From Streptomyces sp. CB02959 (lineage in GTDB: Bacteria > Actinomycetota > Actinomycetes > Streptomycetales > Streptomycetaceae), in the NCBI RefSeq assembly GCF_002803155.1, contig NZ_NNBP01000002.1, forward strand, positions 124,001 to 188,000: a stretch of 64,000 bases of DNA, written 5' to 3'. Shown in pieces: positions 1-64,000 of this stretch. Every line of letters begins with the position of its first letter. Position 1 is the first letter of the stretch. A program made the position numbers and the translations under genes. The notes beneath the pieces are model-generated. The model saw only the letters and a list, made by a program, of their open reading frames with translations, ran no database searches and was not told the origin of the DNA.

Positions 1-377
1 GCCAACTCCCACCGGTCGGCAGGTCGCAGCCCCAGCGGGACCAGCGCGGCGGCCACGCCCTGCCGCACGGTCGATCCGGCGAGCGGACCCGGATGGTCGC
101 CGTCGCCCGCGCCGAGCAGCCCGATCGACTCGGCGCGGATCCGGTCGAGCCGGGACGCGGTGACCATGGCCAGATCCGTACCGTCGAGCAGCACGCTGCC
201 GCGGGTCGGGCGCTCCAGCCCGCCCAGGATCCGCAGCAGCGTCGACGCGCCGGCGCCTGGCGGCCCCTGGACGGCGAGCGCGGTGCCGTACGGCACGGTG
301 AACCCGACGCCGGCCAGGGCCCGCACCGGCTCACCGCCTCGTCGGTAGTGCTTCGTCACGCCGCTCAGGTGGTACAC
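1..377 (-). CDS. ABC transporter ATP-binding protein, N-terminal part, degenerate ATPase motifs
   Basis: This is the N-terminal ~125 residues of a LolD/MacB-type ABC ATPase; the gene continues beyond the left edge. It starts at GTG (375-377) behind GGAGGAG. The sequence opens with VYHLSGVTKHYRRG and follows the fold of the family. The Walker A site reads GPPGAGAST, so the catalytic lysine of GxxGxGKST is alanine (codon GCG). At the Q-loop, where family members have FVFQ, this protein has LLGA, so the glutamine is missing too. The reading frame is otherwise intact with normal codon use. It may be an inactive ATPase paired with an active partner, or a gene losing function. The signature and Walker B motifs lie outside the window. 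Confidence 0.8.
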   Translation of the reverse strand, partial: MYHLSGVTKHYRRGGEPVRALAGVGFTVPYGTALAVQGPPGAGASTLLRILGGLERPTRGSVLLDGTDLAMVTASRLDRIRAESIGLLGAGDGDHPGPLAGSTVRQGVAAALVPLGLRPADRWEL

Positions 378-626
378 GGTGCCTCTCCTCCGGGCCGCCG
401 GACCGCGGCCCCGCGACCGACCGTAGCCACCCCGTGTGATCGGTCGATGAGCGGACGGTGAGAGGCCGATGAGAACGCCCGGCCGCCCCGCCACCCCCTG
501 GCGCGGGGCGCCCGGCCCGCGCCGGTGAGCGCGACCGGCCGACTGCCCACCGCGGGACGGCAGTTGGAGACGGCGCCCGGTGGTCGTACCGTTACCGGCA
601 CCGCAATCCGACGGGAAGAGTGGGGA

Positions 627-1445
627 ATGAGCCAAGAAATCCGGCCGCTGTCCAGCGCTGTTGACGTGAGCATACCGAGCGTCGCCCGGATGTACGACTA
701 CTACCTGGGCGGCAAGGACAACTACGCGGTGGACCGCGAGGCGTGCGAGCAGCTGAGCAAGGTCGTCCCGAGCACCCAGGTGCTGGCCCTCAACAACCGG
801 CGGTTCCTGCGCCGGGCGGTCCGCTGGCTGGCCCGCGAGCAGGGCATCCGGCAGTTCGTCGACCACGGTTCCGGCCTGCCGACGCAGGACAACGTCCACC
901 AGGTCGCCCAGCAGGTCGATCCCCGGTCCCGCGTGGTGTACGTCGACAACGACCCCATCGTGCTGGCGCACGGCCGGGCCCTGCTGGAGGAGAACGAGAA
1001 CACCGCCGTCATCCAGGCCGACATGCGGGACACCGACGGCATCTTCGGCAGCCCGGAGGTCCGTCGGCTGATAGACCTCGACGAGCCGGTCGCCGCGCTC
1101 TTCGTCTCCGTGCTGCACTGCATCCCGGACGCCGACGACCCCGCCGCGCTGGTGCGCCGGGTGGCCGAACGGCTGGTTCCAGGAAGCTTCCTGGTGGTGT
1201 GTCAGCTGGTCAGCGAGGACGCCGCGACGCGGGACTTCGTCACGGAGTTCATGCGGGTCAGCACCCACGGGAACTGGGGTCGGGTGCGGCAGCAGCACGA
1301 GCTGCGGGGCTACCTGGACGGGCTGGAGATCCAGGAGCCGGGGTTGATGGAGGTCTCGACCTGGCGGCCGGACCCGTCGGATGTCGGCCCCAGGCAGCTG
1401 ACGCAGGAGTGGATCGAATACGGGGGCGTGGCCCGGAAGCCGTAG
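627..1445 (+). CDS. SAM-dependent methyltransferase, DUF574 family
   Basis: The product (272 aa) belongs to the actinobacterial DUF574 (Methyltransf_19) group of predicted SAM-dependent methyltransferases, which is strongly expanded in Streptomyces. The N-terminal block RMYDYYLGGKDNYAVDRE is the hallmark of the family. It is followed by DHGSGLPTQDNVH (SAM-binding loop) and VVYVDNDPIVLAH (acidic residue of strand 2). The length is normal. The ATG at 627 is preceded by GGAAGAG; the open frame extends upstream to a GTG at 525 but that part is not conserved-looking. The substrate is unknown for nearly all members. It is a single-gene unit next to a WhiJ-like regulator, a common setting for this family. 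Confidence 0.88.
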   Translation: MSQEIRPLSSAVDVSIPSVARMYDYYLGGKDNYAVDREACEQLSKVVPSTQVLALNNRRFLRRAVRWLAREQGIRQFVDHGSGLPTQDNVHQVAQQVDPRSRVVYVDNDPIVLAHGRALLEENENTAVIQADMRDTDGIFGSPEVRRLIDLDEPVAALFVSVLHCIPDADDPAALVRRVAERLVPGSFLVVCQLVSEDAATRDFVTEFMRVSTHGNWGRVRQQHELRGYLDGLEIQEPGLMEVSTWRPDPSDVGPRQLTQEWIEYGGVARKP

Positions 1446-1501
1446 CGGCTCGCAGGACGCGGAGGGGGCGGGGCGGGCGCGGGGGGCTCGTCCCGCGGCC
1501 G

Positions 1502-2410
1502 TCAACTCCCCTGTTCCAGCAGCCGTTCCAGAATGGCCAGCGACTCCCGCGGGGACTCGGCCTGGGCGCTGAGCCGGTCCATCACCACCAGGTAGTGGTC
1601 GACGTCGTCCCGCTTGTCCAGGTAGAGCGCGCTGGTCAGCTGCTCCAGGTAGACGATGTCCGGGAGGTCGGGCTCCTGGAAGCGGAGGACGGTGATCGGC
1701 CCGCCCGCCGCGGCGAGGCCGCCGAGGGCGAACGGCGCGACCTGGAGGGTGATGCCGGGGCGCCGCGCCATCTCCAGCAGATGCCGGAGCTGACCGGCCA
1801 TCACCTCCGGTCCGCCCAGCGGGCGGCGCAGGCACGCCTCGTCGAGGATGGCCCACAACCGGGGCGCGTCGTCGAGCTCCAGCAGCCGCTGCCGTGCCAT
1901 CCGCAGCTCCACCCGCTGGTCGTTCTCCTCCGGGGTGGAGCCCGGGTGTCCCAGCAGCGCCACCGCGCGGGCGTACTCCGGCGTCTGCAACAGGCCGGGG
2001 ACGAACTGGACTTCGTAGGTGCGGATCACCGAGGCGGCCGACTCCAGCCCGAGGTGGGTCTCGAACCAGCTGGGCAGGACGTCGCCGTACTGGTGCCACC
2101 AGCCGGGCGTACCGGTCCGGCGGGCGAGGGTGAGGAAGGTGGCCCGGGCGGTGCTGTCGATCACGCCGTACAGCGTGAGCAGATCGGCGACGTCGCGTTC
2201 CTTGCAGCTCACCCGGCCCAGTTCGAGGCGGCTGATCTTGGCGTGGGAGGCGCGGATGGCGTCACCGGCGGCCTCGCGGGTGATGCCGGCGGCCTCCCGC
2301 AGCCGGCGCAGCTGGGTGCCCAGCACGATGCGCAGGACGGTGGGGCCGCCGCGCGGATGTTCCAGATAGCGGCGCAGGGACAGATCACTGCTCGACTGCG
2401 CGGCGCTCAT
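1502..2410 (-). CDS. XRE-type helix-turn-helix regulator with DUF5753 domain (WhiJ-like)
   Basis: This 302-aa regulator has an N-terminal Xre helix-turn-helix (about residues 22-80, with LGTQLRRLREAAGIT and the recognition region SHAKISRLELGR). The C-terminal ~190 residues are a DUF5753 domain. This is the architecture of WhiJ and its many Streptomyces paralogues, which act with a small DUF397/BldB-like protein and control development or antibiotic production. The ATG at 2410 follows GGGGAG; an upstream in-frame GTG at 2479 has no better site. The DUF397 gene lies just upstream on the same strand, and a HATPase gene is divergent from it. Confidence 0.88.
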   Translation of the reverse strand: MSAAQSSSDLSLRRYLEHPRGGPTVLRIVLGTQLRRLREAAGITREAAGDAIRASHAKISRLELGRVSCKERDVADLLTLYGVIDSTARATFLTLARRTGTPGWWHQYGDVLPSWFETHLGLESAASVIRTYEVQFVPGLLQTPEYARAVALLGHPGSTPEENDQRVELRMARQRLLELDDAPRLWAILDEACLRRPLGGPEVMAGQLRHLLEMARRPGITLQVAPFALGGLAAAGGPITVLRFQEPDLPDIVYLEQLTSALYLDKRDDVDHYLVVMDRLSAQAESPRESLAILERLLEQGS

Positions 2411-2533
2411 AGCTGACTCCCCTGAGTGGTCGGGTGAACGCCCAGTGTCCCATTGCCCGGAGGAGGCGTACACCTGCACCGACTATCCGGCCGACATATG
2501 CCTCAGTTATTGCGCCCGAGGACGGTCGTCTGG

Positions 2534-2779
2534 TCAGTCGCAGGGGAACAGGTCATCGAATTCGCCGTCCTTGGCGCCTTGGACGAAGGCGGCCAAGGCG
2601 GCGCGCGGGTAGATCAGCGCCGGGCCGGAGGTGTGGCGCGAGTTGCGTACCGCGACCCCGCCATCCGAAAGAAGCGCCAGCTCAACGCAGTTGCCACTGG
2701 GGTTGCTGCGGCGGCTCTTGCGCCAGACCGCACCTTCGATATCGGTTGCCGGCATTCCGTTGGTCATCGACTCCATCAC
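2534..2779 (-). CDS. DUF397 small protein, partner of the WhiJ-like regulator
   Basis: The gene encodes an 81-aa DUF397 protein. The family core is visible as WRKSRRSNPSGNCVELA, then VAVRNSR, and a C-terminal FVQGAKDGEFDDL. DUF397 proteins are small, often acidic, and in Streptomyces almost always sit beside an Xre/DUF5753 gene, as here (it ends 123 bp before the regulator starts). They are thought to modulate that regulator. An AAGGGAG site precedes both a GTG (2780-2782) and this ATG, so the start may be one codon further upstream. Confidence 0.85.
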   Translation of the reverse strand: MMESMTNGMPATDIEGAVWRKSRRSNPSGNCVELALLSDGGVAVRNSRHTSGPALIYPRAALAAFVQGAKDGEFDDLFPCD

Positions 2780-2889
2780 GACTGCTCCCTTGGTGGGGGG
2801 TGTGCTCGGGACCGGTCCGGGGCCGTGATCACGGGTGGCGTGATCCTGCCCCTGGGTGGCCGCCCGTACCGATGTAATTGCAGATGCAC

Positions 2890-2919
2890 TTGCAGCGTTG
2901 GACGGCCGACGAGGATATT
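2890..2919 (+). promoter_or_regulatory. candidate promoter for the HATPase gene
   Basis: TTGCAG (2890-2895) and GATATT (2914-2919) are separated by 18 bp in a locally AT-richer stretch between the divergent DUF397 and HATPase genes. A second TTGCAG lies at about 2875-2880. This is inferred from sequence only. Confidence 0.3.
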
Positions 2920-3047
2920 AGCCCTCCGGGGCGGCCCCGCCCAGACCGTCCGGACGCGCCCAACTCGTATGCCCCTCCGCGGAGATCGTGATGACCACAC
3001 ACCCGGCACAGTCCGAGCGCGACGTCCTCCGGGAAGGAGGGGAGCCA

Positions 3048-3521
3048 GTGACCGGCGACACCGGACGGCAGACGTGGTGGATGCCGGGACCGGACGGCTT
3101 CGCGGCCTGTGCGCTCAGCGGCGCGGCCTGCACCGTGGCGGAGGCCCGCCGGTTCACCCGGACCACCCTCGACGCCTGGCGGATGTGTCCCGGTCTCGCC
3201 GAGAACGCGGTCCTGATCGTCTCCGAACTCGTCACCAACGCCCTCCGGTACGGCGCCTCGAACCCCTGCGTCACCGGCCTCGACTCCCTTTTCGACGAGC
3301 GGTTCTGCCATGCCTGGCTGGCGCTGACCCGGCAGGAGCGCGGGGTGCTGTGCGCGGTCTCGGACGGCGGGACCCAGGCGCCCGTGCTGCGGCCGCAGCA
3401 CGCCCTGGCCGAGTCCGGGCGCGGGCTCCACCTCGTCGACCGCCTCAGCGACTCCTGGGGCTGGACGCCGCCCGACCAGTCGGGGAAGACGGTGTGGGCC
3501 ACGGTGGTGGCGGCCGGCTGA
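3048..3521 (+). CDS. HATPase_c ATP-binding protein (RsbW-like anti-sigma/regulatory kinase)
   Basis: This 157-aa protein is a stand-alone GHKL-type ATP-binding domain of the RsbW/SpoIIAB class. The N-box is VSELVTNALRYG, the G1 region AVSDGGTQAP, and the G2 region ESGRGLHLVDRL. Streptomyces has dozens of these; some are anti-sigma factors and many have no known partner. The GTG at 3048 is chosen because AAGGAGGGG lies 7 nt upstream. In-frame GTG/ATG codons at 2988/2991 with a weaker GGAG are alternatives and would add 19-20 residues. It is divergent from the DUF397/WhiJ-like pair, giving the three-part module known from whiJ-type loci. Confidence 0.82.
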   Translation: MTGDTGRQTWWMPGPDGFAACALSGAACTVAEARRFTRTTLDAWRMCPGLAENAVLIVSELVTNALRYGASNPCVTGLDSLFDERFCHAWLALTRQERGVLCAVSDGGTQAPVLRPQHALAESGRGLHLVDRLSDSWGWTPPDQSGKTVWATVVAAG

Positions 3522-3552
3522 GGGGCCGCGTTCCCCGGCGCGGGCGCGCGGG

Positions 3553-3915
3553 TCAGTCGCCGCGCAGGAGGTAGTCGTCGCGGACCGCGGAGGGGTCGGC
3601 GAACGGCCCGTTGCCGAAAGCGTGCAGGGCGATGGAGAGTTCGTTCGCGGCCGGTCCCTGTTCCGGATGGGCCGCGAAGTCCCCGTCTCTGGCGTTCAGT
3701 TGACGTTGCACGCCGCGCTGGCAGAGCTTGGCCAACTGGTCCGCCTCGACCGCGGACAGCGACAGTCCGGGCCGCAGCTGGACGTGGACCACGGGTCGCG
3801 CCTCCAGGTCGCCGCCCGGGTCCAGGGTGAGTCGGAACCCCACGATCAGCCCGGCCAGCGGATTGCCCTCGAAGAGTCCGCGCTCGACGTCCTGCGGATA
3901 GCTGTTGGCGCCCAT
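3553..3915 (-). CDS. conserved hypothetical protein (120 aa)
   Basis: I do not recognise this family. The 120-aa product starts MGANSYPQDVERGLFEGNPL and has no signal peptide or membrane segment. Its middle is hydrophobic (LAGLIVGFRLTLDPGGD) and could form beta strands. The end is acidic (VRDDYLLRGD). The ATG follows GGGAG with good spacing. Codon third positions are strongly GC, as expected for a real gene. It lies downstream of and on the same strand as 3993-5165, with a 77-bp gap, so the two could be cotranscribed. Confidence 0.65.
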   Translation of the reverse strand: MGANSYPQDVERGLFEGNPLAGLIVGFRLTLDPGGDLEARPVVHVQLRPGLSLSAVEADQLAKLCQRGVQRQLNARDGDFAAHPEQGPAANELSIALHAFGNGPFADPSAVRDDYLLRGD

Positions 3916-3992
3916 GGTGACTCCCGGCCCCGAACGGTGGGTTGCACCGTCATCTTCGGGGCCCGGCACCCGGGCGTCATGAGTCCGGCTAC

Positions 3993-5165
3993 TCAGCTCC
4001 GCGGGTGGGTACCCGCGCCCGGTGCCGGCGCGACCAGGGTCCGCTCGACGCACGCCACGGCGGTGTACGCGCCGAACGCGGCGAGGCGCAGCAGCGCGGC
4101 GTCGTCGGACGCCCCGTCGGGGGCCGTCAGACGCCAGAACTCGACGTCGGAAGCGGCGAGTTGGGCCGGGTTCAGGGCCGTCAGCAGGGCCACCGCGGCG
4201 GCCGGGCGGTCGGCGCCGCGCAGCCCGGCCAGTGCGGTGTAGAGCCAGCCGCGGGCGTCGGGCCGACGGTCGCCCGACCCGGTGCCGGGCGGCCGCCCGC
4301 CGTGCGCGGCGACGACCGTTTGCACCCGCCGCCGGGCGGTGTCGGTGAGCGCCCGGTCGTCGCCCGTCGCCGCGCACCGCAGCGCCGCCAGCCCCGCGCC
4401 CAGCGGCGCCCCGCCGGCCCAGGACGGCTCCGGGCCGACGGCCGCCGGCAGCAGCGACAGGCTCTCCCCGGGACGCGGTGCGCGCGCCCGCCCCGGCCGT
4501 GCCGCGGCCCGGCCGCCCAGGAGGCGCCACGCCCGGCCCGGCGCGCCGTGACCGGCCCGCGCGGACAGCAGCGCCGAGCCGAGCCGGGAGAGGAAGTGGG
4601 CGGTCAGGGCGGTGCCCAGGAACTCGGCGGCGTGGTCGGCGGCGAAGGGGCGGTCGTCCGGCGGGCCGTCCGGGCCGGCCGTGGCGGCGCCCCAGGCCAG
4701 CAGCCGGGCGTGGCCGGGCTCCCCGGGCGTACCGCCGTCGCGGACGGTCCGGGCCAGCGCGGGGTGGCCGTCGGTGTGCAGCGCCCGGACGTGGGTGCGC
4801 AGCACCGGCCCGCATCCCAGGGCCCGCGCCACACCGGCCGCGACCAGCTCCTTGTCCCGGCGCGGCGCCGGGTCGACCAGCAGGGACTCGCGGACCGCCA
4901 CCCAGGTCGCGCACAGCAGCTCGGGCGCGCCGTACAGCAGCCGGAACTCCGGGGGGATCTCGCCCTCGCCGAAGTGGTCCGCCAACTGGGCGTGTATGGC
5001 GCGTAGTTGACCGGATCCGCCGGTGAGGGGATCCACGGTGGCGGTGTGCGGGAAGGGGCTCGGCACGGCGGTCTCCAGTTCGGGTGCGGCGACCCCACGA
5101 CGGCCGCCTCCGGAGTTGATCATCGCCGTGCGGAGTGCGTCCGGGCGTCGTACGGAGGGCGACAC
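3993..5165 (-). CDS. AhpD/carboxymuconolactone-decarboxylase-like protein
   Basis: The predicted 390-aa protein resembles the AhpD/CMD alpha-helical fold. The recognisable block is ELLCATWVAVRESLL followed by RRDKELVAAGVARALGC and a histidine seven residues after that cysteine. The AhpD motif CxxCxxxH would need a second cysteine, which is valine here, so the peroxidase site is incomplete. A second half-repeat with lower similarity fills the C-terminus. No enzyme activity can be assigned. The start is uncertain: the GTG at 5165 has AGGGGG only 3 nt upstream, while the ATG at 5123 has no clear ribosome site. Confidence 0.6.
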   Translation of the reverse strand: MSPSVRRPDALRTAMINSGGGRRGVAAPELETAVPSPFPHTATVDPLTGGSGQLRAIHAQLADHFGEGEIPPEFRLLYGAPELLCATWVAVRESLLVDPAPRRDKELVAAGVARALGCGPVLRTHVRALHTDGHPALARTVRDGGTPGEPGHARLLAWGAATAGPDGPPDDRPFAADHAAEFLGTALTAHFLSRLGSALLSARAGHGAPGRAWRLLGGRAAARPGRARAPRPGESLSLLPAAVGPEPSWAGGAPLGAGLAALRCAATGDDRALTDTARRRVQTVVAAHGGRPPGTGSGDRRPDARGWLYTALAGLRGADRPAAAVALLTALNPAQLAASDVEFWRLTAPDGASDDAALLRLAAFGAYTAVACVERTLVAPAPGAGTHPRS

Positions 5166-5300
5166 TTCCCCCTACCGCACCCGGAGTGTGACCGGATTCC
5201 GCCTCCACCCACCGGAGTAGGGGAGACCCGTAGGGGAACCCCGGGACGGCTCGTCCGGGCGGCGGCCGGTACCGGCGTCAGGCGATCGGCCGCCGCCCGC

Positions 5301-6344
5301 TCACGCCCCGCCCGCCACCGCCCCGGGCACCCCGTCGACCGGGCTTCCGGCCGGGCCGTCGCCCAGGCCGAAGGCGGACAGCAGCCGCTCCGCCGCCAGC
5401 GTCGCGGTGATCTCGCCCGCCCGGACCGCCCGTTCGACCTCCGGCCCCAGCCGGCGGACGTCCGGATGCTCCTGGAGGCGGTCGATCAACCGCTCCCGGA
5501 CCATCGACCAGGTCCAGTCGACCTGCTGGGCCCGGCGCCGCTCGGCGAGCGCGCCGGTGGAGTCCAGCAGGGTGCGGTGCTGCTCGATCCGCTCCCACAC
5601 CGTCTTCAGACCGGTGCCCTCGCGGGCGCTGCAGGTGAGTACCGGCGGGGTCCATGCCGCGTCGGCCGGCTGCAGCAGGCGCAGCGCACCGGCGAGTTCA
5701 CGCGCCGCCGAGCGGGCGTCCCGTTCGTGCGGGCCGTCCGCCTTGTTGACCGACACCAGGTCCGCCAGCTCCAGGACGCCCTTCTTGATGCCCTGCAACT
5801 GGTCGCCGGTGCGGGCCAGCGTCAGCAGCAGGAACGTGTCGACCATGCCCGCGACGGTGGTCTCCGACTGGCCGACACCGACCGTCTCCACCAGGACCAC
5901 GTCGTACCCCGCGGCCTCCATCACCACGATCGACTCCCGGGTCGCCCGCGCCACCCCGCCCAGCGTGCCGGACGTGGGGGAGGGGCGGACGAAGGCCGCC
6001 GGATCGGTCGCCAGCCGCTCCATCCGGGTCTTGTCACCCAGGATGGAACCGCCGGTCCGGCTGGAGGACGGATCGACGGCCAGCACCGCCACCCGGTGCC
6101 CCATCCCGGTCAGCAGCGAGCCCAGGGCGTCGATGAAGGTGGACTTGCCGACGCCCGGAACCCCGCTGATGCCCACCCGCCGGGCCGCCCCGGAGTACGG
6201 CAGCAGCCGCACCAACAGCTCCTGGGCCGCCGCCCGGTGGTCGGCGCGAGTGGACTCGACCAGGGTGACCGCGCGGGCGATCCAGGCCCGGGAGCCCGCC
6301 CGCACCCCCTCGGCGTACCGGTCGACATCGATCCTCGCAGGCAT
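5301..6344 (-). CDS. meaB: methylmalonyl-CoA mutase-associated GTPase MeaB
   Basis: MeaB is a G3E-family GTPase chaperone that loads and protects adenosylcobalamin on methylmalonyl-CoA mutase. The 347-aa protein has the P-loop GVPGVGKST, the switch region DPSSSRTGGSILGDKTRM, ETVGVGQSE (Walker B region) and NKAD for guanine specificity. It starts 11 bp after the mutB stop on the same strand, so it is the third gene of the mutA-mutB-meaB operon. Its job follows directly from that position. The length is normal for the family. Confidence 0.95.
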   Translation of the reverse strand: MPARIDVDRYAEGVRAGSRAWIARAVTLVESTRADHRAAAQELLVRLLPYSGAARRVGISGVPGVGKSTFIDALGSLLTGMGHRVAVLAVDPSSSRTGGSILGDKTRMERLATDPAAFVRPSPTSGTLGGVARATRESIVVMEAAGYDVVLVETVGVGQSETTVAGMVDTFLLLTLARTGDQLQGIKKGVLELADLVSVNKADGPHERDARSAARELAGALRLLQPADAAWTPPVLTCSAREGTGLKTVWERIEQHRTLLDSTGALAERRRAQQVDWTWSMVRERLIDRLQEHPDVRRLGPEVERAVRAGEITATLAAERLLSAFGLGDGPAGSPVDGVPGAVAGGA

Positions 6345-6355
6345 GGCCCTCCGCT

Positions 6356-8587
6356 CTACAGCTCGTGGCCGAGGACCGTCGCCAGGTCCCGCACCAGGTC
6401 GTGGGCCGCGTCCGGGATGACCGTGCCGGGCAGGAACACCGCGGCGGCGCCCATGTCCCGCAGCGGCTGGACGTCCTGCGGCGGGATCACCCCGCCGACC
6501 ACGATGGTGATGTCCTCCCGGTCCTCCGCCGCCAGCGCCTCCCGCAGCGCCGGCACCAGCGTCAGGTGGCCGGCCGCCAGCGAGGACACCCCGACGATGT
6601 GCACGTCGGCCTCCACCGCCTGCCGGGCCACCTCGGCCGGGGTCTGGAACAGCGGGCCGACATCCACGTCGAAGCCCAGGTCGGCGAAGGCCGTGGCGAT
6701 CACCTTCTGGCCGCGGTCGTGGCCGTCCTGGCCCATCTTGGCCACCAGGATGCGCGGCCGGCGGCCCTCGGCGCGCTCGAACGCGGCCACCAGCTCGCGG
6801 GTGCGCTCGACCCCCGACGAGGGGCCCGCTTCGTCTCGGTACACACCGGAGATGGTACGGATCTGACCGGAGTGGCGGCCGTACACCTCCTCCAGGGCGT
6901 CCGAGATCTCCCCGACGGTCGCCATCGCGCGGGCCGCGTCCACCGCCAGCGCGAGCAGATTGCCCTCAAGTCCCTGGCCGGGCCCGGACTTCGCCGCCTC
7001 GGTGAGCGCCCGCAGCGCCCGCCGGCAGGCGTCCTCGTCGCGCTCCGCGCGCAGCCGCTTGAGCTTCTCGATCTGCTGCGCCCGCACCGCGGAGTTGTCG
7101 ACCTTGAGGACCTCGATCTCCTCGTCGGTCTCCACCCGGTACTTGTTGACGCCGATCAGCGCCTGCCGCCCCGAGTCGATCCGCGCCTGCGTGCGCGCCG
7201 CCGCCTCCTCGACCCGCATCTTCGGGATGCCCGCGTCGATCGCCTTGGCCATCCCGCCGGCCGCCTCGACCTCCTCGATGTGCGCCCAGGCCCGGCGCGC
7301 CAGGTCGTGGGTGAGCCGCTCGACGTACGCGCTGCCGCCCCACGGGTCGATCACCCGGCAGGTGCCCGACTCCTGCTGGAGGAAGAGCTGCGTGTTGCGG
7401 GCGATCCGCGCCGAGAAGTCGGTGGGCAGCGCCAGCGCCTCGTCGAGCGCGTTGGTGTGCAGCGACTGGGTGTGGCCCTGGGTCGCGGCCATCGCCTCCA
7501 CGCACGTCCGGGTGACGTTGTTGAACACGTCCTGCGCCGTCAGCGACCAGCCCGACGTCTGCGAATGGGTGCGCAGCGAAAGGGACTTGGGGTTCTTCGG
7601 GTCGAACTTCTGGACCAGCCGCGCCCACAGCAGCCGGGCCGCGCGGAGTTTGGCGACCTCCATGAAGAAGTTCATGCCGATCGCCCAGAAGAACGACAGC
7701 CGCGGCGCGAACGCGTCCACGTCCATCCCCGCCGCCATGCCCGCCCGCAGGTACTCCACCCCGTCGGCGAGGGTGTACGCCAGCTCCAGGTCGGCCGTCG
7801 CGCCCGCCTCCTGGATGTGGTACCCGGAGATCGAGATGGAGTTGTACCGCGGCATCTTCTGCGAGGTGTACGCGAAGATGTCGGAGATGATCCGCATCGA
7901 GGGCTGCGGCGGATAGATGTAGGTGTTGCGGACCATGAACTCCTTGAGGATGTCGTTCTGGATGGTCCCGGCCAGCTTCTCGGGCGGTACGCCCTGCTCC
8001 TCGGCGGCCACGATGTACAGGGCGAGAACGGGCAGCACCGCGCCGTTCATCGTCATCGACACCGTCATCTTGTCCAGCGGGATGCCCTCGAAGAGCTGCC
8101 GCATGTCGTAGATCGAGTCGATCGCCACGCCCGCCATGCCGACGTCACCGGTCACCCGCGGGTGGTCGCTGTCGTAGCCGCGGTGGGTGGGCAGGTCGAA
8201 GGCGACCGACAGGCCCTTCTGCCCGGCGGCGAGGTTGCGCCGGTAGAAGGCGTTGGACTCCTCGGCGGTGGAGAAGCCCGCGTACTGCCGGATCGTCCAG
8301 GGCTGGTTGACGTACATCGTCGGGTACGGACCGCGCAGATACGGCGCGATGCCCGGGTACGTGCCCAGGAAGTCCAGGCCGTCGACGTCGGCCGCGGTGT
8401 ACAGCGGCTTGACGTCGATGCCCTCCGGCGTCTCCCACGTCAGGTCCGCGACGCTCTTGCCGGTGGCCTGCTGGACCGCCTCCGCCCACCGGGCCCCGTC
8501 GCCGGAGGCTCCCGCCCCGGACAGGTCGCCCAGCTCCACCGCGCTGAAGTCGGGGATGGCGCCCTCTCGCCGTGCCGTCTCCGTCAT
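6356..8587 (-). CDS. mutB: methylmalonyl-CoA mutase, large (catalytic) subunit
   Basis: This 743-aa subunit interconverts succinyl-CoA and (R)-methylmalonyl-CoA, linking the TCA cycle to propionate metabolism and polyketide extender supply. The N-terminal TIM-barrel substrate domain is seen from [19 protein letters not shown] onward. The C-terminal B12 domain (from about residue 610) has DGHDRG, the DxHxxG histidine ligand motif, followed by the conserved serine (VGVSSL) and VVGGV. The ATG at 8585-8587 overlaps the mutA stop as ATGA, so translation is coupled. The reading frame is open far upstream, but that part is a shadow of mutA. Confidence 0.96.
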
Positions 8588-10470
8588 CCCGCCACCTCCG
8601 TGACATCCAGGGCCGAGGACAGCACCCCGGCCGCATCGCAGCCCGCGAACACGAACGTGTCCACTCCGGCCGCCACGAACTCCTCCCGGCGCGCACCCGG
8701 CTTGCCCGCCAGGTACACCCGTACCGCGCCCGCCGCCTTCAGCGCCGCGGCCACCTCCACCGCCTGCTCGGCGTACACCGCGTCGCTGGAGCACACGCAC
8801 GCGATCCGCGCCCCGCTCGCCGTGAACGCCGCGGCCGCCGACTCCGCCGTCACCTGCTCCGGCACGGTCTCGATCCCGCCCGCCTGGAAGAGGTTGGCGG
8901 CGAACGCCACCCGCGCGGTGTGCGCCGCGACCGGACCCAGCGCGGCCAGGAACGCCTTCGGACGCGCCCCGCCGGCCGCCGATCGGGCGTCGGACCGGGC
9001 CCGCAGCGCCTCGAACGCGTCGTCCCGGCGCACCCGCGGCAGCCCCCCGCCGGCCGGCCGCGGGGCCGGCTCGCGCTCCAGCGGAGCTTCGGCCAGGTGC
9101 GGGAACTCGCTGACACCGGTGATCGGTTCCCGGCGGTGCGCCAGGTCCTCGCTGCGCCGCTGCCAGGTCTCCGCCAACCGGTCGCCGATCATCCCGGACC
9201 GCAGCGCGGCGGCCTGACCGCCCGCGCCCTCGATCTCCTGGAAGAACGCCCAGCCCGCACGGGCCAGTTCGATGGTGAGCTGCTCGACGTACCAGGAACC
9301 GCCGGCCGGATCGATCACCTTCGCCAGGTGCGACTCCTCCAGCAGCACCGACTGGGTGTTCCGGGCGATCCGCCGGGCGAACGCGTCCGGCAGGCCCAGC
9401 GCCGCGTCGAACGGCAGCACCGTCACCGCGTCCGCGCCGCCCAGACCCGCGGACAGCCCGGCCACCGTGGTCCGCAGCATGTTCACCCACGGGTCCCGAC
9501 GGGACATCATGACCGAGGAGGTGACCGCGTGCTGGCGCTGCCCGGCGGCGGCCGGCGCCACCCCGCAGACCTCGGCGACCCGGGCCCACAGCAGCCGGGC
9601 CGCGCGCAGCTTGGCGATGGTCAGGAACTGGTCGGCGGTGGCCGCGTACCGGAACTCCAGCTGGCGGCAGGCGGCATGGAGGCCCAGGCCTCGCCCGTCC
9701 GCGGTCAGTTCCCGCAGATACCCCACCCCGGTGGCCAGCGAGGCACCCAACTCCTCGGCCGCCGAACCGCCCGCCTCGTGGTACGGCAGGGCGTCGACGC
9801 TGACCGTACGGATCCGCGGGGCGCTCTCCCCGACCAGGCCGGCCAGCCGGGCGGCGGCCGCCAGCCCGTCGGCCAGCCCGCGGTCGTCGCCGGTACGGGC
9901 CACTACGCCCAGCGGGTCGGCGCCCAGTACGCCCGCCGTCTCCGACAGCGCCACCCCGGCTTCCCGGTACAGCCGCAGCAACTCCTCGGCCGCCGCGGGG
10001 AATTGCGCGCCCGCGTCCAGGACCACCGGCGCCAGGTCCAGATAGACGCCCTGCAGCGCCTCCGCCAGACCGGACACCGGCACCCCGCCGTCGCCGACGG
10101 TCAGCCATACGGAGGTGACGCCGTTCTCCAGGTCGGCGAGGAGTGCCTCGTTGACCCGCCGCGGGTCGGTGCCGACGTGGCGCTGCCGCACGTCCCACCC
10201 GGAGACGGCCGTGCCCTCGGGCCGGGCAGCCCGGACGAACGGCGCGAAACCGGGCAGGCCCGCGGCGGGTGGAGCATCCTCGGCGGTGTACAGGGGACGG
10301 ACACGGATGTCGTCCTGGAGATCCGTGGCGAGCACGTCCTCGGCGGCGGCACCCGCGGCTTCGGAAGCGCCCGATTTGCGGAGCACGCCTTCGACGAGAC
10401 GCTGCCACTGATCGCGTTCGGCCGCCGGGAAGGCCGCGGCCAGGGGGAGTTCGGGGGACTGGGCGGTCAT
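8584..10470 (-). CDS. mutA: methylmalonyl-CoA mutase, small subunit
   Basis: The 628-aa small subunit is homologous to the large one but catalytically inert. The C-terminal B12-like domain lacks DxHxxG, as is normal. It contains the mutase-type stretch [16 protein letters not shown] and [12 protein letters not shown]. It is the first gene of the operon. The ATG at 10468-10470 has no Shine-Dalgarno sequence; a possible -10 box TAGCCT ends 6 nt before it, which suggests a leaderless transcript. The downstream mutB start overlaps its stop codon. Confidence 0.94.
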
Positions 10471-10665
10471 GGCAGCAGGCTAGGCGAACGACCGTTAGCC
10501 GGAGCAGGGGCTCGGGCTGTGACCTTGCCCTCGTTGATGACGCCGCCGATCGCCGTGTACAGGGCGAATCCGCCCCGGACGGACCTCCGCGGCCCCCTCC
10601 CCACCCTCCCGGAACCACGCCCTCCGGCGCGCTACGGTGGCCCCGCACCCCACCGAGGAGCGGCA

Positions 10666-11955
10666 TTGCGCAACCCGCCGACCACCCGCACCACCCTCGC
10701 CGTCGCCCTGTTCGCCCTCCTGCTCCTGACCGCCACCGCGGCCCTGCTGGTACCGGCCCCCGCCCGCGGCCCCGGCACCCGCGCCGCCTGCCCGGCCCGC
10801 ATCCTCGCCGGCTGGTCCACCGACCCCGCGACCACCGAGGCGTTCGCCCGCTACGGCGACGACAACTCCCGTACCGACGACTGGACCGGCGGCGACGGCA
10901 CCCACTCCGTGCGCCTCCCGGACGGCCGGACGCTCTGGCTGTTCTCCGACACCTTCCTCGACCGGATCCACCCCCCGCCCAACCCCCTTGGTGCGCCCTT
11001 CCGTTGGCGCACCACCGACGCCGGCGGCACCCCGTTCCTACGCCACAATTCGCTCGTGGTGACGACCCCCGCGGGCACACCGGAGCGCACCCTGACCGGC
11101 GGCACCCCCGCCGCGCCCGGACCGTTCTTCCCCGACCCGCCCGGCGGCGGCTGGCGCTGGCCCGTGCACGCCACCGTGGAACCCCGCACCCCCGGCGCGC
11201 CGGAGCGGGTCGTCCGGGTGCTGCTGTGGAACCGCGTCCCCGGCACCGGCCCGTGGATCTTCGGGATGCCGCACGGCACCGAGGTCGCCACCCTCTCCCT
11301 GCCCGGCCTCCGACTGGAGTCCCTCACCCCGGTCGCCGACCAGCCCACCGTCACCGACCCGGGCCGACGCGTCCTCTACGGCACCGCGCTGGTCCGCGAC
11401 GGCGGCTGGACGTACGTCTTCGGCGGCGACGACCCGCCCTCGACCCCGGCCGACAGCGGCTATCTGGCCCGGGTCCCGGCCGGCCGGCTCGCGGACCGGG
11501 CGGCCTGGCGGTTCTGGGACGGCGCCCACTGGCGGCCGGACGCCGCGCGGGCCGCGCCGGTCCTGCGCGGCGGCGGCCGGCGCGGCGTCGGCAGCGCCTT
11601 CACCGTCGTCCGCGACGCCGCGACGTGGGTGCTGCTCACCATGGACACCGCGGGCGGCGGCACCGCCGGGCTGCGGACGATCACCGGCTACTGGGCCTGC
11701 TCACCCCAGGGCCCCTGGCACGGCCCCACCGGCCGGATCACCCCGCCCCGCCCGGCCGGCCCCGACCCCGACCACGTCGCGGTCTACAACCCGCAGGCGC
11801 ACCCGGAGTTCACCGACCGCGCCGGACTGCTGCTCAGCTACGACGTCAACTGGCTGGGCCCGCCCGGCACCCCCGCCGATCCGCTGGTCAACGGCGACGT
11901 GGAGCTGTACCGCCCGCGGTTCCTGCGGGTCCGACTGGCGCCACCGGGACGGTGA
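10666..11955 (+). CDS. secreted or membrane-anchored protein, DUF4185-like
   Basis: This 429-aa protein has an N-terminal hydrophobic segment (about residues 9-28, [20 protein letters not shown]), so it is exported or anchored. The rest looks like a beta-propeller domain of the DUF4185/DUF5005 type, with [18 protein letters not shown] and later [14 protein letters not shown]. That fold is related to glycoside-hydrolase-like propellers, but no catalytic set can be named from the sequence. The TTG at 10666 is preferred because GAGGAG lies 5 nt upstream and TACGGT at 10633-10638 could be its -10 box. The family call is inferred from motif pattern. Confidence 0.72.
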
Positions 11956-11972
11956 CGGTGGCGCGGCGCGGC

Positions 11973-12374
11973 TCAACTCCCGTGCTGCTCCCGCCAGATG
12001 CGGGCCTGCTCCTCGATGTCGAACGGGACGCGGTCCAGCGGCGGCCCCTCCGGCGGGGTGGCCAGCGCCGCCCGGATCCGGCCGTTGATCTCGGTCAGGA
12101 CGCGGCGCAGCGCGGCCTCGCTCGGCGCGGCGGAGGCGGCCGCCTGCGCGTCCTCGATCTCCTTGCGCAGGACGAGGCTGGGCGGGAGGAAGGAGACCTG
12201 TTCCCGGTCCATCTTCTCCTTGATCCACCACATCTCGTCGTAGGGCCGGTCGAGATTGCGGAGGGGCTTGCCGAAGCCGGGCAGGCTCTCGAAGCCGCCG
12301 CGCTCGGCCGATTCGCGGATCTGCTTCTCGACCCAGCTCTCGTAGCTGACACCGGGGGGTTTGCGCTCGGTCAT
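11973..12374 (-). CDS. DUF1992 (DnaJ-homologue C28 conserved domain) protein
   Basis: The 133-aa product is a DUF1992 protein, the domain found in eukaryotic DNAJC28. The family signature is clear: WVEKQIRESAERGGFESLPG, then GKPLRNL, EMWWIKEKMDREQVSFLPPS and a C-terminal FDIEEQARIWREQH. The function is unknown; no J-domain is present. It is convergent with the secreted DUF4185-like gene, with only 17 bp between stops. Confidence 0.87.
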   Translation of the reverse strand: MTERKPPGVSYESWVEKQIRESAERGGFESLPGFGKPLRNLDRPYDEMWWIKEKMDREQVSFLPPSLVLRKEIEDAQAAASAAPSEAALRRVLTEINGRIRAALATPPEGPPLDRVPFDIEEQARIWREQHGS

Positions 12375-12469
12375 CGTGGGGGTCTCCCAAGGTGTGGCCG
12401 GACGGTCCTGGCTCCTTCACGGTAGCGCAGGCCCCCCGTCCGGCCCGGGCCCCGGAGCGGGGCGCCGGG

Positions 12470-13099
12470 TCAGCCGCCTCCGCCGCCGGTCCCGCCCGTG
12501 CCGGTCGGGGTCGGCTGGACCAGCGGGAAGGCGTTGCTGCCGCCGCACACCATCGGGCCGACCCGGACGCCGCCGCCGACCAGGGTCACCGTGACCTGGC
12601 CCGGCGGCTTGTTCCCGGGGACCCGGGCGTTGGCCGCGGTGCACACCAGCTGGTTCAGCGAGGCCGGGTCCAGCAGCTTGGCGTTGACCGGCAGGGTGAT
12701 CACGACCTGGCCGGGAGTGGACGACGCGGTGAGCGGAGCGGGGAACTTCGGCACCACACTGGACAGGCCGCGCATCCGCTCGGCGTGGTTGGGCCCCTGC
12801 ACCAGCAGCTCGATCGCGGCCTGTGGATCGAGCGGTTCGCGCGCCGGACGGGTCGCCGGGTGCAGCCCGTCCGGTCCGTAGAAGAACAGCTGCACATTGG
12901 CCGTCGGCTTGCCCGGGGCCCGCACCCCGGTCGCCGGCTCACCGGCGTCGATCACATCGGTGGGCTCGATCCCGCAGCCGGCCAGCGCCGCGGTGAGCAC
13001 CCCGGCCAGGGCGCCCAGTGCGGCCCGGCGGCCGGGGGCACGGCGTACGGCGGTGCGGCACGCGGCCGTACGGCTTGCGGTCAGGCGTCGATCGGTCAT
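12470..13099 (-). CDS. GerMN-domain lipoprotein, third gene of a two-component operon
   Basis: This 209-aa protein has a basic N-terminus, a hydrophobic stretch and the lipobox LAGC with Cys42, so it should be lipidated on the outer membrane face. A GerMN (Spore germination/MtrAB-LpqB-type) domain follows (ANVQLFFYGPDGLHP to VGPMVCGG). The C-terminus is Thr/Gly-rich. Its ATG overlaps the kinase stop codon (ATGA), so it is made together with the sensor and may feed signals to it. It is far too short to be LpqB (about 600 aa). Confidence 0.83.
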   Translation of the reverse strand: MTDRRLTASRTAACRTAVRRAPGRRAALGALAGVLTAALAGCGIEPTDVIDAGEPATGVRAPGKPTANVQLFFYGPDGLHPATRPAREPLDPQAAIELLVQGPNHAERMRGLSSVVPKFPAPLTASSTPGQVVITLPVNAKLLDPASLNQLVCTAANARVPGNKPPGQVTVTLVGGGVRVGPMVCGGSNAFPLVQPTPTGTGGTGGGGG

Positions 13100-14625
13100 G
13101 CGGTGTCGTTCCCCTTCCCGGCATCGGCGGGCTTCCCGACGGGTTCGTCGGTGGCCTCACCGGCCGGTGCTTCCTCCTGTCGCAGCGGCAGCTCCACGGT
13201 GAACACCGCACCGCCCTCCGAGGCGTTGGCGGCGCGCAGGACACCGCCGTGCAGCCGGACGTTCTCCTGTGCGATGGCCAGCCCCAGGCCGCTGCCCTCG
13301 GACCGGGCACGGGCCGAGTCCGCCTTGTAGAAGCGGTCGAAGACGTGCGGCAGCACCTCCGGGTCTATCCCCGGGCCGCTGTCGCGGATCTCGATCAGCA
13401 GGGTGGCGTCGCCGGGCTCCGGCGCGCGCAGCACCACCCGGACCGGCTCGCCGCCGTGGTGCAGCGCGTTGCCCACCAGGTTGGCGACCACCACGTCCAG
13501 GCGGCGCGGGTCGAGCCGGGCCCGGACGTCGTCCGGCAACTCGGCGGCCACCCGGTTCTGCCAGGCGCGGGCCTGGAGGGTCTTGCGGATCGTCTCGGCG
13601 ACGTCCACCTCGTCCAGGTGGAGCGCGGCGGCACCGGCGTCGAACCGCGAGACCTCCATCAGGTCCTCCACCATCCGCGCCAGCTTCCCGGTCTCCTGGC
13701 TGATCAGCCGGACCGCCGAGGCGGTGTCCGGGTCGAGCAGGTCGGCGTCCTCGTCCAGCACGTCGGTGACCGCGGACATCGCCGCCAGCGGCGTCCGCAG
13801 TTCGTGCGAGACATCGGCCGCGAACCGCCGGGAGTTGGCCTCCATCCGGCGCAGCTCCGCCATGCTCTCCTCCAGCTTCGCCGCCATCTCGTTGAACGTC
13901 CGTGACAGATCGGCGAGTTCGTCGGAGCCCTTGACCTCCAGCCGGGTGTCCAGCTTGCCCTCGGCGATCCGCCCGGCGGCCTGCCGCAGCCCCCGGACGG
14001 GCCGCAGCACCCCGCGCGCCGCGAACAGCGGCAGGATCACCGCCAGCGCGAAGGCCGGCAGCGCCCCGCCCCGCGCGGCGGTCACCAGCGCCTCGACGTT
14101 GGCCTCCTCGCCGCGCAGCGGCAGCTGGGCGTAGACGGTCAGCGGGGACGGCTGGTTGTCGGTCTGCCGCACCGGCATCCCGATCAGCAGCCAGGGGGCG
14201 CCGTCCCGGTCGATGCGCTGGAACGCCGGCACCCGGCGCTTCTCCACCGACGCCTTGAAGCCGGCCGGTACCACCATGTCGCGCCGCAGCCCGGCCTGGT
14301 CGTCGTCCGGTACGCCGTTGTAGTGCACCGAGATGTCCCAGTCGCGGGACTTGCCGGAGCGCTCCAGCTTCACCCGGAAGAAATCCAGGTCCGACTGGGA
14401 CGGCGGCACCGCGAGCTCCGGCGCCAGCGAATTGACCTGGGCCCGCAGGTCGTTGACGGCACCGTCCTGGGACCGCTGGAGGATGGCGTTCCGCGCCTCC
14501 CGGTAGGTCAGTCCCGCGGTGGTCAGCGCACTGACCGCGGCCACCAGCAGGAACGCCACCACCAGCCGGGCGCGCAGCCCGCGCACCGCGGAGACACCCG
14601 GCACCAGGCGGCGGAGGCGGCTCAC
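13096..14625 (-). CDS. sensor histidine kinase (AfsQ2/CseC-like)
   Basis: The 509-aa kinase has TM1 (about 20-42), an extracytoplasmic sensor of about 145 residues, TM2 (about 188-205) and a HAMP domain. The HisKA box FAADVSHELRTPLAA has phospho-acceptor His274. The HATPase has DSGPGIDPEVLPHVFDRFYK and GSGLGLAIAQ. It is coupled by ATGA overlaps to the response regulator upstream and the lipoprotein downstream. Such a regulator-kinase-lipoprotein set suggests envelope sensing. The tail after residue 480 is Glu/Pro-rich. Confidence 0.92.
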   Translation of the reverse strand: MSRLRRLVPGVSAVRGLRARLVVAFLLVAAVSALTTAGLTYREARNAILQRSQDGAVNDLRAQVNSLAPELAVPPSQSDLDFFRVKLERSGKSRDWDISVHYNGVPDDDQAGLRRDMVVPAGFKASVEKRRVPAFQRIDRDGAPWLLIGMPVRQTDNQPSPLTVYAQLPLRGEEANVEALVTAARGGALPAFALAVILPLFAARGVLRPVRGLRQAAGRIAEGKLDTRLEVKGSDELADLSRTFNEMAAKLEESMAELRRMEANSRRFAADVSHELRTPLAAMSAVTDVLDEDADLLDPDTASAVRLISQETGKLARMVEDLMEVSRFDAGAAALHLDEVDVAETIRKTLQARAWQNRVAAELPDDVRARLDPRRLDVVVANLVGNALHHGGEPVRVVLRAPEPGDATLLIEIRDSGPGIDPEVLPHVFDRFYKADSARARSEGSGLGLAIAQENVRLHGGVLRAANASEGGAVFTVELPLRQEEAPAGEATDEPVGKPADAGKGNDTA

Positions 14626-15326
14626 AGTGGTCCGAAGCGGTAACCGAAACCGCGCACGGTCTGGACGTACCGGGGACTGCGCGGGGTGTCCTCTATCTTC
14701 GTCCGCAGCCGCATCACGCAGGCGTCCACCAGCCGCGCGTCGCCGTGGTAGCTGTGCTCCCAGACGTGCTCCAGCAGCTGCTGGCGGCTGAAGACCTGGC
14801 CCGGGGTGGCGGACAGGAACAGCAGCAGCTTCATCTCGGACGGCGCCAGCGCCAGGTCCTGGCCGCCCTTGCTGACGACCAGTCCGGCCCGGTCGATGGC
14901 GAGTTCGCCGTAGGTCTCCACCGGCGCGGGCCCCGGCTCGGCGGCCGGGGCGCCGTCGGTGGGCAGCGCGGTGCGCCGGAGCACCGCCCGGATCCGGGCC
15001 TCCAGGACCTCTCCACGGGCCGGTTTGACGATGTAGTCGTCGGCTCCGGCCTCCAGCCCGAGAACCACGTCGAGGTCGTCGCCGCGGGCGGTGAGCATGA
15101 TGATCGGCAGTTGCCGCTCGGCGCGGATGAGCCGGCAGATCTCGAAGCCGTCCTTGCCGGGCAGCATCAGATCCAGCAGGACGATGTCGGGGCGGAAGCC
15201 CGGCAGCGCCGCCAGCCCTTCCTCGCCGCTGGCCGCGGCCGCGACGTCATGGCCGCGCCGCCGCAGCGCGAGGGACACCCCGTCCCGGACGGCGGCGTCG
15301 TCCTCGATCAGAAGTACTCGTGGCAT
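14622..15326 (-). CDS. OmpR-family response regulator (AfsQ1-like)
   Basis: This 234-aa regulator has a receiver domain with acidic pocket IEDD and phospho-acceptor Asp52 (DIVLLDLMLPG). The Trans_Reg_C winged helix ends in RLRTKIEDTPRSPRYVQTVR. It reads closely like AfsQ1, but sigQ is not next to it, so it may be a paralogue. The ATG at 15326 has no Shine-Dalgarno, but GATACT ends 6 nt upstream, which fits a leaderless mRNA. Alternative in-frame starts lie at 15350 and 15458. Confidence 0.9.
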   Translation of the reverse strand: MPRVLLIEDDAAVRDGVSLALRRRGHDVAAAASGEEGLAALPGFRPDIVLLDLMLPGKDGFEICRLIRAERQLPIIMLTARGDDLDVVLGLEAGADDYIVKPARGEVLEARIRAVLRRTALPTDGAPAAEPGPAPVETYGELAIDRAGLVVSKGGQDLALAPSEMKLLLFLSATPGQVFSRQQLLEHVWEHSYHGDARLVDACVMRLRTKIEDTPRSPRYVQTVRGFGYRFGPL

Positions 15327-15481
15327 GGGTCCAGTATCAATAAGTTTCATGATGGATCCGTAACAGGCGGAGCCTGTCCCGAGTCCTGTGCATCTGTGGA
15401 GGTGAAGCCGGCGTCCGTGCAAAGGGGCACACTGCGCCGCCGGCAGGTATACCAGCACAGCACACGAGGGGTGGGTTCGAC

Positions 15482-16264
15482 ATGGCAGGGCGCTTCGGCA
15501 GGGGACGACGCTTCGGAATCGAGGGCGGGATCATCGGCGTGACCACCGTGGCGGTGGCGTCGCTGGCGGTTGTGGGAGCCTTCGCACTCCTCCAACCCAG
15601 TGCCGAGGCGGACACGGTCACGCAGGCCCGGAAGCCGGCCCAATCGCCGCGCGTCGCCCCGGTCGACCCGTCCATCGTGCACGCCTCGGACCGTCCGGGC
15701 CGCAGCCTCAACATCACCATCGACGACGGCCCGGACCCCGTGTGGACCCCGAAGGTCCTGGAGGTCCTCAAGGAGAACGGCGTCAAGGCGACCTTCTGCA
15801 TGATCGGCCCGCAGGCCGCGGCGCACCCCGCCCTGGTCAAGAAGGTGGTCGCGGACGGCCACAAGCTCTGCGACCACACCGTCAACCACAACACCGCCAT
15901 GGACCACCGCCCGGACGACTACCAGTCCCGGCAGATCCTCGACGCCCAGAAGATGATCGAGGACGCGGCGGGCGGCGCCAAGGTCGAGTACTACCGCGCC
16001 CCCGGCGGCGCCTTCACCCCCTACAGCCGCCAGCTGGCCGCCGAGCACGGCATGCGCCCGCTGGGCTGGAACGTCGACAGCAAGGACTTCGAGGGCGGCA
16101 GCGTCGCGAAGATCGAGTCGACCGTCCGCGGCGAACTCCGCAACGGCCCCACCGTCCTCTTCCACGACGGCGGCGGCAACCGGGCCCGTACGGTGGAGGC
16201 GCTGGAGCGACTCCTGCCGTGGATGAAGCAGCAGGGCTACGGCTTCGGCTTCCCGCAGCGGTAG
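15482..16264 (+). CDS. secreted polysaccharide deacetylase (NodB domain)
   Basis: The 260-aa protein has one N-terminal membrane/signal segment (about residues 17-40) and a CE4 NodB domain. Motif 1 is TIDDGPD, motif 2 is DHTVNHN (metal-binding histidines), motif 3 is YRAPGG, followed by GWNVDSKDF and VLFHDGG. It should remove acetyl groups from peptidoglycan, chitin or another N-acetylated polymer outside the cell. It is divergent from the two-component operon, and a strong hairpin follows the stop. Confidence 0.92.
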   Translation: MAGRFGRGRRFGIEGGIIGVTTVAVASLAVVGAFALLQPSAEADTVTQARKPAQSPRVAPVDPSIVHASDRPGRSLNITIDDGPDPVWTPKVLEVLKENGVKATFCMIGPQAAAHPALVKKVVADGHKLCDHTVNHNTAMDHRPDDYQSRQILDAQKMIEDAAGGAKVEYYRAPGGAFTPYSRQLAAEHGMRPLGWNVDSKDFEGGSVAKIESTVRGELRNGPTVLFHDGGGNRARTVEALERLLPWMKQQGYGFGFPQR

Positions 16265-16284
16265 CGCACCCCCCTTCGCACAGC

Positions 16285-16314
16285 CGAACGGGCCGGTCGC
16301 CGCCGGCCCGTTCG
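16285..16314. terminator. hairpin terminator between convergent genes
   Basis: CGAACGGGCCGG pairs perfectly with CCGGCCCGTTCG across a 6-nt loop (12-bp stem), 20 bp after the deacetylase stop and before the SsgA-like stop. There is no U-run, as is common in Streptomyces. Confidence 0.8.
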
Positions 16315-16371
16315 TCGTGTCCCGCCCGTTCGCGTCCCGTGCGGCGCCCCCTCGCGGCACGCGGTACCGCC

Positions 16372-16782
16372 TCACGCGGTGCCGAACAGCTCCGCCAGTT
16401 CACGGTCCACGCCCAGGTGCTCGTGCTCCCGCCCGTCCGGCACCGCCTCGTAGGAGCGGGCCAGGAACCGCCGGACGTCCTCGGTCCGCAACTGGACCAT
16501 GGCGATGCCCTCGTCGGCATGGAACTCCATCACCGTGCGGTCCGAGCCCGACGGCCGCACCCGTACGTCGCCCCGGCCGGCCGCGCCGCGCAGCCCCTCG
16601 GCGAGCAGGTCCCGGGCGAACGCCCAGTCCACCGCCGCGCCGTCGAGCGAGATCTCCGGGGGGAAGGTCATCCGCACCGCCAGCGGGTCGGTCCGCTGGT
16701 AGCGGAGGACCGCGGGCACCGCGTGGCCGACCGACGTCGCGAGGAGACGGACCTGTACGGCTTGGTCGATGGCGGTGTGCAT
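16372..16782 (-). CDS. SsgA-like protein (SALP), sporulation/cell division regulator
   Basis: This 136-aa protein belongs to the SsgA-like family, which is restricted to sporulating actinomycetes and controls septum-site localisation and spore-wall steps. Family blocks seen are VPAVLRYQRTDPLAVRMTF, WAFARDLLAEGLRG, GDVRVRPSG and the C-terminal LGVDRELAELF. The length matches SsgB and other SALPs, but the sequence is not SsgB itself. It marks the organism as a morphologically complex actinomycete. Confidence 0.9.
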   Translation of the reverse strand: MHTAIDQAVQVRLLATSVGHAVPAVLRYQRTDPLAVRMTFPPEISLDGAAVDWAFARDLLAEGLRGAAGRGDVRVRPSGSDRTVMEFHADEGIAMVQLRTEDVRRFLARSYEAVPDGREHEHLGVDRELAELFGTA

Positions 16783-16887
16783 CGCGGCGGCTCCTCACGG
16801 CTGGTCGGCCCGCGGAACGCGGGCGCGGTCATCCTGTAGGACGGTCCGCCCGGCCTCGCCGTGCATACGGCGGGGGTGTGATCTGCG

Positions 16888-18504
16888 TCATGCCGCTGCT
16901 GCCGGACCGCCGTTCCGTGCCGGATGAGTGAGGAATTCGTCCAGGATGCCCGGGGTCGCGGCCGCCGCGAAGCCGGGCGCGGCACCCTCCGCGAGGTCCG
17001 GGATGCGGTAGCCCTCCTCGCCCGCGGCCACCGCCGCGGTGAGCGTCACCAGACCGGCTCGGCGGGTGAACGGCGAGGTGGTGAACGTCCAGGCGGCGAC
17101 GGCGTCGCGCCGCAGGACCAGGGTGTCCCGGCTGAAGGTGCCCGAACGGGCGACCAGGTGGCGGCCGGCGATCCCGTGCCCCAGATTCCGGTACGCGTCC
17201 CGGGCCAGCCACAGCACGACCGGCGTGGTGACCAGCGCGTAGATCCATGCGGCGTGCAGCAGGACGGGGGTGAACGCCGCCCCGAGACCGGCCAGCAGCG
17301 CGCTGCCCGGCAGCACCGCGAAGAGCAGCCCGCGCATCCGCCGCCGACGCAGCGCGACCCGGGGATGCCCCATCAGAAAACCTTCCTGACGCCCCGTCAT
17401 GTCCTCGCCGGGGAAAGGCGATTGCATCGTTCCACCGGCCACCCGGACCGCCTCCCGCCGGGGTGCCGGCGGAAGCAGTCCGCTGCGCTTTCGGTTCTCC
17501 TCCTTGTTGCCCAGGCCGCCCGCCACCGCCCGCACCGTCGCCCCGCCGCCGGCCCGCAGCAGCAGCGGTTCGCGCAGCACCACGCCGCGCAGCCGGGCCC
17601 GCTCGATGGTCACCGAGCGGGTGGTCAGCAGCCCCCGGTGCACCCGCAGCGTGCCGGCGTCGGCCCACTCCAGGCGGTAGCTCCACCAGTTCTCGACGTA
17701 GAGGACGACCGCGCCCACCGAGCCCAGCGCGATCACCGCCAGCAGCGCGGCGGGGACGGTCAGCCACAGCATCCCGTTGCCGAACTCCTCGAACGCCCGC
17801 CGTACGAAGCCGAGTTTCCAGGGCTCGATGCCCATCTCGTGCAGCGCCCGGTAGGCCGAGCCGCCCGCGGCGAACACCCCGCCGACGACCCAGAAGGTGA
17901 GCGGCGCGTACCGCAGCCAGCGCCAGCTGATCCGCGCCAGCACCGGATCCTCGGCGACCGCTCCGGTGGCCGCGCGGGCCAGCAGTTCGGCGCGCAGCCG
18001 CTCGCCCTCGGCCACCGGGAGGGCCTCCAGCGACAGTTCGCCGCCGCCCTCTTTGGAGCCCGCCGTGCCGGCCCGCAGCACCGTGACGCCCAGCAGCCGG
18101 TGCAGCGGCGACGCGGTCAGGTCGACGGTGCGGATCCGGTGCAGTGGCACGCTCCGCAGCCGCCGGGTGAGCAGTCCGCTCCGCACGTCCAGGCTCTCGC
18201 CGGTGACCCGGAAGTCCGTGCGCGCCCAGCGGATCAGCCCGGCCGCGGTGACCACGGCGAAGGCGGTGGCGATCGCGGCGAGGGTGAACCAGGCGCCGCC
18301 GGTGATCCGCCCGCCGGTGGCCAGCGCGGTCAGCGCCAGCGAGCCCAGCGGCGCCCCCAGCCAGCCGCAGTGCACCAGCAGGGTGCGGGGACTCAACCGG
18401 CGCCATGCGGGCGCGGCCTGCGTCGCGGACCGCTCGTCGGCGTACGGCGCGGCGGTGGGTGCCGGTGCGCCGTCGTCGCCGCTGCCCTTCCAGGGGGTGC
18501 TCAT
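16888..18504 (-). CDS. PH-domain (YdbT-like) membrane protein
   Basis: The 538-aa protein has paired hydrophobic segments near residues 45-90 and 195-260, and another pair near 400-445. The bacterial PH (DUF304) modules are seen as TDFRVTGESLDVRSGLLTRR with VPLHRIRTVDL, then RLEWADAGTLRVHRGLLTTR and a degenerate third copy. This is the YdbT arrangement. Its start overlaps the stop of the preceding YdbS-like gene by ATGA. In Bacillus the ydbST pair affects resistance to envelope stress; the role here is unknown. Confidence 0.85.
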   Translation of the reverse strand: MSTPWKGSGDDGAPAPTAAPYADERSATQAAPAWRRLSPRTLLVHCGWLGAPLGSLALTALATGGRITGGAWFTLAAIATAFAVVTAAGLIRWARTDFRVTGESLDVRSGLLTRRLRSVPLHRIRTVDLTASPLHRLLGVTVLRAGTAGSKEGGGELSLEALPVAEGERLRAELLARAATGAVAEDPVLARISWRWLRYAPLTFWVVGGVFAAGGSAYRALHEMGIEPWKLGFVRRAFEEFGNGMLWLTVPAALLAVIALGSVGAVVLYVENWWSYRLEWADAGTLRVHRGLLTTRSVTIERARLRGVVLREPLLLRAGGGATVRAVAGGLGNKEENRKRSGLLPPAPRREAVRVAGGTMQSPFPGEDMTGRQEGFLMGHPRVALRRRRMRGLLFAVLPGSALLAGLGAAFTPVLLHAAWIYALVTTPVVLWLARDAYRNLGHGIAGRHLVARSGTFSRDTLVLRRDAVAAWTFTTSPFTRRAGLVTLTAAVAAGEEGYRIPDLAEGAAPGFAAAATPGILDEFLTHPARNGGPAAAA

Positions 18505-19019
18505 GCGGCATCACCCGGCACGTCCTGCGCGACCTCGCCGATCCGCCGGGACAGCGCTTCGGCGTCCGCGTCCGACAGGCCGGCGATCTTGATGTCGCCG
18601 GCGGTCGAAGCGGTCGTGACGGTCACCGTCGCCAGCCCGTACCGCCGCTGGATCGGCCCGCGCAGGGTGTCCACCGTCTGCACCCGGGACAGCGGCGCGA
18701 TCCGCCGCTTCTGCCAGAACCAGCCACCCGCCGCGTAGACCGCACGCTCGCCCAGCTCCCAGGCGTGCACCGCGTACCGCATCCGCGGCATCACCACGAG
18801 ATAGCCCACCGCGGGCAGGACCAGGACGATCAGCAGCAGCGGCCCCAGCCACGGCAGCGCACCCGGGAAGAAGAGGAGCGACAGCACTGCCATGACCAGC
18901 GCGGTCAGCAGCATCGGCCCGCTGAGCGTGAGCAGCGCCTGGACCCGCCACCAGGCGCGGGCGCGGGGGTCGACGCGGTGCCGGGGCGGGCGGAGGAGCG
19001 GTGCGGCGTGCTCGGACAT
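18501..19019 (-). CDS. PH-domain (YdbS-like) membrane protein
   Basis: The 172-aa protein has two adjacent membrane segments (about 25-75) and one PH/DUF304 module (RYAVHAWELGERAVYAAGG, RIAPLSRVQTVDTLRGPIQR). It is the usual small partner of the YdbT-like protein and is translationally coupled to it. The ATG at 19019 is used; there is no strong ribosome site (AACGGTG is the best), and the open frame upstream runs through a repeat and has no coding character. Confidence 0.82.
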   Translation of the reverse strand: MSEHAAPLLRPPRHRVDPRARAWWRVQALLTLSGPMLLTALVMAVLSLLFFPGALPWLGPLLLIVLVLPAVGYLVVMPRMRYAVHAWELGERAVYAAGGWFWQKRRIAPLSRVQTVDTLRGPIQRRYGLATVTVTTASTAGDIKIAGLSDADAEALSRRIGEVAQDVPGDAA

Positions 19020-19058
19020 GAGGGGGTCACCGTTTTCCAAGTCAAACGTATTGTGTGG

Positions 19059-19078
19059 CGGTACGTTATAACGGTACG
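19059..19078. promoter_or_regulatory. candidate TetR operator between PH-domain operon and TetR gene
   Basis: CGGTACG is repeated on both sides of the palindromic core TTATAA, and each arm holds the self-complementary GTAC. The element lies 39 bp before the PH-domain operon and in the shared intergenic region with the TetR gene. The octamer CGTACCGT (reverse strand) recurs in the palindrome at 20095-20109. Confidence 0.4.
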
Positions 19079-19194
19079 AGCGACTTGTAAAAGTCGGCCG
19101 GTCACCGGCGCCGGACGGACGACGGCGCCACAACGGAAGGGACGCCGAACCGCGCCGACAGGATGACCGCACCGGCGCCGAAGAGTGGCGCCGA

Positions 19195-19272
19195 GCGCGG
19201 CACGGAAGCGCGGCACGGAAGCGCGGCACGGAAGCGCTGTACGCAAGCGCAGTACGGAAACGCAGTACGGAA
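19195..19272 (+). repeat. six tandem 13-bp repeats upstream of a TetR gene
   Basis: Six head-to-tail 13-bp units with consensus GCGCGGCACGGAA fill 78 bp. The first three are identical; units 4-6 diverge (for example GCGCAGTACGGAA). The array ends 15 bp before the GTG of the TetR gene, directly before its ribosome site, so it lies in the leader or promoter. Confidence 0.85.
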
Positions 19273-19287
19273 GAAAGGAAGCCGCCC

Positions 19288-20073
19288 GTGCCCAAGAAGG
19301 TGGATCACGAAGCCAGGCGCCAGGAGATCTCGGCGGCACTCTGGCGGCTCGCGAACACCCGGGGCGTGGACGGGGTCAGCCTGCGCGACGTCGCCGCCGA
19401 GGCCGGAATCTCGCTCGGCCGGATCCAACACTACTTCCGCAACCGGGACGAGCTGCTGCTGTTCGCCCTCCGGCACATCAACCAGCAGGCCACCGAACGG
19501 ATCCGGCACCGCCTCCAGGCCCTGGAGGAGGCGCCGACGCCGCGTACGGTGCTCCGCGTCTGCTGCGCCGGAATGCTCCCGCTGGATGCGGAGAGCCGCG
19601 CCGGCCTCCTGGTCGCCGCCGCCTACTACTCCCGCGCGGTCCACGACCCCGCCCTGGGCGCGGAGGCCCGGGACGGCATCCCCAAACTCCGCGACCTCTT
19701 CGCCGACCAGTTGCGGCTGGCCGCCGAGCGCGGCGAGGTGCCGCCCGAGCGCGCCAACGAGGACGAGGCGATGCTCCTGATCGCCCTCGCCGACGGCCTG
19801 GCCTCCTACGTCCTGCTGGGCATCCACGGCCCCGAGCAGGCGCTCGCCCTGCTGGACCGGCAACTGGACGGCCTCTTCGGGCGCGAGGGCGTCACGGGGG
19901 GCGGCGCCGGCTCGCGAGCCGATGCCGATGCCGATGCCGACAACAGTGCCGATGCCGACAACAGTGCCGATGCCGACAACAGTGCCGATGGCGATGGCGA
20001 TGGCGATGGCGATGGCGATGGCGATGGCGATGCCGATGCCGATGCCGATGTTGATCGGAGCGCGGGCCGGTAG
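19288..20073 (+). CDS. TetR-family regulator with repetitive acidic tail
   Basis: The 261-aa regulator has a TetR HTH (about residues 10-55: GVSLRDVAAEAGISLGRIQ then HYFRNRDELL) and an all-helical ligand domain to about residue 205. From about residue 210 the tail is a low-complexity run of Asp-Ala, Asp-Asn-Ser-Ala and Asp-Gly pairs coded by hexamer repeats. Normal TetR proteins end near 200 residues. The GTG at 19288 follows AAAGGAAG. It is divergent from the PH-domain operon and has palindromes on both sides, so autoregulation plus control of neighbours is likely. Confidence 0.88.
   Translation: MPKKVDHEARRQEISAALWRLANTRGVDGVSLRDVAAEAGISLGRIQHYFRNRDELLLFALRHINQQATERIRHRLQALEEAPTPRTVLRVCCAGMLPLDAESRAGLLVAAAYYSRAVHDPALGAEARDGIPKLRDLFADQLRLAAERGEVPPERANEDEAMLLIALADGLASYVLLGIHGPEQALALLDRQLDGLFGREGVTGGGAGSRADADADADNSADADNSADADNSADGDGDGDGDGDGDGDADADADVDRSAGR
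19921..20052 (+). repeat. hexanucleotide repeats coding the TetR acidic tail
   Basis: The run contains GATGCC units, three copies of an 18-bp unit (GATGCC GACAAC AGTGCC), seven consecutive GATGGC units and more GATGCC. It stays in frame and should vary in length by slippage. Confidence 0.9.
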
Positions 20074-20094
20074 CGAAGCCCGCCGACCTAACGC

Positions 20095-20109
20095 CTGACG
20101 TACCGTCAG
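20095..20109. promoter_or_regulatory. candidate TetR operator, palindrome CTGACG-N3-CGTCAG
   Basis: A perfect 6-bp inverted repeat with a 3-bp centre lies 22 bp after the TetR gene and 171 bp before the gene at 20280. TGACGnnnCGTCA is a common shape of TetR-family sites in Streptomyces. It shares CGTACCGT with the element at 19059-19078. Confidence 0.45.
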
Positions 20110-20279
20110 TCAAGCGCGGAGCGGCCCATCGGTCGGCTTTCCGCGCTTTCGCGCCATCGCCGCTCGGCCCGTTCACGCCGTCTGCCATTCTGTCGTCCGA
20201 CCGTCGCGCAGGACCTCCCCCCACCGCACCCCGGTGGGGCGCTTCCGCGCGCCACCGGCACGACCAAGGGGAGGCAGCG

Positions 20280-20606
20280 ATGCCGTACATCGGGGAGATC
20301 TGGCGGGTGGAACGAGGCGCCGACGTGGTCGGCGAGATCACCGTCACGGAGGCGGATTTCCCCTGGCTGAACGGCCGTTTCACCCCCGGCCCGGCCTTCG
20401 CCGAACTGCGGCCGCACTTCGCCCGCGAGCTGGCGCTCAGCGACACCGCCGACGACGACTTCGCTGCCTGGGAGGACGCCTACGCCCGTGCCAGCGACGG
20501 CGTCCGACTGATCGCCCCGGACGGTCCGGTGGCGGAGTTCCTGCTGCACATCGAGGACGACGCGGCGTGGTTCCGCTGGAGCGACGAGCCGTTCCCGGCG
20601 GAATAG
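20280..20606 (+). CDS. conserved hypothetical protein (108 aa)
   Basis: I do not recognise this family. The 108-aa acidic protein starts MPYIGEIWRVERGADVVGEI, has no signal or membrane segment, and ends in FRWSDEPFPAE. Aromatic residues and alternating hydrophobic positions suggest a small alpha/beta domain. AAGGGGAGG precedes the ATG at good spacing. It sits alone between the TetR gene and the convergent MarR gene. The palindrome at 20095 may control it. Confidence 0.65.
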   Translation: MPYIGEIWRVERGADVVGEITVTEADFPWLNGRFTPGPAFAELRPHFARELALSDTADDDFAAWEDAYARASDGVRLIAPDGPVAEFLLHIEDDAAWFRWSDEPFPAE

Positions 20607-20754
20607 CGGGCGAAGCGACGAGTGGAGCCGCAAGTGGAGCGGAAAGTGGAGCGGTGAGTCAGGTGACGAGCCGTCCCTGGCGGACTGGCCGACGAGTGGA
20701 GTGATCAGCGGTGCGGCACGCTCCCGGGGGAACGGGGGACCTCCGCCGTCACCG

Positions 20755-20807
20755 ACCAGTCCACCAGTCCATCAGTCCACCAGTCCATCAATCGATCAAT
20801 CCATCAG
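20755..20807 (+). repeat. short degenerate tandem repeat at the MarR gene end
   Basis: About five copies of a 10-bp unit close to CCAGTCCATC overlap the last codons and stop of the convergent MarR gene. Confidence 0.6.
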
Positions 20808-21302
20808 GCTCGCCAGTCGCCCCTCCAGTACCACCAGCAACTCGCTCAGCGCCGAGGACAGTTCCTCCTGCCGCTGCTCCCCGATGCCCTCCAGCAGCGC
20901 GGCCTCGTAGCGCAACTGCTCGGGCAGCAACCTGTCGATGGTCTCCCGCCCCTCCTCCGTGAGCGAGAGGTGCGTGACCCGGCGGTCGCGGTCGTCCGGC
21001 CGACGACTGATCAGCCCGCGCTCCTCCAGCTGCCGGATGCGTTTGGTGACCGCCGCCCCCGAGGCGAAGGTCTCCCGCGCCACCCGGCCGGGGGTCAGCT
21101 CACGATCCATCCGGCGCAGCGTGCCGAGGATGTCGAACTCGGGCCGGGTCAGCCCCGCTCGCCGCAGGGGCGCGTCGGCGGCCTGCTGCAACAGCGCGGA
21201 ACAGCGGTTGAGCCGTCCGATCACCGCCATCGGGCCGGTATCCAGCCCCGGGTGCACCTGCTGCCACTGGCGCAGCACCCCCGCGACGATGTCCTCGGTC
21301 AC
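20796..21302 (-). CDS. MarR-family transcriptional regulator
   Basis: This 168-aa regulator has a MarR winged helix: LRRAGLTRPEFDILGTLRR, the recognition helix region SGAAVTKRIRQLEERGLI, and the wing RRPDDRDRRVTHLSLTEEG. The GTG at 21302 is preferred because GAGGAG lies 9 nt upstream; a GTG two codons earlier (21308) is too close to it. It lies 93 bp upstream of a FUSC transporter on the same strand? No: the FUSC gene ends at 21396 and is transcribed toward it, so FUSC is the upstream gene and the MarR gene may be its downstream operon partner. Confidence 0.88.
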   Translation of the reverse strand: MTEDIVAGVLRQWQQVHPGLDTGPMAVIGRLNRCSALLQQAADAPLRRAGLTRPEFDILGTLRRMDRELTPGRVARETFASGAAVTKRIRQLEERGLISRRPDDRDRRVTHLSLTEEGRETIDRLLPEQLRYEAALLEGIGEQRQEELSSALSELLVVLEGRLASLMD

Positions 21303-21395
21303 CCGCACTCTCCTCTCGGCCCCGTCCGTCCGGCCGGTGTCCCCGGTCGCCCATGCACCTCATTGTGCCTGCCCAGGACCGGTCCGAGGGGCACG

Positions 21396-23462
21396 TCAGG
21401 CGGCCAGCGCGGGTGCGGCCGGCCGCCGCACCAGGACGGCCAGCGTCCGGTGCCCCTGCTGCTCGGCGCGGGCGATCCGCTCCTCGGGGAGTGCCCGCTG
21501 CCACCACTCGCCGCTCGCCACGTCCACCGCCTCCCGCAGCTCGACCAGGGACCCGGCCAGACGGTCACGCACCCAGCCGGCCTCGCGCCCATCGTCCGTC
21601 CCGGTACGCCCGTCGTCCGTCCCGGTACGCGCACCGTCCGGCCCGGTATGTGCACCCTCCGCTCCGGTACGCGCACCCTCCGCTCCGGTACGTCCGGTAC
21701 GTGTGCCCTCCGCCCCGGTGCGGGCCGGGGTCGTGCCGGGCCCGGCCGCCAGCAGCCGGGTCGCCGCCGCCTCGGCCGCCGCGACCCGTTCCAGTGCCAG
21801 ATCGATCCGGTCGGCGGCCCGCCGGTTGGTGACCAGCACGCAGCAGACCAGCCCGACCGCCGCGCCCACCACGGTGTCCAGCCACCGGTCGGCGATCAGC
21901 GTGCCGGCCGGCAGAGGGTGGCCGAACTCGGTCAGCAGCAGCGCCATCGGTGTCACGCACACCGACCCGAGCCAGTAGTTCCGGGTGATCGTGGCCTCCG
22001 CGCCGAGTTGGAACGCCAGCGCCAGCGCGATCATGGTGACCTGTCCGGTGTGGATCAGGGGGAGCAGTGCGGTGAACAGGACGAGCCCCAGCAGGTTCCC
22101 GAGGGTGCGTTGGAAGGCGCGCTGCCAGGAGAGCGTGGTGTTGGCCTGGTAGATCGACGCCGCGGTCACCACGGCCCAGTACGGGTGCCCGACCCCCACC
22201 GCCAATGAGGCCCAACCCGCCAGGATGCACCCCACCGCGACGCGCGCCCCGATGGGCAGCAGCGGCGACCCGGGCCGGAGCCGCCCGGCCACCGCCCGTA
22301 CGCCCCGCGGCCGTCCGGGCACCGGGCGCCGCAACCCGGCCCCTCCCACGGCCCGCCCGGAACGGGATCCCGACGGCTTGCGGGAACCCGGCGACTTGCG
22401 GGATCCCGACGGAGTGCGGGCCCCGGACCGCAGGGCCATGCCGGGCTCCAGCGCCATGCCGGGCTCCAGCGCCACACCGGCTTCCCACGCCACCCCGGCC
22501 AGTTCCTCGGCCTCCGCGGCGGTCAGCGTCACCGCGGGCAGCGGCCGCCCGCTCCGGAGCTCCCGCGCCCAGCCGCCGAGCCGCCCGGCCTCCGCCGCGG
22601 CATCCCGCGGGACGCCGCCCAGCGCCGACTCCGCCCGCACCAGCAGCCGCTCCAGCCCCGCCCGTGCCGTGGCCTTCGCCGGCGCACGGGTCGGTACCAG
22701 GAACAGCGCGTGCCAAGCGGCGTTCACCGCCGCCGCGGTGGCGTGCCGGGCGTGCGCCACCCCCGGGGGTTCCGCGTCCCCGGCCGACGACGTACCGACG
22801 GCGGCCGCCCGCGCCCGCAGCAGCCCGGCCGCGGCCTCCAGAGCCCGCGCGGCGGCGATCCGCTCCGGCCCCTGCGGCCGCACCAGCGCCGGGGCCATGC
22901 ACACCACCCAGGCGAACGCCCCGGTGGCCAGCGCCAGCGCCGTGTGCGGCAGCATCTCCGCCGGCCGCTGCGGCACGAAGAACGCGGAGGCCGCGATGAA
23001 GGTCAGGATCAGATTCCCCGGCGGCCCGATCCGCGTCGCGTCGCACACCACCTTGTGCACCGCGGCGACCAGTGAGGCCAGCACCACCAGCACCGCGGCC
23101 GAGGTGACCAGCGATGCCGCGGTCAGCGCGACGGCGACGCTCGCCACCATCCCGAGCACCACCCACGGCAGGGTCCGGGCCCGTGCCGCGTACGGCAGGC
23201 CGTGTGCGTACAGCGCGCACATCGCCCCGGCGGAGGTGTAGAGGACCAGGTCGAGTCGTCCCAGTGCGAGCAGCACCAGATCAGGGACGGCCAGTGCCAC
23301 CACGGCACTGAGCGCCGGCTTGTGCCAGATGTCGACGGGCCGCCGCAGCCGCACCGTGCTCCGGACCGGCAACGGCCGGAACCGCACCGCCCCCGCCCGG
23401 CCGGGCGCCGACCTCGTCTCCCACCGCCCCATCGGTCCGGTGTGCTTCGCGTGCTTCCCCAT
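21396..23462 (-). CDS. FUSC-family membrane protein (aromatic acid exporter-like)
   Basis: The 688-aa protein has two blocks of membrane helices (about 50-190 and 395-520), the FUSC layout of efflux proteins such as AaeB/YccS. The second block holds HPYWAVVTAASIYQANTTLS, a family hallmark. The cytoplasmic linkers are repetitive: SGSRKSPGSRKPSGSRSG near residue 350 and a run of TGAEGARTGAEG-like units near 585-635, coded by 15-21-bp DNA repeats at about 21593-21730. Substrate unknown. The gene is divergent from a TetR regulator with an operator-like palindrome between, so it is probably the repressed target. Confidence 0.85.
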   Translation of the reverse strand: MGKHAKHTGPMGRWETRSAPGRAGAVRFRPLPVRSTVRLRRPVDIWHKPALSAVVALAVPDLVLLALGRLDLVLYTSAGAMCALYAHGLPYAARARTLPWVVLGMVASVAVALTAASLVTSAAVLVVLASLVAAVHKVVCDATRIGPPGNLILTFIAASAFFVPQRPAEMLPHTALALATGAFAWVVCMAPALVRPQGPERIAAARALEAAAGLLRARAAAVGTSSAGDAEPPGVAHARHATAAAVNAAWHALFLVPTRAPAKATARAGLERLLVRAESALGGVPRDAAAEAGRLGGWARELRSGRPLPAVTLTAAEAEELAGVAWEAGVALEPGMALEPGMALRSGARTPSGSRKSPGSRKPSGSRSGRAVGGAGLRRPVPGRPRGVRAVAGRLRPGSPLLPIGARVAVGCILAGWASLAVGVGHPYWAVVTAASIYQANTTLSWQRAFQRTLGNLLGLVLFTALLPLIHTGQVTMIALALAFQLGAEATITRNYWLGSVCVTPMALLLTEFGHPLPAGTLIADRWLDTVVGAAVGLVCCVLVTNRRAADRIDLALERVAAAEAAATRLLAAGPGTTPARTGAEGTRTGRTGAEGARTGAEGAHTGPDGARTGTDDGRTGTDDGREAGWVRDRLAGSLVELREAVDVASGEWWQRALPEERIARAEQQGHRTLAVLVRRPAAPALAA
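21593..21730 (+). repeat. in-frame minisatellite in the FUSC gene
   Basis: Units of 15-21 bp with core CCGGTACG repeat about seven times inside the FUSC coding region, encoding the Thr-Gly-Ala-Glu-Gly-rich linker near residues 585-635. Confidence 0.75.
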
Positions 23463-23465
23463 GCC

Positions 23466-23485
23466 AAAACATTAGCAGGTGTTTT
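23466..23485. promoter_or_regulatory. candidate TetR operator between FUSC and TetR genes
   Basis: AAAACA and TGTTTT form an inverted repeat with an 8-bp centre (TTAGCAGG) in the AT-rich gap between the divergent FUSC gene (start 23462) and the TetR gene. It overlaps the expected FUSC leader region. Confidence 0.45.
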
Positions 23486-23537
23486 ACTAGTGAAAGATAT
23501 GTGCCGGATCGCCCCGCGGGCGCGCGACAATAACCCC

Positions 23538-24353
23538 GTGCCAACCGCGAAGAACGTCAAGAACACCGAGGCCGCCAAGCCCACCCAGGCCACCAAGCCC
23601 GCAGAGGCGGCTGCGACCGCCGAGAACGCTGCGACTGCCAAGGGCACCAAGAGCGCCAGGACCACCAAGAGCGCCAAGGGCACGAAGAAGGGCGGGGGCG
23701 ACGGGGACGCCGGGGTTACCGGGGGCGCGAAGACCACCAGGAAGGCCGAGTCGGCCGCCGCGTCCGCCTCCCCCGACCGCCGCCGCGAACTCCTCGACAC
23801 CGCGGCGGAGGTGTTCGCCGCGCAGGGCTACAACGCGACCACGGTCCGGCAGATCGCGGATGCGGCCGGGATGCTGGCGGGCAGTCTCTACTACCACTTC
23901 GATTCCAAGGAATCGATGGTCGACGAGATCCTCGCCGCTTTCCTGGATGAGTTGTGGGCGGGTTATGACGCGGTCCTGGCGGGTGGTCTGGGGCCGCGGG
24001 AGACCATCGAGGCGCTGGTCACCGAGTCGTTCCGGGAGATCGACCGGCACCGCGCCGCGGTCGCGATCTACCAGAAGGAGGCCCGGCACCTCGCCACCCA
24101 GCCGCGCTTCGACTACCTCACCGCATCCCGTCGGAGGTTCGAGGAGGCGTGGCTCGGCACGCTGGAGCGAGGGGTGGCCGAGGGCGTCTTCCGCGCCGAC
24201 CTCGACCTCCGGCTGGCCTACCGCTTCCTCCGCGACACGGTCTGGGTCGCCGCGAGCTGGTACCGCCCGCAGGGCCGGCACACCCCCGAGGAAATCGCCC
24301 GCCAGTACCTCGCCATGGTCCTCGACGGCATCGCACTCCCCGGGGCCGGATGA
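23538..24353 (+). CDS. TetR-family regulator with Lys/Ala-rich N-terminal extension
   Basis: The TetR HTH begins only at about residue 78 (SPDRRRELLDTAAEVFAAQ, then TTVRQIADAAGMLAGSLYYH). The C-terminal domain looks KstR2-like (TetR_C_33). Before the HTH is a Lys/Ala/Thr-rich, histone-H1-like stretch with repeated AAKPT, ATKPA and ARTTKSAKGT units. The GTG at 23538 is taken because the basic tail starts there, but it lacks a ribosome site. In-frame GTG 23490 and ATG 23499 are possible. It is divergent from the FUSC gene. Confidence 0.82.
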   Translation: MPTAKNVKNTEAAKPTQATKPAEAAATAENAATAKGTKSARTTKSAKGTKKGGGDGDAGVTGGAKTTRKAESAAASASPDRRRELLDTAAEVFAAQGYNATTVRQIADAAGMLAGSLYYHFDSKESMVDEILAAFLDELWAGYDAVLAGGLGPRETIEALVTESFREIDRHRAAVAIYQKEARHLATQPRFDYLTASRRRFEEAWLGTLERGVAEGVFRADLDLRLAYRFLRDTVWVAASWYRPQGRHTPEEIARQYLAMVLDGIALPGAG

Positions 24354-24443
24354 CGCCGCGCGCCTGACGCCCGCCTGCGGACGCCGGGCCTGCCACATAC
24401 GACACGAGCACCCGCAACCGAACGCGTGATGCTTGACGGGTGG

Positions 24444-24492
24444 TGACGGGTGACGGGTGACGGGTGACGGGTGACGGGTGACGGGTGACGGG
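24444..24492 (+). repeat. seven perfect tandem copies of TGACGGG
   Basis: Seven identical 7-bp units (49 bp) lie in the 267-bp gap (24354-24620) between the TetR gene and a convergent small secreted protein gene. Related GACGGGGTG words follow to about 24540. I see no gene in this gap. Confidence 0.92.
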
Positions 24493-24620
24493 AGGCGTGA
24501 CGCGACGGGGTGAGAGGTCGCGCCACGGGGCGAGGGGTCGCGCCACGGCACGGGACGTCACGCGAGGGGGCGGGGGACGCAACCAAGGACGCGCGCCCCG
24601 CCGGCGTCAGCGGGCCACTG

Positions 24621-24929
24621 TCAGCAGGCCACGTTCTTGACGTACAGGGCCCGCGGTCCGCCGGTCGTGCCGTACCGCACGTCCTTCGTCAGGCCCTTGG
24701 GGAGTTGGCCCCGCACATCCGCCTGATGCGGGATGACGATGGTGTAGCAGGCAGGCCGCTGGGCGCACAGATTCGTCAGCCGGACGTAACGCTGCCCGCC
24801 CTGACTGAAGAACTTGCGCACCTTCGCGCAGCGCGGCACCTGCTCGGCCGCCGCCTGTGCCGTACCGGCCATCGTCAGCGAGGCCCCGCACACCGCACCG
24901 GCCAGCGCTATCGACATGATCTTCCGCAT
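24621..24929 (-). CDS. small secreted cysteine-containing protein
   Basis: This 102-aa protein starts MRKIMSIALAGAVCG and has a signal peptide with a likely cleavage after AQA (about residue 26). The mature part (about 75 aa) has four cysteines (34, 55, 61, 102), enough for two disulfides, and is basic. GGGGAAAG precedes the ATG. I do not recognise the family. Many Streptomyces make such small secreted proteins of unknown role. Confidence 0.72.
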   Translation of the reverse strand: MRKIMSIALAGAVCGASLTMAGTAQAAAEQVPRCAKVRKFFSQGGQRYVRLTNLCAQRPACYTIVIPHQADVRGQLPKGLTKDVRYGTTGGPRALYVKNVAC

Positions 24930-25027
24930 CTGCTTTCCCCGTTCACTGCGCGGCGACGGTCCACCCCGGCCCTCATTCGATGACCGGTCGGCCGCCCGCC
25001 CGCGCATTCTCGGCCTTCTTCGCTTCC

Positions 25028-25120
25028 CGGCTGCCTGGCTTCCGTGGCCGGCTGCCTGGTTTCCGTCGCCGACTGTCTGGTTCCCCGTGCCGGCTGTCTG
25101 GCTCCCGGCTGTCTGGGCTC
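25028..25120 (+). repeat. degenerate 21-bp and 15-bp tandem repeats
   Basis: Three 21-bp units starting CGGCTGCCTGG and two 15-bp units starting CGGCTGTCTGG lie in the 241-bp gap between the TetR gene at 25171 (upstream on the same strand) and the small secreted protein gene, so they would be in the leader of the latter. Confidence 0.8.
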
Positions 25121-25170
25121 TCCGTGCGTTCGTCGGCTCCGCCCCATTCTCCACACCCGCACCCCGGATT

Positions 25171-25791
25171 TCAGCCCCCGGTTGCTGCCTGGAGTTCATC
25201 CACCCGTAGATAGGCCAGGGCCTGCCGGGTGAGATCCGCCACGTTGTCCGGCTCGTCCTGCCATGCCCAGTGCTCCATGGCGACCGACAGCGCATCGATC
25301 AATGCACAGGCCAGCAGCCGTACTTCCATGCTGCACTCGGACGCCCCGGTGCGCGCCGCGAGCACCGGAACCAACTGGTCCTGCATGTCCCGCCCCGCCG
25401 CCAGCCACCGCATCCGGATCGCCGGCACGCTGCCCATGACGCGGATCAGTCGCCGGGCCTTGTCCGGATCGGCCAGCCTCCGGGCCGCCTCCGAGTCGTC
25501 GAACGCCGCCCGCACCGCGCTGGTCAGCGGCTCGTCGACGGGCCGCCCGGCGAGCTGCTGCACGAGCACCCCCACGCTGGAGGTCAGTACAGGCGTGAGC
25601 GCGTCCTCCTTGGCCGCGCAGTAGCGGTAGAAGGTGCGCAGCGAGATCCCGGCCGCCGAGGCGATGTCCTCGACGGTCGTCGCCTCGTACCCCCGCTCGG
25701 AGAACAGCGTGGCTGCGGTCTCGGCGATCTCCAGCCGGGTCTCCTGCCGCCTTCGTTCGGTCAACGAGGGCCTGCCTCGCACTGCCGTCAT
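25171..25791 (-). CDS. TetR-family transcriptional regulator
   Basis: The 206-aa regulator has the HTH YEATTVEDIASAAGISLRTF with YRYCAAKEDAL and an all-helical C-terminal domain of normal length. The ATG follows GGAGAGG. It is divergent from the SDR gene, and an extended inverted repeat lies between them, so it probably represses itself and the SDR. Confidence 0.88.
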   Translation of the reverse strand: MTAVRGRPSLTERRRQETRLEIAETAATLFSERGYEATTVEDIASAAGISLRTFYRYCAAKEDALTPVLTSSVGVLVQQLAGRPVDEPLTSAVRAAFDDSEAARRLADPDKARRLIRVMGSVPAIRMRWLAAGRDMQDQLVPVLAARTGASECSMEVRLLACALIDALSVAMEHWAWQDEPDNVADLTRQALAYLRVDELQAATGG

Positions 25792-25853
25792 GCGCCTCTC
25801 CCACTCCCCACGGCCGTAACCCCAGTTGCCCAGCTCTGCATATTGTCACGAAC

Positions 25854-25889
25854 AAGCTTCTTGGCGCGTCATGCCAAAAAAGCTATCTT
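25854..25889. promoter_or_regulatory. operator-like inverted repeat overlapping a promoter
   Basis: TTGGC (25861) and GCCAA (25873) form a palindrome with 7 bp between; flanking AAGCTT and AAAGCT extend it. On the plus strand TTGGCG and TATCTT (25884-25889) are 17 bp apart, a good promoter shape. The palindrome covers the -35 box, as expected for repression by the adjacent TetR protein. Confidence 0.5.
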
Positions 25890-26295
25890 GGCCCCGGCTG
25901 ATCACCCGACACCGCCCGACTGTCGCGACCCGCCCGCCCACCTGGGCGGCGAGCCGCCCACGACCGTGACACCGCCTGCCCGTCACTCCGACGCCCCCTC
26001 CCTTACGCCACCCGTCTTGCACTGGCTTTCTCGCACCACCTGCCTTACGTCACCTGCCCTGCCCTGCTTGCCTCGCGCTGCCTGTCTTGGGTCGCCTGCG
26101 ATGGTCCGTCCACGGCGAACTGACTGCGACGAACCGTCCGTGACGAACCGTCCGTGACGAACTGTCCGTCACGGCGCGCACCGCGAGGGGCCAAACGACC
26201 GAAGAGTTGCGGGCCCGCAGGCCCGCAGGACTGACGGACCTGCGGACCGACGGGCCGAACGACCGATCGACCGAAATGGATCGAAGGAGCCGACC
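25890..26295. other. long untranslated stretch before the SDR gene
   Basis: No gene is visible in these 406 bp. Three tandem 14-bp units (GACGAACCGTCCGT) lie at 26128-26169, and looser CTGCCT/CTTGC words precede them. If the promoter at 25861-25889 is used, this is an unusually long leader for the SDR gene. Confidence 0.6.
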
Positions 26296-27075
26296 ATGCC
26301 TCGTCGTACCTACCTCGTCACCGGCGCCGCCTCCGGAATCGGCCGGGCCACCGCCGCCCGGCTCCGCGACCGGGGCCACACCGTGATCGGTGCCGACCTC
26401 ACCGGCACCGACATCTCAGCCGACCTCGCCATACCCGCCGGCCGCACCGAACTAGTCGACCGAGCCCGCGAGTTGACCGATGGGCGGCTGGACGCCGTGA
26501 TCGCCTGTGCCGGACTCGCCCATCCCGACCCCATCACCCTCCAGGTCAACTACTTCGGCATGGTCGCCACCCTCGAAGGGCTGCGCCCCCTGCTCGCCGC
26601 CGGTACCGATCCCCGCGCCGTCCTCGTCTCCTCCGCGGTCGCCATCCACCCGTCGGACCCGGCGATCGTCGACGCAGCACTCGCCGGTGACGAGGACGCG
26701 GCCGTCGCCGCCGCCCAGGAGGCCGTCGACCGCGGCGAAGGCCACACCATCTACGGCTCCTCGAAGCACGCCGTTGCCCGCTGGCTGCGCCGCGCCGCCG
26801 TCACGGAGGACTGGGCGGGCGCCGGCATCCCACTCAACGCCGTTGCCCCCGGCACGGTCGTCACACCGATGACCGCACCGCTGCTCGACGACGCCGCGAT
26901 GCGCGAGGTCGTCGACGCCAGCCTGCCGATGCCACTGCACGGCCACGCCCGCCCCGAGCAGATCGCGCCCGTCCTCGCTTGGCTCGCCTCCCCGGACAAC
27001 ACCCATATCACTGGGCAGATCCTCTTCGCCGACGGCGGCGCCGACGCCACCCTGCGCGGCGACACCGGTTGGTGA
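26296..27075 (+). CDS. short-chain dehydrogenase/reductase, 3-alpha-HSD-like
   Basis: The 259-aa SDR has the cofactor motif TGAASGIG (residues 9-16), ACAG (70-73, in place of NAG), the catalytic serine near 113 and Tyr153/Lys157 in YGSSK. Sequence flow (VNYFG, the long insert before YGSSK, and a DGG-Ala end) resembles 3-alpha-hydroxysteroid dehydrogenase/carbonyl reductase of Comamonas. The substrate is a steroid or other ketone by inference. AAGGAG precedes the ATG. It is likely controlled by the divergent TetR regulator. Confidence 0.88.
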   Translation: MPRRTYLVTGAASGIGRATAARLRDRGHTVIGADLTGTDISADLAIPAGRTELVDRARELTDGRLDAVIACAGLAHPDPITLQVNYFGMVATLEGLRPLLAAGTDPRAVLVSSAVAIHPSDPAIVDAALAGDEDAAVAAAQEAVDRGEGHTIYGSSKHAVARWLRRAAVTEDWAGAGIPLNAVAPGTVVTPMTAPLLDDAAMREVVDASLPMPLHGHARPEQIAPVLAWLASPDNTHITGQILFADGGADATLRGDTGW

Positions 27076-27375
27076 CGCCCCGGACCTGGCCCTCAACTGG
27101 ACCACCGGACCTCCGGACGCCTGCCATCGGGCCCCGCCCCGCACAGCCTCGACGCCCAGGGAACGGGCGGCACCCCCAGCCTCGTACCACCCGGAGCTTC
27201 CGCCCCAATGCCGTCGCCCCGCCCCCGCCCCCGCGCCACCCCGGCGCTGAGGCGAGATATACGCCTACGCCCCGCCGTCGCCTATACGCAGCCAGCCAGC
27301 CAGCCGAGCCAGGCCGGTCAGTCCGACCAGCCGAGCCAGTCAGGCTGGCCGGACCGACCAGTCCCGTCAGCCCGG
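27076..27375. other. gene-free gap with CCAGC-type repeats
   Basis: These 300 bp between the convergent SDR and DeoR genes hold no convincing gene. From about 27289 there are four CAGC units and then degenerate CCAGCCGAGCCAG/GGTCAGTC words up to the DeoR stop. No long hairpin is evident. Confidence 0.6.
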
Positions 27376-28179
27376 TCAGTCGTCCCCGGACGGGCGGGCC
27401 GCCACCACCTTCATCCCGCGTTCCGTGAACTCCCTGCGGGTCTCCTCCGCCACTGCGGCGTCGGTGATGAGGGTGTCGAAGACGTCCGCGTCACCCACCC
27501 GCGCGAAGCACCGTTCGCCGATCTTTGACGAGTCCGCGACGATCACGGCCCGCCGAGCGCGCTCGGCCATGAGCCGGTTGATCCGCGCCTCGGCCTCGTC
27601 GTGCACCGTGGCCCCCCTCAACGGATCCACGCCATTGGCCCCGATGAACGCGATGTCGATGGAGATCTGCTGAAGCACCAACTCGCTGAAAGGCCCCACC
27701 AGTTCATAGGAGCGGGGATGCGCCACACCCCCCGTGAGTACGATCTTGATCTGCGGTCGGACGGCCAGCTCACTGGCGATGTTCAACGAGTTGGTGACGA
27801 TGGTCAGATGCGGTTGCGGGCCCGCCTCCGCGAAATCCGCCCGGGTGGCGAGCGCCCGAGCGATCGCGGTGGTCGTCGTCCCACCGCTCAGCCCGACCAC
27901 GTCCCCGCGCTCGACCAGGCGCGCGGCCGCCTTCGCCACCGCTTCCTTCTCCGCCGCCCGGTGCCCCTGCTTGTAACGAATCGGAAGGTCGTACGCCACC
28001 GAGCTCAGCACCGCCCCGCCCCGGGTACGGACCAGCAGCTGCTGTTCGGCGAGGGTGTCCATGTCGCGCCGCATCGTGGCGGCCGAGACCTCCAGCTCGG
28101 TCGCCGCCTCCTCGACCTCCACCCGGCCCCGGTCCCCGAGCAGCTCGAGCAGGGCGTTCATTCGTTCATGGCGCTTCAT
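27376..28179 (-). CDS. DeoR/GlpR-family sugar-phosphate-responsive regulator
   Basis: The 267-aa repressor has the DeoR HTH (RVEVEEAATELEVSAATMRR with DMDTL) and the DeoRC effector domain with VGLSGGTTTTAIAR, VTNSLNIA, VLTGGV and FIGANGVD. Members sense phosphorylated sugars; the neighbours (aldolase, SIS isomerase, sugar MFS) suggest an amino-sugar or tagatose-type phosphate. It lies 422 bp downstream of the aldolase on the same strand, probably with its own promoter. Confidence 0.88.
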   Translation of the reverse strand: MKRHERMNALLELLGDRGRVEVEEAATELEVSAATMRRDMDTLAEQQLLVRTRGGAVLSSVAYDLPIRYKQGHRAAEKEAVAKAAARLVERGDVVGLSGGTTTTAIARALATRADFAEAGPQPHLTIVTNSLNIASELAVRPQIKIVLTGGVAHPRSYELVGPFSELVLQQISIDIAFIGANGVDPLRGATVHDEAEARINRLMAERARRAVIVADSSKIGERCFARVGDADVFDTLITDAAVAEETRREFTERGMKVVAARPSGDD

Positions 28180-28601
28180 GACGCGAGCCTAATTCGTTTT
28201 CCCGCCCGCACCGGTCCCCGGCCTGTGCTCGTCTCCTCGGCCCGCCCGCCCCTCACCCTTGCCCACCCAGTACCCCTGCCCGTCCACGACCTCTCCCTGA
28301 CCCCTCACCTCTGCAGGGCTCCACGAAGGGCACCGAGAAGGAATCTGAAGAAGGAATTCGAGAAGGAATCCACTGGTACCCCTCCGCGAGATATGGAAGG
28401 CGTGCCACCCAGAGCCGGCCCCGGTCAGCAGGGGCAGCCTGTCCGTGACCGGCGCGGAGGCGCAGTGGTGTCGTGCCGCGGCACTGCGCTGAGTGTCGTG
28501 GCACCCGCGTGAGCAGCTCGGCCGTAGTGATTCCGGATGCCGGTCCCGGTGATTCCGGGAGTCGGCAACGGTGGCGGTGGTGATGGCGATGGCGGGGAGA
28601 C
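28180..28601. other. gene-free gap between aldolase and DeoR genes
   Basis: I see no gene in these 422 bp. Around 28330-28370 GAAGGAATC-like words repeat three times about 13-16 bp apart. The promoter of the deoR-type gene should lie near its right-hand side start at 28180-28260. Confidence 0.5.
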
Positions 28602-29483
28602 TCACCCCTGGACTGTGACCTCCGCCGTCTGCGGAGCGGGCACCGCCACCGGGGTGTTGAGCACCTCCAGCAGGCGGGCCGCCTCCTGTGCCACCGCTTC
28701 CCGGGCCGGCTTGACGTACTTCCGGGAGTCGACGAGTGCCGGGTCCGCATCCAGGGTGCGCCGTATCGAGCCGGTGAAGACGGAGACCAGATGCGTGGAG
28801 ATATTGATCTTCGTCATTCCCGCGGCGACAGCGCGGCGGAGCTCGTCGTCCGGCACTCCGGACGAACCGTGCAGGACCAGGGGGACCGGGAGTGTCGTGC
28901 GCAGCGCCGCGATCAGGTCCTTGTCCAGTTCGGCGGTGCGCTCGCGCATGGCGTGAGAGGAGCCGACGGCGACGGCGAGTGCGTCCACGCCGGTGGCCCG
29001 GACGAAGGCCAGGGCCTCCGCGGGGTCCGTCCGCGCCCCCGGCGCATGGACCCCGTCCTTCCCGCCGACCTCGCCGAGTTCCGCCTCGACGAAGGCGTCC
29101 CGTTCGTGGCACCAGGCGGTGAGTGCGGCGGTCGTGGCGACGTTCTGCTCGTAGGGGAGGGCCGAGGCGTCCACCATGACCGAGCCCACGCCTGCGGCGA
29201 TGCCCTGGTGGACCAACTCCGCGTCGGTGAGGTGATCGAGGTGGACCGCGATCGGGGCTGTGGACTCCTCGGCGAGGGCGAGTGTGGCCCGGGTGAGGGG
29301 GAGCAGGCTGCCGTGATAGCGGATGCAGTTCTCGCTGATCTGCAGGATCAGCGGGAGGCCGGTGCGCTCGGCGGCCGCTACCAGGGCTTCGGCGGTTTCC
29401 AGATGGATGACGTTGAAGGCCGCGGCACCGACCCGCGCTGCACGCGCGGCATCGACGATCGACGGGGTAGGGACGAGGGGCAT
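28602..29483 (-). CDS. class II ketose-bisphosphate aldolase (tagatose/fructose type)
   Basis: The 293-aa enzyme is a zinc-dependent class II aldolase of the AgaY/GatY/KbaY group. Visible are AFNVIHLETAEAL, the zinc-binding region VHLDHLTD, EAELGEVGG and VLHGSSGVPDDEL with TKINISTHL. It should cleave tagatose- or fructose-1,6-bisphosphate. It is followed on the same strand by the DeoR gene and preceded by the SIS gene with a 92-bp gap. Confidence 0.88.
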   Translation of the reverse strand: MPLVPTPSIVDAARAARVGAAAFNVIHLETAEALVAAAERTGLPLILQISENCIRYHGSLLPLTRATLALAEESTAPIAVHLDHLTDAELVHQGIAAGVGSVMVDASALPYEQNVATTAALTAWCHERDAFVEAELGEVGGKDGVHAPGARTDPAEALAFVRATGVDALAVAVGSSHAMRERTAELDKDLIAALRTTLPVPLVLHGSSGVPDDELRRAVAAGMTKINISTHLVSVFTGSIRRTLDADPALVDSRKYVKPAREAVAQEAARLLEVLNTPVAVPAPQTAEVTVQG

Positions 29484-29575
29484 GGTGTCCTGACTCCCTT
29501 GCGGAAGAGGCGAGTTGAGGAGGGAGGTGGGGGCGAGGGCGGGAGTGTGGAGGGGGTGCCGGGTCTGGCGTGCGG

Positions 29576-30481
29576 CTAGGACGTGGCCGGTTCCTGAAGC
29601 ATCACGGAGCGGGTCAGGCTGCGCGGGTTGTCCGGGTCCAGGCCGCGGGCGCGCGCCCGCTCCAGGGCGACCCGCTGCACCAACACCAGGTCGGCCAGCG
29701 GATCCCGGGCATGGGACACGAAGTGCGCTCCGGTCCGTGCCACATCTGCCTCAAGCCCCTCCGGTGCCCGGCCGAAGAGCCAGGTCACCCGGCCCGGAGC
29801 AGCTATCGAGATCGGGCCGTGCCGGTACTCCATCGCGGGGTAGGACTCCGTCCAACTCTGCGACGCCTCCCGCATCTTGAGTGCCGCCTCGCTGGCCAGG
29901 CCGTACGTCCAGCCGGTGCCGAGGAACGCGAACTGCTCGGCGTCCACCCACTCCTTCTCGACCGGTGCCGTCAGCGCCTCCTCGGCGTCGCCCACCGCCC
30001 GCGCGACGTCCTCGCCCAGATGGGCGCGCAGCAGCGTCAGTGCCGTGGTCGCGAAGCGGGTCTGTACCACGGACCGTTCGTCCGCGAAGGGCAGCGCGAC
30101 CGTCTCGTCGGACAGCTCGACCGCCGGGGTCTCGGGATCGCCGAGCACCGTCACCGTGGGGATCCGCCCCTTGACCGCTTCCAGTACCCGCAGTACCTCG
30201 GTCGTCGTCCCCGAGCGGGTGATCGCGACCACCGCGTCGTAGCCGCGGTCGGCGCCGAGGAACGCCTCCGAGGCCGGGAAGGGGTCCGTGACGCCCAGGC
30301 CCGCGCCTTCGCGCAGTGCCGCGTAGGACTGCGCCATGAACCATGACGTGCCGCAGCCGACGACGGCCACGCGCTGACCGGCCTTGGGCAGCGGCCCACT
30401 GCCGGCGCCGATCCGCGCGGCCTCCCGCCACGTCTCCGGCTGGCTGCGCAGCTCCTGCTCCATGTACGAGGTCTCGCTCAT
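29576..30481 (-). CDS. SIS-domain sugar-phosphate isomerase/deaminase (AgaS/GlmS-C like)
   Basis: This 301-aa protein has two SIS domains like the isomerase half of GlmS and AgaS: VAVVGCGTSWFMAQS (phosphate loop), AITRSGTTTEVLR and the later LGTGWTYGLASEAALKM with AMEYRHGP. No glutaminase domain is present, so it is a deaminase/isomerase acting on amino-sugar phosphates. The ATG at 30481 follows GGGAGG. It heads the aldolase operon and is divergent from the sugar transporter. Confidence 0.87.
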   Translation of the reverse strand: MSETSYMEQELRSQPETWREAARIGAGSGPLPKAGQRVAVVGCGTSWFMAQSYAALREGAGLGVTDPFPASEAFLGADRGYDAVVAITRSGTTTEVLRVLEAVKGRIPTVTVLGDPETPAVELSDETVALPFADERSVVQTRFATTALTLLRAHLGEDVARAVGDAEEALTAPVEKEWVDAEQFAFLGTGWTYGLASEAALKMREASQSWTESYPAMEYRHGPISIAAPGRVTWLFGRAPEGLEADVARTGAHFVSHARDPLADLVLVQRVALERARARGLDPDNPRSLTRSVMLQEPATS

Positions 30482-30581
30482 GGCCACCCTCCCGTGGTGC
30501 GTGCTCGGTGATGCCGATCGATTGGTCTGAGATCGACTGCTCTGAGAATGCAACTTTCTGCTTCGCTGACAGCAACTCTAC

Positions 30582-30593
30582 GCACTTTCGTGC
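30582..30593. promoter_or_regulatory. small palindrome in the divergent SIS/MFS intergenic region
   Basis: GCAC-TTTC-GTGC is a perfect 4-bp inverted repeat about 100 bp upstream of the SIS gene. On the minus strand it holds CGAAA, a half-site style of DeoR regulators. Confidence 0.3.
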
Positions 30594-30665
30594 ATGTGTT
30601 CCATCCCTCGTGCGGGTGACGGCGGCGGGTGGTGCTCGCGGTGCAGCCTGGTTGAGTAGGTGAAC

Positions 30666-30694
30666 GCGTGGCGCGAAGTGGGCGTGGCGCGAAG
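30666..30694 (+). promoter_or_regulatory. two 13-bp direct repeats, candidate DeoR operator
   Basis: GCGTGGCGCGAAG occurs at 30666-30678 and again at 30682-30694 without mismatch (16-bp period). The second copy ends 21 bp before the -35 box of the MFS promoter, a place typical of operators. Confidence 0.5.
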
Positions 30695-30715
30695 CAAAAA
30701 GCGGGTAAGTGACTG

Positions 30716-30745
30716 TTGACATCTGCGTGAAAGGTGCCTGATATT
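30716..30745 (+). promoter_or_regulatory. promoter of the sugar MFS gene
   Basis: A perfect -35 TTGACA (30716-30721) is followed after 18 bp by GATATT (30740-30745). The leader to the ATG at 30876 would be about 125 nt. Confidence 0.55.
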
Positions 30746-30875
30746 CGCAAGATCAGTCATGCCGATGCCCGGCCATGGCCGACGATGCGGCGCCCCGGCG
30801 CCTTATTACGCAGTCATGCAGTCACGCAGTCATGAGTCACGCAGCAAAGGCGCTCCGTCGCACAAAGGACTTCCC

Positions 30876-32336
30876 ATGTCCACTGCCCCCCTCTCCGCAC
30901 CGCGCCCGTCGCCCCCGACCCGTCTCGGCACCGGCCGGATGTTCGCACTCACCGGCGCCGTCGTCGGCGTCATCTACGGCTACGACACCGGCAGCATCTC
31001 CGGCGCCCTGGTATTCCTCAGCAAGGAATTCGACCTCACCGAGACCGAGAAGGGGCTGGTCAACAGCATCTTGGTGTTCGGGTCGATCCTGGGCGCGCTG
31101 ATCGGCGGCAAGCTCGCCGACGCCCTGGGACGCCGGACCGCGATGCTGATCGTCGCCGGCTCGTACGCGGTCTTCGTCGCGCTGTCCGCGGTGGCCCCCA
31201 CCGTCGAAGTGCTCGACGCCGTCCGCTTCCTGCTCGGTGTCGCCATCGGCATCTCGATCGTGGCGGCACCGCTCTATGTCGCCGAGTCGACCCCGGCCCG
31301 TATCCGGGGTGCCTCGGTGGCCGCCTACCAGGTGGCCACGGTCGTGGGCATCGTCCTCACGTACTTCGTCAACTGGGGCCTGTCCGGCGGCGGTCACTGG
31401 CGCTGGATGCTGGGCCTGTCGGCGATTCCCGCGGCGCTCGTCGTGATCCCGCTGCTCCGCCTGCCGGACACCCCCCGCTGGTACGTCCTCAAGGGGCGCA
31501 CCGAACGTGCCGTCGAGGTCATGGCGATGACCGATCCGGACGTCGACCCGCAGACCGAGGTCGCCGCGGTGCGCGCCGCGCTGACCGAGGAAAGCGGCGG
31601 CTCGATGCGCTCGCTGCTGCGCAAGCCGTACGCCCGCGCCGCGTTCTTCGTCGTCGGCCTCGGCTTCTTCTGCCAGATCACCGGCATCAACGCCGTGACG
31701 TACTACAGCCCGCAGATCTTCGAGGAGATGGGCTTCACCGGCAGCGGCCAGAACTTCCTGCTGCCGTCCTTCGTTGAACTGGCCTCCCTGGCCGCCGCCG
31801 TGCTGGCGATCCTCATCATCGACCGCCTCGGCCGCCGGGTGGTGCTGCTCTCCGGGATCGGCACGATGGTGCTGATGCTCGCGGTCCTCACCGCCGTCTT
31901 CAGCGCGGGAAGGCTGCACGGCGCCACCACCTGGGTGGGCTTCGTCGCGATCCTCCTGTTCACCGCCGCCTTCAACTTCGGCTTCGGATCGCTGATCTGG
32001 GTCTACGCGAGCGAGGCGTTCCCCGCCCAGCTGCGCTCCACGGGCGCGTCGGTGATGCTCACCGCCGACCTGGTCGCCAATCTTCTGATCGCCCAGTTCT
32101 TCCCGTCGCTGATGGCGAAGGCGGGGGCCGCCGCGACCTTCGCGGGCCTGGGCGTGCTCGCGCTCGGCGCCCTGGTGTTCGCCGCCTTCACCGCTCCCGA
32201 GACGAAGGGGCGCCAGCTGGAGGAGATCCGGGAGTACTGGCGCAACGGCGGCCGCTGGCCCACGGAGCCCGCGTCCGGAGCGGTCGGCGCCGGACCGCTC
32301 GGCACCGCGGCCGCGTCGCCGGCCTCGCCGTCCTAG
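30876..32336 (+). CDS. MFS sugar:proton symporter (sugar porter family)
   Basis: The 486-aa transporter has 12 predicted membrane segments and all sugar-porter signatures: YGYDTGSISGAL (TM1), GGKLADALGRR, ESTPARIRG (PESPR-like), QITGINAVTYYSPQIFEEMG, DRLGRR and PETKGRQLEEI near the end. It resembles XylE/GalP/Glc-type symporters. The ATG at 30876 follows AAAGGA. It is divergent from the SIS-aldolase operon and probably imports its substrate. Confidence 0.92.
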   Translation: MSTAPLSAPRPSPPTRLGTGRMFALTGAVVGVIYGYDTGSISGALVFLSKEFDLTETEKGLVNSILVFGSILGALIGGKLADALGRRTAMLIVAGSYAVFVALSAVAPTVEVLDAVRFLLGVAIGISIVAAPLYVAESTPARIRGASVAAYQVATVVGIVLTYFVNWGLSGGGHWRWMLGLSAIPAALVVIPLLRLPDTPRWYVLKGRTERAVEVMAMTDPDVDPQTEVAAVRAALTEESGGSMRSLLRKPYARAAFFVVGLGFFCQITGINAVTYYSPQIFEEMGFTGSGQNFLLPSFVELASLAAAVLAILIIDRLGRRVVLLSGIGTMVLMLAVLTAVFSAGRLHGATTWVGFVAILLFTAAFNFGFGSLIWVYASEAFPAQLRSTGASVMLTADLVANLLIAQFFPSLMAKAGAAATFAGLGVLALGALVFAAFTAPETKGRQLEEIREYWRNGGRWPTEPASGAVGAGPLGTAAASPASPS

Positions 32337-32414
32337 GCAGCCCGTTGCGGGGAGGCGCGGAACACCCGCGTCGGTGCGCGGTGGGGCATGAGCCCAGGAG
32401 CCCGAGCGCCACAC

Positions 32415-32450
32415 GGCCCGGCCCGCCGGACGGTTCCGGCGGGCCGGGCC
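32415..32450. terminator. strong bidirectional hairpin terminator
   Basis: A perfect 15-bp stem (GGCCCGGCCCGCCGG and its complement) with a 6-nt loop lies between the convergent MFS and YciI genes. Confidence 0.85.
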
Positions 32451-32465
32451 ATGGTGCGACGGGGC

Positions 32466-32765
32466 TCAGGAGGGGAGCTGCTGCACGTATTCCGCCAGGG
32501 CCGGTGCGGTCTTGGTCGCGATGAATTCGGTGATCCGGTACTCGCAGACCCCGGCGCGGACGAACGGGTCCTCGGCCGTGATCTTCTCGGCGGTCGCACG
32601 ATCGATCCCGGCGGCGAGGATCACGCCGCCGTCACGCGGGTTCTTCCGCCCGGAAGCGATGAAGTGCCCGGCCGCGTACTCCTTTTCCAGCCACGCCACG
32701 TGGTCCGAGAGGGCGGCGTCGACGCGGTCGAGGGGCGCGGTGTAGGTCAGTTCCAATACGAACAT
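32466..32765 (-). CDS. YciI-family protein
   Basis: The 99-aa protein is a YciI-like dimeric alpha/beta-barrel protein (MFVLELTYTAPLDRVDA, HVAWLEKEYAAGHFIASGRK, then EDPFVRAGVCEYRI). Members are linked to dehalogenation or other small-molecule chemistry; the substrate is unknown. There is no Shine-Dalgarno: the box TATATT ends 6 nt before the ATG at 32765, so the mRNA is probably leaderless. Confidence 0.87.
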   Translation of the reverse strand: MFVLELTYTAPLDRVDAALSDHVAWLEKEYAAGHFIASGRKNPRDGGVILAAGIDRATAEKITAEDPFVRAGVCEYRITEFIATKTAPALAEYVQQLPS

Positions 32766-32845
32766 GGCTGCAATATAGAGGAGGGGCAATCGGGGTCGGT
32801 GGCCGGTACGCACCCGGTCAGCGGTTCGATAGCGTTGCGGGCACC

Positions 32846-33568
32846 ATGGACACTTCCGGAATCATCTCCCGTGCCGACGAACTGCGGCACTGGCCGGCGG
32901 ACGAAGCCGGGGCCCGCGCGGTCCAGGACCGGCTGCGCACCCACGTGCGGCTCGACGAGCCCGGCCCGGCACCGGGCTTCGAGGGCACCGTGGTCGGTGT
33001 GGACGTCGCCTACGACGACGAGCGGGACGTGGTCGCCGCGGCCGCCGTCGCCCTCGACGCCCGTACCCTCGCGGTCGTCGACCAGGCCACCGCGGTCGGC
33101 CCGGTCTCCTTCCCGTACATCCCCGGGCTGCTCGCCTTCCGGGAGATCCCCACCGTCCTCGACGCGCTGGACCGGCTCGCCCGCACTCCCGACCTGGTGG
33201 TCTGCGACGGCTACGGGCTGGCCCACCCACGGCGCTTCGGCCTCGCCAGCCACCTCGGGGTGCTGACCGGACTGCCCACCATAGGGGTCGCCAAGAACCC
33301 CTTCACCTTCCGGTACGAGGCGCCGGGCCCGGAGCGCGGCGCCACCTCGCCCCTGCTGGACGACCGGGCGGCGGACGGTGAGCCCGAAGAGGTGGGACGT
33401 GCCCTGCGCACCCAAAGGGGCGTCAAACCGGTCTTCGTCTCGGTAGGACACCGGGTGGACCTGGACCGGGCCTGTGCGCACACGCTCCATCTGGCGGCCG
33501 CGTACCGCCTTCCGGAGTCGACCCGGGCCGCCGACGCCCTGTGCCGCAAGGCCCTGGCGAACGCCTGA
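32846..33568 (+). CDS. nfi: endonuclease V (deoxyinosine 3' endonuclease)
   Basis: Endonuclease V nicks DNA near deoxyinosine and other deaminated bases. The 240-aa protein shows GVDVAY (metal Asp), FPYIPGLLAFRE, CDGYGLAHPRRFGLASHLGV, IGVAK and KPVFVSVGHRVDL, all family signatures. No clear ribosome site precedes the ATG; TAGCGT ends 10 nt upstream, again suggesting a very short leader. It is divergent from the YciI gene with 80 bp between. Confidence 0.93.
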   Translation: MDTSGIISRADELRHWPADEAGARAVQDRLRTHVRLDEPGPAPGFEGTVVGVDVAYDDERDVVAAAAVALDARTLAVVDQATAVGPVSFPYIPGLLAFREIPTVLDALDRLARTPDLVVCDGYGLAHPRRFGLASHLGVLTGLPTIGVAKNPFTFRYEAPGPERGATSPLLDDRAADGEPEEVGRALRTQRGVKPVFVSVGHRVDLDRACAHTLHLAAAYRLPESTRAADALCRKALANA

Positions 33569-33580
33569 CGGACGGCCCGG

Positions 33581-34780
33581 CTACCCGCGGACCACCCGGA
33601 AGGTGATCCCCGCCTCCTGGAGGCGCCGGGTCAGCGCGTCCCCCATGGCCACGGCCGTCGTCACCTGTCCCGCGGTGTCCGGGAGGTCGTCGAAGGCCAG
33701 GCTGAGGGCTCCCTCGGCGAGCATCTTCGCGGTCTCGTCGTAGCCGGGATCGCCGCCCCTGACCTCGGTGACCAGGTGCGCACCGCCTCCGGACGCCACG
33801 AACCGCACCGCGAACCAGCTCCGCGCCCGCCGCTGCGGATCGGGCCCGTCGCCCGGTTGCAGCCGGCCCGACAACCAACGCCGGGCGGGCGGTACCTGGG
33901 CGAGCGCGGACAGCGCCCCCGCGCCCAGCGCCCCGCCCACCACCCCGGCCACCGCCGTCGGCAGCCGGCGCACCCCCGCGTAGTGCCGGTACCGGAAGTC
34001 CGGGCCGTAGTGGTCCAGGGCGGCCGCGGAGCGGGCGACGATCTGCGGGTCCAGGGTCGGCAGCGGGACGCCCCAGGTGCCGGTGTCGCGGCTCCTCACG
34101 GGTGGCCCGAACGGGGCGCTCACGGTACGGCCCACGGGCCGCGGTTCGGCCCGCCGACGGGCCCGGGCGGTCCGGGCCATGGCGGCCGGCCGGGAGACCG
34201 CGGTGAGCGCGGAGGAGAGCGTTCCGCCGGAGAACGTGCCGTTGGTTCGCACGAAGCCGTCGATGCGCAGCGGCACCGCTTTGGGGAGCAGCCCCACCGT
34301 GTAGTGCACACCCAGGTCGTACGGGACGGAATCGAAGCCGCAGGCGTGGACGAGCCGCGCCCCGGACGCGCGGGCGGTGGCGTCGTGGCGCAGGTACATC
34401 CGGTCCACGAACTCGGGCTCGCCCGTGAGGTCCAGGTAGTCGGTGCCGGCCCCGGCGCACGCCGCGACCAGGGGTTCGCCGTGCAGCAGATAGGGCCCGA
34501 CGGTGGTGGCCAGGACGCGGGTGGCGGTGGCGAGCGCGCGCAGCGAGTCCGGGTCGGTGCTGTCGGCCCGGAGCAGCGGGAGGTCCGCGCAGGCCGGGTT
34601 GACGGCCGTCAACCGGTCGCGCAGCCGCTCCAGTTTGGTGGTGCTGCGTCCGGCGAGCGCCCAGCGGCAGCCCTCGGGCGCGTGCCGGGCGAGGTACTCC
34701 GCGCTGAGCTCGCCGGCGAACCCGGTCGCTCCGTACAGGACGAGGTCGTGGTCCCGTCCTGAGGTGTCCTGCCGTGCCAT
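33581..34780 (-). CDS. saccharopine dehydrogenase-like / trans-acting enoyl reductase
   Basis: This 399-aa protein has an N-terminal NAD(P)-binding site (DLVLYGATGFAGELSAEYL) and the Sacchrp_dh_NADP layout of mycobacterial trans-acting enoyl reductases (GEPLVAACAGAGTDYLDLTG, HACGFDSVPYDLG, FSGGTLSSAL). It probably reduces an enoyl lipid or polyketide intermediate; the substrate is unknown. The second ATG (34780) is chosen because GAGAGG lies 6 nt upstream; the first ATG (34786) abuts it. It is convergent with nfi, 12 bp apart. Confidence 0.87.
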   Translation of the reverse strand: MARQDTSGRDHDLVLYGATGFAGELSAEYLARHAPEGCRWALAGRSTTKLERLRDRLTAVNPACADLPLLRADSTDPDSLRALATATRVLATTVGPYLLHGEPLVAACAGAGTDYLDLTGEPEFVDRMYLRHDATARASGARLVHACGFDSVPYDLGVHYTVGLLPKAVPLRIDGFVRTNGTFSGGTLSSALTAVSRPAAMARTARARRRAEPRPVGRTVSAPFGPPVRSRDTGTWGVPLPTLDPQIVARSAAALDHYGPDFRYRHYAGVRRLPTAVAGVVGGALGAGALSALAQVPPARRWLSGRLQPGDGPDPQRRARSWFAVRFVASGGGAHLVTEVRGGDPGYDETAKMLAEGALSLAFDDLPDTAGQVTTAVAMGDALTRRLQEAGITFRVVRG

Positions 34781-35017
34781 CTGCATCCTCTCTGGTCCGA
34801 GGTCCGGACCTTAGGGAGTCGCCGACGCCACGTCAACGGAAGGACGGGACGGCACGGTTGCCGGTGGCGGACGGGAGGGCGGGCCGGTGCGCTGCCGGTC
34901 TTGACGCGGCGGGGGAGCGCGGCCAGATTCGTCCGGTGAGAGGGGACATCCGACGTCCGGTTTGGCCTGGTACGTACGGCGGATGGGCCGGGTGGCTTCT
35001 GGAGGAGGCCGGTTGCT

Positions 35018-36559
35018 GTGATGACGCACTCCGCGGACCCGTCGGGCCGGACACCGCGCCGCGCCTGGTACCACGAGGTCACCCCGCGCCAGTGGAAGGC
35101 GCTGTCCGCCGCCTGGATCGGCTACCTCCTGGACGGCTTCGACTTCGTGCTGATCACGCTGGTGCTGACCGAGATCGCCGACGACTTCCGGCTGGACACC
35201 GCCACCGCCGCCTCCCTGGTCTCCGCCGCCTTCATCACCCGCTGGCTGGGCGGCGCGCTCCTGGGGGCGATGGGCGACCGCCACGGCCGCAGAGCCGCCA
35301 TGATCGCCAGCATCCTGCTCTACTCGCTCGGTACCTTCGCCTGCGGGTTCGCCTGGGACTACACCAGCCTGTTCGCCGCCCGGCTGGTGATCGGGCTGGG
35401 CATGGCGGGGGAGTACAGCACCAGCGTGACGTACGTCCTGGAGAGCTGGCCCGCCCGGCTGCGGAACCGGGCCTCCGGATTCCTGATCTCCGGCTACGCG
35501 GGCGGCACGGCCGTCGCGGCCCAGCTCTACGCCTGGGTGGTGCCCGCATGGGGCTGGCGCTGGATGTTCTGGATCGGCGTACTGCCCGTAGGGGTCGCCC
35601 TGTGGATGCGCCGGTCGCTGCCGGAAGCCGGGGACTGGCAGGCCGAGGTCGCCACCGCGGCCGCAGGGGGCGGGACGGCGCCTCGGGAACGCCCGAACCC
35701 GTTCCGGCCGCTGTTCGCCGGCCGCCTCCGCCGCCGGGGCAACATCGCGCTGGCGGCGGTCGCCTCGGTCGCGCTGTTCTGCGCCTTCACACCGTACGGC
35801 GCGGGGTTCGTACCGTGGTCGGCCGCGGTCGCCGCGCTGTGCCTGGTCGCCTTCGCCGTGCAACTGGGTGGACGCCGCGGCTGGCTGCTGTACGTCTCCT
35901 TGATGGTGACGGTGTTCTGCGCCTTCCTCTACAGCTGGCCGGTGCAGGCCCTGCTGCCCACCTACCTCAAGGCCGACCTGGGGTACCCGCCCGCACAGGT
36001 CGGCGACGTGATGTTCGTCGCGGGTTTCGGCGCCATGGCCGGCTGCTGGCTCGCCGGGTTCACCGGCGATCTGCTCGGGACCCGGCGCGCCTATGCGTAC
36101 ACCCTGCTGGCCTCCATGGCGTTCGTGTTCCCGGTGTTCGCGGTGCGCGGGAGCCTGGTGGGGCTGGGGGTGCTGATCTTCGTCCTGCTGGCGCTGGGCC
36201 AGGGCATCTCCGGGATCCTGCCGAAGTACATCGCGGGGCACTTCCCGACCGCGACCCGCGCCGCGTCGCTGGGCTTCGTCTACAACGTGGGGGCACTGGG
36301 CGGCGCGGTGGCGCCGGTCCTCGGTGCGCAGCTCGCCCGCGGCATGCCTCTGGGGCGGGCGCTGGCGGTCCTCACCTTCGGGCTGACGCTGCTGGTCGTC
36401 GTCCTGGTGGGCGGCGACGTCCCGCGGCGACTGGCCCGGCTGGTGGACCGTCAGGTGCCCGGCGACCACCTCGTGCCGGCGGCGGATGGCGATGCGGGCA
36501 CGCAACGGGTGGGCGGGCCGGATGCCGCGCGGGGGGAGTCGTCGGCCGGTGCGGTGTAG
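35018..36559 (+). CDS. nanT: MFS transporter, sialic acid transporter NanT-like
   Basis: The 513-aa protein closely follows the NanT pattern: WKALSAAWIGYLLDGFDFVL, the cation-symporter loop GDRHGRR, IGLGMAGEYSTSVTYVLESW, FLYSWPVQALLPTYLKADLG and GFVYNVGALGGAVAPVLGA. NanT is a proton/sialic acid symporter with 14 segments. No nanA, nanE or nanK is present in the window, so the real substrate may be another acidic sugar or acid. GGAGGAGG lies upstream; the start is GTG 35018 or ATG 35021. The gene stands alone. Confidence 0.8.
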   Translation: MMTHSADPSGRTPRRAWYHEVTPRQWKALSAAWIGYLLDGFDFVLITLVLTEIADDFRLDTATAASLVSAAFITRWLGGALLGAMGDRHGRRAAMIASILLYSLGTFACGFAWDYTSLFAARLVIGLGMAGEYSTSVTYVLESWPARLRNRASGFLISGYAGGTAVAAQLYAWVVPAWGWRWMFWIGVLPVGVALWMRRSLPEAGDWQAEVATAAAGGGTAPRERPNPFRPLFAGRLRRRGNIALAAVASVALFCAFTPYGAGFVPWSAAVAALCLVAFAVQLGGRRGWLLYVSLMVTVFCAFLYSWPVQALLPTYLKADLGYPPAQVGDVMFVAGFGAMAGCWLAGFTGDLLGTRRAYAYTLLASMAFVFPVFAVRGSLVGLGVLIFVLLALGQGISGILPKYIAGHFPTATRAASLGFVYNVGALGGAVAPVLGAQLARGMPLGRALAVLTFGLTLLVVVLVGGDVPRRLARLVDRQVPGDHLVPAADGDAGTQRVGGPDAARGESSAGAV

Positions 36560-36623
36560 CGGGGGCGGTGGCCGTGGCGCTCGCAGGCCGGGACGGGGGC
36601 GCCGTGCGCGGAGGCGGCCGGGC

Positions 36624-37358
36624 TCACTCCGTGCTGTCGTCCTGCCGCCCCAGCGCGACCCCGCGGACGCCCTCCAGTTCGGTCAGCGCCGCCACCAGGG
36701 GATGCGCGGAACCGTCGCCCTCCAGGCGGAGCAGTACGTCGGCCGCCACCAGGGCGTCGTCCGGATGGGCCGCCACCTGGACGTCGGAGACCCGGAACCC
36801 GCTGCCGGTGCACAGCTCCAATATCCTCCCGAGCAGTCCGTGTTGCGCCCGGTACGTCAGGCGCAGCTCGATCCGGTCGAAGGACGGTCCCCCGGTGATC
36901 CGCTCCGACACCTTGGAGAAGCCCCGCACGATCAGGAAGTGCACCGCCGTCGCGCCGATCGCGAGCAGCGGCAGGCCACCGCCGCACGCCATGCCGATGG
37001 CGCAGGTCAGCCAGATGGTCGCGGCCGTCGTCAGCCCCCGGACCGCGTCCTTGCGCACGAAGATCAGTCCACCGCCGATGAAGCCGATGCCGGAAACGAC
37101 CTGCGCGGCGACCCGGGACGGGTCCAACGCCACACCGTCCGTGCCCAGCAGCGAGCCGAAGCCGTGGATCGACACCTCCATGAACAGGGCGCTGCCCACC
37201 CCGACGAGGGTGTGGGTGCGCAACCCGGCGCTCTTCTGCCGGGCCTCCCGCTCCAATCCGATCAGCGAGGACAGCAGCAGGGCTATGGCCAGCTCGGCGA
37301 ACTGACGCGGGCCCTGGCCGGCGTGGACGTCGAACAGCGCGGCGGCGAGGTGTGACAT
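36624..37358 (-). CDS. MgtC/SapB-family membrane protein
   Basis: The 244-aa protein has an N-terminal block of about four membrane helices with the MgtC signatures IGLEREARQKSAGLRTHTLV, GIGFIGGGLIFV and VRGLTTAATIWL, then a C-terminal cytoplasmic ACT-like domain (IELRLTYRAQHGLLGRILEL). MgtC proteins support survival under magnesium limitation or acid and modulate ATP synthase in pathogens. The ATG at 37358 has AGAGGGA at somewhat long spacing. It is divergent from a damage-type promoter 50 bp away. Confidence 0.88.
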   Translation of the reverse strand: MSHLAAALFDVHAGQGPRQFAELAIALLLSSLIGLEREARQKSAGLRTHTLVGVGSALFMEVSIHGFGSLLGTDGVALDPSRVAAQVVSGIGFIGGGLIFVRKDAVRGLTTAATIWLTCAIGMACGGGLPLLAIGATAVHFLIVRGFSKVSERITGGPSFDRIELRLTYRAQHGLLGRILELCTGSGFRVSDVQVAAHPDDALVAADVLLRLEGDGSAHPLVAALTELEGVRGVALGRQDDSTE

Positions 37359-37407
37359 GGCGGCATTGTCCCTCTGCCGGACCGGCGTCCGGCAGCTCCG
37401 CGGGCCG

Positions 37408-37430
37408 TTGTCAGTGGTCGCGGTTAGCGT
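37408..37430 (+). promoter_or_regulatory. PafBC-type (RecA-independent) DNA-damage promoter
   Basis: TTGTCAGTG (37408-37416), 8 bp, then TAGCGT (37425-37430) match the mycobacterial RecA-NDp/PafBC consensus TTGTCRGTG-N8-TAnnnT at every fixed position. Fourteen bases from CGTTGTCAGTGGTCGC are shared with the promoter at 47837. Transcription would start near 37437 and run into the small ORF and hairpin that follow. Confidence 0.65.
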
Positions 37431-37506
37431 TGAGGTCGATGGGCTGCGCGGGCGTACGCGCGGCTCGCCGGAGGCGCCGCGGGCGGTGCCGGACGGGGGA
37501 GCGGAC

Positions 37507-37620
37507 GTGGAGGACGACATGGTGAAGGCGGCACGGCCGAGGACGGCGCCGGCGCGGGCCGGTGCGCTCCGGCTTCGGATAGCCCCCGAGCTGCTCATCG
37601 ACCGGCTCGGCGGGGGATAG
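37507..37620 (+). CDS. candidate small protein behind a damage-type promoter
   Basis: A 37-aa ORF starts at GTG 37507 with GGGGGAG 5 nt upstream and ends 21 bp before a strong hairpin. The product begins VEDDMVKAARPRTAPARAG and its end (LRLRIAPELLIDRL) could form an amphipathic helix. An in-frame GTG at 37486 is an alternative start. A second, out-of-frame 28-codon Arg-rich ORF (ATG 37439-37525) begins almost at the predicted transcription start. I recognise neither. The transcript could also be a noncoding RNA of about 250 nt. Confidence 0.4.
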   Translation: MEDDMVKAARPRTAPARAGALRLRIAPELLIDRLGGG

Positions 37621-37641
37621 CGGCGCGGCGGCAGCAGGCGC

Positions 37642-37694
37642 GCGAAGGCCCGTGGCGGCGATGGCAGTTGAGCATCGTCGCCACGGGCCTTCGC
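37642..37694. terminator. 22-bp-stem hairpin ending the short damage-type transcript
   Basis: Arms at 37642-37663 and 37673-37694 pair over 22 positions with one G-T wobble-type mismatch and a 9-nt loop. It starts 22 bp after the small ORF. It lies between divergent genes, where a terminator is not expected unless a short transcript ends here. There is no U-run. Confidence 0.75.
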
Positions 37695-37746
37695 CGTGCG
37701 TGACCACTTGGTACGGGGGGCTTGTGGAAAGTGGAACACGTTCTTA

Positions 37747-37774
37747 ACATCACGAGTGTTACATCAGAAGTGTC
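37747..37774 (+). promoter_or_regulatory. 14-bp direct repeat before the beta-oxidation operon
   Basis: ACATCACGAGTGTT is followed directly by ACATCAGAAGTGTC (11 of 14 identical). The pair lies 24 bp before the ATG of the CaiB-like gene and may be an operator for the operon. Confidence 0.35.
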
Positions 37775-37798
37775 ACAGTGCGGAAGGCATGGGACGCG

Positions 37799-38974
37799 AT
37801 GACGCGGTCAGGGAACGGCCCGCTCAGCGGGGTGCGGGTGCTGGAGCTCGCAGGCATCGGCCCCGGCCCGTTCGCGGCCATGCTGCTGGCCGACCTCGGC
37901 GCCGACGTCGTCCGGGTCGACCGGCCCGGCGGCGCCGGACTGGGCATCGACCCGGCGTCCGACCTCACCAACCGCAACAAGCGCTCGGTACTGGTCGACC
38001 TGAAGCAGCCCGCCGGAGTCGGCCAGGTCCTCGACCTGGTCGAGCGCGCCGACGTCCTGATCGAGGGATACCGACCGGGGGTGGCCGAGCGGCTCGGCGT
38101 CGGGCCCGAGCCCTGCCTGGCGCGCAACCCCCGCCTGGTCTACGGCCGGATGACCGGCTGGGGCCAGGACGGACCGCTCTCCGGCACCGCCGGGCACGAC
38201 ATCGGCTACATCGCCATCACCGGCGCCCTCGGCATGATCGGCCCGCCCGACGGCCCGCCCGCCATCCCCGCCAATCTGCTCGGCGACTACGCCGGCGGCT
38301 CCCTCTACCTCGTCATCGGCGTCCTCGCGGCCCTCCAGCACGCCCGCACCGACGGTGGGACGGGCCAGGTCGTGGACGCCGCGATCGTCGACGGCACGGC
38401 CCATCTGACGGCGATGATCCACGGCATGCTGGCGGCCGGCGGCTGGCAGGACCGGCGGGGCGCCAATCTGCTCGACGGCGGCGCGCCCTTCTACGGCGCC
38501 TACGAGACCGCCGACGGCGGCTACATGGCCGTCGGCGCGCTGGAGCAGCGGTTCTACGCGGAGTTCATCCGCCTGCTCGGCATCGAGGACGACGCCCCCG
38601 GCCGGGACGACCTCGCCGCCTGGGACGACCTCCGCAGCGCCATCGCCGCCCGGTTCCGGACCCGTACGCGGGACGAGTGGACCGCGGTCTTCCAGGAGTC
38701 CGACGCCTGCGTGGCGCCGGTGCTGTCGCTGCGCGAGGCCCCCGGGCACCCGCACCTCGCCGCCCGCGGCACCTTCACCGAGCACGCCGGCCTCACCCAG
38801 CCCGCCCCCGCGCCCCGCTTCTCGGCCACCCCCGGGACCGTCCGCAGACCTCCCGCCCGCCCCGGAGCGGACACCGAGGAGGTCGCCCGCGACTGGCAGG
38901 CGCCCAGCCTCGCCACCCCGGCCGAGCAGCCCCGCCGACCACTCAGGACCACCCCCGAAGGGACAGCAGAGTGA
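37799..38974 (+). CDS. CaiB/BaiF CoA-transferase family (alpha-methylacyl-CoA racemase-like)
   Basis: The 391-aa protein is a family III CoA-transferase of the Amacr/Mcr group: GVRVLELAGIGPGPFAAMLL, DVVRVDRPGG, NKRSVLVDLK, the catalytic-pair region TAGHDIGYIAITGAL and GQVVDAAIVDG. Racemisation of 2-methylacyl-CoA lets branched chains enter beta-oxidation, which suits the operon. The start is ATG 37799 (GGGA 4 nt upstream) or GTG 37778 (7 codons earlier). The stop overlaps the acyl-CoA dehydrogenase GTG (GTGA). Confidence 0.88.
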   Translation: MTRSGNGPLSGVRVLELAGIGPGPFAAMLLADLGADVVRVDRPGGAGLGIDPASDLTNRNKRSVLVDLKQPAGVGQVLDLVERADVLIEGYRPGVAERLGVGPEPCLARNPRLVYGRMTGWGQDGPLSGTAGHDIGYIAITGALGMIGPPDGPPAIPANLLGDYAGGSLYLVIGVLAALQHARTDGGTGQVVDAAIVDGTAHLTAMIHGMLAAGGWQDRRGANLLDGGAPFYGAYETADGGYMAVGALEQRFYAEFIRLLGIEDDAPGRDDLAAWDDLRSAIAARFRTRTRDEWTAVFQESDACVAPVLSLREAPGHPHLAARGTFTEHAGLTQPAPAPRFSATPGTVRRPPARPGADTEEVARDWQAPSLATPAEQPRRPLRTTPEGTAE

Positions 38975-40113
38975 AGCGCCAGATCTTCACCGAGGACCAC
39001 GACGCCTTCCGCGAGACGGTGCGCACCTTCCTCGCCAAGGAGGTGACGCCGCATTACGAGCAGTGGGAGAAGGACGGCATCGTCAGCCGGGACGCCTGGC
39101 GGGCGGCCGGCCGGCAGGGGCTGCTGGGCCTGGCCGTGCCCGAGGAGTACGGCGGCGGGGGCACCACCGACTTCCGCTACAGCGCGGTCCTGGCCGAGGA
39201 GTTCACCCGCGCCGGCGCCCCGGGCTTCGCCATCGGGTTGCACAACGACATCATCGGCCCCTATCTCACCTCGCTCGCCACCGACGAGCAGAAGCGCCGC
39301 TGGCTGCCCGGCTTCTGCAGCGGCGAGACCATCACCGCCATCGCGATGACCGAGCCCGGTGCCGGCTCCGACCTCCAGGGCATCCGCACCTCCGCCGAGG
39401 ACCGCGGCGACCACTGGATCCTCAACGGCTCCAAGACCTTCATCTCCAACGGCATCCTCGCCGACCTCGTCATCGTCGTCGCCAAGACCACCCCCGAGGG
39501 CGGCGCACACGGCCTGAGCCTGTTGGTCGTCGAGCGCGGGACGGCGGGCTTCGAGCGCGGCCGCAACCTCGACAAGATCGGCCAGAAGTCCCAGGACACC
39601 GCCGAACTGTTCTTCAACGACGTGCGGGTCCCCAAGGAGAACCTCCTCGGCGAGCTCAACGGCGCCTTCGTGCACCTGATGACCAACCTCGCCCAGGAGC
39701 GGATGGCGATAGCGATCGCCGGGATAGCCGCCGCCGAGCACCTGCTGGAGATCACCACCCGGTACGTCAAGGAGCGCGAGGCGTTCGGCCGGCCGCTCGC
39801 CAAGCTCCAGCACATCCGGTTCGAGATCGCCGAGATGGCCACCGAGTGCGCGGTCACCCGCACCTTCCTCGACCGCTGCATCACCGACCACTCCGAGGGC
39901 ACCCTCGACGCGGTGCACGCCTCCATGGCCAAGTGGTGGGCCACCGAGCTCCAGAAGCGGGTGGCCGACCGCTGCCTCCAACTCCACGGCGGATACGGCT
40001 ATATGGCCGAATATCCCATCGCCAGGGCCTTCACCGACGGCCGTATACAGACCATCTACGGAGGGACGACCGAGATCATGAAGGAGATCATCGGCCGCTC
40101 CCTGCTCGGCTGA
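38971..40113 (+). CDS. acyl-CoA dehydrogenase
   Basis: This 380-aa flavoenzyme introduces the 2,3-double bond in acyl-CoA. Visible are AMTEPGAGSDL (FAD/substrate signature 1), NGSKTFISNG, the C-terminal signature QLHGGYGYMAEYP and the catalytic glutamate in YGGTTEIM (about residue 366). It starts at GTG 38971, overlapping the previous stop, with AAGGGA 8 nt upstream. It is the second gene of the beta-oxidation operon. Confidence 0.93.
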   Translation: MKRQIFTEDHDAFRETVRTFLAKEVTPHYEQWEKDGIVSRDAWRAAGRQGLLGLAVPEEYGGGGTTDFRYSAVLAEEFTRAGAPGFAIGLHNDIIGPYLTSLATDEQKRRWLPGFCSGETITAIAMTEPGAGSDLQGIRTSAEDRGDHWILNGSKTFISNGILADLVIVVAKTTPEGGAHGLSLLVVERGTAGFERGRNLDKIGQKSQDTAELFFNDVRVPKENLLGELNGAFVHLMTNLAQERMAIAIAGIAAAEHLLEITTRYVKEREAFGRPLAKLQHIRFEIAEMATECAVTRTFLDRCITDHSEGTLDAVHASMAKWWATELQKRVADRCLQLHGGYGYMAEYPIARAFTDGRIQTIYGGTTEIMKEIIGRSLLG

Positions 40114-40200
40114 CCCTCCCCGACTGTGTCTTCCCGGGCCCTGACACCAGCGGCCGACCCCGCGGCCCCCCGAACCCCGGCCGGAAAGAAAGGCTTTTCT

Positions 40201-41415
40201 GTGAGCACCGAAGCGTTTGTGTACGACGCGATCCGCACCCCCCGCGGTCGTGGCAAGGCCAATGGCGCACTGCACGGCACCAAGCCGATCGACCTGGTCG
40301 TCGGCCTGCTCCACGAAGTGCGGCGGCGCTTCCCCGACCTGGACCCGGCCGCGATCGACGACATCGTGCTCGGCGTCGTCGGACCGGTCGGCGACCAGGG
40401 CTCGGACATCGCCCGGATCGCCGCCATCGCCGCAGGCCTGCCCGACACCGTCGCCGGCGTCCAGGAGAACCGCTTCTGCGCCTCCGGCCTCGAAGCCGTC
40501 AACATGGCCGCGGCCAAGGTCCGTTCGGGCTGGGAGGACCTGGTCCTGGCGGGCGGTGTGGAGTCGATGTCGCGGGTTCCGATGGCCTCCGACGGCGGCG
40601 CCTGGTTCGGCGACCCGATGACCAACTTCGACACCGGCTTCGTCCCGCAGGGCATCAGCGCCGACCTCATCGCCACCATCGAGGGCTACTCCCGTCGCGA
40701 CGTCGACGAGTTCGCCGCGCTGTCCCAGGAGCGGGCCGCCGCGGCCTGGAAGGACGGCCGCTTCGAGCGCTCCGTCGTCCCCGTGCGGGACCGCAACGGC
40801 CTGGTCGTCCTCGACCACGACGAGCACCTGCGCCCCGGCACCACCGCCGACTCCCTCGCGGCCCTGAAGCCCTCCTTCGCCACCATCGGCGACGCCGGCG
40901 GCTTCGACGCGGTCGCCCTCCAGAAGTACCACTGGGTCGAGAAGATCGACCACGTCCACCACGCCGGCAACTCCTCCGGCATCGTGGACGGCGCGGCGCT
41001 GGTCGCCATCGGCTCCAAGGAGGTCGGCGAGCGCTACGGCCTCACCCCGCGGGCCCGCATCGTCTCCGCCGCGGTCTCCGGCTCCGAACCGACGATCATG
41101 CTCACCGGCCCCGCGCCCGCCAGCCGCAAGGCCCTGGCCAAGGCCGGACTGACCATCGACGACATCGACCTGGTCGAGATCAACGAGGCGTTCGCCGCGG
41201 TCGTCCTCCGCTTCGTCAAGGACATGGGCCTCAGCCTGGACAAGGTCAACGTCAACGGCGGCGCCATCGCCCTGGGGCACCCCCTCGGCGCCACCGGCGC
41301 GATGATCCTCGGCACCCTCGTCGACGAGCTGGAGCGGCAGGACAAGCGCTACGGCCTGGCCACCCTCTGCGTCGGCGGCGGCATGGGCGTCGCCACCGTC
41401 ATCGAGCGCCTCTGA
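40201..41415 (+). CDS. acetyl-CoA acyltransferase (thiolase, FadA-type)
   Basis: The 404-aa thiolase has the nucleophile Cys93 in [12 protein letters not shown], the histidine motif [16 protein letters not shown] and the second cysteine in LCVGGGMG. It carries out the final cleavage of beta-oxidation and partners with the FadB-type enzyme encoded next. The GTG start at 40201 follows AAAGAAAGG. An 87-bp gap separates it from the dehydrogenase gene. Confidence 0.94.
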
Positions 41416-41447
41416 CCCCTCGTCCCACCCACTACGGAGTACCAACC

Positions 41448-43619
41448 ATGAGTGAATCCACCACCATCCGCTGGGAACAGGACGAGACCGGCGTCGTCAC
41501 CCTGGTCCTGGACGACCCCGACCAGTCCGCCAACACCATGAACGACGCCTTCAAGACCTCCCTCACCGCGGTCGCCGACCGCCTGGAGGCCGAGAAGGAC
41601 AGCATCCGCGGCATCATCTTCACCTCCGCCAAGAAGACCTTCTTCGCCGGCGGCGACCTGCGCGACCTGATCGCGGTCACCCCCGACCAGGCACAGCAGG
41701 CGTTCGAGGCCGGCAACGGCATCAAGCGGGACCTGCGCCGGATCGAGACGCTCGGCAAGCCCGTGGTCGCCGCCATCAACGGCGCGGCCCTGGGCGGCGG
41801 TTACGAGATCGCCCTGGCCTGTCACCACCGGGTCGCCCTGGACACCCCCGGCACCAAGATCGGCCTCCCCGAGGTCACCCTCGGCCTGCTGCCCGCCGGC
41901 GGCGGCGTCACCCGCACCGTCCGGCTGCTGGGCATCACCGACGCGCTGCTGAAGGTGCTCCTCCAGGGCACCCAGTACAACGCCACCCGCGCCAAGGACA
42001 ACGGGCTGATCCACGAGGTCGCCGGGACCCCCGACGAACTGCTCGCCAAGGCCCGGGAGTTCATCGACGCCCACCCCGAGTCCCAGCAGCCCTGGGACGT
42101 CAAGGGCTACAAGATCCCCGGCGGCACCCCGGCGCACCCGAAGTTCGCCGCCAACCTCCCGGCGTTCCCCGCCAACCTCAAGAAGCAGCTGGCGGGCGCG
42201 CCCTACCCGGCGCCGCGGAACATCCTCGCCGCGGCCGTCGAGGGGTCCCAGGTCGACTTCGAGACCGCCCAGACCATCGAGGCGCGCTACTTCGTCGAGC
42301 TGGTCACCGGCCAGGTCTCCAAGAACATGATCCAGGCGTTCTTCTTCGACCTCCAGGCCGTCAACTCCGGTGCCAACCGCCCCAAGGACATCGCGCCGCG
42401 CACGGTCCGGAAGGTCGCCGTCCTCGGCGCCGGCATGATGGGCGCCGGGATCGCCTACGCCTGCGCCAAGGCCGGCATCGAGGTCGTCCTCAAGGACGTC
42501 ACCCAGGAGGCGGCCCAGAGGGGCAAGGAGTATTCCGCGGGGCTGCTCGCCAAGGCGCTGGCCAGGGGGCGGACGACCGAGCAGCAGCGCGACGAGCTGC
42601 TGGCGCGGATCACGCCCACCGCCGAGCCCGCCGACCTCGCCGGCTGCGACGCGGTCATCGAGGCGGTCTTCGAGGACGTCGCCCTCAAGCACAAGGTGTT
42701 CAAGGAGATCCAGCACGTCGTCGAGCCCGACGCGCTGCTGTGCTCCAACACCTCCACCCTGCCCATCACGCTGCTGGCCGAAGGCGTCGAGCGGGACACC
42801 GACTTCATCGGCCTGCACTTCTTCTCGCCGGTCGACAAGATGCCGCTGGTGGAGATCATCAAGGGCGAGCGGACCGGTGACGAGGCGCTGGCCCGCGCGT
42901 TCGACCTCGTCCGCCAGATCCGCAAGACCCCGATCGTCGTCAACGACTCGCGCGGCTTCTTCACCTCCCGCGTCATCGGCCACTTCATCAACGAGGGCGT
43001 GGCGATGATCGGCGAGGGCTTCGACCCCGCCTCGGTCGAACAGGCCGCGGCCCAGGCCGGCTACCCGGCCAAGGTGCTGTCCCTGATGGACGAGTTGACC
43101 CTCACCCTCCCGCGCAAGATCCGCAACGAGACCAGGCGCGCCGTCGAGGAGGCCGGCGGCACGTGGCAGCCGCACCCGGCCGACGCCGTCATCGACCGCA
43201 TGGTGGACGAGTTCGAGCGCCCCGGCCGCAGCGGCGGCGCGGGCTTCTACGACTACGGCGACGACGGCAAGCGGGCCGGCCTGTGGCCCGGGCTGCGCGA
43301 GCACTTCCAGAAGGCCGGCGCCGCCATCCCGTTCCGGGACATGCAGGAGCGGATGCTGTTCTCCGAGGCGCTGGACACCGTCCGCTGCCTGGAGGAGGGC
43401 GTGCTGACCTCCGTCGCCGACGCCAACATCGGCTCCATCCTCGGCATCGGCTTCCCGGGCTGGACCGGTGGCGTGCTCCAGTACATCAACGGCTACGAAG
43501 GGGGCCTGCCCGGGTTCGTGGCCCGCGCCCGCGAGCTCCAGGCGTCCTACGGAGACCGGTTCGCGCCCTCCGCGCTGCTGGTCGAAAAGGCCGAGCGGGG
43601 CGAGAAGTTCAGCGACTGA
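41448..43619 (+). CDS. multifunctional beta-oxidation enzyme (enoyl-CoA hydratase / 3-hydroxyacyl-CoA dehydrogenase, FadB-type)
   Basis: The 723-aa protein is built as an N-terminal crotonase domain (ALGGGYEIALACHHRVAL, GLPEVTLGLLPAGGGVTR) followed by the NAD-binding domain from about residue 320 (VLGAGMMGAGIAYACAKAGI, HFFSPVDKMPLVEII) and the C-terminal 3HCDH domains. It hydrates enoyl-CoA and oxidises the 3-hydroxy product. CGGAGT precedes the ATG, 32 bp after the thiolase stop. It closes the operon; a perfect hairpin follows. Confidence 0.94.
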   Translation: MSESTTIRWEQDETGVVTLVLDDPDQSANTMNDAFKTSLTAVADRLEAEKDSIRGIIFTSAKKTFFAGGDLRDLIAVTPDQAQQAFEAGNGIKRDLRRIETLGKPVVAAINGAALGGGYEIALACHHRVALDTPGTKIGLPEVTLGLLPAGGGVTRTVRLLGITDALLKVLLQGTQYNATRAKDNGLIHEVAGTPDELLAKAREFIDAHPESQQPWDVKGYKIPGGTPAHPKFAANLPAFPANLKKQLAGAPYPAPRNILAAAVEGSQVDFETAQTIEARYFVELVTGQVSKNMIQAFFFDLQAVNSGANRPKDIAPRTVRKVAVLGAGMMGAGIAYACAKAGIEVVLKDVTQEAAQRGKEYSAGLLAKALARGRTTEQQRDELLARITPTAEPADLAGCDAVIEAVFEDVALKHKVFKEIQHVVEPDALLCSNTSTLPITLLAEGVERDTDFIGLHFFSPVDKMPLVEIIKGERTGDEALARAFDLVRQIRKTPIVVNDSRGFFTSRVIGHFINEGVAMIGEGFDPASVEQAAAQAGYPAKVLSLMDELTLTLPRKIRNETRRAVEEAGGTWQPHPADAVIDRMVDEFERPGRSGGAGFYDYGDDGKRAGLWPGLREHFQKAGAAIPFRDMQERMLFSEALDTVRCLEEGVLTSVADANIGSILGIGFPGWTGGVLQYINGYEGGLPGFVARARELQASYGDRFAPSALLVEKAERGEKFSD

Positions 43620-43629
43620 GCCGGGCGTG

Positions 43630-43658
43630 CGGGGGCGGGCCGCCGCGGCCCGCCCCCG
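43630..43658. terminator. bidirectional hairpin between FadB-type and MerR genes
   Basis: CGGGGGCGGGCC pairs perfectly with GGCCCGCCCCCG across GCCGC (12-bp stem). It fills the whole 39-bp gap between the convergent stops. Confidence 0.85.
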
Positions 43659-44444
43659 TCACCCCTCGTCGGTGCCGCCGTCCGCGGGCCGACCGGCGCG
43701 TTCCGCCCGGCCGCCGTGCTCACCCGTGCCGAGCCACTCCCGCAGCTCTTCCTTCATCGACCGTTGGAAGGCGGTGACCAGTGCCTGCACCACCATCGGC
43801 TGCATATGCGCCGAGAGCGACTTCATCCGCGCCACCTCCTCCGCGTCCGGCCCGCCGTCCCGGTACGGCTCCCATACCTCGTCCTTGAAGAGCCGGCTGA
43901 GCTCACGGGCCGCCGAGCGGGTGTGCTCGATGACGACGGTGCGCGCCGCCAGGATCGTCTCCAGGGCGATCGGCACGTCCAGCAGCCGCGTGCCCAGGTG
44001 CAGCAGCCCCGGGTCGACCCGGAAGACCTGCGGATCCTCGGTCCGGACGAGGACGTTCATCGCCGCCAGCCGATCGAGGTCCTCCTCGGTCAGCTCCCGG
44101 CCGACCCGCCGTTCCAGCTGCTCCCGGGTGGCGTCCTCCGCCGTGTCCGGTACCCAGCTCGCCACCAGGGCGCGGTGGATGGCCAGGTCCTGGGCGCTCA
44201 GGTCGGGCGGCAGCTGCGCCAGGTAGCGTTCGATGGCGGACAGGGTCAGGCCCTGGTGCTGGAGTTCCTCGATGAGCGCGAGCCGCGAGAGGTGGTCCGG
44301 GCCGTAGCGGCCGACCCGGCGCGGGCCGATCTCGGGCGGCGGCAGCAGACCGCGGGTGCTGTAGAAGCGGATCGTGCGGACCGTGACGCCGGCGCGAGCG
44401 GCGAGTTCGTCGACGGTCAGGCCGTCGGGGGCGGACTCCATCAT
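43659..44444 (-). CDS. MerR-family regulator of the beta-oxidation locus
   Basis: The 261-aa protein has a MerR HTH (TVDELAARAGVTVRTIRFYS, RGLLPPPEIGPRRVGRYG) and a long C-terminal effector region with no metal-binding cysteine cluster, so it likely senses a ligand such as an acyl-CoA. There is no Shine-Dalgarno; TACTGT ends 5-6 nt before the ATG at 44444, so the mRNA may be leaderless (ATG 44441 and TTG 44450 are alternatives). It is divergent from the ligase gene and convergent with the operon it probably controls. Confidence 0.85.
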   Translation of the reverse strand: MMESAPDGLTVDELAARAGVTVRTIRFYSTRGLLPPPEIGPRRVGRYGPDHLSRLALIEELQHQGLTLSAIERYLAQLPPDLSAQDLAIHRALVASWVPDTAEDATREQLERRVGRELTEEDLDRLAAMNVLVRTEDPQVFRVDPGLLHLGTRLLDVPIALETILAARTVVIEHTRSAARELSRLFKDEVWEPYRDGGPDAEEVARMKSLSAHMQPMVVQALVTAFQRSMKEELREWLGTGEHGGRAERAGRPADGGTDEG

Positions 44445-44449
44445 GTTCA

Positions 44450-44478
44450 ACAGTATTGCTGTCTCACCAGTCCTGTGA
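44450..44478. promoter_or_regulatory. MerR promoter/operator with two dyads
   Basis: ACAG-N5-CTGT (44450-44462) and TCAC-N7-GTGA (44464-44478) lie side by side over the merR-type promoter. On the minus strand TTTCAC and TACTGT are 19 bp apart, the long spacing typical of MerR-controlled promoters. Confidence 0.45.
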
Positions 44479-44578
44479 AACCTTCTTCACCGCTCAGCGC
44501 GCAGCCAGGCCCTCTTCGGGCAGGGCCTGGGTCCTCCGTACGGTCCGCAGATCAGGCCTATGCCCTCGGGAGGCCGCC

Positions 44579-46168
44579 ATGACCACGCTCCTGCGTATGC
44601 CCGGTGAGCCGGGCGCACTCACGCTGCCCGCCCTGCTGTTGCGCAACGCCGAGGACCACGGCGCACGTCCAGCCCTCTCCTGGCGCGCGCCGGACGGCGG
44701 CCGGCACACGCTCAGTTGGGAGGCGGCCCGCCGCCGGATCGGCGAACTGGCCGCCGGCTTCAGGGCACTCGGCGTCCGGCGCGGGGAGATCGTCCTGCTC
44801 ATGATGGGCAACCGCCCCGAGCACTGGCTCGGCGACCTGGCCCTGGTGCACCTGGGCGCGGTGCCCGTCACGGTCTACGGCACCGCCGCGCCGGGCCAGA
44901 TCGCCCATGTCGTCCGGCACAGTCGGGCCCGACTGGCCGTGCTGGAGGGGCCCCGGGAACGGGCGCGCTGGGAGCCGCTGCTCGACGACCCGGCGGCGCG
45001 CCTGGAGCGGCTGGTGGTCGTCGAACCGGCGGACGGACCGCCGGCCGCCGGCCACCCGGCGGAGGGCAGGTGCGAGAGCTTCGCCGCGGTGGCGGCCCGC
45101 GGTGCGGCGGCGTACGACCCCGGGGCGTTCGAGGCGGCCTGGCGGCAGGGCGACGCGGGCGACACCCTGACCGTCGTCTACACCTCCGGCACGACCGGCG
45201 ACCCCAAGGGGGTGGTGGTCAGCCACCGCCACGTGCTGCTGAACGCGGTGGCGCTGGACGGCGTCGTGGAGCTGCCGGACCATGCCGCGCACCTGTCCTA
45301 CCTCCCCTTCGCGCACATCGCCGAGCGGATGCTGGGCATCTACCTGCCGGTCTTCCGGGCCGCGCACGTCCACCTCTGCGCGGATCCGGCGGAGATCGCG
45401 CCGCTCGCCCGTGAGCTGCGGCCGGCGCAGTTCTTCGGGGTGCCGCGGGTGTGGGAGAAGCTGGCGGCGGCCGTCCGGGCCGCGCTGGCGGAGCTGCCCG
45501 CGGAGCACCGGGCGGCGGTGGCGGCGGCGGGCGAGACCGCCCGGGCCCACGTCGCCTGCCGGGAGCGCGGCGGGCGGCCGCCCGCCGGGCTGGAGGTGCG
45601 CACGGCCGCGGACGGGGAGATCGAGGTGCGCGGCCGGACGGTGACCGCGGGGTACCTCCGGGCGGACGGGACGGTGGAGCCGGCCGCCAGTGTGGACGGC
45701 TGGTTCCGCACCGGCGACATCGGCCGGATCGACGCGGACGGCTTCCTGTGGGTGACCGACCGCAAGAAGGAAATGATCGTGACGTCGACGGGCAAGAACG
45801 TCTCGCCCGCGCTGGTCGAGAGCGCCCTCAAGGAGCATCCGCTGATCGGGCAGGCGCTGGTGCACGGCGACGGCCGGTCGTGTCTGGTGGCGTTGGTGGT
45901 GCTCGATCCGGAGCTGGCCCCGGCCTGGGCGGCCCGGCACGGCATCGAGGGGAGCCTGCCGGAACTGGCCCGGCATCCGGCCGTCCGGGCGGAGGTCGAG
46001 CGGGGCGTGGCGGCGGCGAACGAGGGTCTGAACCGGACGGAACAGGTCAAGCGATTTTCGTTGTTGGGCGAGGAATGGCGACCTGAAACTGGCGAGCTCA
46101 CACCGTCGTTGAAGCTTTGTCGCCGTGTTATTCGCCACAAATGCGGACAGATCCTAGAGCGAATGTAA
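44579..46168 (+). CDS. AMP-dependent acyl-CoA ligase with missing central segment
   Basis: The 529-aa protein begins and ends like a long-chain acyl-CoA synthetase: P-loop YTSGTTGDPKG (201-211), then GWFRTGDIG (374-382) and DRKKEMIVTSTGKN. The P-loop and GWFRTGD are only about 170 residues apart. The block with GGAPL and the YGxTE motif, needed for adenylation, is absent; the sequence jumps from ACRER to GGRPPAGLEVR at residue 330 (nt ~45569). No frameshift is seen, so this looks like an in-frame deletion and the enzyme is probably inactive or altered. The last ~40 codons (from ~46045) are AT-richer than the rest. GGGAGG precedes the ATG. Confidence 0.85.
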   Translation: MTTLLRMPGEPGALTLPALLLRNAEDHGARPALSWRAPDGGRHTLSWEAARRRIGELAAGFRALGVRRGEIVLLMMGNRPEHWLGDLALVHLGAVPVTVYGTAAPGQIAHVVRHSRARLAVLEGPRERARWEPLLDDPAARLERLVVVEPADGPPAAGHPAEGRCESFAAVAARGAAAYDPGAFEAAWRQGDAGDTLTVVYTSGTTGDPKGVVVSHRHVLLNAVALDGVVELPDHAAHLSYLPFAHIAERMLGIYLPVFRAAHVHLCADPAEIAPLARELRPAQFFGVPRVWEKLAAAVRAALAELPAEHRAAVAAAGETARAHVACRERGGRPPAGLEVRTAADGEIEVRGRTVTAGYLRADGTVEPAASVDGWFRTGDIGRIDADGFLWVTDRKKEMIVTSTGKNVSPALVESALKEHPLIGQALVHGDGRSCLVALVVLDPELAPAWAARHGIEGSLPELARHPAVRAEVERGVAAANEGLNRTEQVKRFSLLGEEWRPETGELTPSLKLCRRVIRHKCGQILERM

Positions 46169-46277
46169 GCCATGTGATCTCTCACACAGACGGGGGGCCA
46201 CTCTTCGGGGAAGGTGTGCCGACTGGCCGTTCGCACGACCTGCGGAGCCGGTCATGGTCAAGTTCTCCGAAAGCGAG

Positions 46278-46289
46278 ATGAACCAGTAG
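46278..46289 (+). other. three-codon minigene (Met-Asn-Gln-stop) overlapping the permease start
   Basis: ATG AAC CAG TAG directly precedes the permease GTG and shares its last G (TAGTG). GAAAGCGAG lies just upstream of the ATG. The permease GTG has no good ribosome site of its own, so reinitiation is possible. Confidence 0.35.
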
Positions 46290-47749
46290 TGAGCACAGAA
46301 ACCGTCGTGGATGAGGGCCAGCGGTCATCGGACGGGGGGAGCGGGACCCGGCAGGACGCGGGGGACGCGGGTTACAGCAAGGCTCTCAAGGGCCGCCACA
46401 TCAACATGATCGCCATCGGCGGCGCCATCGGCACCGGCCTCTTCCTGGGGGCCGGCGGCCGGCTGCACTCGGCGGGTCCGGCACTGGCCATCGCCTACGC
46501 GGTCTGCGGCCTCTTCGCCTTCTTCGTCGTCCGGGCCCTCGGCGAGCTGGTGGTGCACCGCCCGTCGTCCGGCTCGTTCGTCTCCTACGCCCGGGAGTTC
46601 CTGGGGGAGAAGGGCGCCTACGTCGCGGGGTGGATGTACGTCGTCAACTGGTCGACGACCGGTATCGCCGACATCACCGCGATCGCCCTGTACACGCACT
46701 ACTGGAGCATGTTCACCAGCATTCCGCAGTGGGTCATGGCGCTGATCGCGCTGGCGGTGGTGCTCACGATCAACCTGATATCGGTGAAGATCTTCGGTGA
46801 GATGGAGTTCTGGTTCGCGATCATCAAGGTCGCGGCGCTGGTCGCCTTCATGTTCATCGGCATCTACCTGCTCGCCACCCAGCACCCGGTCGACGGACAC
46901 ACACCGGGCCTGCACCTGATCACCGACCACGGCGGCATCTTCCCGACCGGCCTGCTGCCCGTGGTGATCGTGCTCCAGGGCGTCGTGTTCGCCTACTCCG
47001 CGGTCGAGCTGGTCGGCGTCACCGCCGGTGAGACCAGCGAGCCGGAGAAGGTCGTGCCGAAGGCCGTGAACTCGATCATGTGGCGGGTCGGCATCTTCTA
47101 CGTCGGCTCGGTGATCCTGCTGGCCATGCTGCTGCCGTGGAACGTCTTCAGCGCCAACGAGAGCCCCTTCGTCACCGTGCTGTCCCACGTCGGCATCCCG
47201 CACGCCGGTGATGTGATGAACCTGGTCGTGCTCACCGCCGCGATGTCCAGCCTGAACTCCGGGCTGTACTCCACCGGCCGCATCCTGCGCTCGATGTCCA
47301 TGGCGGGCTCCGCGCCGAAGTTCGCCGCCCGGATGAACCGCAGCCAGGTGCCGTACGGCGGCATCATGCTCACCTCCACGGTGTGCGTGCTCGGTGTCGG
47401 GCTCAACTACTGGCTGCCGGGCAAGGCGTTCGAGATCGTGATCAACATCGCGGCGCTGGGCATCATCAGCACCTGGTGCACGATCATGGTCTGTCACATG
47501 GTGTTCGTCCGCCGCTCCAAGGAGGGCCTGGTCGAGCGGCCGCGCTTCCGCCTGCCGGGCACGCCGGTCACCGACATCGCCACCATCGTCTTCCTGGTCG
47601 GCGTCATCGTGCTGATGTGGTTCGACGACGGCGTCGGCCGGCAGACCGTCCTGCTGATCCCGGTCCTCGCCGCCGCGCTGGTGGGCGGCTGGTTCGTGGT
47701 CCGCGGCCGGGTCCGCCGGATCGCCGAGGAACGCGAACTCGCCGAGTAG
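46289..47749 (+). CDS. ansP: amino acid permease, L-asparagine permease AnsP-like
   Basis: The 486-aa APC transporter has 12 membrane segments and matches AnsP closely: MIAIGGAIGTGLFLGAGGRL, RALGELVVHRPSSGSFVSYA, GEKGAYVAGWMYVVNW, VIVLQGVVFAYSAVELVG and LNSGLYSTGRILRSM. It should import asparagine with protons. The GTG at 46289 is the first codon of the conserved length but lacks a clear ribosome site. A strong terminator follows. It stands alone; no asparaginase gene is nearby. Confidence 0.87.
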   Translation: MSTETVVDEGQRSSDGGSGTRQDAGDAGYSKALKGRHINMIAIGGAIGTGLFLGAGGRLHSAGPALAIAYAVCGLFAFFVVRALGELVVHRPSSGSFVSYAREFLGEKGAYVAGWMYVVNWSTTGIADITAIALYTHYWSMFTSIPQWVMALIALAVVLTINLISVKIFGEMEFWFAIIKVAALVAFMFIGIYLLATQHPVDGHTPGLHLITDHGGIFPTGLLPVVIVLQGVVFAYSAVELVGVTAGETSEPEKVVPKAVNSIMWRVGIFYVGSVILLAMLLPWNVFSANESPFVTVLSHVGIPHAGDVMNLVVLTAAMSSLNSGLYSTGRILRSMSMAGSAPKFAARMNRSQVPYGGIMLTSTVCVLGVGLNYWLPGKAFEIVINIAALGIISTWCTIMVCHMVFVRRSKEGLVERPRFRLPGTPVTDIATIVFLVGVIVLMWFDDGVGRQTVLLIPVLAAALVGGWFVVRGRVRRIAEERELAE

Positions 47750-47775
47750 GTCGCGCGAGGACCAGCGCCCGTACA

Positions 47776-47824
47776 GCGGAGGGCGGCCGCGGTGGACCGG
47801 AAGGTCGCCGGGGCCGCCCTCCGC
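47776..47824 (+). terminator. terminator of the permease gene
   Basis: GCGGAGGGCGGCC (47776-47788) pairs perfectly with its complement at 47812-47824 (13 bp, 23-nt loop), 26 bp after the permease stop and 12 bp before the next promoter. Confidence 0.8.
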
Positions 47825-47836
47825 CGTGCGGGCCCG

Positions 47837-47859
47837 TTGTCAGTGGTCGCCCGTACCGT
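47837..47859 (+). promoter_or_regulatory. PafBC-type (RecA-independent) DNA-damage promoter of the macro-domain gene
   Basis: TTGTCAGTG (47837-47845), 8 bp and TACCGT (47854-47859) match TTGTCRGTG-N8-TAnnnT at every fixed position. The -10 box ends 6 nt before the ATG at 47866, so the transcript should start at or next to the A of ATG. The -35 region and six spacer bases are identical to the element at 37408. Confidence 0.7.
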
Positions 47860-47865
47860 GGGGTC

Positions 47866-48360
47866 ATGGCTGAGAAAACGGGGATCGACGCCGCAATCGC
47901 CTTCGTCAAGGGTGATGCCACCGCACCTCAGGGCAAGGGCGTCAAGATGATTGTGCATGTCTGCAACGACCTCGGGGGCTGGGGCAAGGGCTTCGTGCTC
48001 GCCCTCTCCCGCCGCTGGCCGGAGCCGGAGCGGGCCTACCGCCGCTGGCACCGCGAGCGGGCGCAGAACGACTTCGGACTGGGCGCCGTCCAGTTCGTGC
48101 AGGTCGGTGAGCATGTGTGGGTGGCCAATGTGGTCGGGCAGCGGGGCACGAGGACCGGCAGCAAGGGCGTGCCGGTGCGGTACGAGGCGATAGCGGCCGG
48201 GCTCGCCCGGGTCGCCGACCAGGCGCTGGAGTTGGGGGCCTCGGTCCATATGCCGCGGATCGGCTGCGGGCTGGCCGGCGGGAGGTGGTCCCGGGTGGAG
48301 CCGTTGATAACCCAGCGCCTCATCGGGCGCGGCGTGGCGGTGACGGTCTACGACCACTGA
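47866..48360 (+). CDS. macro-domain protein (predicted ADP-ribose/O-acetyl-ADP-ribose hydrolase)
   Basis: The 164-aa protein is a single macro domain: FVKGDATAPQGKG, IVHVCNDLGGWGKGFVLALS (ADP-ribose loop), VANVVGQRG, RYEAIAAGL and MPRIGCGLAGGRW. It is closest in style to Poa1p/ALC1-like macro domains that bind ADP-ribose or remove it from proteins or acetyl groups. A DNA-damage-type promoter fits a role in ADP-ribose turnover after DNA damage. It has no Shine-Dalgarno and is probably read from a leaderless mRNA. Confidence 0.9.
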   Translation: MAEKTGIDAAIAFVKGDATAPQGKGVKMIVHVCNDLGGWGKGFVLALSRRWPEPERAYRRWHRERAQNDFGLGAVQFVQVGEHVWVANVVGQRGTRTGSKGVPVRYEAIAAGLARVADQALELGASVHMPRIGCGLAGGRWSRVEPLITQRLIGRGVAVTVYDH

Positions 48361-48394
48361 CGGCCCGGGGCCGCCGGCGGCGGATCGCGGGTGT

Positions 48395-48423
48395 GGCGGA
48401 CCGGCCCGCGCGGCCGGTCCGCC
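48395..48423. terminator. bidirectional hairpin between macro-domain and sphingomyelinase genes
   Basis: GGCGGACCGGCC and GGCCGGTCCGCC form a perfect 12-bp stem with loop CGCGC between convergent genes. Confidence 0.85.
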
Positions 48424-48439
48424 GCCCCGACGGGCCGGG

Positions 48440-49456
48440 TCAGCCGCCGATGACCGGATAGTGGTCGGAGAGGTTGGTGTAGGTGTAGTCCTTGCCCCAG
48501 CTGGAGACGGTCCAGGGCGCCGACTGCTCCTTGACCACGGTGTTCCCCCAACCGCTGGGCCGGGCATGGCCGTTGCGGAACAGCACGTAGTCCAGGTCCT
48601 CGCGGGGATCGTTCGGGTAGCGGTACGCGGCGATCGAGTTCTGCTGGGTGTCGAAGGAGTACGGGTGGCCCGTGCGGCTGTCGGCGGGGGCCAGGTCGGC
48701 GTTGGCCAGCAGGGCGTTGTACTCGGCGCCGTGGGAGTCGATGTTCATGTCGCCGGCGACCATGATCTCCTCGTTCGCCGGGATGTTCTTGGCGTCGAGG
48801 AAGGCGTCCAGCTCCTTGAGCTGCTTGGCGCGGTCGGCGGCCGCCTCACCGGCCTTGCAGCCCGAATCGGTCGACTGGGTGTGGGTGCCGACGACATGCA
48901 CCTTGGTGCCGTCGACGTCCAGCACCGCGTAGACGAAGCCCTTGTCGGAGTAGGAGTCCGAACCGCAGGCGTCCTGGTAGATGTGCTGCTCCTTGCGCAG
49001 CACCGGCCACTTGCTCAGCAGCGTCACCCCGCCGTCCTCGGGCGTGACGGCCGAGTAGGCGCCGCTCGTGGCGTCCCAGCCGCTCCGGCTGCGGCCGACC
49101 ACCGGGGTCTGGTGCGGATACTCCGCGGCGGCCTGCGACTTGAGCGCGTCGGAGGAGGAGTTGTCGAAGGCTTCCTGGAGCACGACGACGTCGTTGCCGT
49201 GGAAGAAGTCCGCGGACGCGATGGCCTGGGCGCGGTGGTCCTGGCCCCAGTTGGGATACAGGTTCTTGCTCATGAGGAAGGTGTTGTAGGTGAGCACCTT
49301 GAGACGGGGCGCGCTCGCGACCGCCGGGGAACCGGCGGGGCCGGCCGGGGCCGACGCGGTCGCGGCCGACGCGGTGGGGGACGCGACGGCCAGCGTGGCG
49401 GCGAGGGCTGCGGCGACGGCGACGGCCCGGGACGTACGCAGGGGGGAGTGCGGCAC
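48440..49456 (-). CDS. secreted sphingomyelinase C-like phosphodiesterase
   Basis: The 338-aa protein has a signal peptide (cleavage near ASA, residue ~31) and an endonuclease/exonuclease/phosphatase fold of the bacterial neutral sphingomyelinase type: LKVLTYNTFLM, VVVLQEAFDN (metal Glu), VVGTHTQSTD, VAGDMNID and the C-terminal LSDHYPV (catalytic His). It should hydrolyse sphingomyelin or related phosphodiesters outside the cell. The GTG at 49456 follows AGGGAG. It is divergent from the DUF2236 genes. Confidence 0.88.
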   Translation of the reverse strand: MPHSPLRTSRAVAVAAALAATLAVASPTASAATASAPAGPAGSPAVASAPRLKVLTYNTFLMSKNLYPNWGQDHRAQAIASADFFHGNDVVVLQEAFDNSSSDALKSQAAAEYPHQTPVVGRSRSGWDATSGAYSAVTPEDGGVTLLSKWPVLRKEQHIYQDACGSDSYSDKGFVYAVLDVDGTKVHVVGTHTQSTDSGCKAGEAAADRAKQLKELDAFLDAKNIPANEEIMVAGDMNIDSHGAEYNALLANADLAPADSRTGHPYSFDTQQNSIAAYRYPNDPREDLDYVLFRNGHARPSGWGNTVVKEQSAPWTVSSWGKDYTYTNLSDHYPVIGG

Positions 49457-49519
49457 TGAAACTCCCTATCGAGGGGGGACTTGGGGATATGACGTGGCGA
49501 CGCACATCAAACCAGCTGG

Positions 49520-49537
49520 GGTTACTTCTAGGTAACC
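49520..49537. promoter_or_regulatory. 18-bp palindrome upstream of the sphingomyelinase gene
   Basis: GGTTAC-TTCTAG-GTAACC is a perfect 6-bp inverted repeat, 64 bp before the sphingomyelinase start, in an otherwise AT-richer gap. It is a good candidate operator; the cognate regulator is not evident. Confidence 0.45.
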
Positions 49538-49582
49538 TCCCGGCGGGCAGCAGATTTACAGACCGAGGAGCACTACCGCGAG

Positions 49583-50035
49583 ATGCGGGACATGGGACAG
49601 GTCTGGGGCTTGAAAGGCCATCACCTCCCGCCCGACTGGGCGTCGTTCTGCGCCTACTACGACGGGGTGGTGGCCGGGCGGCTGGAGCTCAACGACTCGG
49701 TGCGGGACGTCCTGGCGGAGCTGGCCCGCCCGCAGAAGCCGCCGGTGTGGTGGGTCCCGGCAGCGCTCTGGCGGCCGTTCGCCGCGCTCGCCGCCCACTA
49801 CGCCCTGCTGGTCGACGTCGGTGTACTGCCACCGGTCCTCCGCGAGCGGTTCGGGCTGACCTGGACCGCCCGGCAGCAGCGCCGGCTGCGCCGGTTCGCC
49901 CGGGTGGTGCGCTGTCTGGCGGCGCCGGTGCCGCCCCCGCCGCGGATCGCCCCGGCGCTCTTCCTGGCCTACTGGCACACCCACCGCCCGGGCGCCGCCC
50001 CGCGGACCCGCCGCCCGCTCGGGGCCACCGTATGA
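49583..50035 (+). pseudogene. 5'-truncated DUF2236 (MpaB-type oxygenase) remnant
   Basis: The 150-aa ORF aligns with only the C-terminal half of the gene that follows: YREMRDMGQVWGL here against YAEWLQVGRILGI there, then VRDVLAEL, VGVLPPVLRERFGL and WTARQQRRLRR. Coding similarity continues 5' of the ATG (QTEEHYRE, nt 49559-49582) up to an in-frame TAG at 49529, with no usable start. The N-terminal half, which holds the conserved heme-related region of the family, is missing. Its stop overlaps the start of the intact copy (ATGA), so it may still be translated. Confidence 0.75.
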
Positions 50036-50922
50036 TGAGCAACCGTATGAACACGGTAGGAACAGCCACGGAACGCACCGACCCGGAACCCCCGCCGCCC
50101 GGAGGTGTGCTCTGGACGCTGGTCGGGGACGTCAGATCGCTCCTGACCCTGCCCGCCGCACTGACGATGCAGGTGGCCCACCCCGCGGTGGGCGCGGGTG
50201 TGGACGACCACTCGGTCTTCCGCACCGACCCCTGGGGGCGCGGCGAACGGTCACTGGCCTCGCTCCAGCTCTGGGTGTACGGCGGCCGGACCGCCGTCGA
50301 GGAGGGCCGGCGACTGCGGAAGCTGCACCGGTCCATCCAGGGCACCGACGCCCACGGCCGGAAGTACCACGCGCTGACCCCCGCGTACTACGCCTGGGTG
50401 CACGCCACCGGCTACCCGGTCTTCCGGCACGCCCAGCGCTACCTCGGCCGTCCCTTCACCCCGGCGCAGGAACGGCAGCTGTACGCGGAGTGGCTCCAGG
50501 TCGGCCGGATCCTCGGCATCCACGACCGGGACATGCCGCAGACCATCGAGGAGTTCTGGCCGTACTACCGCAAGGTCCTCGCCGCCGAGGTCGAGGAGAC
50601 CGCGGTGGTACGGGAGTTGATCGCCACCGACCAACCGCTGCCGGTCCCGGACCGCGGCCCCTGGTGGGTGCGACTGGCGCTGCGGGTGGTCTGGCCGGTG
50701 CTGCTGCCGGGGTTCGCCCGGTTCCGCCGGTTCGTCACCATCGGGCTGATGCCGCCGGACGCCCGGCACGCCATCGGTCTGCCCTGGACCGACGCCCAGG
50801 AGCGCCGGCTGCGCCGCCTGGGCCGGGGGGTGCGCCTGATGGTGCCCCTGCTGCCGGAGCGGCTGCGGTTCCTGCCGATCGCGCGGCGGGCCCGCCGGGA
50901 ACACCGGGCGGCCCGCCGGTAA
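50032..50922 (+). CDS. oxygenase MpaB family (DUF2236) protein
   Basis: The 296-aa protein has the full DUF2236/MpaB layout: LWTLVGDVRSLLTLPAALTM, QVAHPAVGAGVDDHS, ALTPAYYAWVHATG, PFTPAQERQLYAEW and a C-terminal membrane-proximal region. The family includes the fungal oxygenase MpaB and latex-clearing protein-like enzymes; the substrate here is unknown. ATG 50032 overlaps the stop of the truncated copy; ATG 50047 has a somewhat better upstream GATGAG and is an alternative. Confidence 0.88.
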   Translation: MMSNRMNTVGTATERTDPEPPPPGGVLWTLVGDVRSLLTLPAALTMQVAHPAVGAGVDDHSVFRTDPWGRGERSLASLQLWVYGGRTAVEEGRRLRKLHRSIQGTDAHGRKYHALTPAYYAWVHATGYPVFRHAQRYLGRPFTPAQERQLYAEWLQVGRILGIHDRDMPQTIEEFWPYYRKVLAAEVEETAVVRELIATDQPLPVPDRGPWWVRLALRVVWPVLLPGFARFRRFVTIGLMPPDARHAIGLPWTDAQERRLRRLGRGVRLMVPLLPERLRFLPIARRARREHRAARR

Positions 50923-50928
50923 CGGCGA

Positions 50929-50967
50929 CGGCGGGCGGAGTCGGGCACGCCCGGACCCCGCCCGCCG
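50929..50967. terminator. hairpin between DUF2236 and M1 peptidase genes
   Basis: CGGCGGGCGG pairs with CCGCCCGCCG (10 bp), with an inner GGGC/GCCC stem, between the two convergent stops. Confidence 0.65.
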
Positions 50968-50974
50968 CTCCCGG

Positions 50975-52462
50975 TCAGTGACCGGCGTGCACCTCGTGGG
51001 TGGCCGCGATCTGCTTCCACGACTTGGGCTGGGCGACCAGGCCCGGCGCGGCGAACGCCCGCGCGCCCGCGCCCGCGGCCGGCTTGGTCGGCTGGTACAG
51101 CCAGGTGTCGAAGAAGCCGGCCAGCGGCTGCCCGGACTTCTGCTCCGCGAACTTCACGAAGTCCCCGATCGCGGCGTTGCCGTACCGGTGCTCCGTCGGC
51201 CAGGACTTCAGGATGTCGAAGAAGACCTTGTCGCCGACCTTGTTGCGCAGTGCCTGGAGGGCCAGCGCCCCGCGGTCGTAGACCGCCGAGTCGAACTGCT
51301 TGTCGGCGCCCGGGTCGCCCGGCTTCACCGTCCAGAACGGGTCGTCGGCCGGGTGCTGGGCGTAGACGTAGTCCGCCAGCTGCTGCGCGGTGCCCTCGCC
51401 CTCCTTCTCCGACCACAGCCACTGGCTGTACGAGGCGAAGCCCTCGTTGAGCCAGATGTCCTTCCAGTCCTTCAGCGACACGCTGTCGCCGTACCACTGG
51501 TGCGCCAGCTCGTGCACCACCACCGAGACGTTGGTGCCCTTGTCGAACGCCTTCTTGCCGTAGAACGGACGGGTCTGGGTCTCCAGCGCGTACCCGGCCG
51601 GGACGTTGGGGACGTAGCCGCCGACCGAGTTGAACGGGTACGGCCCGAAGACGCTCTCCAGCCACTCGGTGACCTCGGTGGTGCGCTCGATGCTCGACCG
51701 CGCCGACCCCAGGTTCGCGCCCAGGTCCGGGCTGACCGCGTTGATCACCGGCAGGCCGTCGGCCGTGGTGTCGGTGGTGATGTCGAACTTGCCGATCGCC
51801 AGCGTCGTCAGATACGTCGCCTGCGGCTTGTCCGAGCGCCAGTTGAAGCGCGTCCAGCCGAGCTTGGAGGTCTTCGAGGCCAGCACGCCGTTGCTGAGCG
51901 CCTGGGTGCCGTCCGGCACCGAGACGGAGATGTCGTACGTCGCCTTGTCGGAGGGGTGGTCGTTGCTGGGGAACCACCACACCGCCGAGTCCGGCTCCTG
52001 GGCCACCACACCGCCGTCCGGCGTCCGGGCCCAGGCGGTGAAGCCGTCGATCTTCAGCTCGGAGGGCTTGCCCGCGTAGCGGACCACCACGCTGATGTCC
52101 TTGCCCTTCTCCAGCGGCGTGGCCGGAGTGACCTCCAGCTCGTGCTTCCCGGAGGTGGCGAAGGTGGCCTTCTTGCCGTTGACGCGGATCTCGCTGACCT
52201 TCAGGCCGAAGTCCAGGTTGAAGCGGGAGAGGTCCTGCGTGGTCCGGGCGAGCAGGGTCGCCGTGCCCTCCAGCAGGTCCGTCGCCGGCTGGTACTTCAG
52301 CCGCAGGTCGTAGTGGGAGACGCGGTACCCGCCGTTGCCGCTCTCGGGGTAGTAGCTGTCGCCCGCACCCGGGGCACCCGGGGTGAAGTCGGCCGCCGCC
52401 GCCGGGATCGCCAGCAGCAGGCTGAGCGCGGCCGCGCCCGGGACCAGGAGTCTGTGACGCAC
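50975..52462 (-). CDS. secreted M1-family metallopeptidase
   Basis: The 495-aa protein has a signal peptide (cleavage near AAA, residue ~24), a beta-sheet N-terminal domain and a gluzincin domain with HELAH (His317, Glu318, His321) and the third ligand Glu340 in NEGFASY. The aminopeptidase motif GAMEN is replaced by GYALETQ, as in many actinobacterial secreted M1 enzymes. It should act as a zinc amino- or oligopeptidase outside the cell. The GTG at 52462 follows GGAGGA. It is divergent from the S15 peptidase gene. Confidence 0.9.
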   Translation of the reverse strand: MRHRLLVPGAAALSLLLAIPAAAADFTPGAPGAGDSYYPESGNGGYRVSHYDLRLKYQPATDLLEGTATLLARTTQDLSRFNLDFGLKVSEIRVNGKKATFATSGKHELEVTPATPLEKGKDISVVVRYAGKPSELKIDGFTAWARTPDGGVVAQEPDSAVWWFPSNDHPSDKATYDISVSVPDGTQALSNGVLASKTSKLGWTRFNWRSDKPQATYLTTLAIGKFDITTDTTADGLPVINAVSPDLGANLGSARSSIERTTEVTEWLESVFGPYPFNSVGGYVPNVPAGYALETQTRPFYGKKAFDKGTNVSVVVHELAHQWYGDSVSLKDWKDIWLNEGFASYSQWLWSEKEGEGTAQQLADYVYAQHPADDPFWTVKPGDPGADKQFDSAVYDRGALALQALRNKVGDKVFFDILKSWPTEHRYGNAAIGDFVKFAEQKSGQPLAGFFDTWLYQPTKPAAGAGARAFAAPGLVAQPKSWKQIAATHEVHAGH

Positions 52463-52540
52463 GAGTCCTCCAACTCGTAGGGGAGGTCGATCTCTTACGG
52501 AGCTTATGTACGCATCGGGGGCCGCGTCATGTCCATGGCC

Positions 52541-52584
52541 ACATCTGACACATGACCGACATCTCACCGACACGCACCCCCGAC
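52541..52584. promoter_or_regulatory. phased CYGAC repeats between divergent peptidase genes
   Basis: Copies of CTGAC/CCGAC end at 52549, 52560, 52571 and 52584, three of them exactly 11 bp apart (one helical turn), in the gap shared by the M1 and S15 genes. This is the geometry of a direct-repeat operator. Confidence 0.35.
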
Positions 52585-52627
52585 GCCCCTCTTCTGCACG
52601 GGAGTTGACCCGCGCTACGGTCCGCGC

Positions 52628-54601
52628 GTGACAATACGCCCGGGAACCCCCCACACCCCTTGGAAAACCCTCGTCCTGTCAGCCGTCCTCGCCCTCCTCG
52701 CCCTGGTCGCCGCCCCCGGTGCGGCGGGCGCGGCCCCCGCCCCCCGGGAGAGCAAGCCGGTCTACTCCTACGACCACGCCATCCGCGAAACGGTCTGGGT
52801 GGACACCGGCCTCGACGGCGACGGCGACGGCCACCCCGACCGGGTCGCCGCCGACATCATCCGGCCCGCCGAACCCGCCCAGCAGGGCCGCCGGATCCCC
52901 ACGATCATGGACGCCAGTCCCTACTACTCGTGCTGCGGCCGCGGCAACGAGAGCCAGAAGAAGACCTACGACGCCCAGGGCCGCCCGGTCCAGTTCCCGC
53001 TCTTCTACGACAACTACTTCGTGCCCCGCGGCTATGCGACCGTCCTCGTCGACCTGGCCGGAACCAACCGCTCCGACGGCTGCATCGACGTCGGCGGCCG
53101 CTCGGATGTCCAGTCCGCCAAGGCCGTCGTCGACTGGCTGGGCGGCCGGGCCCGCGGCTACACCGCCCGCAGCGGTGGGAAACCCGTCACCGCCGACTGG
53201 TCCAACGGCAACACCGGCATGATCGGCAAGAGTTGGGACGCCACCATCGCCAACGGCGTCGCCGCCACCGGCGTCCCCGGCCTGAAGACCATCGTCCCGA
53301 TCGCCGGCATCTCCTCCTGGTACGACTACTACTTCGCCCAGGGCGCCCCGCTCTACGACGGCGGCCCCGACGGGCTCGCCGGTGCCGTCGAGAGCCCCGG
53401 CGCGCACAAGAACTGCGCCGCCGTCCAGAAGAAGCTCGTCGACGGCGCCCCGCGCAACGGCGACTGGACCGACCTGTGGACCGAACGGGACTACGTCCGC
53501 AACGCCGACAAGGTCCGCGCCAGCGTCTTCCTCGTCCACGGCATGCAGGACCTCAACGTCCGCACCAAGCACTTCGGCCAGTGGTGGGACGCGCTCGCCC
53601 GGCACGGCGTCCAGCGCAAGATCTGGCTCTCCCAGACCGGCCACGTCGACCCCTTCGACTACCGCCGCGGTGACTGGGTGCGCACCCTCCACCAGTGGTT
53701 CGACCACTACCTGATGGGCTACGACAACGGCATCGAGCGCGCCCCGATGGCCGACATCGAGCGCGCCCCCGACACCTGGCGCACCGACGCCCGGTGGCCC
53801 GCGCAGGGCACCGCCGCCGTCACCCTGCACCCCCGAACCGGCACCACCGCCGGCGTCGGCGCCCTGGGCACCCGGCCGACCCCGGCCGGCCAGACCGCGG
53901 CCTTCACCGACGACCCGACGCTCGGCGAGGCCGACTGGTCCGCCGCCGTCGACCGCGCGACCCCGGCCAAGGCGGGCTTCACCACCGGCCCGCTCACCGC
54001 ACCGCTGCGGCTCTCCGGCGCCGGCACGGTGACCGTCACCGCCACCCCCAGCACCACCAGCGCCCACCTGACCGCGGTCCTCGTCGACCTCGGCCCGGAC
54101 ACCATCCGCAACTACGGCGCCGACGGCGAGGGCATCGTCACCCGCACCAACAGCACCTGCTGGGGCGCCGGCACCACCGGCGACACCGGCTGCTTCAAGG
54201 AGACCGCCGCCGACACCAGCAAGGTCGGCTTCACGGTCTTCAGCCGCGGCTGGGCCGACCTCGGCCACGCCACCGACCCGCAGCACGGCCACCCGCTCAC
54301 CCCCGGCAAGCCCTACACCCTCACCCTCCAACTGGCCGCCACCGACCACATCGTCCCCGCCGGGCACCGGCTCGCGCTCATCGTGGCCGGCACCGACGCC
54401 AACCTGATCGACCCGCCCGCCTCCCGCCCCACGCTCACCCTCGACCTGGCCCGCACCGCCGCCCGGCTGCCGCTCACCGGCGGCGCCCCGGCCCTCGCCC
54501 GGTCCACCGCGGGCACCCCGGCGGCCACCCGCCCGGCCGGAACCGCCCCCAAGGGAATCGCCCCGCCGCCGGCCCTCAGCCGGCTGCCGTACGGAGACTG
54601 A
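52628..54601 (+). CDS. secreted Xaa-Pro dipeptidyl-peptidase (S15 / CocE-NonD family)
   Basis: The 657-aa enzyme has a signal peptide (about 1-36), an alpha/beta-hydrolase domain with nucleophile Ser202 in GKSWDAT, an Asp in GMQDLNV and His in TGHVDPFD, and a C-terminal beta-sandwich with Pro-rich tail. It should release Xaa-Pro dipeptides from extracellular peptides. No ribosome site precedes GTG 52628; TACGGT (52616-52621) ends 6 nt upstream, suggesting a leaderless mRNA. Confidence 0.9.
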   Translation: MTIRPGTPHTPWKTLVLSAVLALLALVAAPGAAGAAPAPRESKPVYSYDHAIRETVWVDTGLDGDGDGHPDRVAADIIRPAEPAQQGRRIPTIMDASPYYSCCGRGNESQKKTYDAQGRPVQFPLFYDNYFVPRGYATVLVDLAGTNRSDGCIDVGGRSDVQSAKAVVDWLGGRARGYTARSGGKPVTADWSNGNTGMIGKSWDATIANGVAATGVPGLKTIVPIAGISSWYDYYFAQGAPLYDGGPDGLAGAVESPGAHKNCAAVQKKLVDGAPRNGDWTDLWTERDYVRNADKVRASVFLVHGMQDLNVRTKHFGQWWDALARHGVQRKIWLSQTGHVDPFDYRRGDWVRTLHQWFDHYLMGYDNGIERAPMADIERAPDTWRTDARWPAQGTAAVTLHPRTGTTAGVGALGTRPTPAGQTAAFTDDPTLGEADWSAAVDRATPAKAGFTTGPLTAPLRLSGAGTVTVTATPSTTSAHLTAVLVDLGPDTIRNYGADGEGIVTRTNSTCWGAGTTGDTGCFKETAADTSKVGFTVFSRGWADLGHATDPQHGHPLTPGKPYTLTLQLAATDHIVPAGHRLALIVAGTDANLIDPPASRPTLTLDLARTAARLPLTGGAPALARSTAGTPAATRPAGTAPKGIAPPPALSRLPYGD

Positions 54602-54608
54602 CCGGCCC

Positions 54609-54637
54609 GGGGCCGCCCCCGCGTGCGGGGCGGCCCC
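54609..54637 (+). terminator. hairpin between S15 and M14 peptidase genes
   Basis: GGGGCCGCCCCCGC pairs with GCGGGGCGGCCCC with one bulge across a 2-nt loop, 8 bp after the S15 stop. It may reduce read-through into the M14 gene. Confidence 0.65.
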
Positions 54638-54671
54638 ACCACCCACGCTGCCGACCCACGGAGGCACCCTC

Positions 54672-56042
54672 GTGGCACCCCTTGGATCACTCCGCTCCCG
54701 CGGCCTCGCCCTCGGTGCGCTGGCCGCCGCCCTCACCGCCGGGATCAGCCCCGCCCCGTCCGCCGACGCCACCCCGACGCGCGTGCCGCGTACCGGATTC
54801 GAGTCCAGCCACGGCGCCCGCTGGACCAGTGAACCGGAGGAAACCGCGTTCCTCGCGGCCTTGTCCCGGGCCGCGGGCGCCGCACCCCGCGTCCGCATCG
54901 ACCGGATCGGCACCACCGCACAGGGCCGCCCCCTGCGACTGGTCCGCCTCGGCGCCCCCGCCCCCCGGCGCCCCGCCGCCGTCCGGCGCGGCAACTCCGT
55001 GCTGCTGGTCTGCTCCCAGCACGGCGACGAACCCTCCGGCCGCGAGGCGTGCCTGACCACCGTCCGCAACCTCGCCTACGCCAAGGACCCGGCCACCCTC
55101 CGCTTCCTCGCGCGCACCAGCGTTCTCGTCATCCCCACGGCCAACCCCGACGGCCGGGCCGCCGACACCCGCGGCAACGCCGACGGCACCGACATCAACC
55201 GCGACCACCTCGCGCTGACCACCCCCGAAGCCCGCGCGACGGCCGCGGTGATCCGCGACTACCGCCCCGACACCATCTACGACCTGCACGAATACACCCC
55301 CAAGGCGCCCTACTACGTCAAGGACCTGCTCTCCCTGTGGCCGCGGAACCCCAACACCGCGGACCCCGTCCACCGCGAATCCACCGCCCTGTCCCAGGAC
55401 TTCGTCACCCCCGCCGCCCGGGCAGCCGGCTTCAGCACCGGCGTCTACGGCATCTGGACCGACCCGGTGACCGGCGCCCCCGTCAAACAGGTCGCCGGCG
55501 ACGGCCAGGAGCGGATCCTGCGCAACACGGCCGGGGTCAAGGGCTCCCTCGGGCTGCTCGTGGAAACCCGCGTCGACCCGCCCGCGGCCCCCACCCGGGC
55601 GGACACCCGGTCCGCCGCGCCCACCGACACCGAGCAGGCCGACCCGGCCCCCAGCAGACGCCGCCGGGTGGACTCCCAACTCGCCGGTCTGAAAGGGCTG
55701 TTCGCCTTCCTTGAGCAGCACCGCGGGCGCATCGAGGCGGCCACCGCGGCGGCCCGCAGCGCCGGTCTGGCCGACCACGGCCCGATCTACCTCGGCGGCG
55801 CCGACAATGAACCCCCGACCGCCGACCGCGTCCTGACCCGCCCGCCGCGCGCCTACCGCCTGGACGCCGCGCAGTTCGCCCGGGCCGAAGCCGTACTGGC
55901 GGCACACGGCGTGCACTGGCTGCGGGACGGCGACGGCGGCGCCACCGTCCCGCTGCGCCAGTCACTGCGCGCGCTGGTCCCGCTGCTGCTGGACGCACGC
56001 GCCGACTCTCACGTCGCGGCGGGCACCCCGGTCGGCCCCTGA
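54672..56042 (+). CDS. secreted M14-family zinc carboxypeptidase
   Basis: The 456-aa protein has a signal peptide (to about residue 33) and a carboxypeptidase fold with zinc ligands His117/Glu120 in SQHGDEPSG, a later histidine in DLHEYTPK and the catalytic glutamate in LLVETRVD. Substrate arginine/asparagine-like residues are in NPDGRAADTRG and DINRDH. It trims C-terminal residues from extracellular peptides or murein peptides. GTG 54672 follows GGAGG. Its last 34 bp overlap the convergent D-amino-acid oxidase gene. Confidence 0.9.
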   Translation: MAPLGSLRSRGLALGALAAALTAGISPAPSADATPTRVPRTGFESSHGARWTSEPEETAFLAALSRAAGAAPRVRIDRIGTTAQGRPLRLVRLGAPAPRRPAAVRRGNSVLLVCSQHGDEPSGREACLTTVRNLAYAKDPATLRFLARTSVLVIPTANPDGRAADTRGNADGTDINRDHLALTTPEARATAAVIRDYRPDTIYDLHEYTPKAPYYVKDLLSLWPRNPNTADPVHRESTALSQDFVTPAARAAGFSTGVYGIWTDPVTGAPVKQVAGDGQERILRNTAGVKGSLGLLVETRVDPPAAPTRADTRSAAPTDTEQADPAPSRRRRVDSQLAGLKGLFAFLEQHRGRIEAATAAARSAGLADHGPIYLGGADNEPPTADRVLTRPPRAYRLDAAQFARAEAVLAAHGVHWLRDGDGGATVPLRQSLRALVPLLLDARADSHVAAGTPVGP

Positions 56043-57109
56043 GCCGGCGCGATCTCGGCCCGCACCAGCCGCAGCACCTCGTCCGCGCACCCCCAGGACA
56101 CGGTCACCCCCGCACCCCCGTGCCCGTAGTTGTGCACGCACACCGTCCCGTCCGGCAGTCGCTCCGCCGCCAGCCGCACCGCCGGACGGGCCGGGCGCAA
56201 CCCCACCCGGTGCGCCAGGACGCGGGCCCGCGCCACCTCGGGGAAGTACCGGGCGCAGCGCGCCACGATCGCCTCCGCCACCGCCGGATCCGGCTCCCGC
56301 GACCAGGCCCCCTCCCGCGCCGTCCCGCCCAGGACCAGCCCGAACGGCTGCGGCAGGAGGTACGTGGTGTCCACCGCGCCCGCATCGGCGGCGGTGAACC
56401 ACTCCTCGACGCCCGGATTCTCCACGATCACCAACTGCCCCTGGACGGGCTGCACGGCCGGGTCCGGAACCAGCTCACGGGCCCCCAGCCCGGAGCAGTT
56501 CACCACCGCCCGCACGCCGTCGGCCGCCTCCGCCAGGGACGCCACCGGACCCGCCACCACACTCCCGCCGGCCGCCACCAGCCGCCGCTCCAGATACCTC
56601 AGGTGCACCGGCATCTCCACCAGCGGCGTACGCGCCCGCCACCCCGCGCCGCAGCCGGGGGGAAGCTCCTCGGCGCGGGCCCGCCGCAGCCCCGGCACCG
56701 CCGCGTACCAGGCACCGAGACCCTCCTCGGGTCCGGCCGCGGCGCTCTCGTCACCCCCGTCGTCCCCGTGACCGCCGTGACCGGCGTGAGCCCCCGGGGT
56801 GCTCGCGAGGGTGCCCGTCACCAGCCGGGACCCGGTCTCCGCCGGTCGCGCGGCGAGCCCGGTGAGCACGTCCAGGGAGCGCAGCGACCAGCGGATCGCG
56901 TCGTCGTACGGCTGGATCCGGTAGGGCCAGCACAGGCCGCCGGCCACCGCCGAAGTCGTGTCGCCGGCCGCGTCCCGGGCCACCACCCGCACCCGGTACC
57001 CGGCCTCGGCGAGCACGATCGCCGAGGTCAGCCCGATCACCCCGCCGCCGACCACGCATATCTCCGGGTCCACCGACCCGCCCGTCCCCGCCGACCGCCG
57101 ATCCGTCAT
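56009..57109 (-). CDS. D-amino-acid oxidase (FAD-dependent)
   Basis: The 366-aa flavoprotein has the FAD site VVGGGVIGLTSAIVLAEAG, the DAO-type loop SAVAGGLCWPY, ARTPLVEMPVHLRYLE, VNCSGLGARELV and the C-terminal signature HNYGHGGAGVTVSWGCA. It oxidises D-amino acids to keto acids with release of ammonia and peroxide. The ATG at 57109 has GGGAGG 8 nt upstream. Next to exported peptidases it may use D-amino acids freed from peptidoglycan. An inserted Gly/His-rich loop (about residues 105-125) is unusual. Confidence 0.9.
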   Translation of the reverse strand: MTDRRSAGTGGSVDPEICVVGGGVIGLTSAIVLAEAGYRVRVVARDAAGDTTSAVAGGLCWPYRIQPYDDAIRWSLRSLDVLTGLAARPAETGSRLVTGTLASTPGAHAGHGGHGDDGGDESAAAGPEEGLGAWYAAVPGLRRARAEELPPGCGAGWRARTPLVEMPVHLRYLERRLVAAGGSVVAGPVASLAEAADGVRAVVNCSGLGARELVPDPAVQPVQGQLVIVENPGVEEWFTAADAGAVDTTYLLPQPFGLVLGGTAREGAWSREPDPAVAEAIVARCARYFPEVARARVLAHRVGLRPARPAVRLAAERLPDGTVCVHNYGHGGAGVTVSWGCADEVLRLVRAEIAPAQGPTGVPAAT

Positions 57110-57497
57110 CTCCGTGCCCTCCCGAGGTCCTGTCGCCTTGCTGTGCGTGGTGCCGTTCGCGGCGTGGTGCGCTTGCCGTCTTGCCGTCTTGCCGTCTTGC
57201 CGTCGTCCTCGTCCACTCGTCCGGCCATCGCCGCCGTCCTGGATTTCGACGCCCGACGAGCGCGCTGTCCTCCGAACCCGTCGCCTGTGACCTTCTCCAC
57301 CTTTGATCTTTGTGTAACCCTCCGGCAGTGGGCCGGACACAACCGGACCGTAGGCTGGTAGGGCCCTCGGTGGACCGGCCCCGCCACGCCACCGGCCGGG
57401 CCCCGGCACCGTCGGCCGATGACGCCCCTCGGATCCGCCCGCGACCACTCCTGGCCGCGCACCCGTATCCCGTCCCCGCCATCGTCCGAGGAGACCC
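57110..57497. other. divergent gap with an 8-bp repeat
   Basis: No gene is visible in these 388 bp between the divergent DAO and FUSC genes. GCTTGCCG followed by three TCTTGCCG units lies at 57171-57202. An AT-richer stretch at about 57296-57320 (CTTTGATCTTTGTG) probably holds the promoters. Confidence 0.6.
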
Positions 57498-59480
57498 ATG
57501 CTCCGCCACCGGCGCGCCGTGCCCGCCTGGCTCGCCCACCCCTTCCAGTGGCAGCGGCTGCCCGTGCCCTGGGCGGCGGTGGCCCGGGGCACGCTCTGCG
57601 CGGGACCGCTGCTGGCCGCGGGGATCGCCGCCGGACACCCGGCCCCCGGCGTGCTGACCGCCCTCGGCTCGATGCTGGCGGGCGTCAACGACCGCCCCGG
57701 CACCCGGCGCACCGGCATCGTCCACATCGGCCTGCCCGCGCTGGCCTCCGCGCTCGGCATGCTGATGGGCGAGTCCCTGCGGGCCGCCGACGCGGGCTGG
57801 TGGGTGGTCCCGGCGCTCAGTGCGGTCGGCTTCGTCTCCGGCGCGGGCAGCGTGGCCGGGCCGGTGCGCTCCACCGCCGGGATGCAGATGCTCGCCGCCA
57901 CCGTCCTCGGCGCGGGCATGCCCCTGCCCGGCGCGCCATGGGCCAAGGCGCTCTACGTCCTCGCCGGCTGCCTCTGGCTGCTTCTGCTCCGGCTCGTGCT
58001 GCGGTCGCCGCGCCCCGCGGGCGGACCGCTCAGCGGGGAACGGGCGGCCGTCGCCACGGTCTTCGACGCGCTCGCCGACGCCCTGGCGGCGGCCGGCGGG
58101 CCGGGCGCGGAGCCCGCCCGCCGCCGGCTCACCGCCGCCCTGGACCGCGCCGACGAGGCGCTGCGGCTGCGCCGGCTCACCAGCCGGCTGCTGGGCCGCC
58201 CGGCCCGCCCGGAGGAACTCCTGCTGGCGGAGCGCTTCGCCGCGGCCACCGCGCTCTGCGAGGCCAGCGTCGCGCTGCTGTGGGAGGCCCGCCCGCTGCC
58301 GCCGCGGGTCGCCGAGAGTCCCCGCCGGTTCGCCGAGGCGCTGCGCACCGGCCGGCCACCGGGCCGGCTCGCCGCCCCGGACCGCAGCTCCGCCGCCCGC
58401 GGCGCCTTCGACCACGCCCTGCTGGACACCGCGGTCGCCTTCGACCGGGAACGGCCGGTGCCACCGCCCGCGGCGGGCACCTCCGCCCCGCCGGAACGCG
58501 CCGCGGGCCCCCGCGGCGCACTGGGCCCGGCCGGCCGGGACTACGGGCTGCGGGTCGCCCTCTGCATCGGCACCAGCGGGGCGGTGGCCCTGCTGCTCCG
58601 CGCCGACCACTGGTACTGGCTGCCGGCCACCGTCACCTTCCTCGTCAAGCCGGACCTGGGCCCGCTGTTCTCCCGTACGGTCAACCGCTTCGCCGGCACC
58701 GCGGCCGGCGTCCTGGTCTTCGCGGCGGCCGGGGCGCTGCTGTCCGGGAGCTGGTGGCCCGCCCTGGTCGCCGGTGCGGGCGGTGCGCTGCTGCCGTTCG
58801 CCACCCGGCACTTCGCGCTGCAGACCGGGGCGATCACCTTGATGGTGCTGTCCTTCGTCTACGTCGGGGGCGCTCCGCAGGCCGCCCCCGAGCGGATCGT
58901 CGACACCTCCCTCGCATGCGGGATCGTGCTGGTCGTCGGGCACCTGCCGCACCTCACGGATCCGCGCCGCCGGGTCGGCCCGCGGGTCACGGAGGCGCTG
59001 CGGAGCACCGAGCGCTTCCTGCGGTACGTCCTGGAACCCCGGCCCGCGGCCGACGCCGCCACCGCCCCCGGTGGGGCCGCCGACGCCGCTGCCGTCGCCG
59101 CGGGGCGGCTGGCGCTGCGCCGGGCCGCGTACCGGACGCTGGCCCAGGCCCGGGGCGCCGCGGAGACCGCCGCCGCGGAGTTCCGTCCCGCCCGGGACCC
59201 CGGACCCGACTGGCTGACGGTGGTCACCGCCGCCGAACGCATCGTCGACGCCGCCACCGCCTGCGCCGTCCGCCTCGACCACGGCGCCCGCCGCCCGGGC
59301 CCGACGGAGGCCGAGCGGCTCTGCCAGGCCCTCTCCGCCATGGCCGACGCCCTGGAGGCCCCCGGCCACCGCCCGCCCGGCACCCCGCCACCGGAACTCC
59401 GACCGGTCCCGGACTGCGCCACCCTCACCGACGTCGCGGCCGAACTGGAGCGCCTGCGCGGCTACGCGGGTGCCCGGTGA
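57498..59480 (+). CDS. FUSC-family membrane protein
   Basis: The 660-aa protein has two membrane-helix blocks (about 25-165 and 345-480) separated by an Ala/Arg-rich helical cytoplasmic domain, and a C-terminal helical domain. The second block contains HWYWLPATVTFLVKPDLGPL, the FUSC hallmark. It is likely an exporter of aromatic acids or other small molecules. GAGGAGA precedes the ATG. It is the second FUSC gene of the window but clearly diverged from the one at 21396. Confidence 0.83.
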   Translation: MLRHRRAVPAWLAHPFQWQRLPVPWAAVARGTLCAGPLLAAGIAAGHPAPGVLTALGSMLAGVNDRPGTRRTGIVHIGLPALASALGMLMGESLRAADAGWWVVPALSAVGFVSGAGSVAGPVRSTAGMQMLAATVLGAGMPLPGAPWAKALYVLAGCLWLLLLRLVLRSPRPAGGPLSGERAAVATVFDALADALAAAGGPGAEPARRRLTAALDRADEALRLRRLTSRLLGRPARPEELLLAERFAAATALCEASVALLWEARPLPPRVAESPRRFAEALRTGRPPGRLAAPDRSSAARGAFDHALLDTAVAFDRERPVPPPAAGTSAPPERAAGPRGALGPAGRDYGLRVALCIGTSGAVALLLRADHWYWLPATVTFLVKPDLGPLFSRTVNRFAGTAAGVLVFAAAGALLSGSWWPALVAGAGGALLPFATRHFALQTGAITLMVLSFVYVGGAPQAAPERIVDTSLACGIVLVVGHLPHLTDPRRRVGPRVTEALRSTERFLRYVLEPRPAADAATAPGGAADAAAVAAGRLALRRAAYRTLAQARGAAETAAAEFRPARDPGPDWLTVVTAAERIVDAATACAVRLDHGARRPGPTEAERLCQALSAMADALEAPGHRPPGTPPPELRPVPDCATLTDVAAELERLRGYAGAR

Positions 59481-59539
59481 GCAGGCGGCTCGCCGGCCAG
59501 GCGGCTCGGCGACCCGGCCGCTTGGTGACCCGGCCGCCT

Positions 59540-59560
59540 GGTGACCGGTGACCGGTGACC
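59540..59560 (+). repeat. three tandem GGTGACC units
   Basis: Three perfect 7-bp units lie 59 bp after the FUSC stop, with one more GGTGACC at 59524-59530. The 221-bp gap to the MFS stop contains only this and GACCGGG-type words. Confidence 0.8.
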
Positions 59561-59701
59561 GCTCTGTCCGGGCCTCCTGCCGACCGCATACGCCGCGGAC
59601 TCCGGCCCTGACCGGGACCGGGAACCTGACCGGGGCCGGGACCCGGCCCCGCCCCGGATGGCCACCGCCCTCGAATGACCACCGCCCCGAAGCACCCCCC
59701 G

Positions 59702-60904
59702 TCACGACGCCGGCGCCGCCACCTTCCCCGCGCCGCCGGCCGCCCGCCGCCGCACCCGTAGCCCCTCCGCCGCGCCACCGACCGCCAGCGCCACCGCCAC
59801 CAGCAGGGCGCTCACCCACAGCGGCGCGCGGTAGCCGAAGCCCGCGGCGAGCGTGATGCCGCCCCACCAGGGGCCGACCGCGGCGCCCACATTGAGCGCC
59901 GCGGTCGCGAAACCGCCGCCCAGTGTCGGAGCCTCGGCGGCCGCGTAGAGCACCTGCGCGATCAGGGTGGAGCCGACCGCGAACGACAGGGTGCCCTGGA
60001 CGAAGACCAGCGCGACCGCGGCCACCGCGGCACCGGCCGACAGCGCGAACACCGCCCAGCCCACCAGCAGCGCCACGCCCCCGATCGCGAGCAGCGGCCG
60101 GGGCCGCCGGTCCGCCAGTCGCCCGCCCGCCGTGACCCCGGCGAACGAACCCAGCCCGAACAGCGCCAGCACCACCGGTACCCCGGCGGCACCGAAACCG
60201 GTGACGTCGGTGACCAGCGGCGCGAGGTAGGTGAAGGTGCAGAACGTGGCACCGTTGACCAGCGCCGCCAACAGCAGCGTCACCAGCAGCCGGGGCCGGC
60301 GCAGCGCCCGCAACTCACCGCGCGCACCGGGCGCCGCGGCGTCCGCACCGGCACCGGCCGGACCGCCCGGTACGGACCGCACGAGGGCGACGACGGCCGG
60401 CACCGACACCGCGGCCACCGCCCAGAACGCCGAACGCCAGCCCCACTCCTGCCCCAGCACGGCACCGGCCGGAACCCCCGCGATACAGGCCAGCGTCGTG
60501 CCGCCCAACAGGACGGAGGTGGCCCGGCCCTTGGCGTCCGGCGCGACCATCGCGGCCGCGGTGGCCAGCGCCACCGCCAGGAACCCGGCATTGGCCAGCG
60601 CCGCCACCACCCGGGTGGCCAGCAGCACGCCGAAGCTGGTGGTCACCGCGCCCAGGACGTGGACCAGCAGGAAGGCGACCAGGAAGACCAGCAGGGCGCG
60701 GCGCCGCGGCCAGCGCCGGCTCAGCAGCGCCATCAGCGGCGCCCCGACGATCATCCCGGCCGCGAACGCCGAGGTCAGCGCGCCCGCGGCCGGGACGGAC
60801 ACCTGTAGATCGACGGCGATGTCCGGAATCAGCCCGGACAGCATGAACTCGGATGTGCCCTGCGCGAATACCGCCAGCGCGAGCACGTAGAGAGCGAATG
60901 GCAT
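59702..60904 (-). CDS. MFS drug exporter, chloramphenicol-exporter (Cmx/CmlR) like
   Basis: The 400-aa DHA1-type transporter has 12 predicted segments and matches Streptomyces chloramphenicol exporters: MPFALYVLALAVFAQGTSEF, SAFAAGMIVGAPLMALLSRR, ANAGFLAVALATAAAMV and GGFATAALNVGAAVGP. It probably pumps out chloramphenicol or related compounds. The ATG at 60904 has GGAG 9 nt upstream; the leader region to its right contains strong hairpins. Confidence 0.88.
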   Translation of the reverse strand: MPFALYVLALAVFAQGTSEFMLSGLIPDIAVDLQVSVPAAGALTSAFAAGMIVGAPLMALLSRRWPRRRALLVFLVAFLLVHVLGAVTTSFGVLLATRVVAALANAGFLAVALATAAAMVAPDAKGRATSVLLGGTTLACIAGVPAGAVLGQEWGWRSAFWAVAAVSVPAVVALVRSVPGGPAGAGADAAAPGARGELRALRRPRLLVTLLLAALVNGATFCTFTYLAPLVTDVTGFGAAGVPVVLALFGLGSFAGVTAGGRLADRRPRPLLAIGGVALLVGWAVFALSAGAAVAAVALVFVQGTLSFAVGSTLIAQVLYAAAEAPTLGGGFATAALNVGAAVGPWWGGITLAAGFGYRAPLWVSALLVAVALAVGGAAEGLRVRRRAAGGAGKVAAPAS

Positions 60905-61363
60905 CAGAAGATCTCCGCAACCACACCGTGGACCGGCACCGGCCGAGGGCACTGCCGGCGGGGCCGACGGCGCTCGGTAGGACCGGTCGAGGAAGCGGCA
61001 GCCCCGGCTACCGCATGGACAAGACCTGCCTCAACAGGCGGTCCGGTGGCGGGAGAAGACCTCGGCGTGGCGGCGCGAGAGAAGGCGCGCCGACGCGACG
61101 GCAGCCCGAGGGCGGTGTCGCGGCCGCGGAAACGGCAGCACGAGGAGCCACCGGACGGCGCCCGGTGGCTAGCGTCTTGAGGACTCGGGGCTGGACATGG
61201 TCCGCAGGCTAACCGGACCGCCCGGCCCCCGTCCACGGATTTCGGGCCCATCCGCCGCATGAGGGCCGCATGAGGGCCGGACAGCCCGGGGCCCGTCCGG
61301 TGGATCGGCATCGGACCGGTCCCGGTCCACCCGCGCCGCGACGCCGGTGCGCCGGCGGTCGGG
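60905..61363. other. gene-free gap with two strong hairpins
   Basis: I see no convincing gene in these 459 bp. AGCCACCGG/CCGGTGGCT form a 9-bp stem at 61146-61170, and CCGGAC/GTCCGG with an inner GCCC/GGGC stem at 61277-61300. The second, 64 bp after the MoxR stop on the minus strand, is a likely terminator; the first could end that transcript or sit in the leader of the exporter gene. Confidence 0.6.
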
Positions 61364-63229
61364 TCAGCGCGGGGCCCGCGGTATCCGCGCGAAGACCTCG
61401 ATCCAGAAGCGCTGCACGTCGGGTGCCGCCCCGACCAGATACGTCGACCGCAGCTTCGGCGGCAGCAGCGGTACCAGCCGGGCCACCACCGCACGGTGCT
61501 CCCGCAACTGCGTCAACTCGGCGGTCGCCAGCACCTGGTGGACCGTGTCGGTGTCGTTCGTCCCCTCGCCGGACACCTCGGCGGCCGACCGCAGTCTGTC
61601 CTCCCAGGCGTCGACGTCCCGCGCCACCTCCTTCAGCCCGGTGACCGGCCGGTCGCTCAGCCGGTCGAGCAGCGCGGTCAGCGACACCGGGGCGTACTCG
61701 CCGTCACCGAGGTAGATCGTGCCCATCTCCAGCGGCAGACCGCGCTGGTGGAGTTTGACCAGCCGCTCGATGGTGCGCTTGGTGATCCAGGCCCGGCCCT
61801 CCTCGTCGATGTCGTGCTTCCACCACTCCAGGACCGTCTCGGCGACCGCGCCGTACTTCGCGATCAGCCACTCATTGGCCGGGATGTCGCCCGGCTCCAC
61901 CGTCAGCGAGGCGGTGAAACGGCTCGCCTGGGCGATGTTGTTGCGGGCGACCAGCAGCTTGCGGCCGAGGTGGTACGGCGGATTCTGGACCGCTATCTGG
62001 GCCCGGAGGTTCGGGATCGGCCGCCCGGCCAGCGACCACTCCTGGGTGATCTCCATCAGCTTGGCGAACGCCGCCTTGTCCTTGGGGCGGTTGTACTCGT
62101 CCCAGACGATCGCCTTGGGCTCCGGGTCCAGGAACGGCGCGGCGAGGAGGTTCTCCAACGCGCCGTCGGCGGTGGGGATCGGCGCGCACAGGTCCTCGAC
62201 GTTGGTCACCGGCAGCGAGAAGTACAGCGGCTCGCGTCCGCCCAGGCCCTCCCGGACCGTCTCGCGCACCAGCTCGGTCTTGCCGCATCCGGGCGGGCCC
62301 TGCAGCAGCACCGTCCAGCGGTTGCGCAGGGCGGCCCGCACCACCGCGCGCACCGGGTCCGGCACCGTGGCGGGATTCCCGGCCCCCACGGCCGCCGCGA
62401 TCCGGTCGAGGATCTCCGCCGTACGGTCCGTGCCCGCCCTGCCCCCGGGCCGCTCCTCCACCAGCCGCAGCCGTTCGCCGCCCACCAGCGGCAGCCCCCA
62501 GCGCAGCGGGAAGCCCTCGCGGGCGTTGGCCAGGATGTGGTCGAGGGTGCGCGGCGAGAGGAGTTCGCGCAGCGACGGGGCGAGAGCGGCCCAGGTGGTG
62601 AACACCTCGCGCAGGTCCCAGTCGTGGTACTTCGCCGCGAGCCGGTGCCGCCAGGACGTGTCGTTGGCGGACAACCGGATCGTCACCATCCGGTCCAGTA
62701 CCGCCAGATCGCTGCGCCGGGCCGCGGTCTCCGCCAGCGACTCGTTGTCCGTCAGGAAGACGCCGATGCAGCCCAGCTCCCGCAGGTCGTACTCGCCGAG
62801 CGTCCAGTTGCAGGCGATCTGCATCAGCTGCGACTGGATCGCGGGCCCGGCCTGCAACGAGTCGTCGATCAGCAGCACGAACGGCCTGCCGGGCCGCAGC
62901 TGGCTCATCACCAGCTGCCGCAAGGCCAGTTCACCGGTCCGGGCGTCCCGCACCGGGGCGCTGACCAGCAGGTCGTCCGGGGTGAGATTGGCGGCCGGGA
63001 CGAAGACCAACTCGGTGTCCGGATACGCCTCGGGGAGGTGCGAGAAGAAGGTCGCGGTCTTCCCGATGCCGTGCTCACCGAAGATCTGGCCGGTCTGCCC
63101 CATGTCGATCATCGCGTCGATGAACGACTCCAGCCGGGACACCTCCGTCCCGCTCTCCGGGGGCTCCGGATAGGTGGCGTTCGCCCGCAGGCCCGGCCGG
63201 ACCGGTGTCGTCGGCGTGGTGGTGCTCAT
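61364..63229 (-). CDS. MoxR-like protein with two AAA ATPase modules
   Basis: The 621-aa protein carries two AAA modules. Module 1: Walker A GEHGIGKT (51-58), Walker B FVLLIDDS (117-124). Module 2: Walker A GPPGCGKT (311-318), Walker B AIVWDEYNR (373-381). Both look intact. Usual MoxR proteins have a single module and about 330 residues. MoxR ATPases act as chaperones for complex assembly with von Willebrand A proteins. Its ATG overlaps the stop of the vWA-like gene (ATGA), so the two proteins are made together and surely work as a pair. Confidence 0.88.
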   Translation of the reverse strand: MSTTTPTTPVRPGLRANATYPEPPESGTEVSRLESFIDAMIDMGQTGQIFGEHGIGKTATFFSHLPEAYPDTELVFVPAANLTPDDLLVSAPVRDARTGELALRQLVMSQLRPGRPFVLLIDDSLQAGPAIQSQLMQIACNWTLGEYDLRELGCIGVFLTDNESLAETAARRSDLAVLDRMVTIRLSANDTSWRHRLAAKYHDWDLREVFTTWAALAPSLRELLSPRTLDHILANAREGFPLRWGLPLVGGERLRLVEERPGGRAGTDRTAEILDRIAAAVGAGNPATVPDPVRAVVRAALRNRWTVLLQGPPGCGKTELVRETVREGLGGREPLYFSLPVTNVEDLCAPIPTADGALENLLAAPFLDPEPKAIVWDEYNRPKDKAAFAKLMEITQEWSLAGRPIPNLRAQIAVQNPPYHLGRKLLVARNNIAQASRFTASLTVEPGDIPANEWLIAKYGAVAETVLEWWKHDIDEEGRAWITKRTIERLVKLHQRGLPLEMGTIYLGDGEYAPVSLTALLDRLSDRPVTGLKEVARDVDAWEDRLRSAAEVSGEGTNDTDTVHQVLATAELTQLREHRAVVARLVPLLPPKLRSTYLVGAAPDVQRFWIEVFARIPRAPR

Positions 63230-64000
63230 CGGTCTCCCGTCGTCACGCGATGGCAGGCCATCGGCGGGGTGTGGTGGTCGGGCCAGTCGTCGCCGCCGTC
63301 GGTGATCAGCCAGATCCACTTGTCCGGCTCGGCGGGGGTGATCGCGGGTGCGCGGCCGTCGGTGAGCATCACCACGGCATCCGGTATGTCCTCGAAGGGG
63401 CGGCCGTCCATCACCGCACGGCCCTCGACGTGGTCGGCCACCGCCTGGAAGCTCGTCCCGCCGCCGCCGTACACCCGCTCCCCGGGGCGGAACGGCATCA
63501 CCACCCCGTCGAACGACAGCCAGTGCGCCACCACCCCGTCGATCGAGCCCACCAGCCCGGTCAGCCACTCGACCACCCGGTCCGGCATCGAGGCCGAGGT
63601 GTCGTACGCGACGACCAGCACCTTCTCCCGGACCGGTCCGCGCCGCGAGAGCAGCGGATCGTGCCCCAGCGCGGCCAGCAGCGCACCGCGCTTCTTCGGG
63701 TAGACCAACCGCTCGCCCTCCGCCAGCTTCGAGGCCAGCACGTCGACCAGCCAGCGCTGCCACCAGTCGACCCGGCCGGTGCGCGGGGTCTCGCCGCGCA
63801 GCAACCCCGCGCCCAGCCGCCCCCACACCCGGCGCGCCCGCGCCGACGTCCCGTCCGTGCGGTCCATCAGGTCGAGCAACTCCCGCTCGGCGTCCGGGTG
63901 TCCGCGCCGGGCCGCGAGCAGCGCGTTCAGCAGTGCGGCGGAGACCACCTCGTCGATGGTGCCCTGATCGCCGCCCGCCACCGCCGGGTCGGTCAGGTGC
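63226..64000 (-). CDS. VWA-like (DUF2201-type) protein, partial
   Basis: The C-terminal 257 residues of a VWA-like protein; the frame stays open to the right edge, so the N-terminus is missing. The MIDAS motif DTSAS is in VVAYDTSASM, later VYGGGGTSF and MLTDGRAP complete the metal-binding pattern, and WIWLITDGGDDWP closes the domain. In DUF2201 proteins a metallopeptidase-like part precedes this domain. An in-frame GTG at 63981 is not the true start because coding sequence continues upstream. It is the partner of the double-AAA MoxR protein. Confidence 0.83.
   Translation of the reverse strand, partial: HLTDPAVAGGDQGTIDEVVSAALLNALLAARRGHPDAERELLDLMDRTDGTSARARRVWGRLGAGLLRGETPRTGRVDWWQRWLVDVLASKLAEGERLVYPKKRGALLAALGHDPLLSRRGPVREKVLVVAYDTSASMPDRVVEWLTGLVGSIDGVVAHWLSFDGVVMPFRPGERVYGGGGTSFQAVADHVEGRAVMDGRPFEDIPDAVVMLTDGRAPAITPAEPDKWIWLITDGGDDWPDHHTPPMACHRVTTGDR

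Follow-up and report, generated by a model that had tools for sequence, protein, structure and literature searches.

Mycobacterial RecA-NDp promoters share the consensus tTGTCRgtg - 8 nt - TannnT (PMC5656591), and PafBC, once activated by single-stranded DNA, enables transcription from them by the sigma-A polymerase (PMC11804915). Other Actinobacteria have been said to share the motif and, as this is already published, the kind of promoter considered here is not new in itself (PMC8223512). In Streptomyces, an initial search described in PMC9380542 did not find the PafBC motif of M. smegmatis conserved in S. venezuelae, and that paper left open whether such a response exists. The YjbR/MmcQ family (PF04237), for its part, has a double-wing DNA-binding fold (PMC7641849).

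The locus presented here lies between mgtC and a beta-oxidation operon of Streptomyces sp. CB02959, in a window of 64,000 nucleotides, i.e. the whole stretch of DNA that was analysed (Table 1). As in mycobacteria, its promoter matches the consensus, PafB-like and PafC genes are present in the genome, and sites of the same type stand before recA, uvrD-type and rarA-type genes; unlike there, the host is a Streptomyces, the promoter drives a gutted gene and the dependence on PafBC is predicted from sequence. The ends of the short ORF (mini-ORF) behind this promoter align with intact YjbR proteins at the same locus, whereas the remnant lacks most of the PF04237 domain and has no Pfam match. Two further classes come close. 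With bacterial pseudogenes bearing internal deletions, the remnant shares the lack of detectable protein-level constraint, yet it keeps promoter, ribosome site, start, stop and frame, and the constraint on its promoter is unrelaxed. With damage-induced small proteins of the SOS type, it shares a short ORF behind a damage-type promoter, but the mini-ORF derives from a larger gene and bears no sign of amino-acid selection.

The favoured reading, with a probability of about 0.8, is that positions 37408-37694 are a yjbR remnant, from which damage likely still induces a transcript of about 260 nt carrying a vestigial 37-codon ORF; it rests on the homology to yjbR, on one shortened form found in ten genomes, on a protein-level constraint that is no longer detectable and on an undiminished promoter constraint. 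The locus amounts to a natural experiment, in which the protein of a damage-type gene has been removed and the promoter constraint is unchanged, and which asks what the transcription is for.

A damage-type promoter beside mgtC

The sequence-only reading had pointed to a promoter word followed by TAGCGT at the right spacing; it is indeed present and matches the damage-type consensus perfectly. With at most one mismatch, two promoter sites occur in the window, the second copy lying at 47837-47859, and none in 100 shuffles of the window; in the whole genome, TTGTCAGTG-N8-TAGNNT has 12 exact occurrences vs. 0 for the reversed pattern. Because of these counts, the promoter is unlikely to have arisen by chance and, as it matches a known damage promoter, damage would likely still switch the yjbR remnant on. 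PafBC action is likely the same here as in mycobacteria: single-stranded DNA arising from damage would activate PafBC, which would allow initiation here by the housekeeping RNA polymerase; the transcript would then extend through the leader hairpin and the mini-ORF and likely end at the end hairpin, before the beta-oxidation operator. Both the transcript and its induction by damage are predictions drawn from the promoter and the hairpin.

Table 1. Position of the yjbR remnant, of its predicted signals and of the adjacent genes in the window.
Feature	Position	Strand	Basis or remark
mgtC, divergent neighbour, start at 37358	36624..37358	-	PF02308, 131.6 bits
RecA-NDp/PafBC-type promoter of the yjbR remnant, TTGTCAGTG-GTCGCGGT-TAGCGT	37408..37430	+	Consensus match
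Predicted damage-induced transcript, ~260 nt	37437..37700	+	Predicted from promoter and hairpin; start from the -10 position
Leader hairpin GGCGCCG-CGGG-CGGTGCC, just 5' of the ribosome site	37473..37490	+	Pattern
Ribosome-binding region GACGGGGGAGCGGAC	37491..37506	+	Slow-changing relative to third codon positions
37-codon ORF joining in one frame the two ends (N- and C-terminal) of a YjbR-family gene	37507..37620	+	Alignment with intact loci L004, L005, L007 and L008
End hairpin, likely terminator of the yjbR unit	37642..37694	+	22-bp stem, 9-nt gap
Conserved promoter/operator block of the beta-oxidation operon	37717..37781	.	Covered by most matches listed
First operon gene, CoA-transferase family III	37778..38974 (start codon provisional)	+	PF02515, 295.3 bits

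Descent from yjbR

In a DNA search over 295 genomes of the genus, relatives share both ends of the stretch, about 280 bp further apart, and alignment identifies the extra DNA as the central part of an ORF some 130 codons long, the intact protein of which (L005) belongs to the YjbR family (PF04237, E 1.8e-14). The mini-ORF, which runs from GTG 37507 to TAG 37618-37620, encodes 37 aa and is preceded by GACGGGGGAGCGGAC, corresponds to the first and last codons of intact yjbR in one frame; about 93 codons are missing and with them the greater part of the PF04237 domain, which spans residues 23-116 of intact YjbR. The promoter, the ribosome site, the C-terminal codons and the hairpin are common to intact and shortened loci, the stop differing in L008, and in 12 relatives a whole yjbR stands behind the same promoter and ends at the same hairpin. 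As judged from these alignments, the unit is an in-frame-deleted yjbR (MmcQ/YjbR-family) gene. The 37-codon ORF with its ribosome site and the hairpin with a 22-bp stem are both present as previously described, and the picture of a short unit with a damage-type promoter and a closing hairpin holds; the epithet of orphan, not explained by any known gene, has to be given up in view of the whole yjbR of these 12 relatives.

Descent is apparent from the locus itself; in a Pfam scan, the 37-aa product gives no match, be it to PF04237 or to any other family. The genome also encodes two distant YjbR paralogs, which were rejected as the source of the remnant, being located elsewhere and devoid of the box. 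Rfam has 0 matches in the window at its gathering thresholds and, by title, the literature retrieved for MmcQ with Streptomyces and for YjbR with mitomycin comprised none on such a unit.

Distribution of the locus in Streptomyces

Among the 19 strict-box loci from the scan of named genomes with mgtC, whole yjbR is found in S. natalensis, S. pinistramenti, S. endophytica, S. celluloflavus, S. nigrescens and NRRL S-337, as well as in G293, G064, G090, G347, G389 and G365. The shortened gene occurs in S. diastatochromogenes NRRL B-1698, S. noursei, S. rhizoryzae, S. albospinus, CT34, F-4489 and MspMP-M5, together with G310 and G408. In S. lydicus, as in G137, a different in-frame deletion affects yjbR, and the S. 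lydicus start codon is changed to GCG, leaving only a later in-frame ATG; in S. catenulae, the C-terminal end of yjbR is also in frame. S. rimosus and CB02923 (as in G036) have promoter and hairpin with hardly any ORF, S. monomycini has the promoter without a near operator, and in S. niger the promoter is gone. Apparent duplicates (G190/albospinus, G264/rhizoryzae, G048/rimosus and G193/S-337) were counted once each and S. benahoarensis was left out of these classes (contig ends).

In the mgtC+caiB tree, all shortened loci group in a single clade, apart from the lydicus, catenulae and rimosus types, some deep nodes being weak (37-45); on this phylogeny, the other lineages lost yjbR separately from the ten-genome clade. 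In an mgtC tree of 41 sequences, the ten shortened genomes again form one clade (support 99), and no other member was found among these 41, including the six box-less loci nearest by identity. Promoter and mini-ORF are present in 10/10 known clade members; promoter and hairpin, whose conservation next to mgtC the sequence-only reading had made its touchstone, are both kept in all ten.

Of 199 genomes, 72 encode a YjbR relative at E <= 1e-15, the window's own not being among them. Among 30 YjbR loci fetched, 26 could be anchored: 17 with the strict box, 7 with the TGTCGG core only, at about the same place as the strict box, and 2 with neither; by this distribution, the combination of yjbR and promoter goes far back in the genus. 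Another set of 40 operator loci comprised 20 from the DNA search and 20 picked by hand, YjbR being broken or partial in 8 of the latter and expected to be absent from 12; the beta-oxidation operator was found in 39 and YjbR was absent from 21, and the box was kept with at most two mismatches in 7 of these 21. The loss of yjbR with a left-over promoter is therefore recurrent, and the box decays in many lineages. Of note, at three yjbR loci (L186, L188 and L018), the box has decayed in its TTGTC half but GAGGCTAGCGT is kept, which suggests a switch to another kind of promoter control.

Tests for selection on the promoter and on the peptide

Rates are expressed relative to the mean of mgtC and caiB on the ten-genome tree, where the three codon positions of these genes evolve at 0.46/0.38/2.01. 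The promoter rate is 0.15 (0.03-0.46) in the ten-genome clade, which is free of ascertainment by the box, and 0.18 (0.06-0.42) in the 12 intact genomes, a set gathered, like the rimosus-type one, with a box-requiring pattern that lowers promoter rates. Within the clade, 8 of the 10 promoters are identical and two have one change each, hence 2 substitutions vs. 19-31 expected (P(<=2) 7e-7 or less). On these figures, the promoter is about as constrained after the shortening of yjbR as before. That the unit is an ordinary decaying pseudogene, the promoter and hairpin of which are merely not yet lost, would fit the repeated loss or breakage of yjbR in the genus and the retention of the box in only a third of the YjbR-less loci, decay thus occurring elsewhere; yet, over a clade tree of length 0.565 and at a neutral rate of about 2.0-2.4, a neutral site would have changed some 1.1-1.4 times, against 2 changes in all over the 23 promoter sites, and this explanation, already disfavoured by the promoter rate, is deemed unlikely.

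The 5' leader and the linker evolve at 1.51 and 1.20, respectively, and the ribosome region (20 nt up to the start codon) at 0.76 (0.34-1.35) vs. about 2.0 for the third positions of mgtC+caiB. The codon positions of the mini-ORF run at 2.53/2.84/2.39 in the ten genomes, vs. 0.55/0.59/1.87 for intact yjbR in 12 genomes, and such equal rates mean that no selection on the amino acids of the mini-ORF is detectable. In a codon model, omega is 0.68 for the mini-ORF (nine genomes; 2dlnL 3.05, not different from 1) and 0.16 for the same end codons in the whole gene (2dlnL 26.2). The small protein suggested by the sequence-only reading, which had called for a dN/dS analysis, is accordingly not borne out as a selected product; these values would still allow a weak constraint on the peptide. 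The alternative start given in that reading, ATG 37439, was rejected as a conserved ORF: 9/10 clade genomes have the ATG, but it takes up any of three frames with respect to the mini-ORF.

Start, stop at the same site and open frame are kept in 10/10 clade genomes. In neutral simulations (two root choices, 4000 runs each, indel-free; a test chosen after seeing the data), this was reproduced at frequencies of 0.0145/0.0105 with a rate of 1.2, 0.0025/0.0033 with 1.5, 0/0.00025 with 2.0 and 0/0 with 2.4; the frame is kept beyond chance, modestly so (0.0105-0.0145) if the neutral rate is 1.2, and a simply dead gene does not explain it. Indels counted by hand are in frame in 4/4 cases within ORFs (the deletion shared by the clade, the length differences of 6 and 24 nt and the lydicus-type deletion) vs. 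1/9 outside (ten-genome clade only); the Fisher value of 0.007 depends on this hand-made count, with the catenulae, benahoarensis and rimosus types left out, and is not the main evidence. The kept frame, rare under neutral simulation, the omega point estimate below 1 and the ORF-internal length differences in multiples of three would suit a functional, damage-induced peptide of 37 aa, interfering for instance with other YjbR proteins or with DNA. Against it, the three codon positions are equally fast, omega is not different from 1, the length varies from 31 to 39 aa with a middle that hardly aligns, and S. lydicus, with its separate deletion, has lost the start codon; a selected small protein is considered quite improbable.

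Given codons that drift and a promoter that has not relaxed, selection appears to keep the damage-responsive unit and not the peptide. Under the favoured reading, transcription upon damage would persist under PafBC, and selection would hold on to transcription, perhaps also to the act of translation, over the peptide. A bolder and rather unlikely extension is a content-free damage gene, the function of which would be the making and translating of a short transcript beside mgtC rather than any product: once the DNA-binding domain was lost, selection would have kept the promoter, the leader hairpin, the ribosome site, the start, the in-frame stop and the terminator, and would have left the peptide free to drift.

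Hairpins and RNA structure

The arms of the end hairpin (37642-37663/37673-37694) are 22 nt long, 95% complementary and separated by a 9-nt gap. By pattern, this hairpin is found in 23/30 loci, 4 of the 7 misses showing it by eye, and it also belongs to the whole yjbR gene (8 of the 12 intact relatives by pattern, the other 4 by eye); in S. catenulae it folds differently. At least four T follow the stem in 13/23 compared hairpins, and the absence of such a T run in the window (0 terminator-like sites) counts against the favoured reading. The leader hairpin, with its 7-bp stem, has the same form by pattern in 10/10 shortened and 7/12 intact loci.

The 284-nt strand folds with a z of -3.55. In 22 sequences of the end hairpin, changes on both sides affect 4/22 pairs, one inner pair being unpaired in 13/22 sequences and one outer pair in 20/22. 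In the consensus fold, both sides have changed at 3/69 pairs, all in the end or leader hairpin, and the covariance check that the sequence-only reading had proposed found no covariation in the rest of the transcript; a conserved global RNA structure was thus rejected. In the end hairpin, the 5' arm evolves at 0.57 (0.26-1.07), the loop at 0.61 (0.15-1.60) and the 3' arm at 1.70. A regulatory RNA, or the act of transcription itself, whereby the short transcript or the firing of the polymerase would control e.g. the divergent mgtC, is an appreciable possibility: promoter constraint is equal with and without the protein, the 5' arm of the stem is slow, and in four rimosus-type genomes the promoter is retained at a rate of 0.61 (CI 0.10-1.87), vs. 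2.59 (1.87-3.40) for the body. However, the transcript body changes fast, the covarying pairs lie where a terminator and a leader would show them anyway, the confidence interval of the loop is wide, as is that of the rimosus-type promoter, and the rimosus-type loci had been collected by means of the box. As far as these rates tell, the object of selection is probably a short damage-responsive transcription unit, which may work by way of its RNA, of the act of transcribing next to mgtC or of the translation of whatever short ORF it carries.

Neighbouring genes

The box could also be kept as an upstream element of mgtC and not as a promoter in its own right. Some 50 bp separate it from the mgtC start, a position shared by 6/7 named shortened loci, and the 12 nt preceding the box likewise change slowly (0.31, nine genomes); yet mgtC has a slow start block of its own (0.40), separated from the box by a faster stretch (1.38), the strict box occurs in only 19 of the 80 mgtC loci kept, out of 116, in the scan of named genomes, it precedes yjbR elsewhere in the genus, and its direction matters (PMC8151990). 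Such a role is regarded as distinctly improbable. A longer mgtC frame of 371 aa, reaching back across the promoter, was rejected, being broken by 1-nt indels in relatives.

On the other side, the operator block evolves at 0.05 over 35 nt (nine genomes); this very slow block, TGGAACACGTTCTTAACATC..GTGTTACATCAG..GTGTCACAGTG, is widespread in the genus and resembles TetR-type operators such as that of KstR. At four loci where yjbR is gone (L016, L191, L194 and L200), the box (0, 2, 3 and 2 mismatches, respectively) lies 86-116 bp before the operator with, by eye, no long hairpin in between, and it could now drive the beta-oxidation operon.

PafBC-type sites elsewhere in the genome

Besides the one at the remnant, 11 exact sites occur in the genome (L111-L121), forming a PafBC-type promoter set that includes recA and genes of the uvrD, rarA and nuclease types. 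Ten of the downstream ORFs were scanned with Pfam: RecA, a UvrD helicase, an MgsA/RarA-type AAA protein, a PD-(D/E)XK nuclease and a RecD2-type HHH protein are of repair type; the others are a KDPG aldolase, an ABC permease, an NB-ARC protein and two without Pfam match, and the boxes before these five weigh against the favoured reading. The genome encodes an HTH_PafC domain (PF19187, 109.7 bits), and two tandem frames (L148) are both of the WYL-WCX type, HTH_PafC lying in the second; the pair is taken as PafB-PafC, the first gene being presumed to be PafB from its position. These sites argue that a PafBC response in Streptomyces deserves a new look, and they make up a concrete and testable promoter set, recA included, for a response that PMC9380542 left open.

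The second promoter of the window, TTGTCAGTG-N8-TACCGT, directly precedes a near-leaderless, macro-domain-like gene (47866-48360, + strand) that reaches 21.7 bits for PF01661, just under the cut-off of 22, and whose product is possibly a damage-induced protein handling ADP-ribose. At another site (L116, 634-828), a 64-codon ORF that has no Pfam match begins 7 nt after the box, a candidate for another damage-induced small protein.
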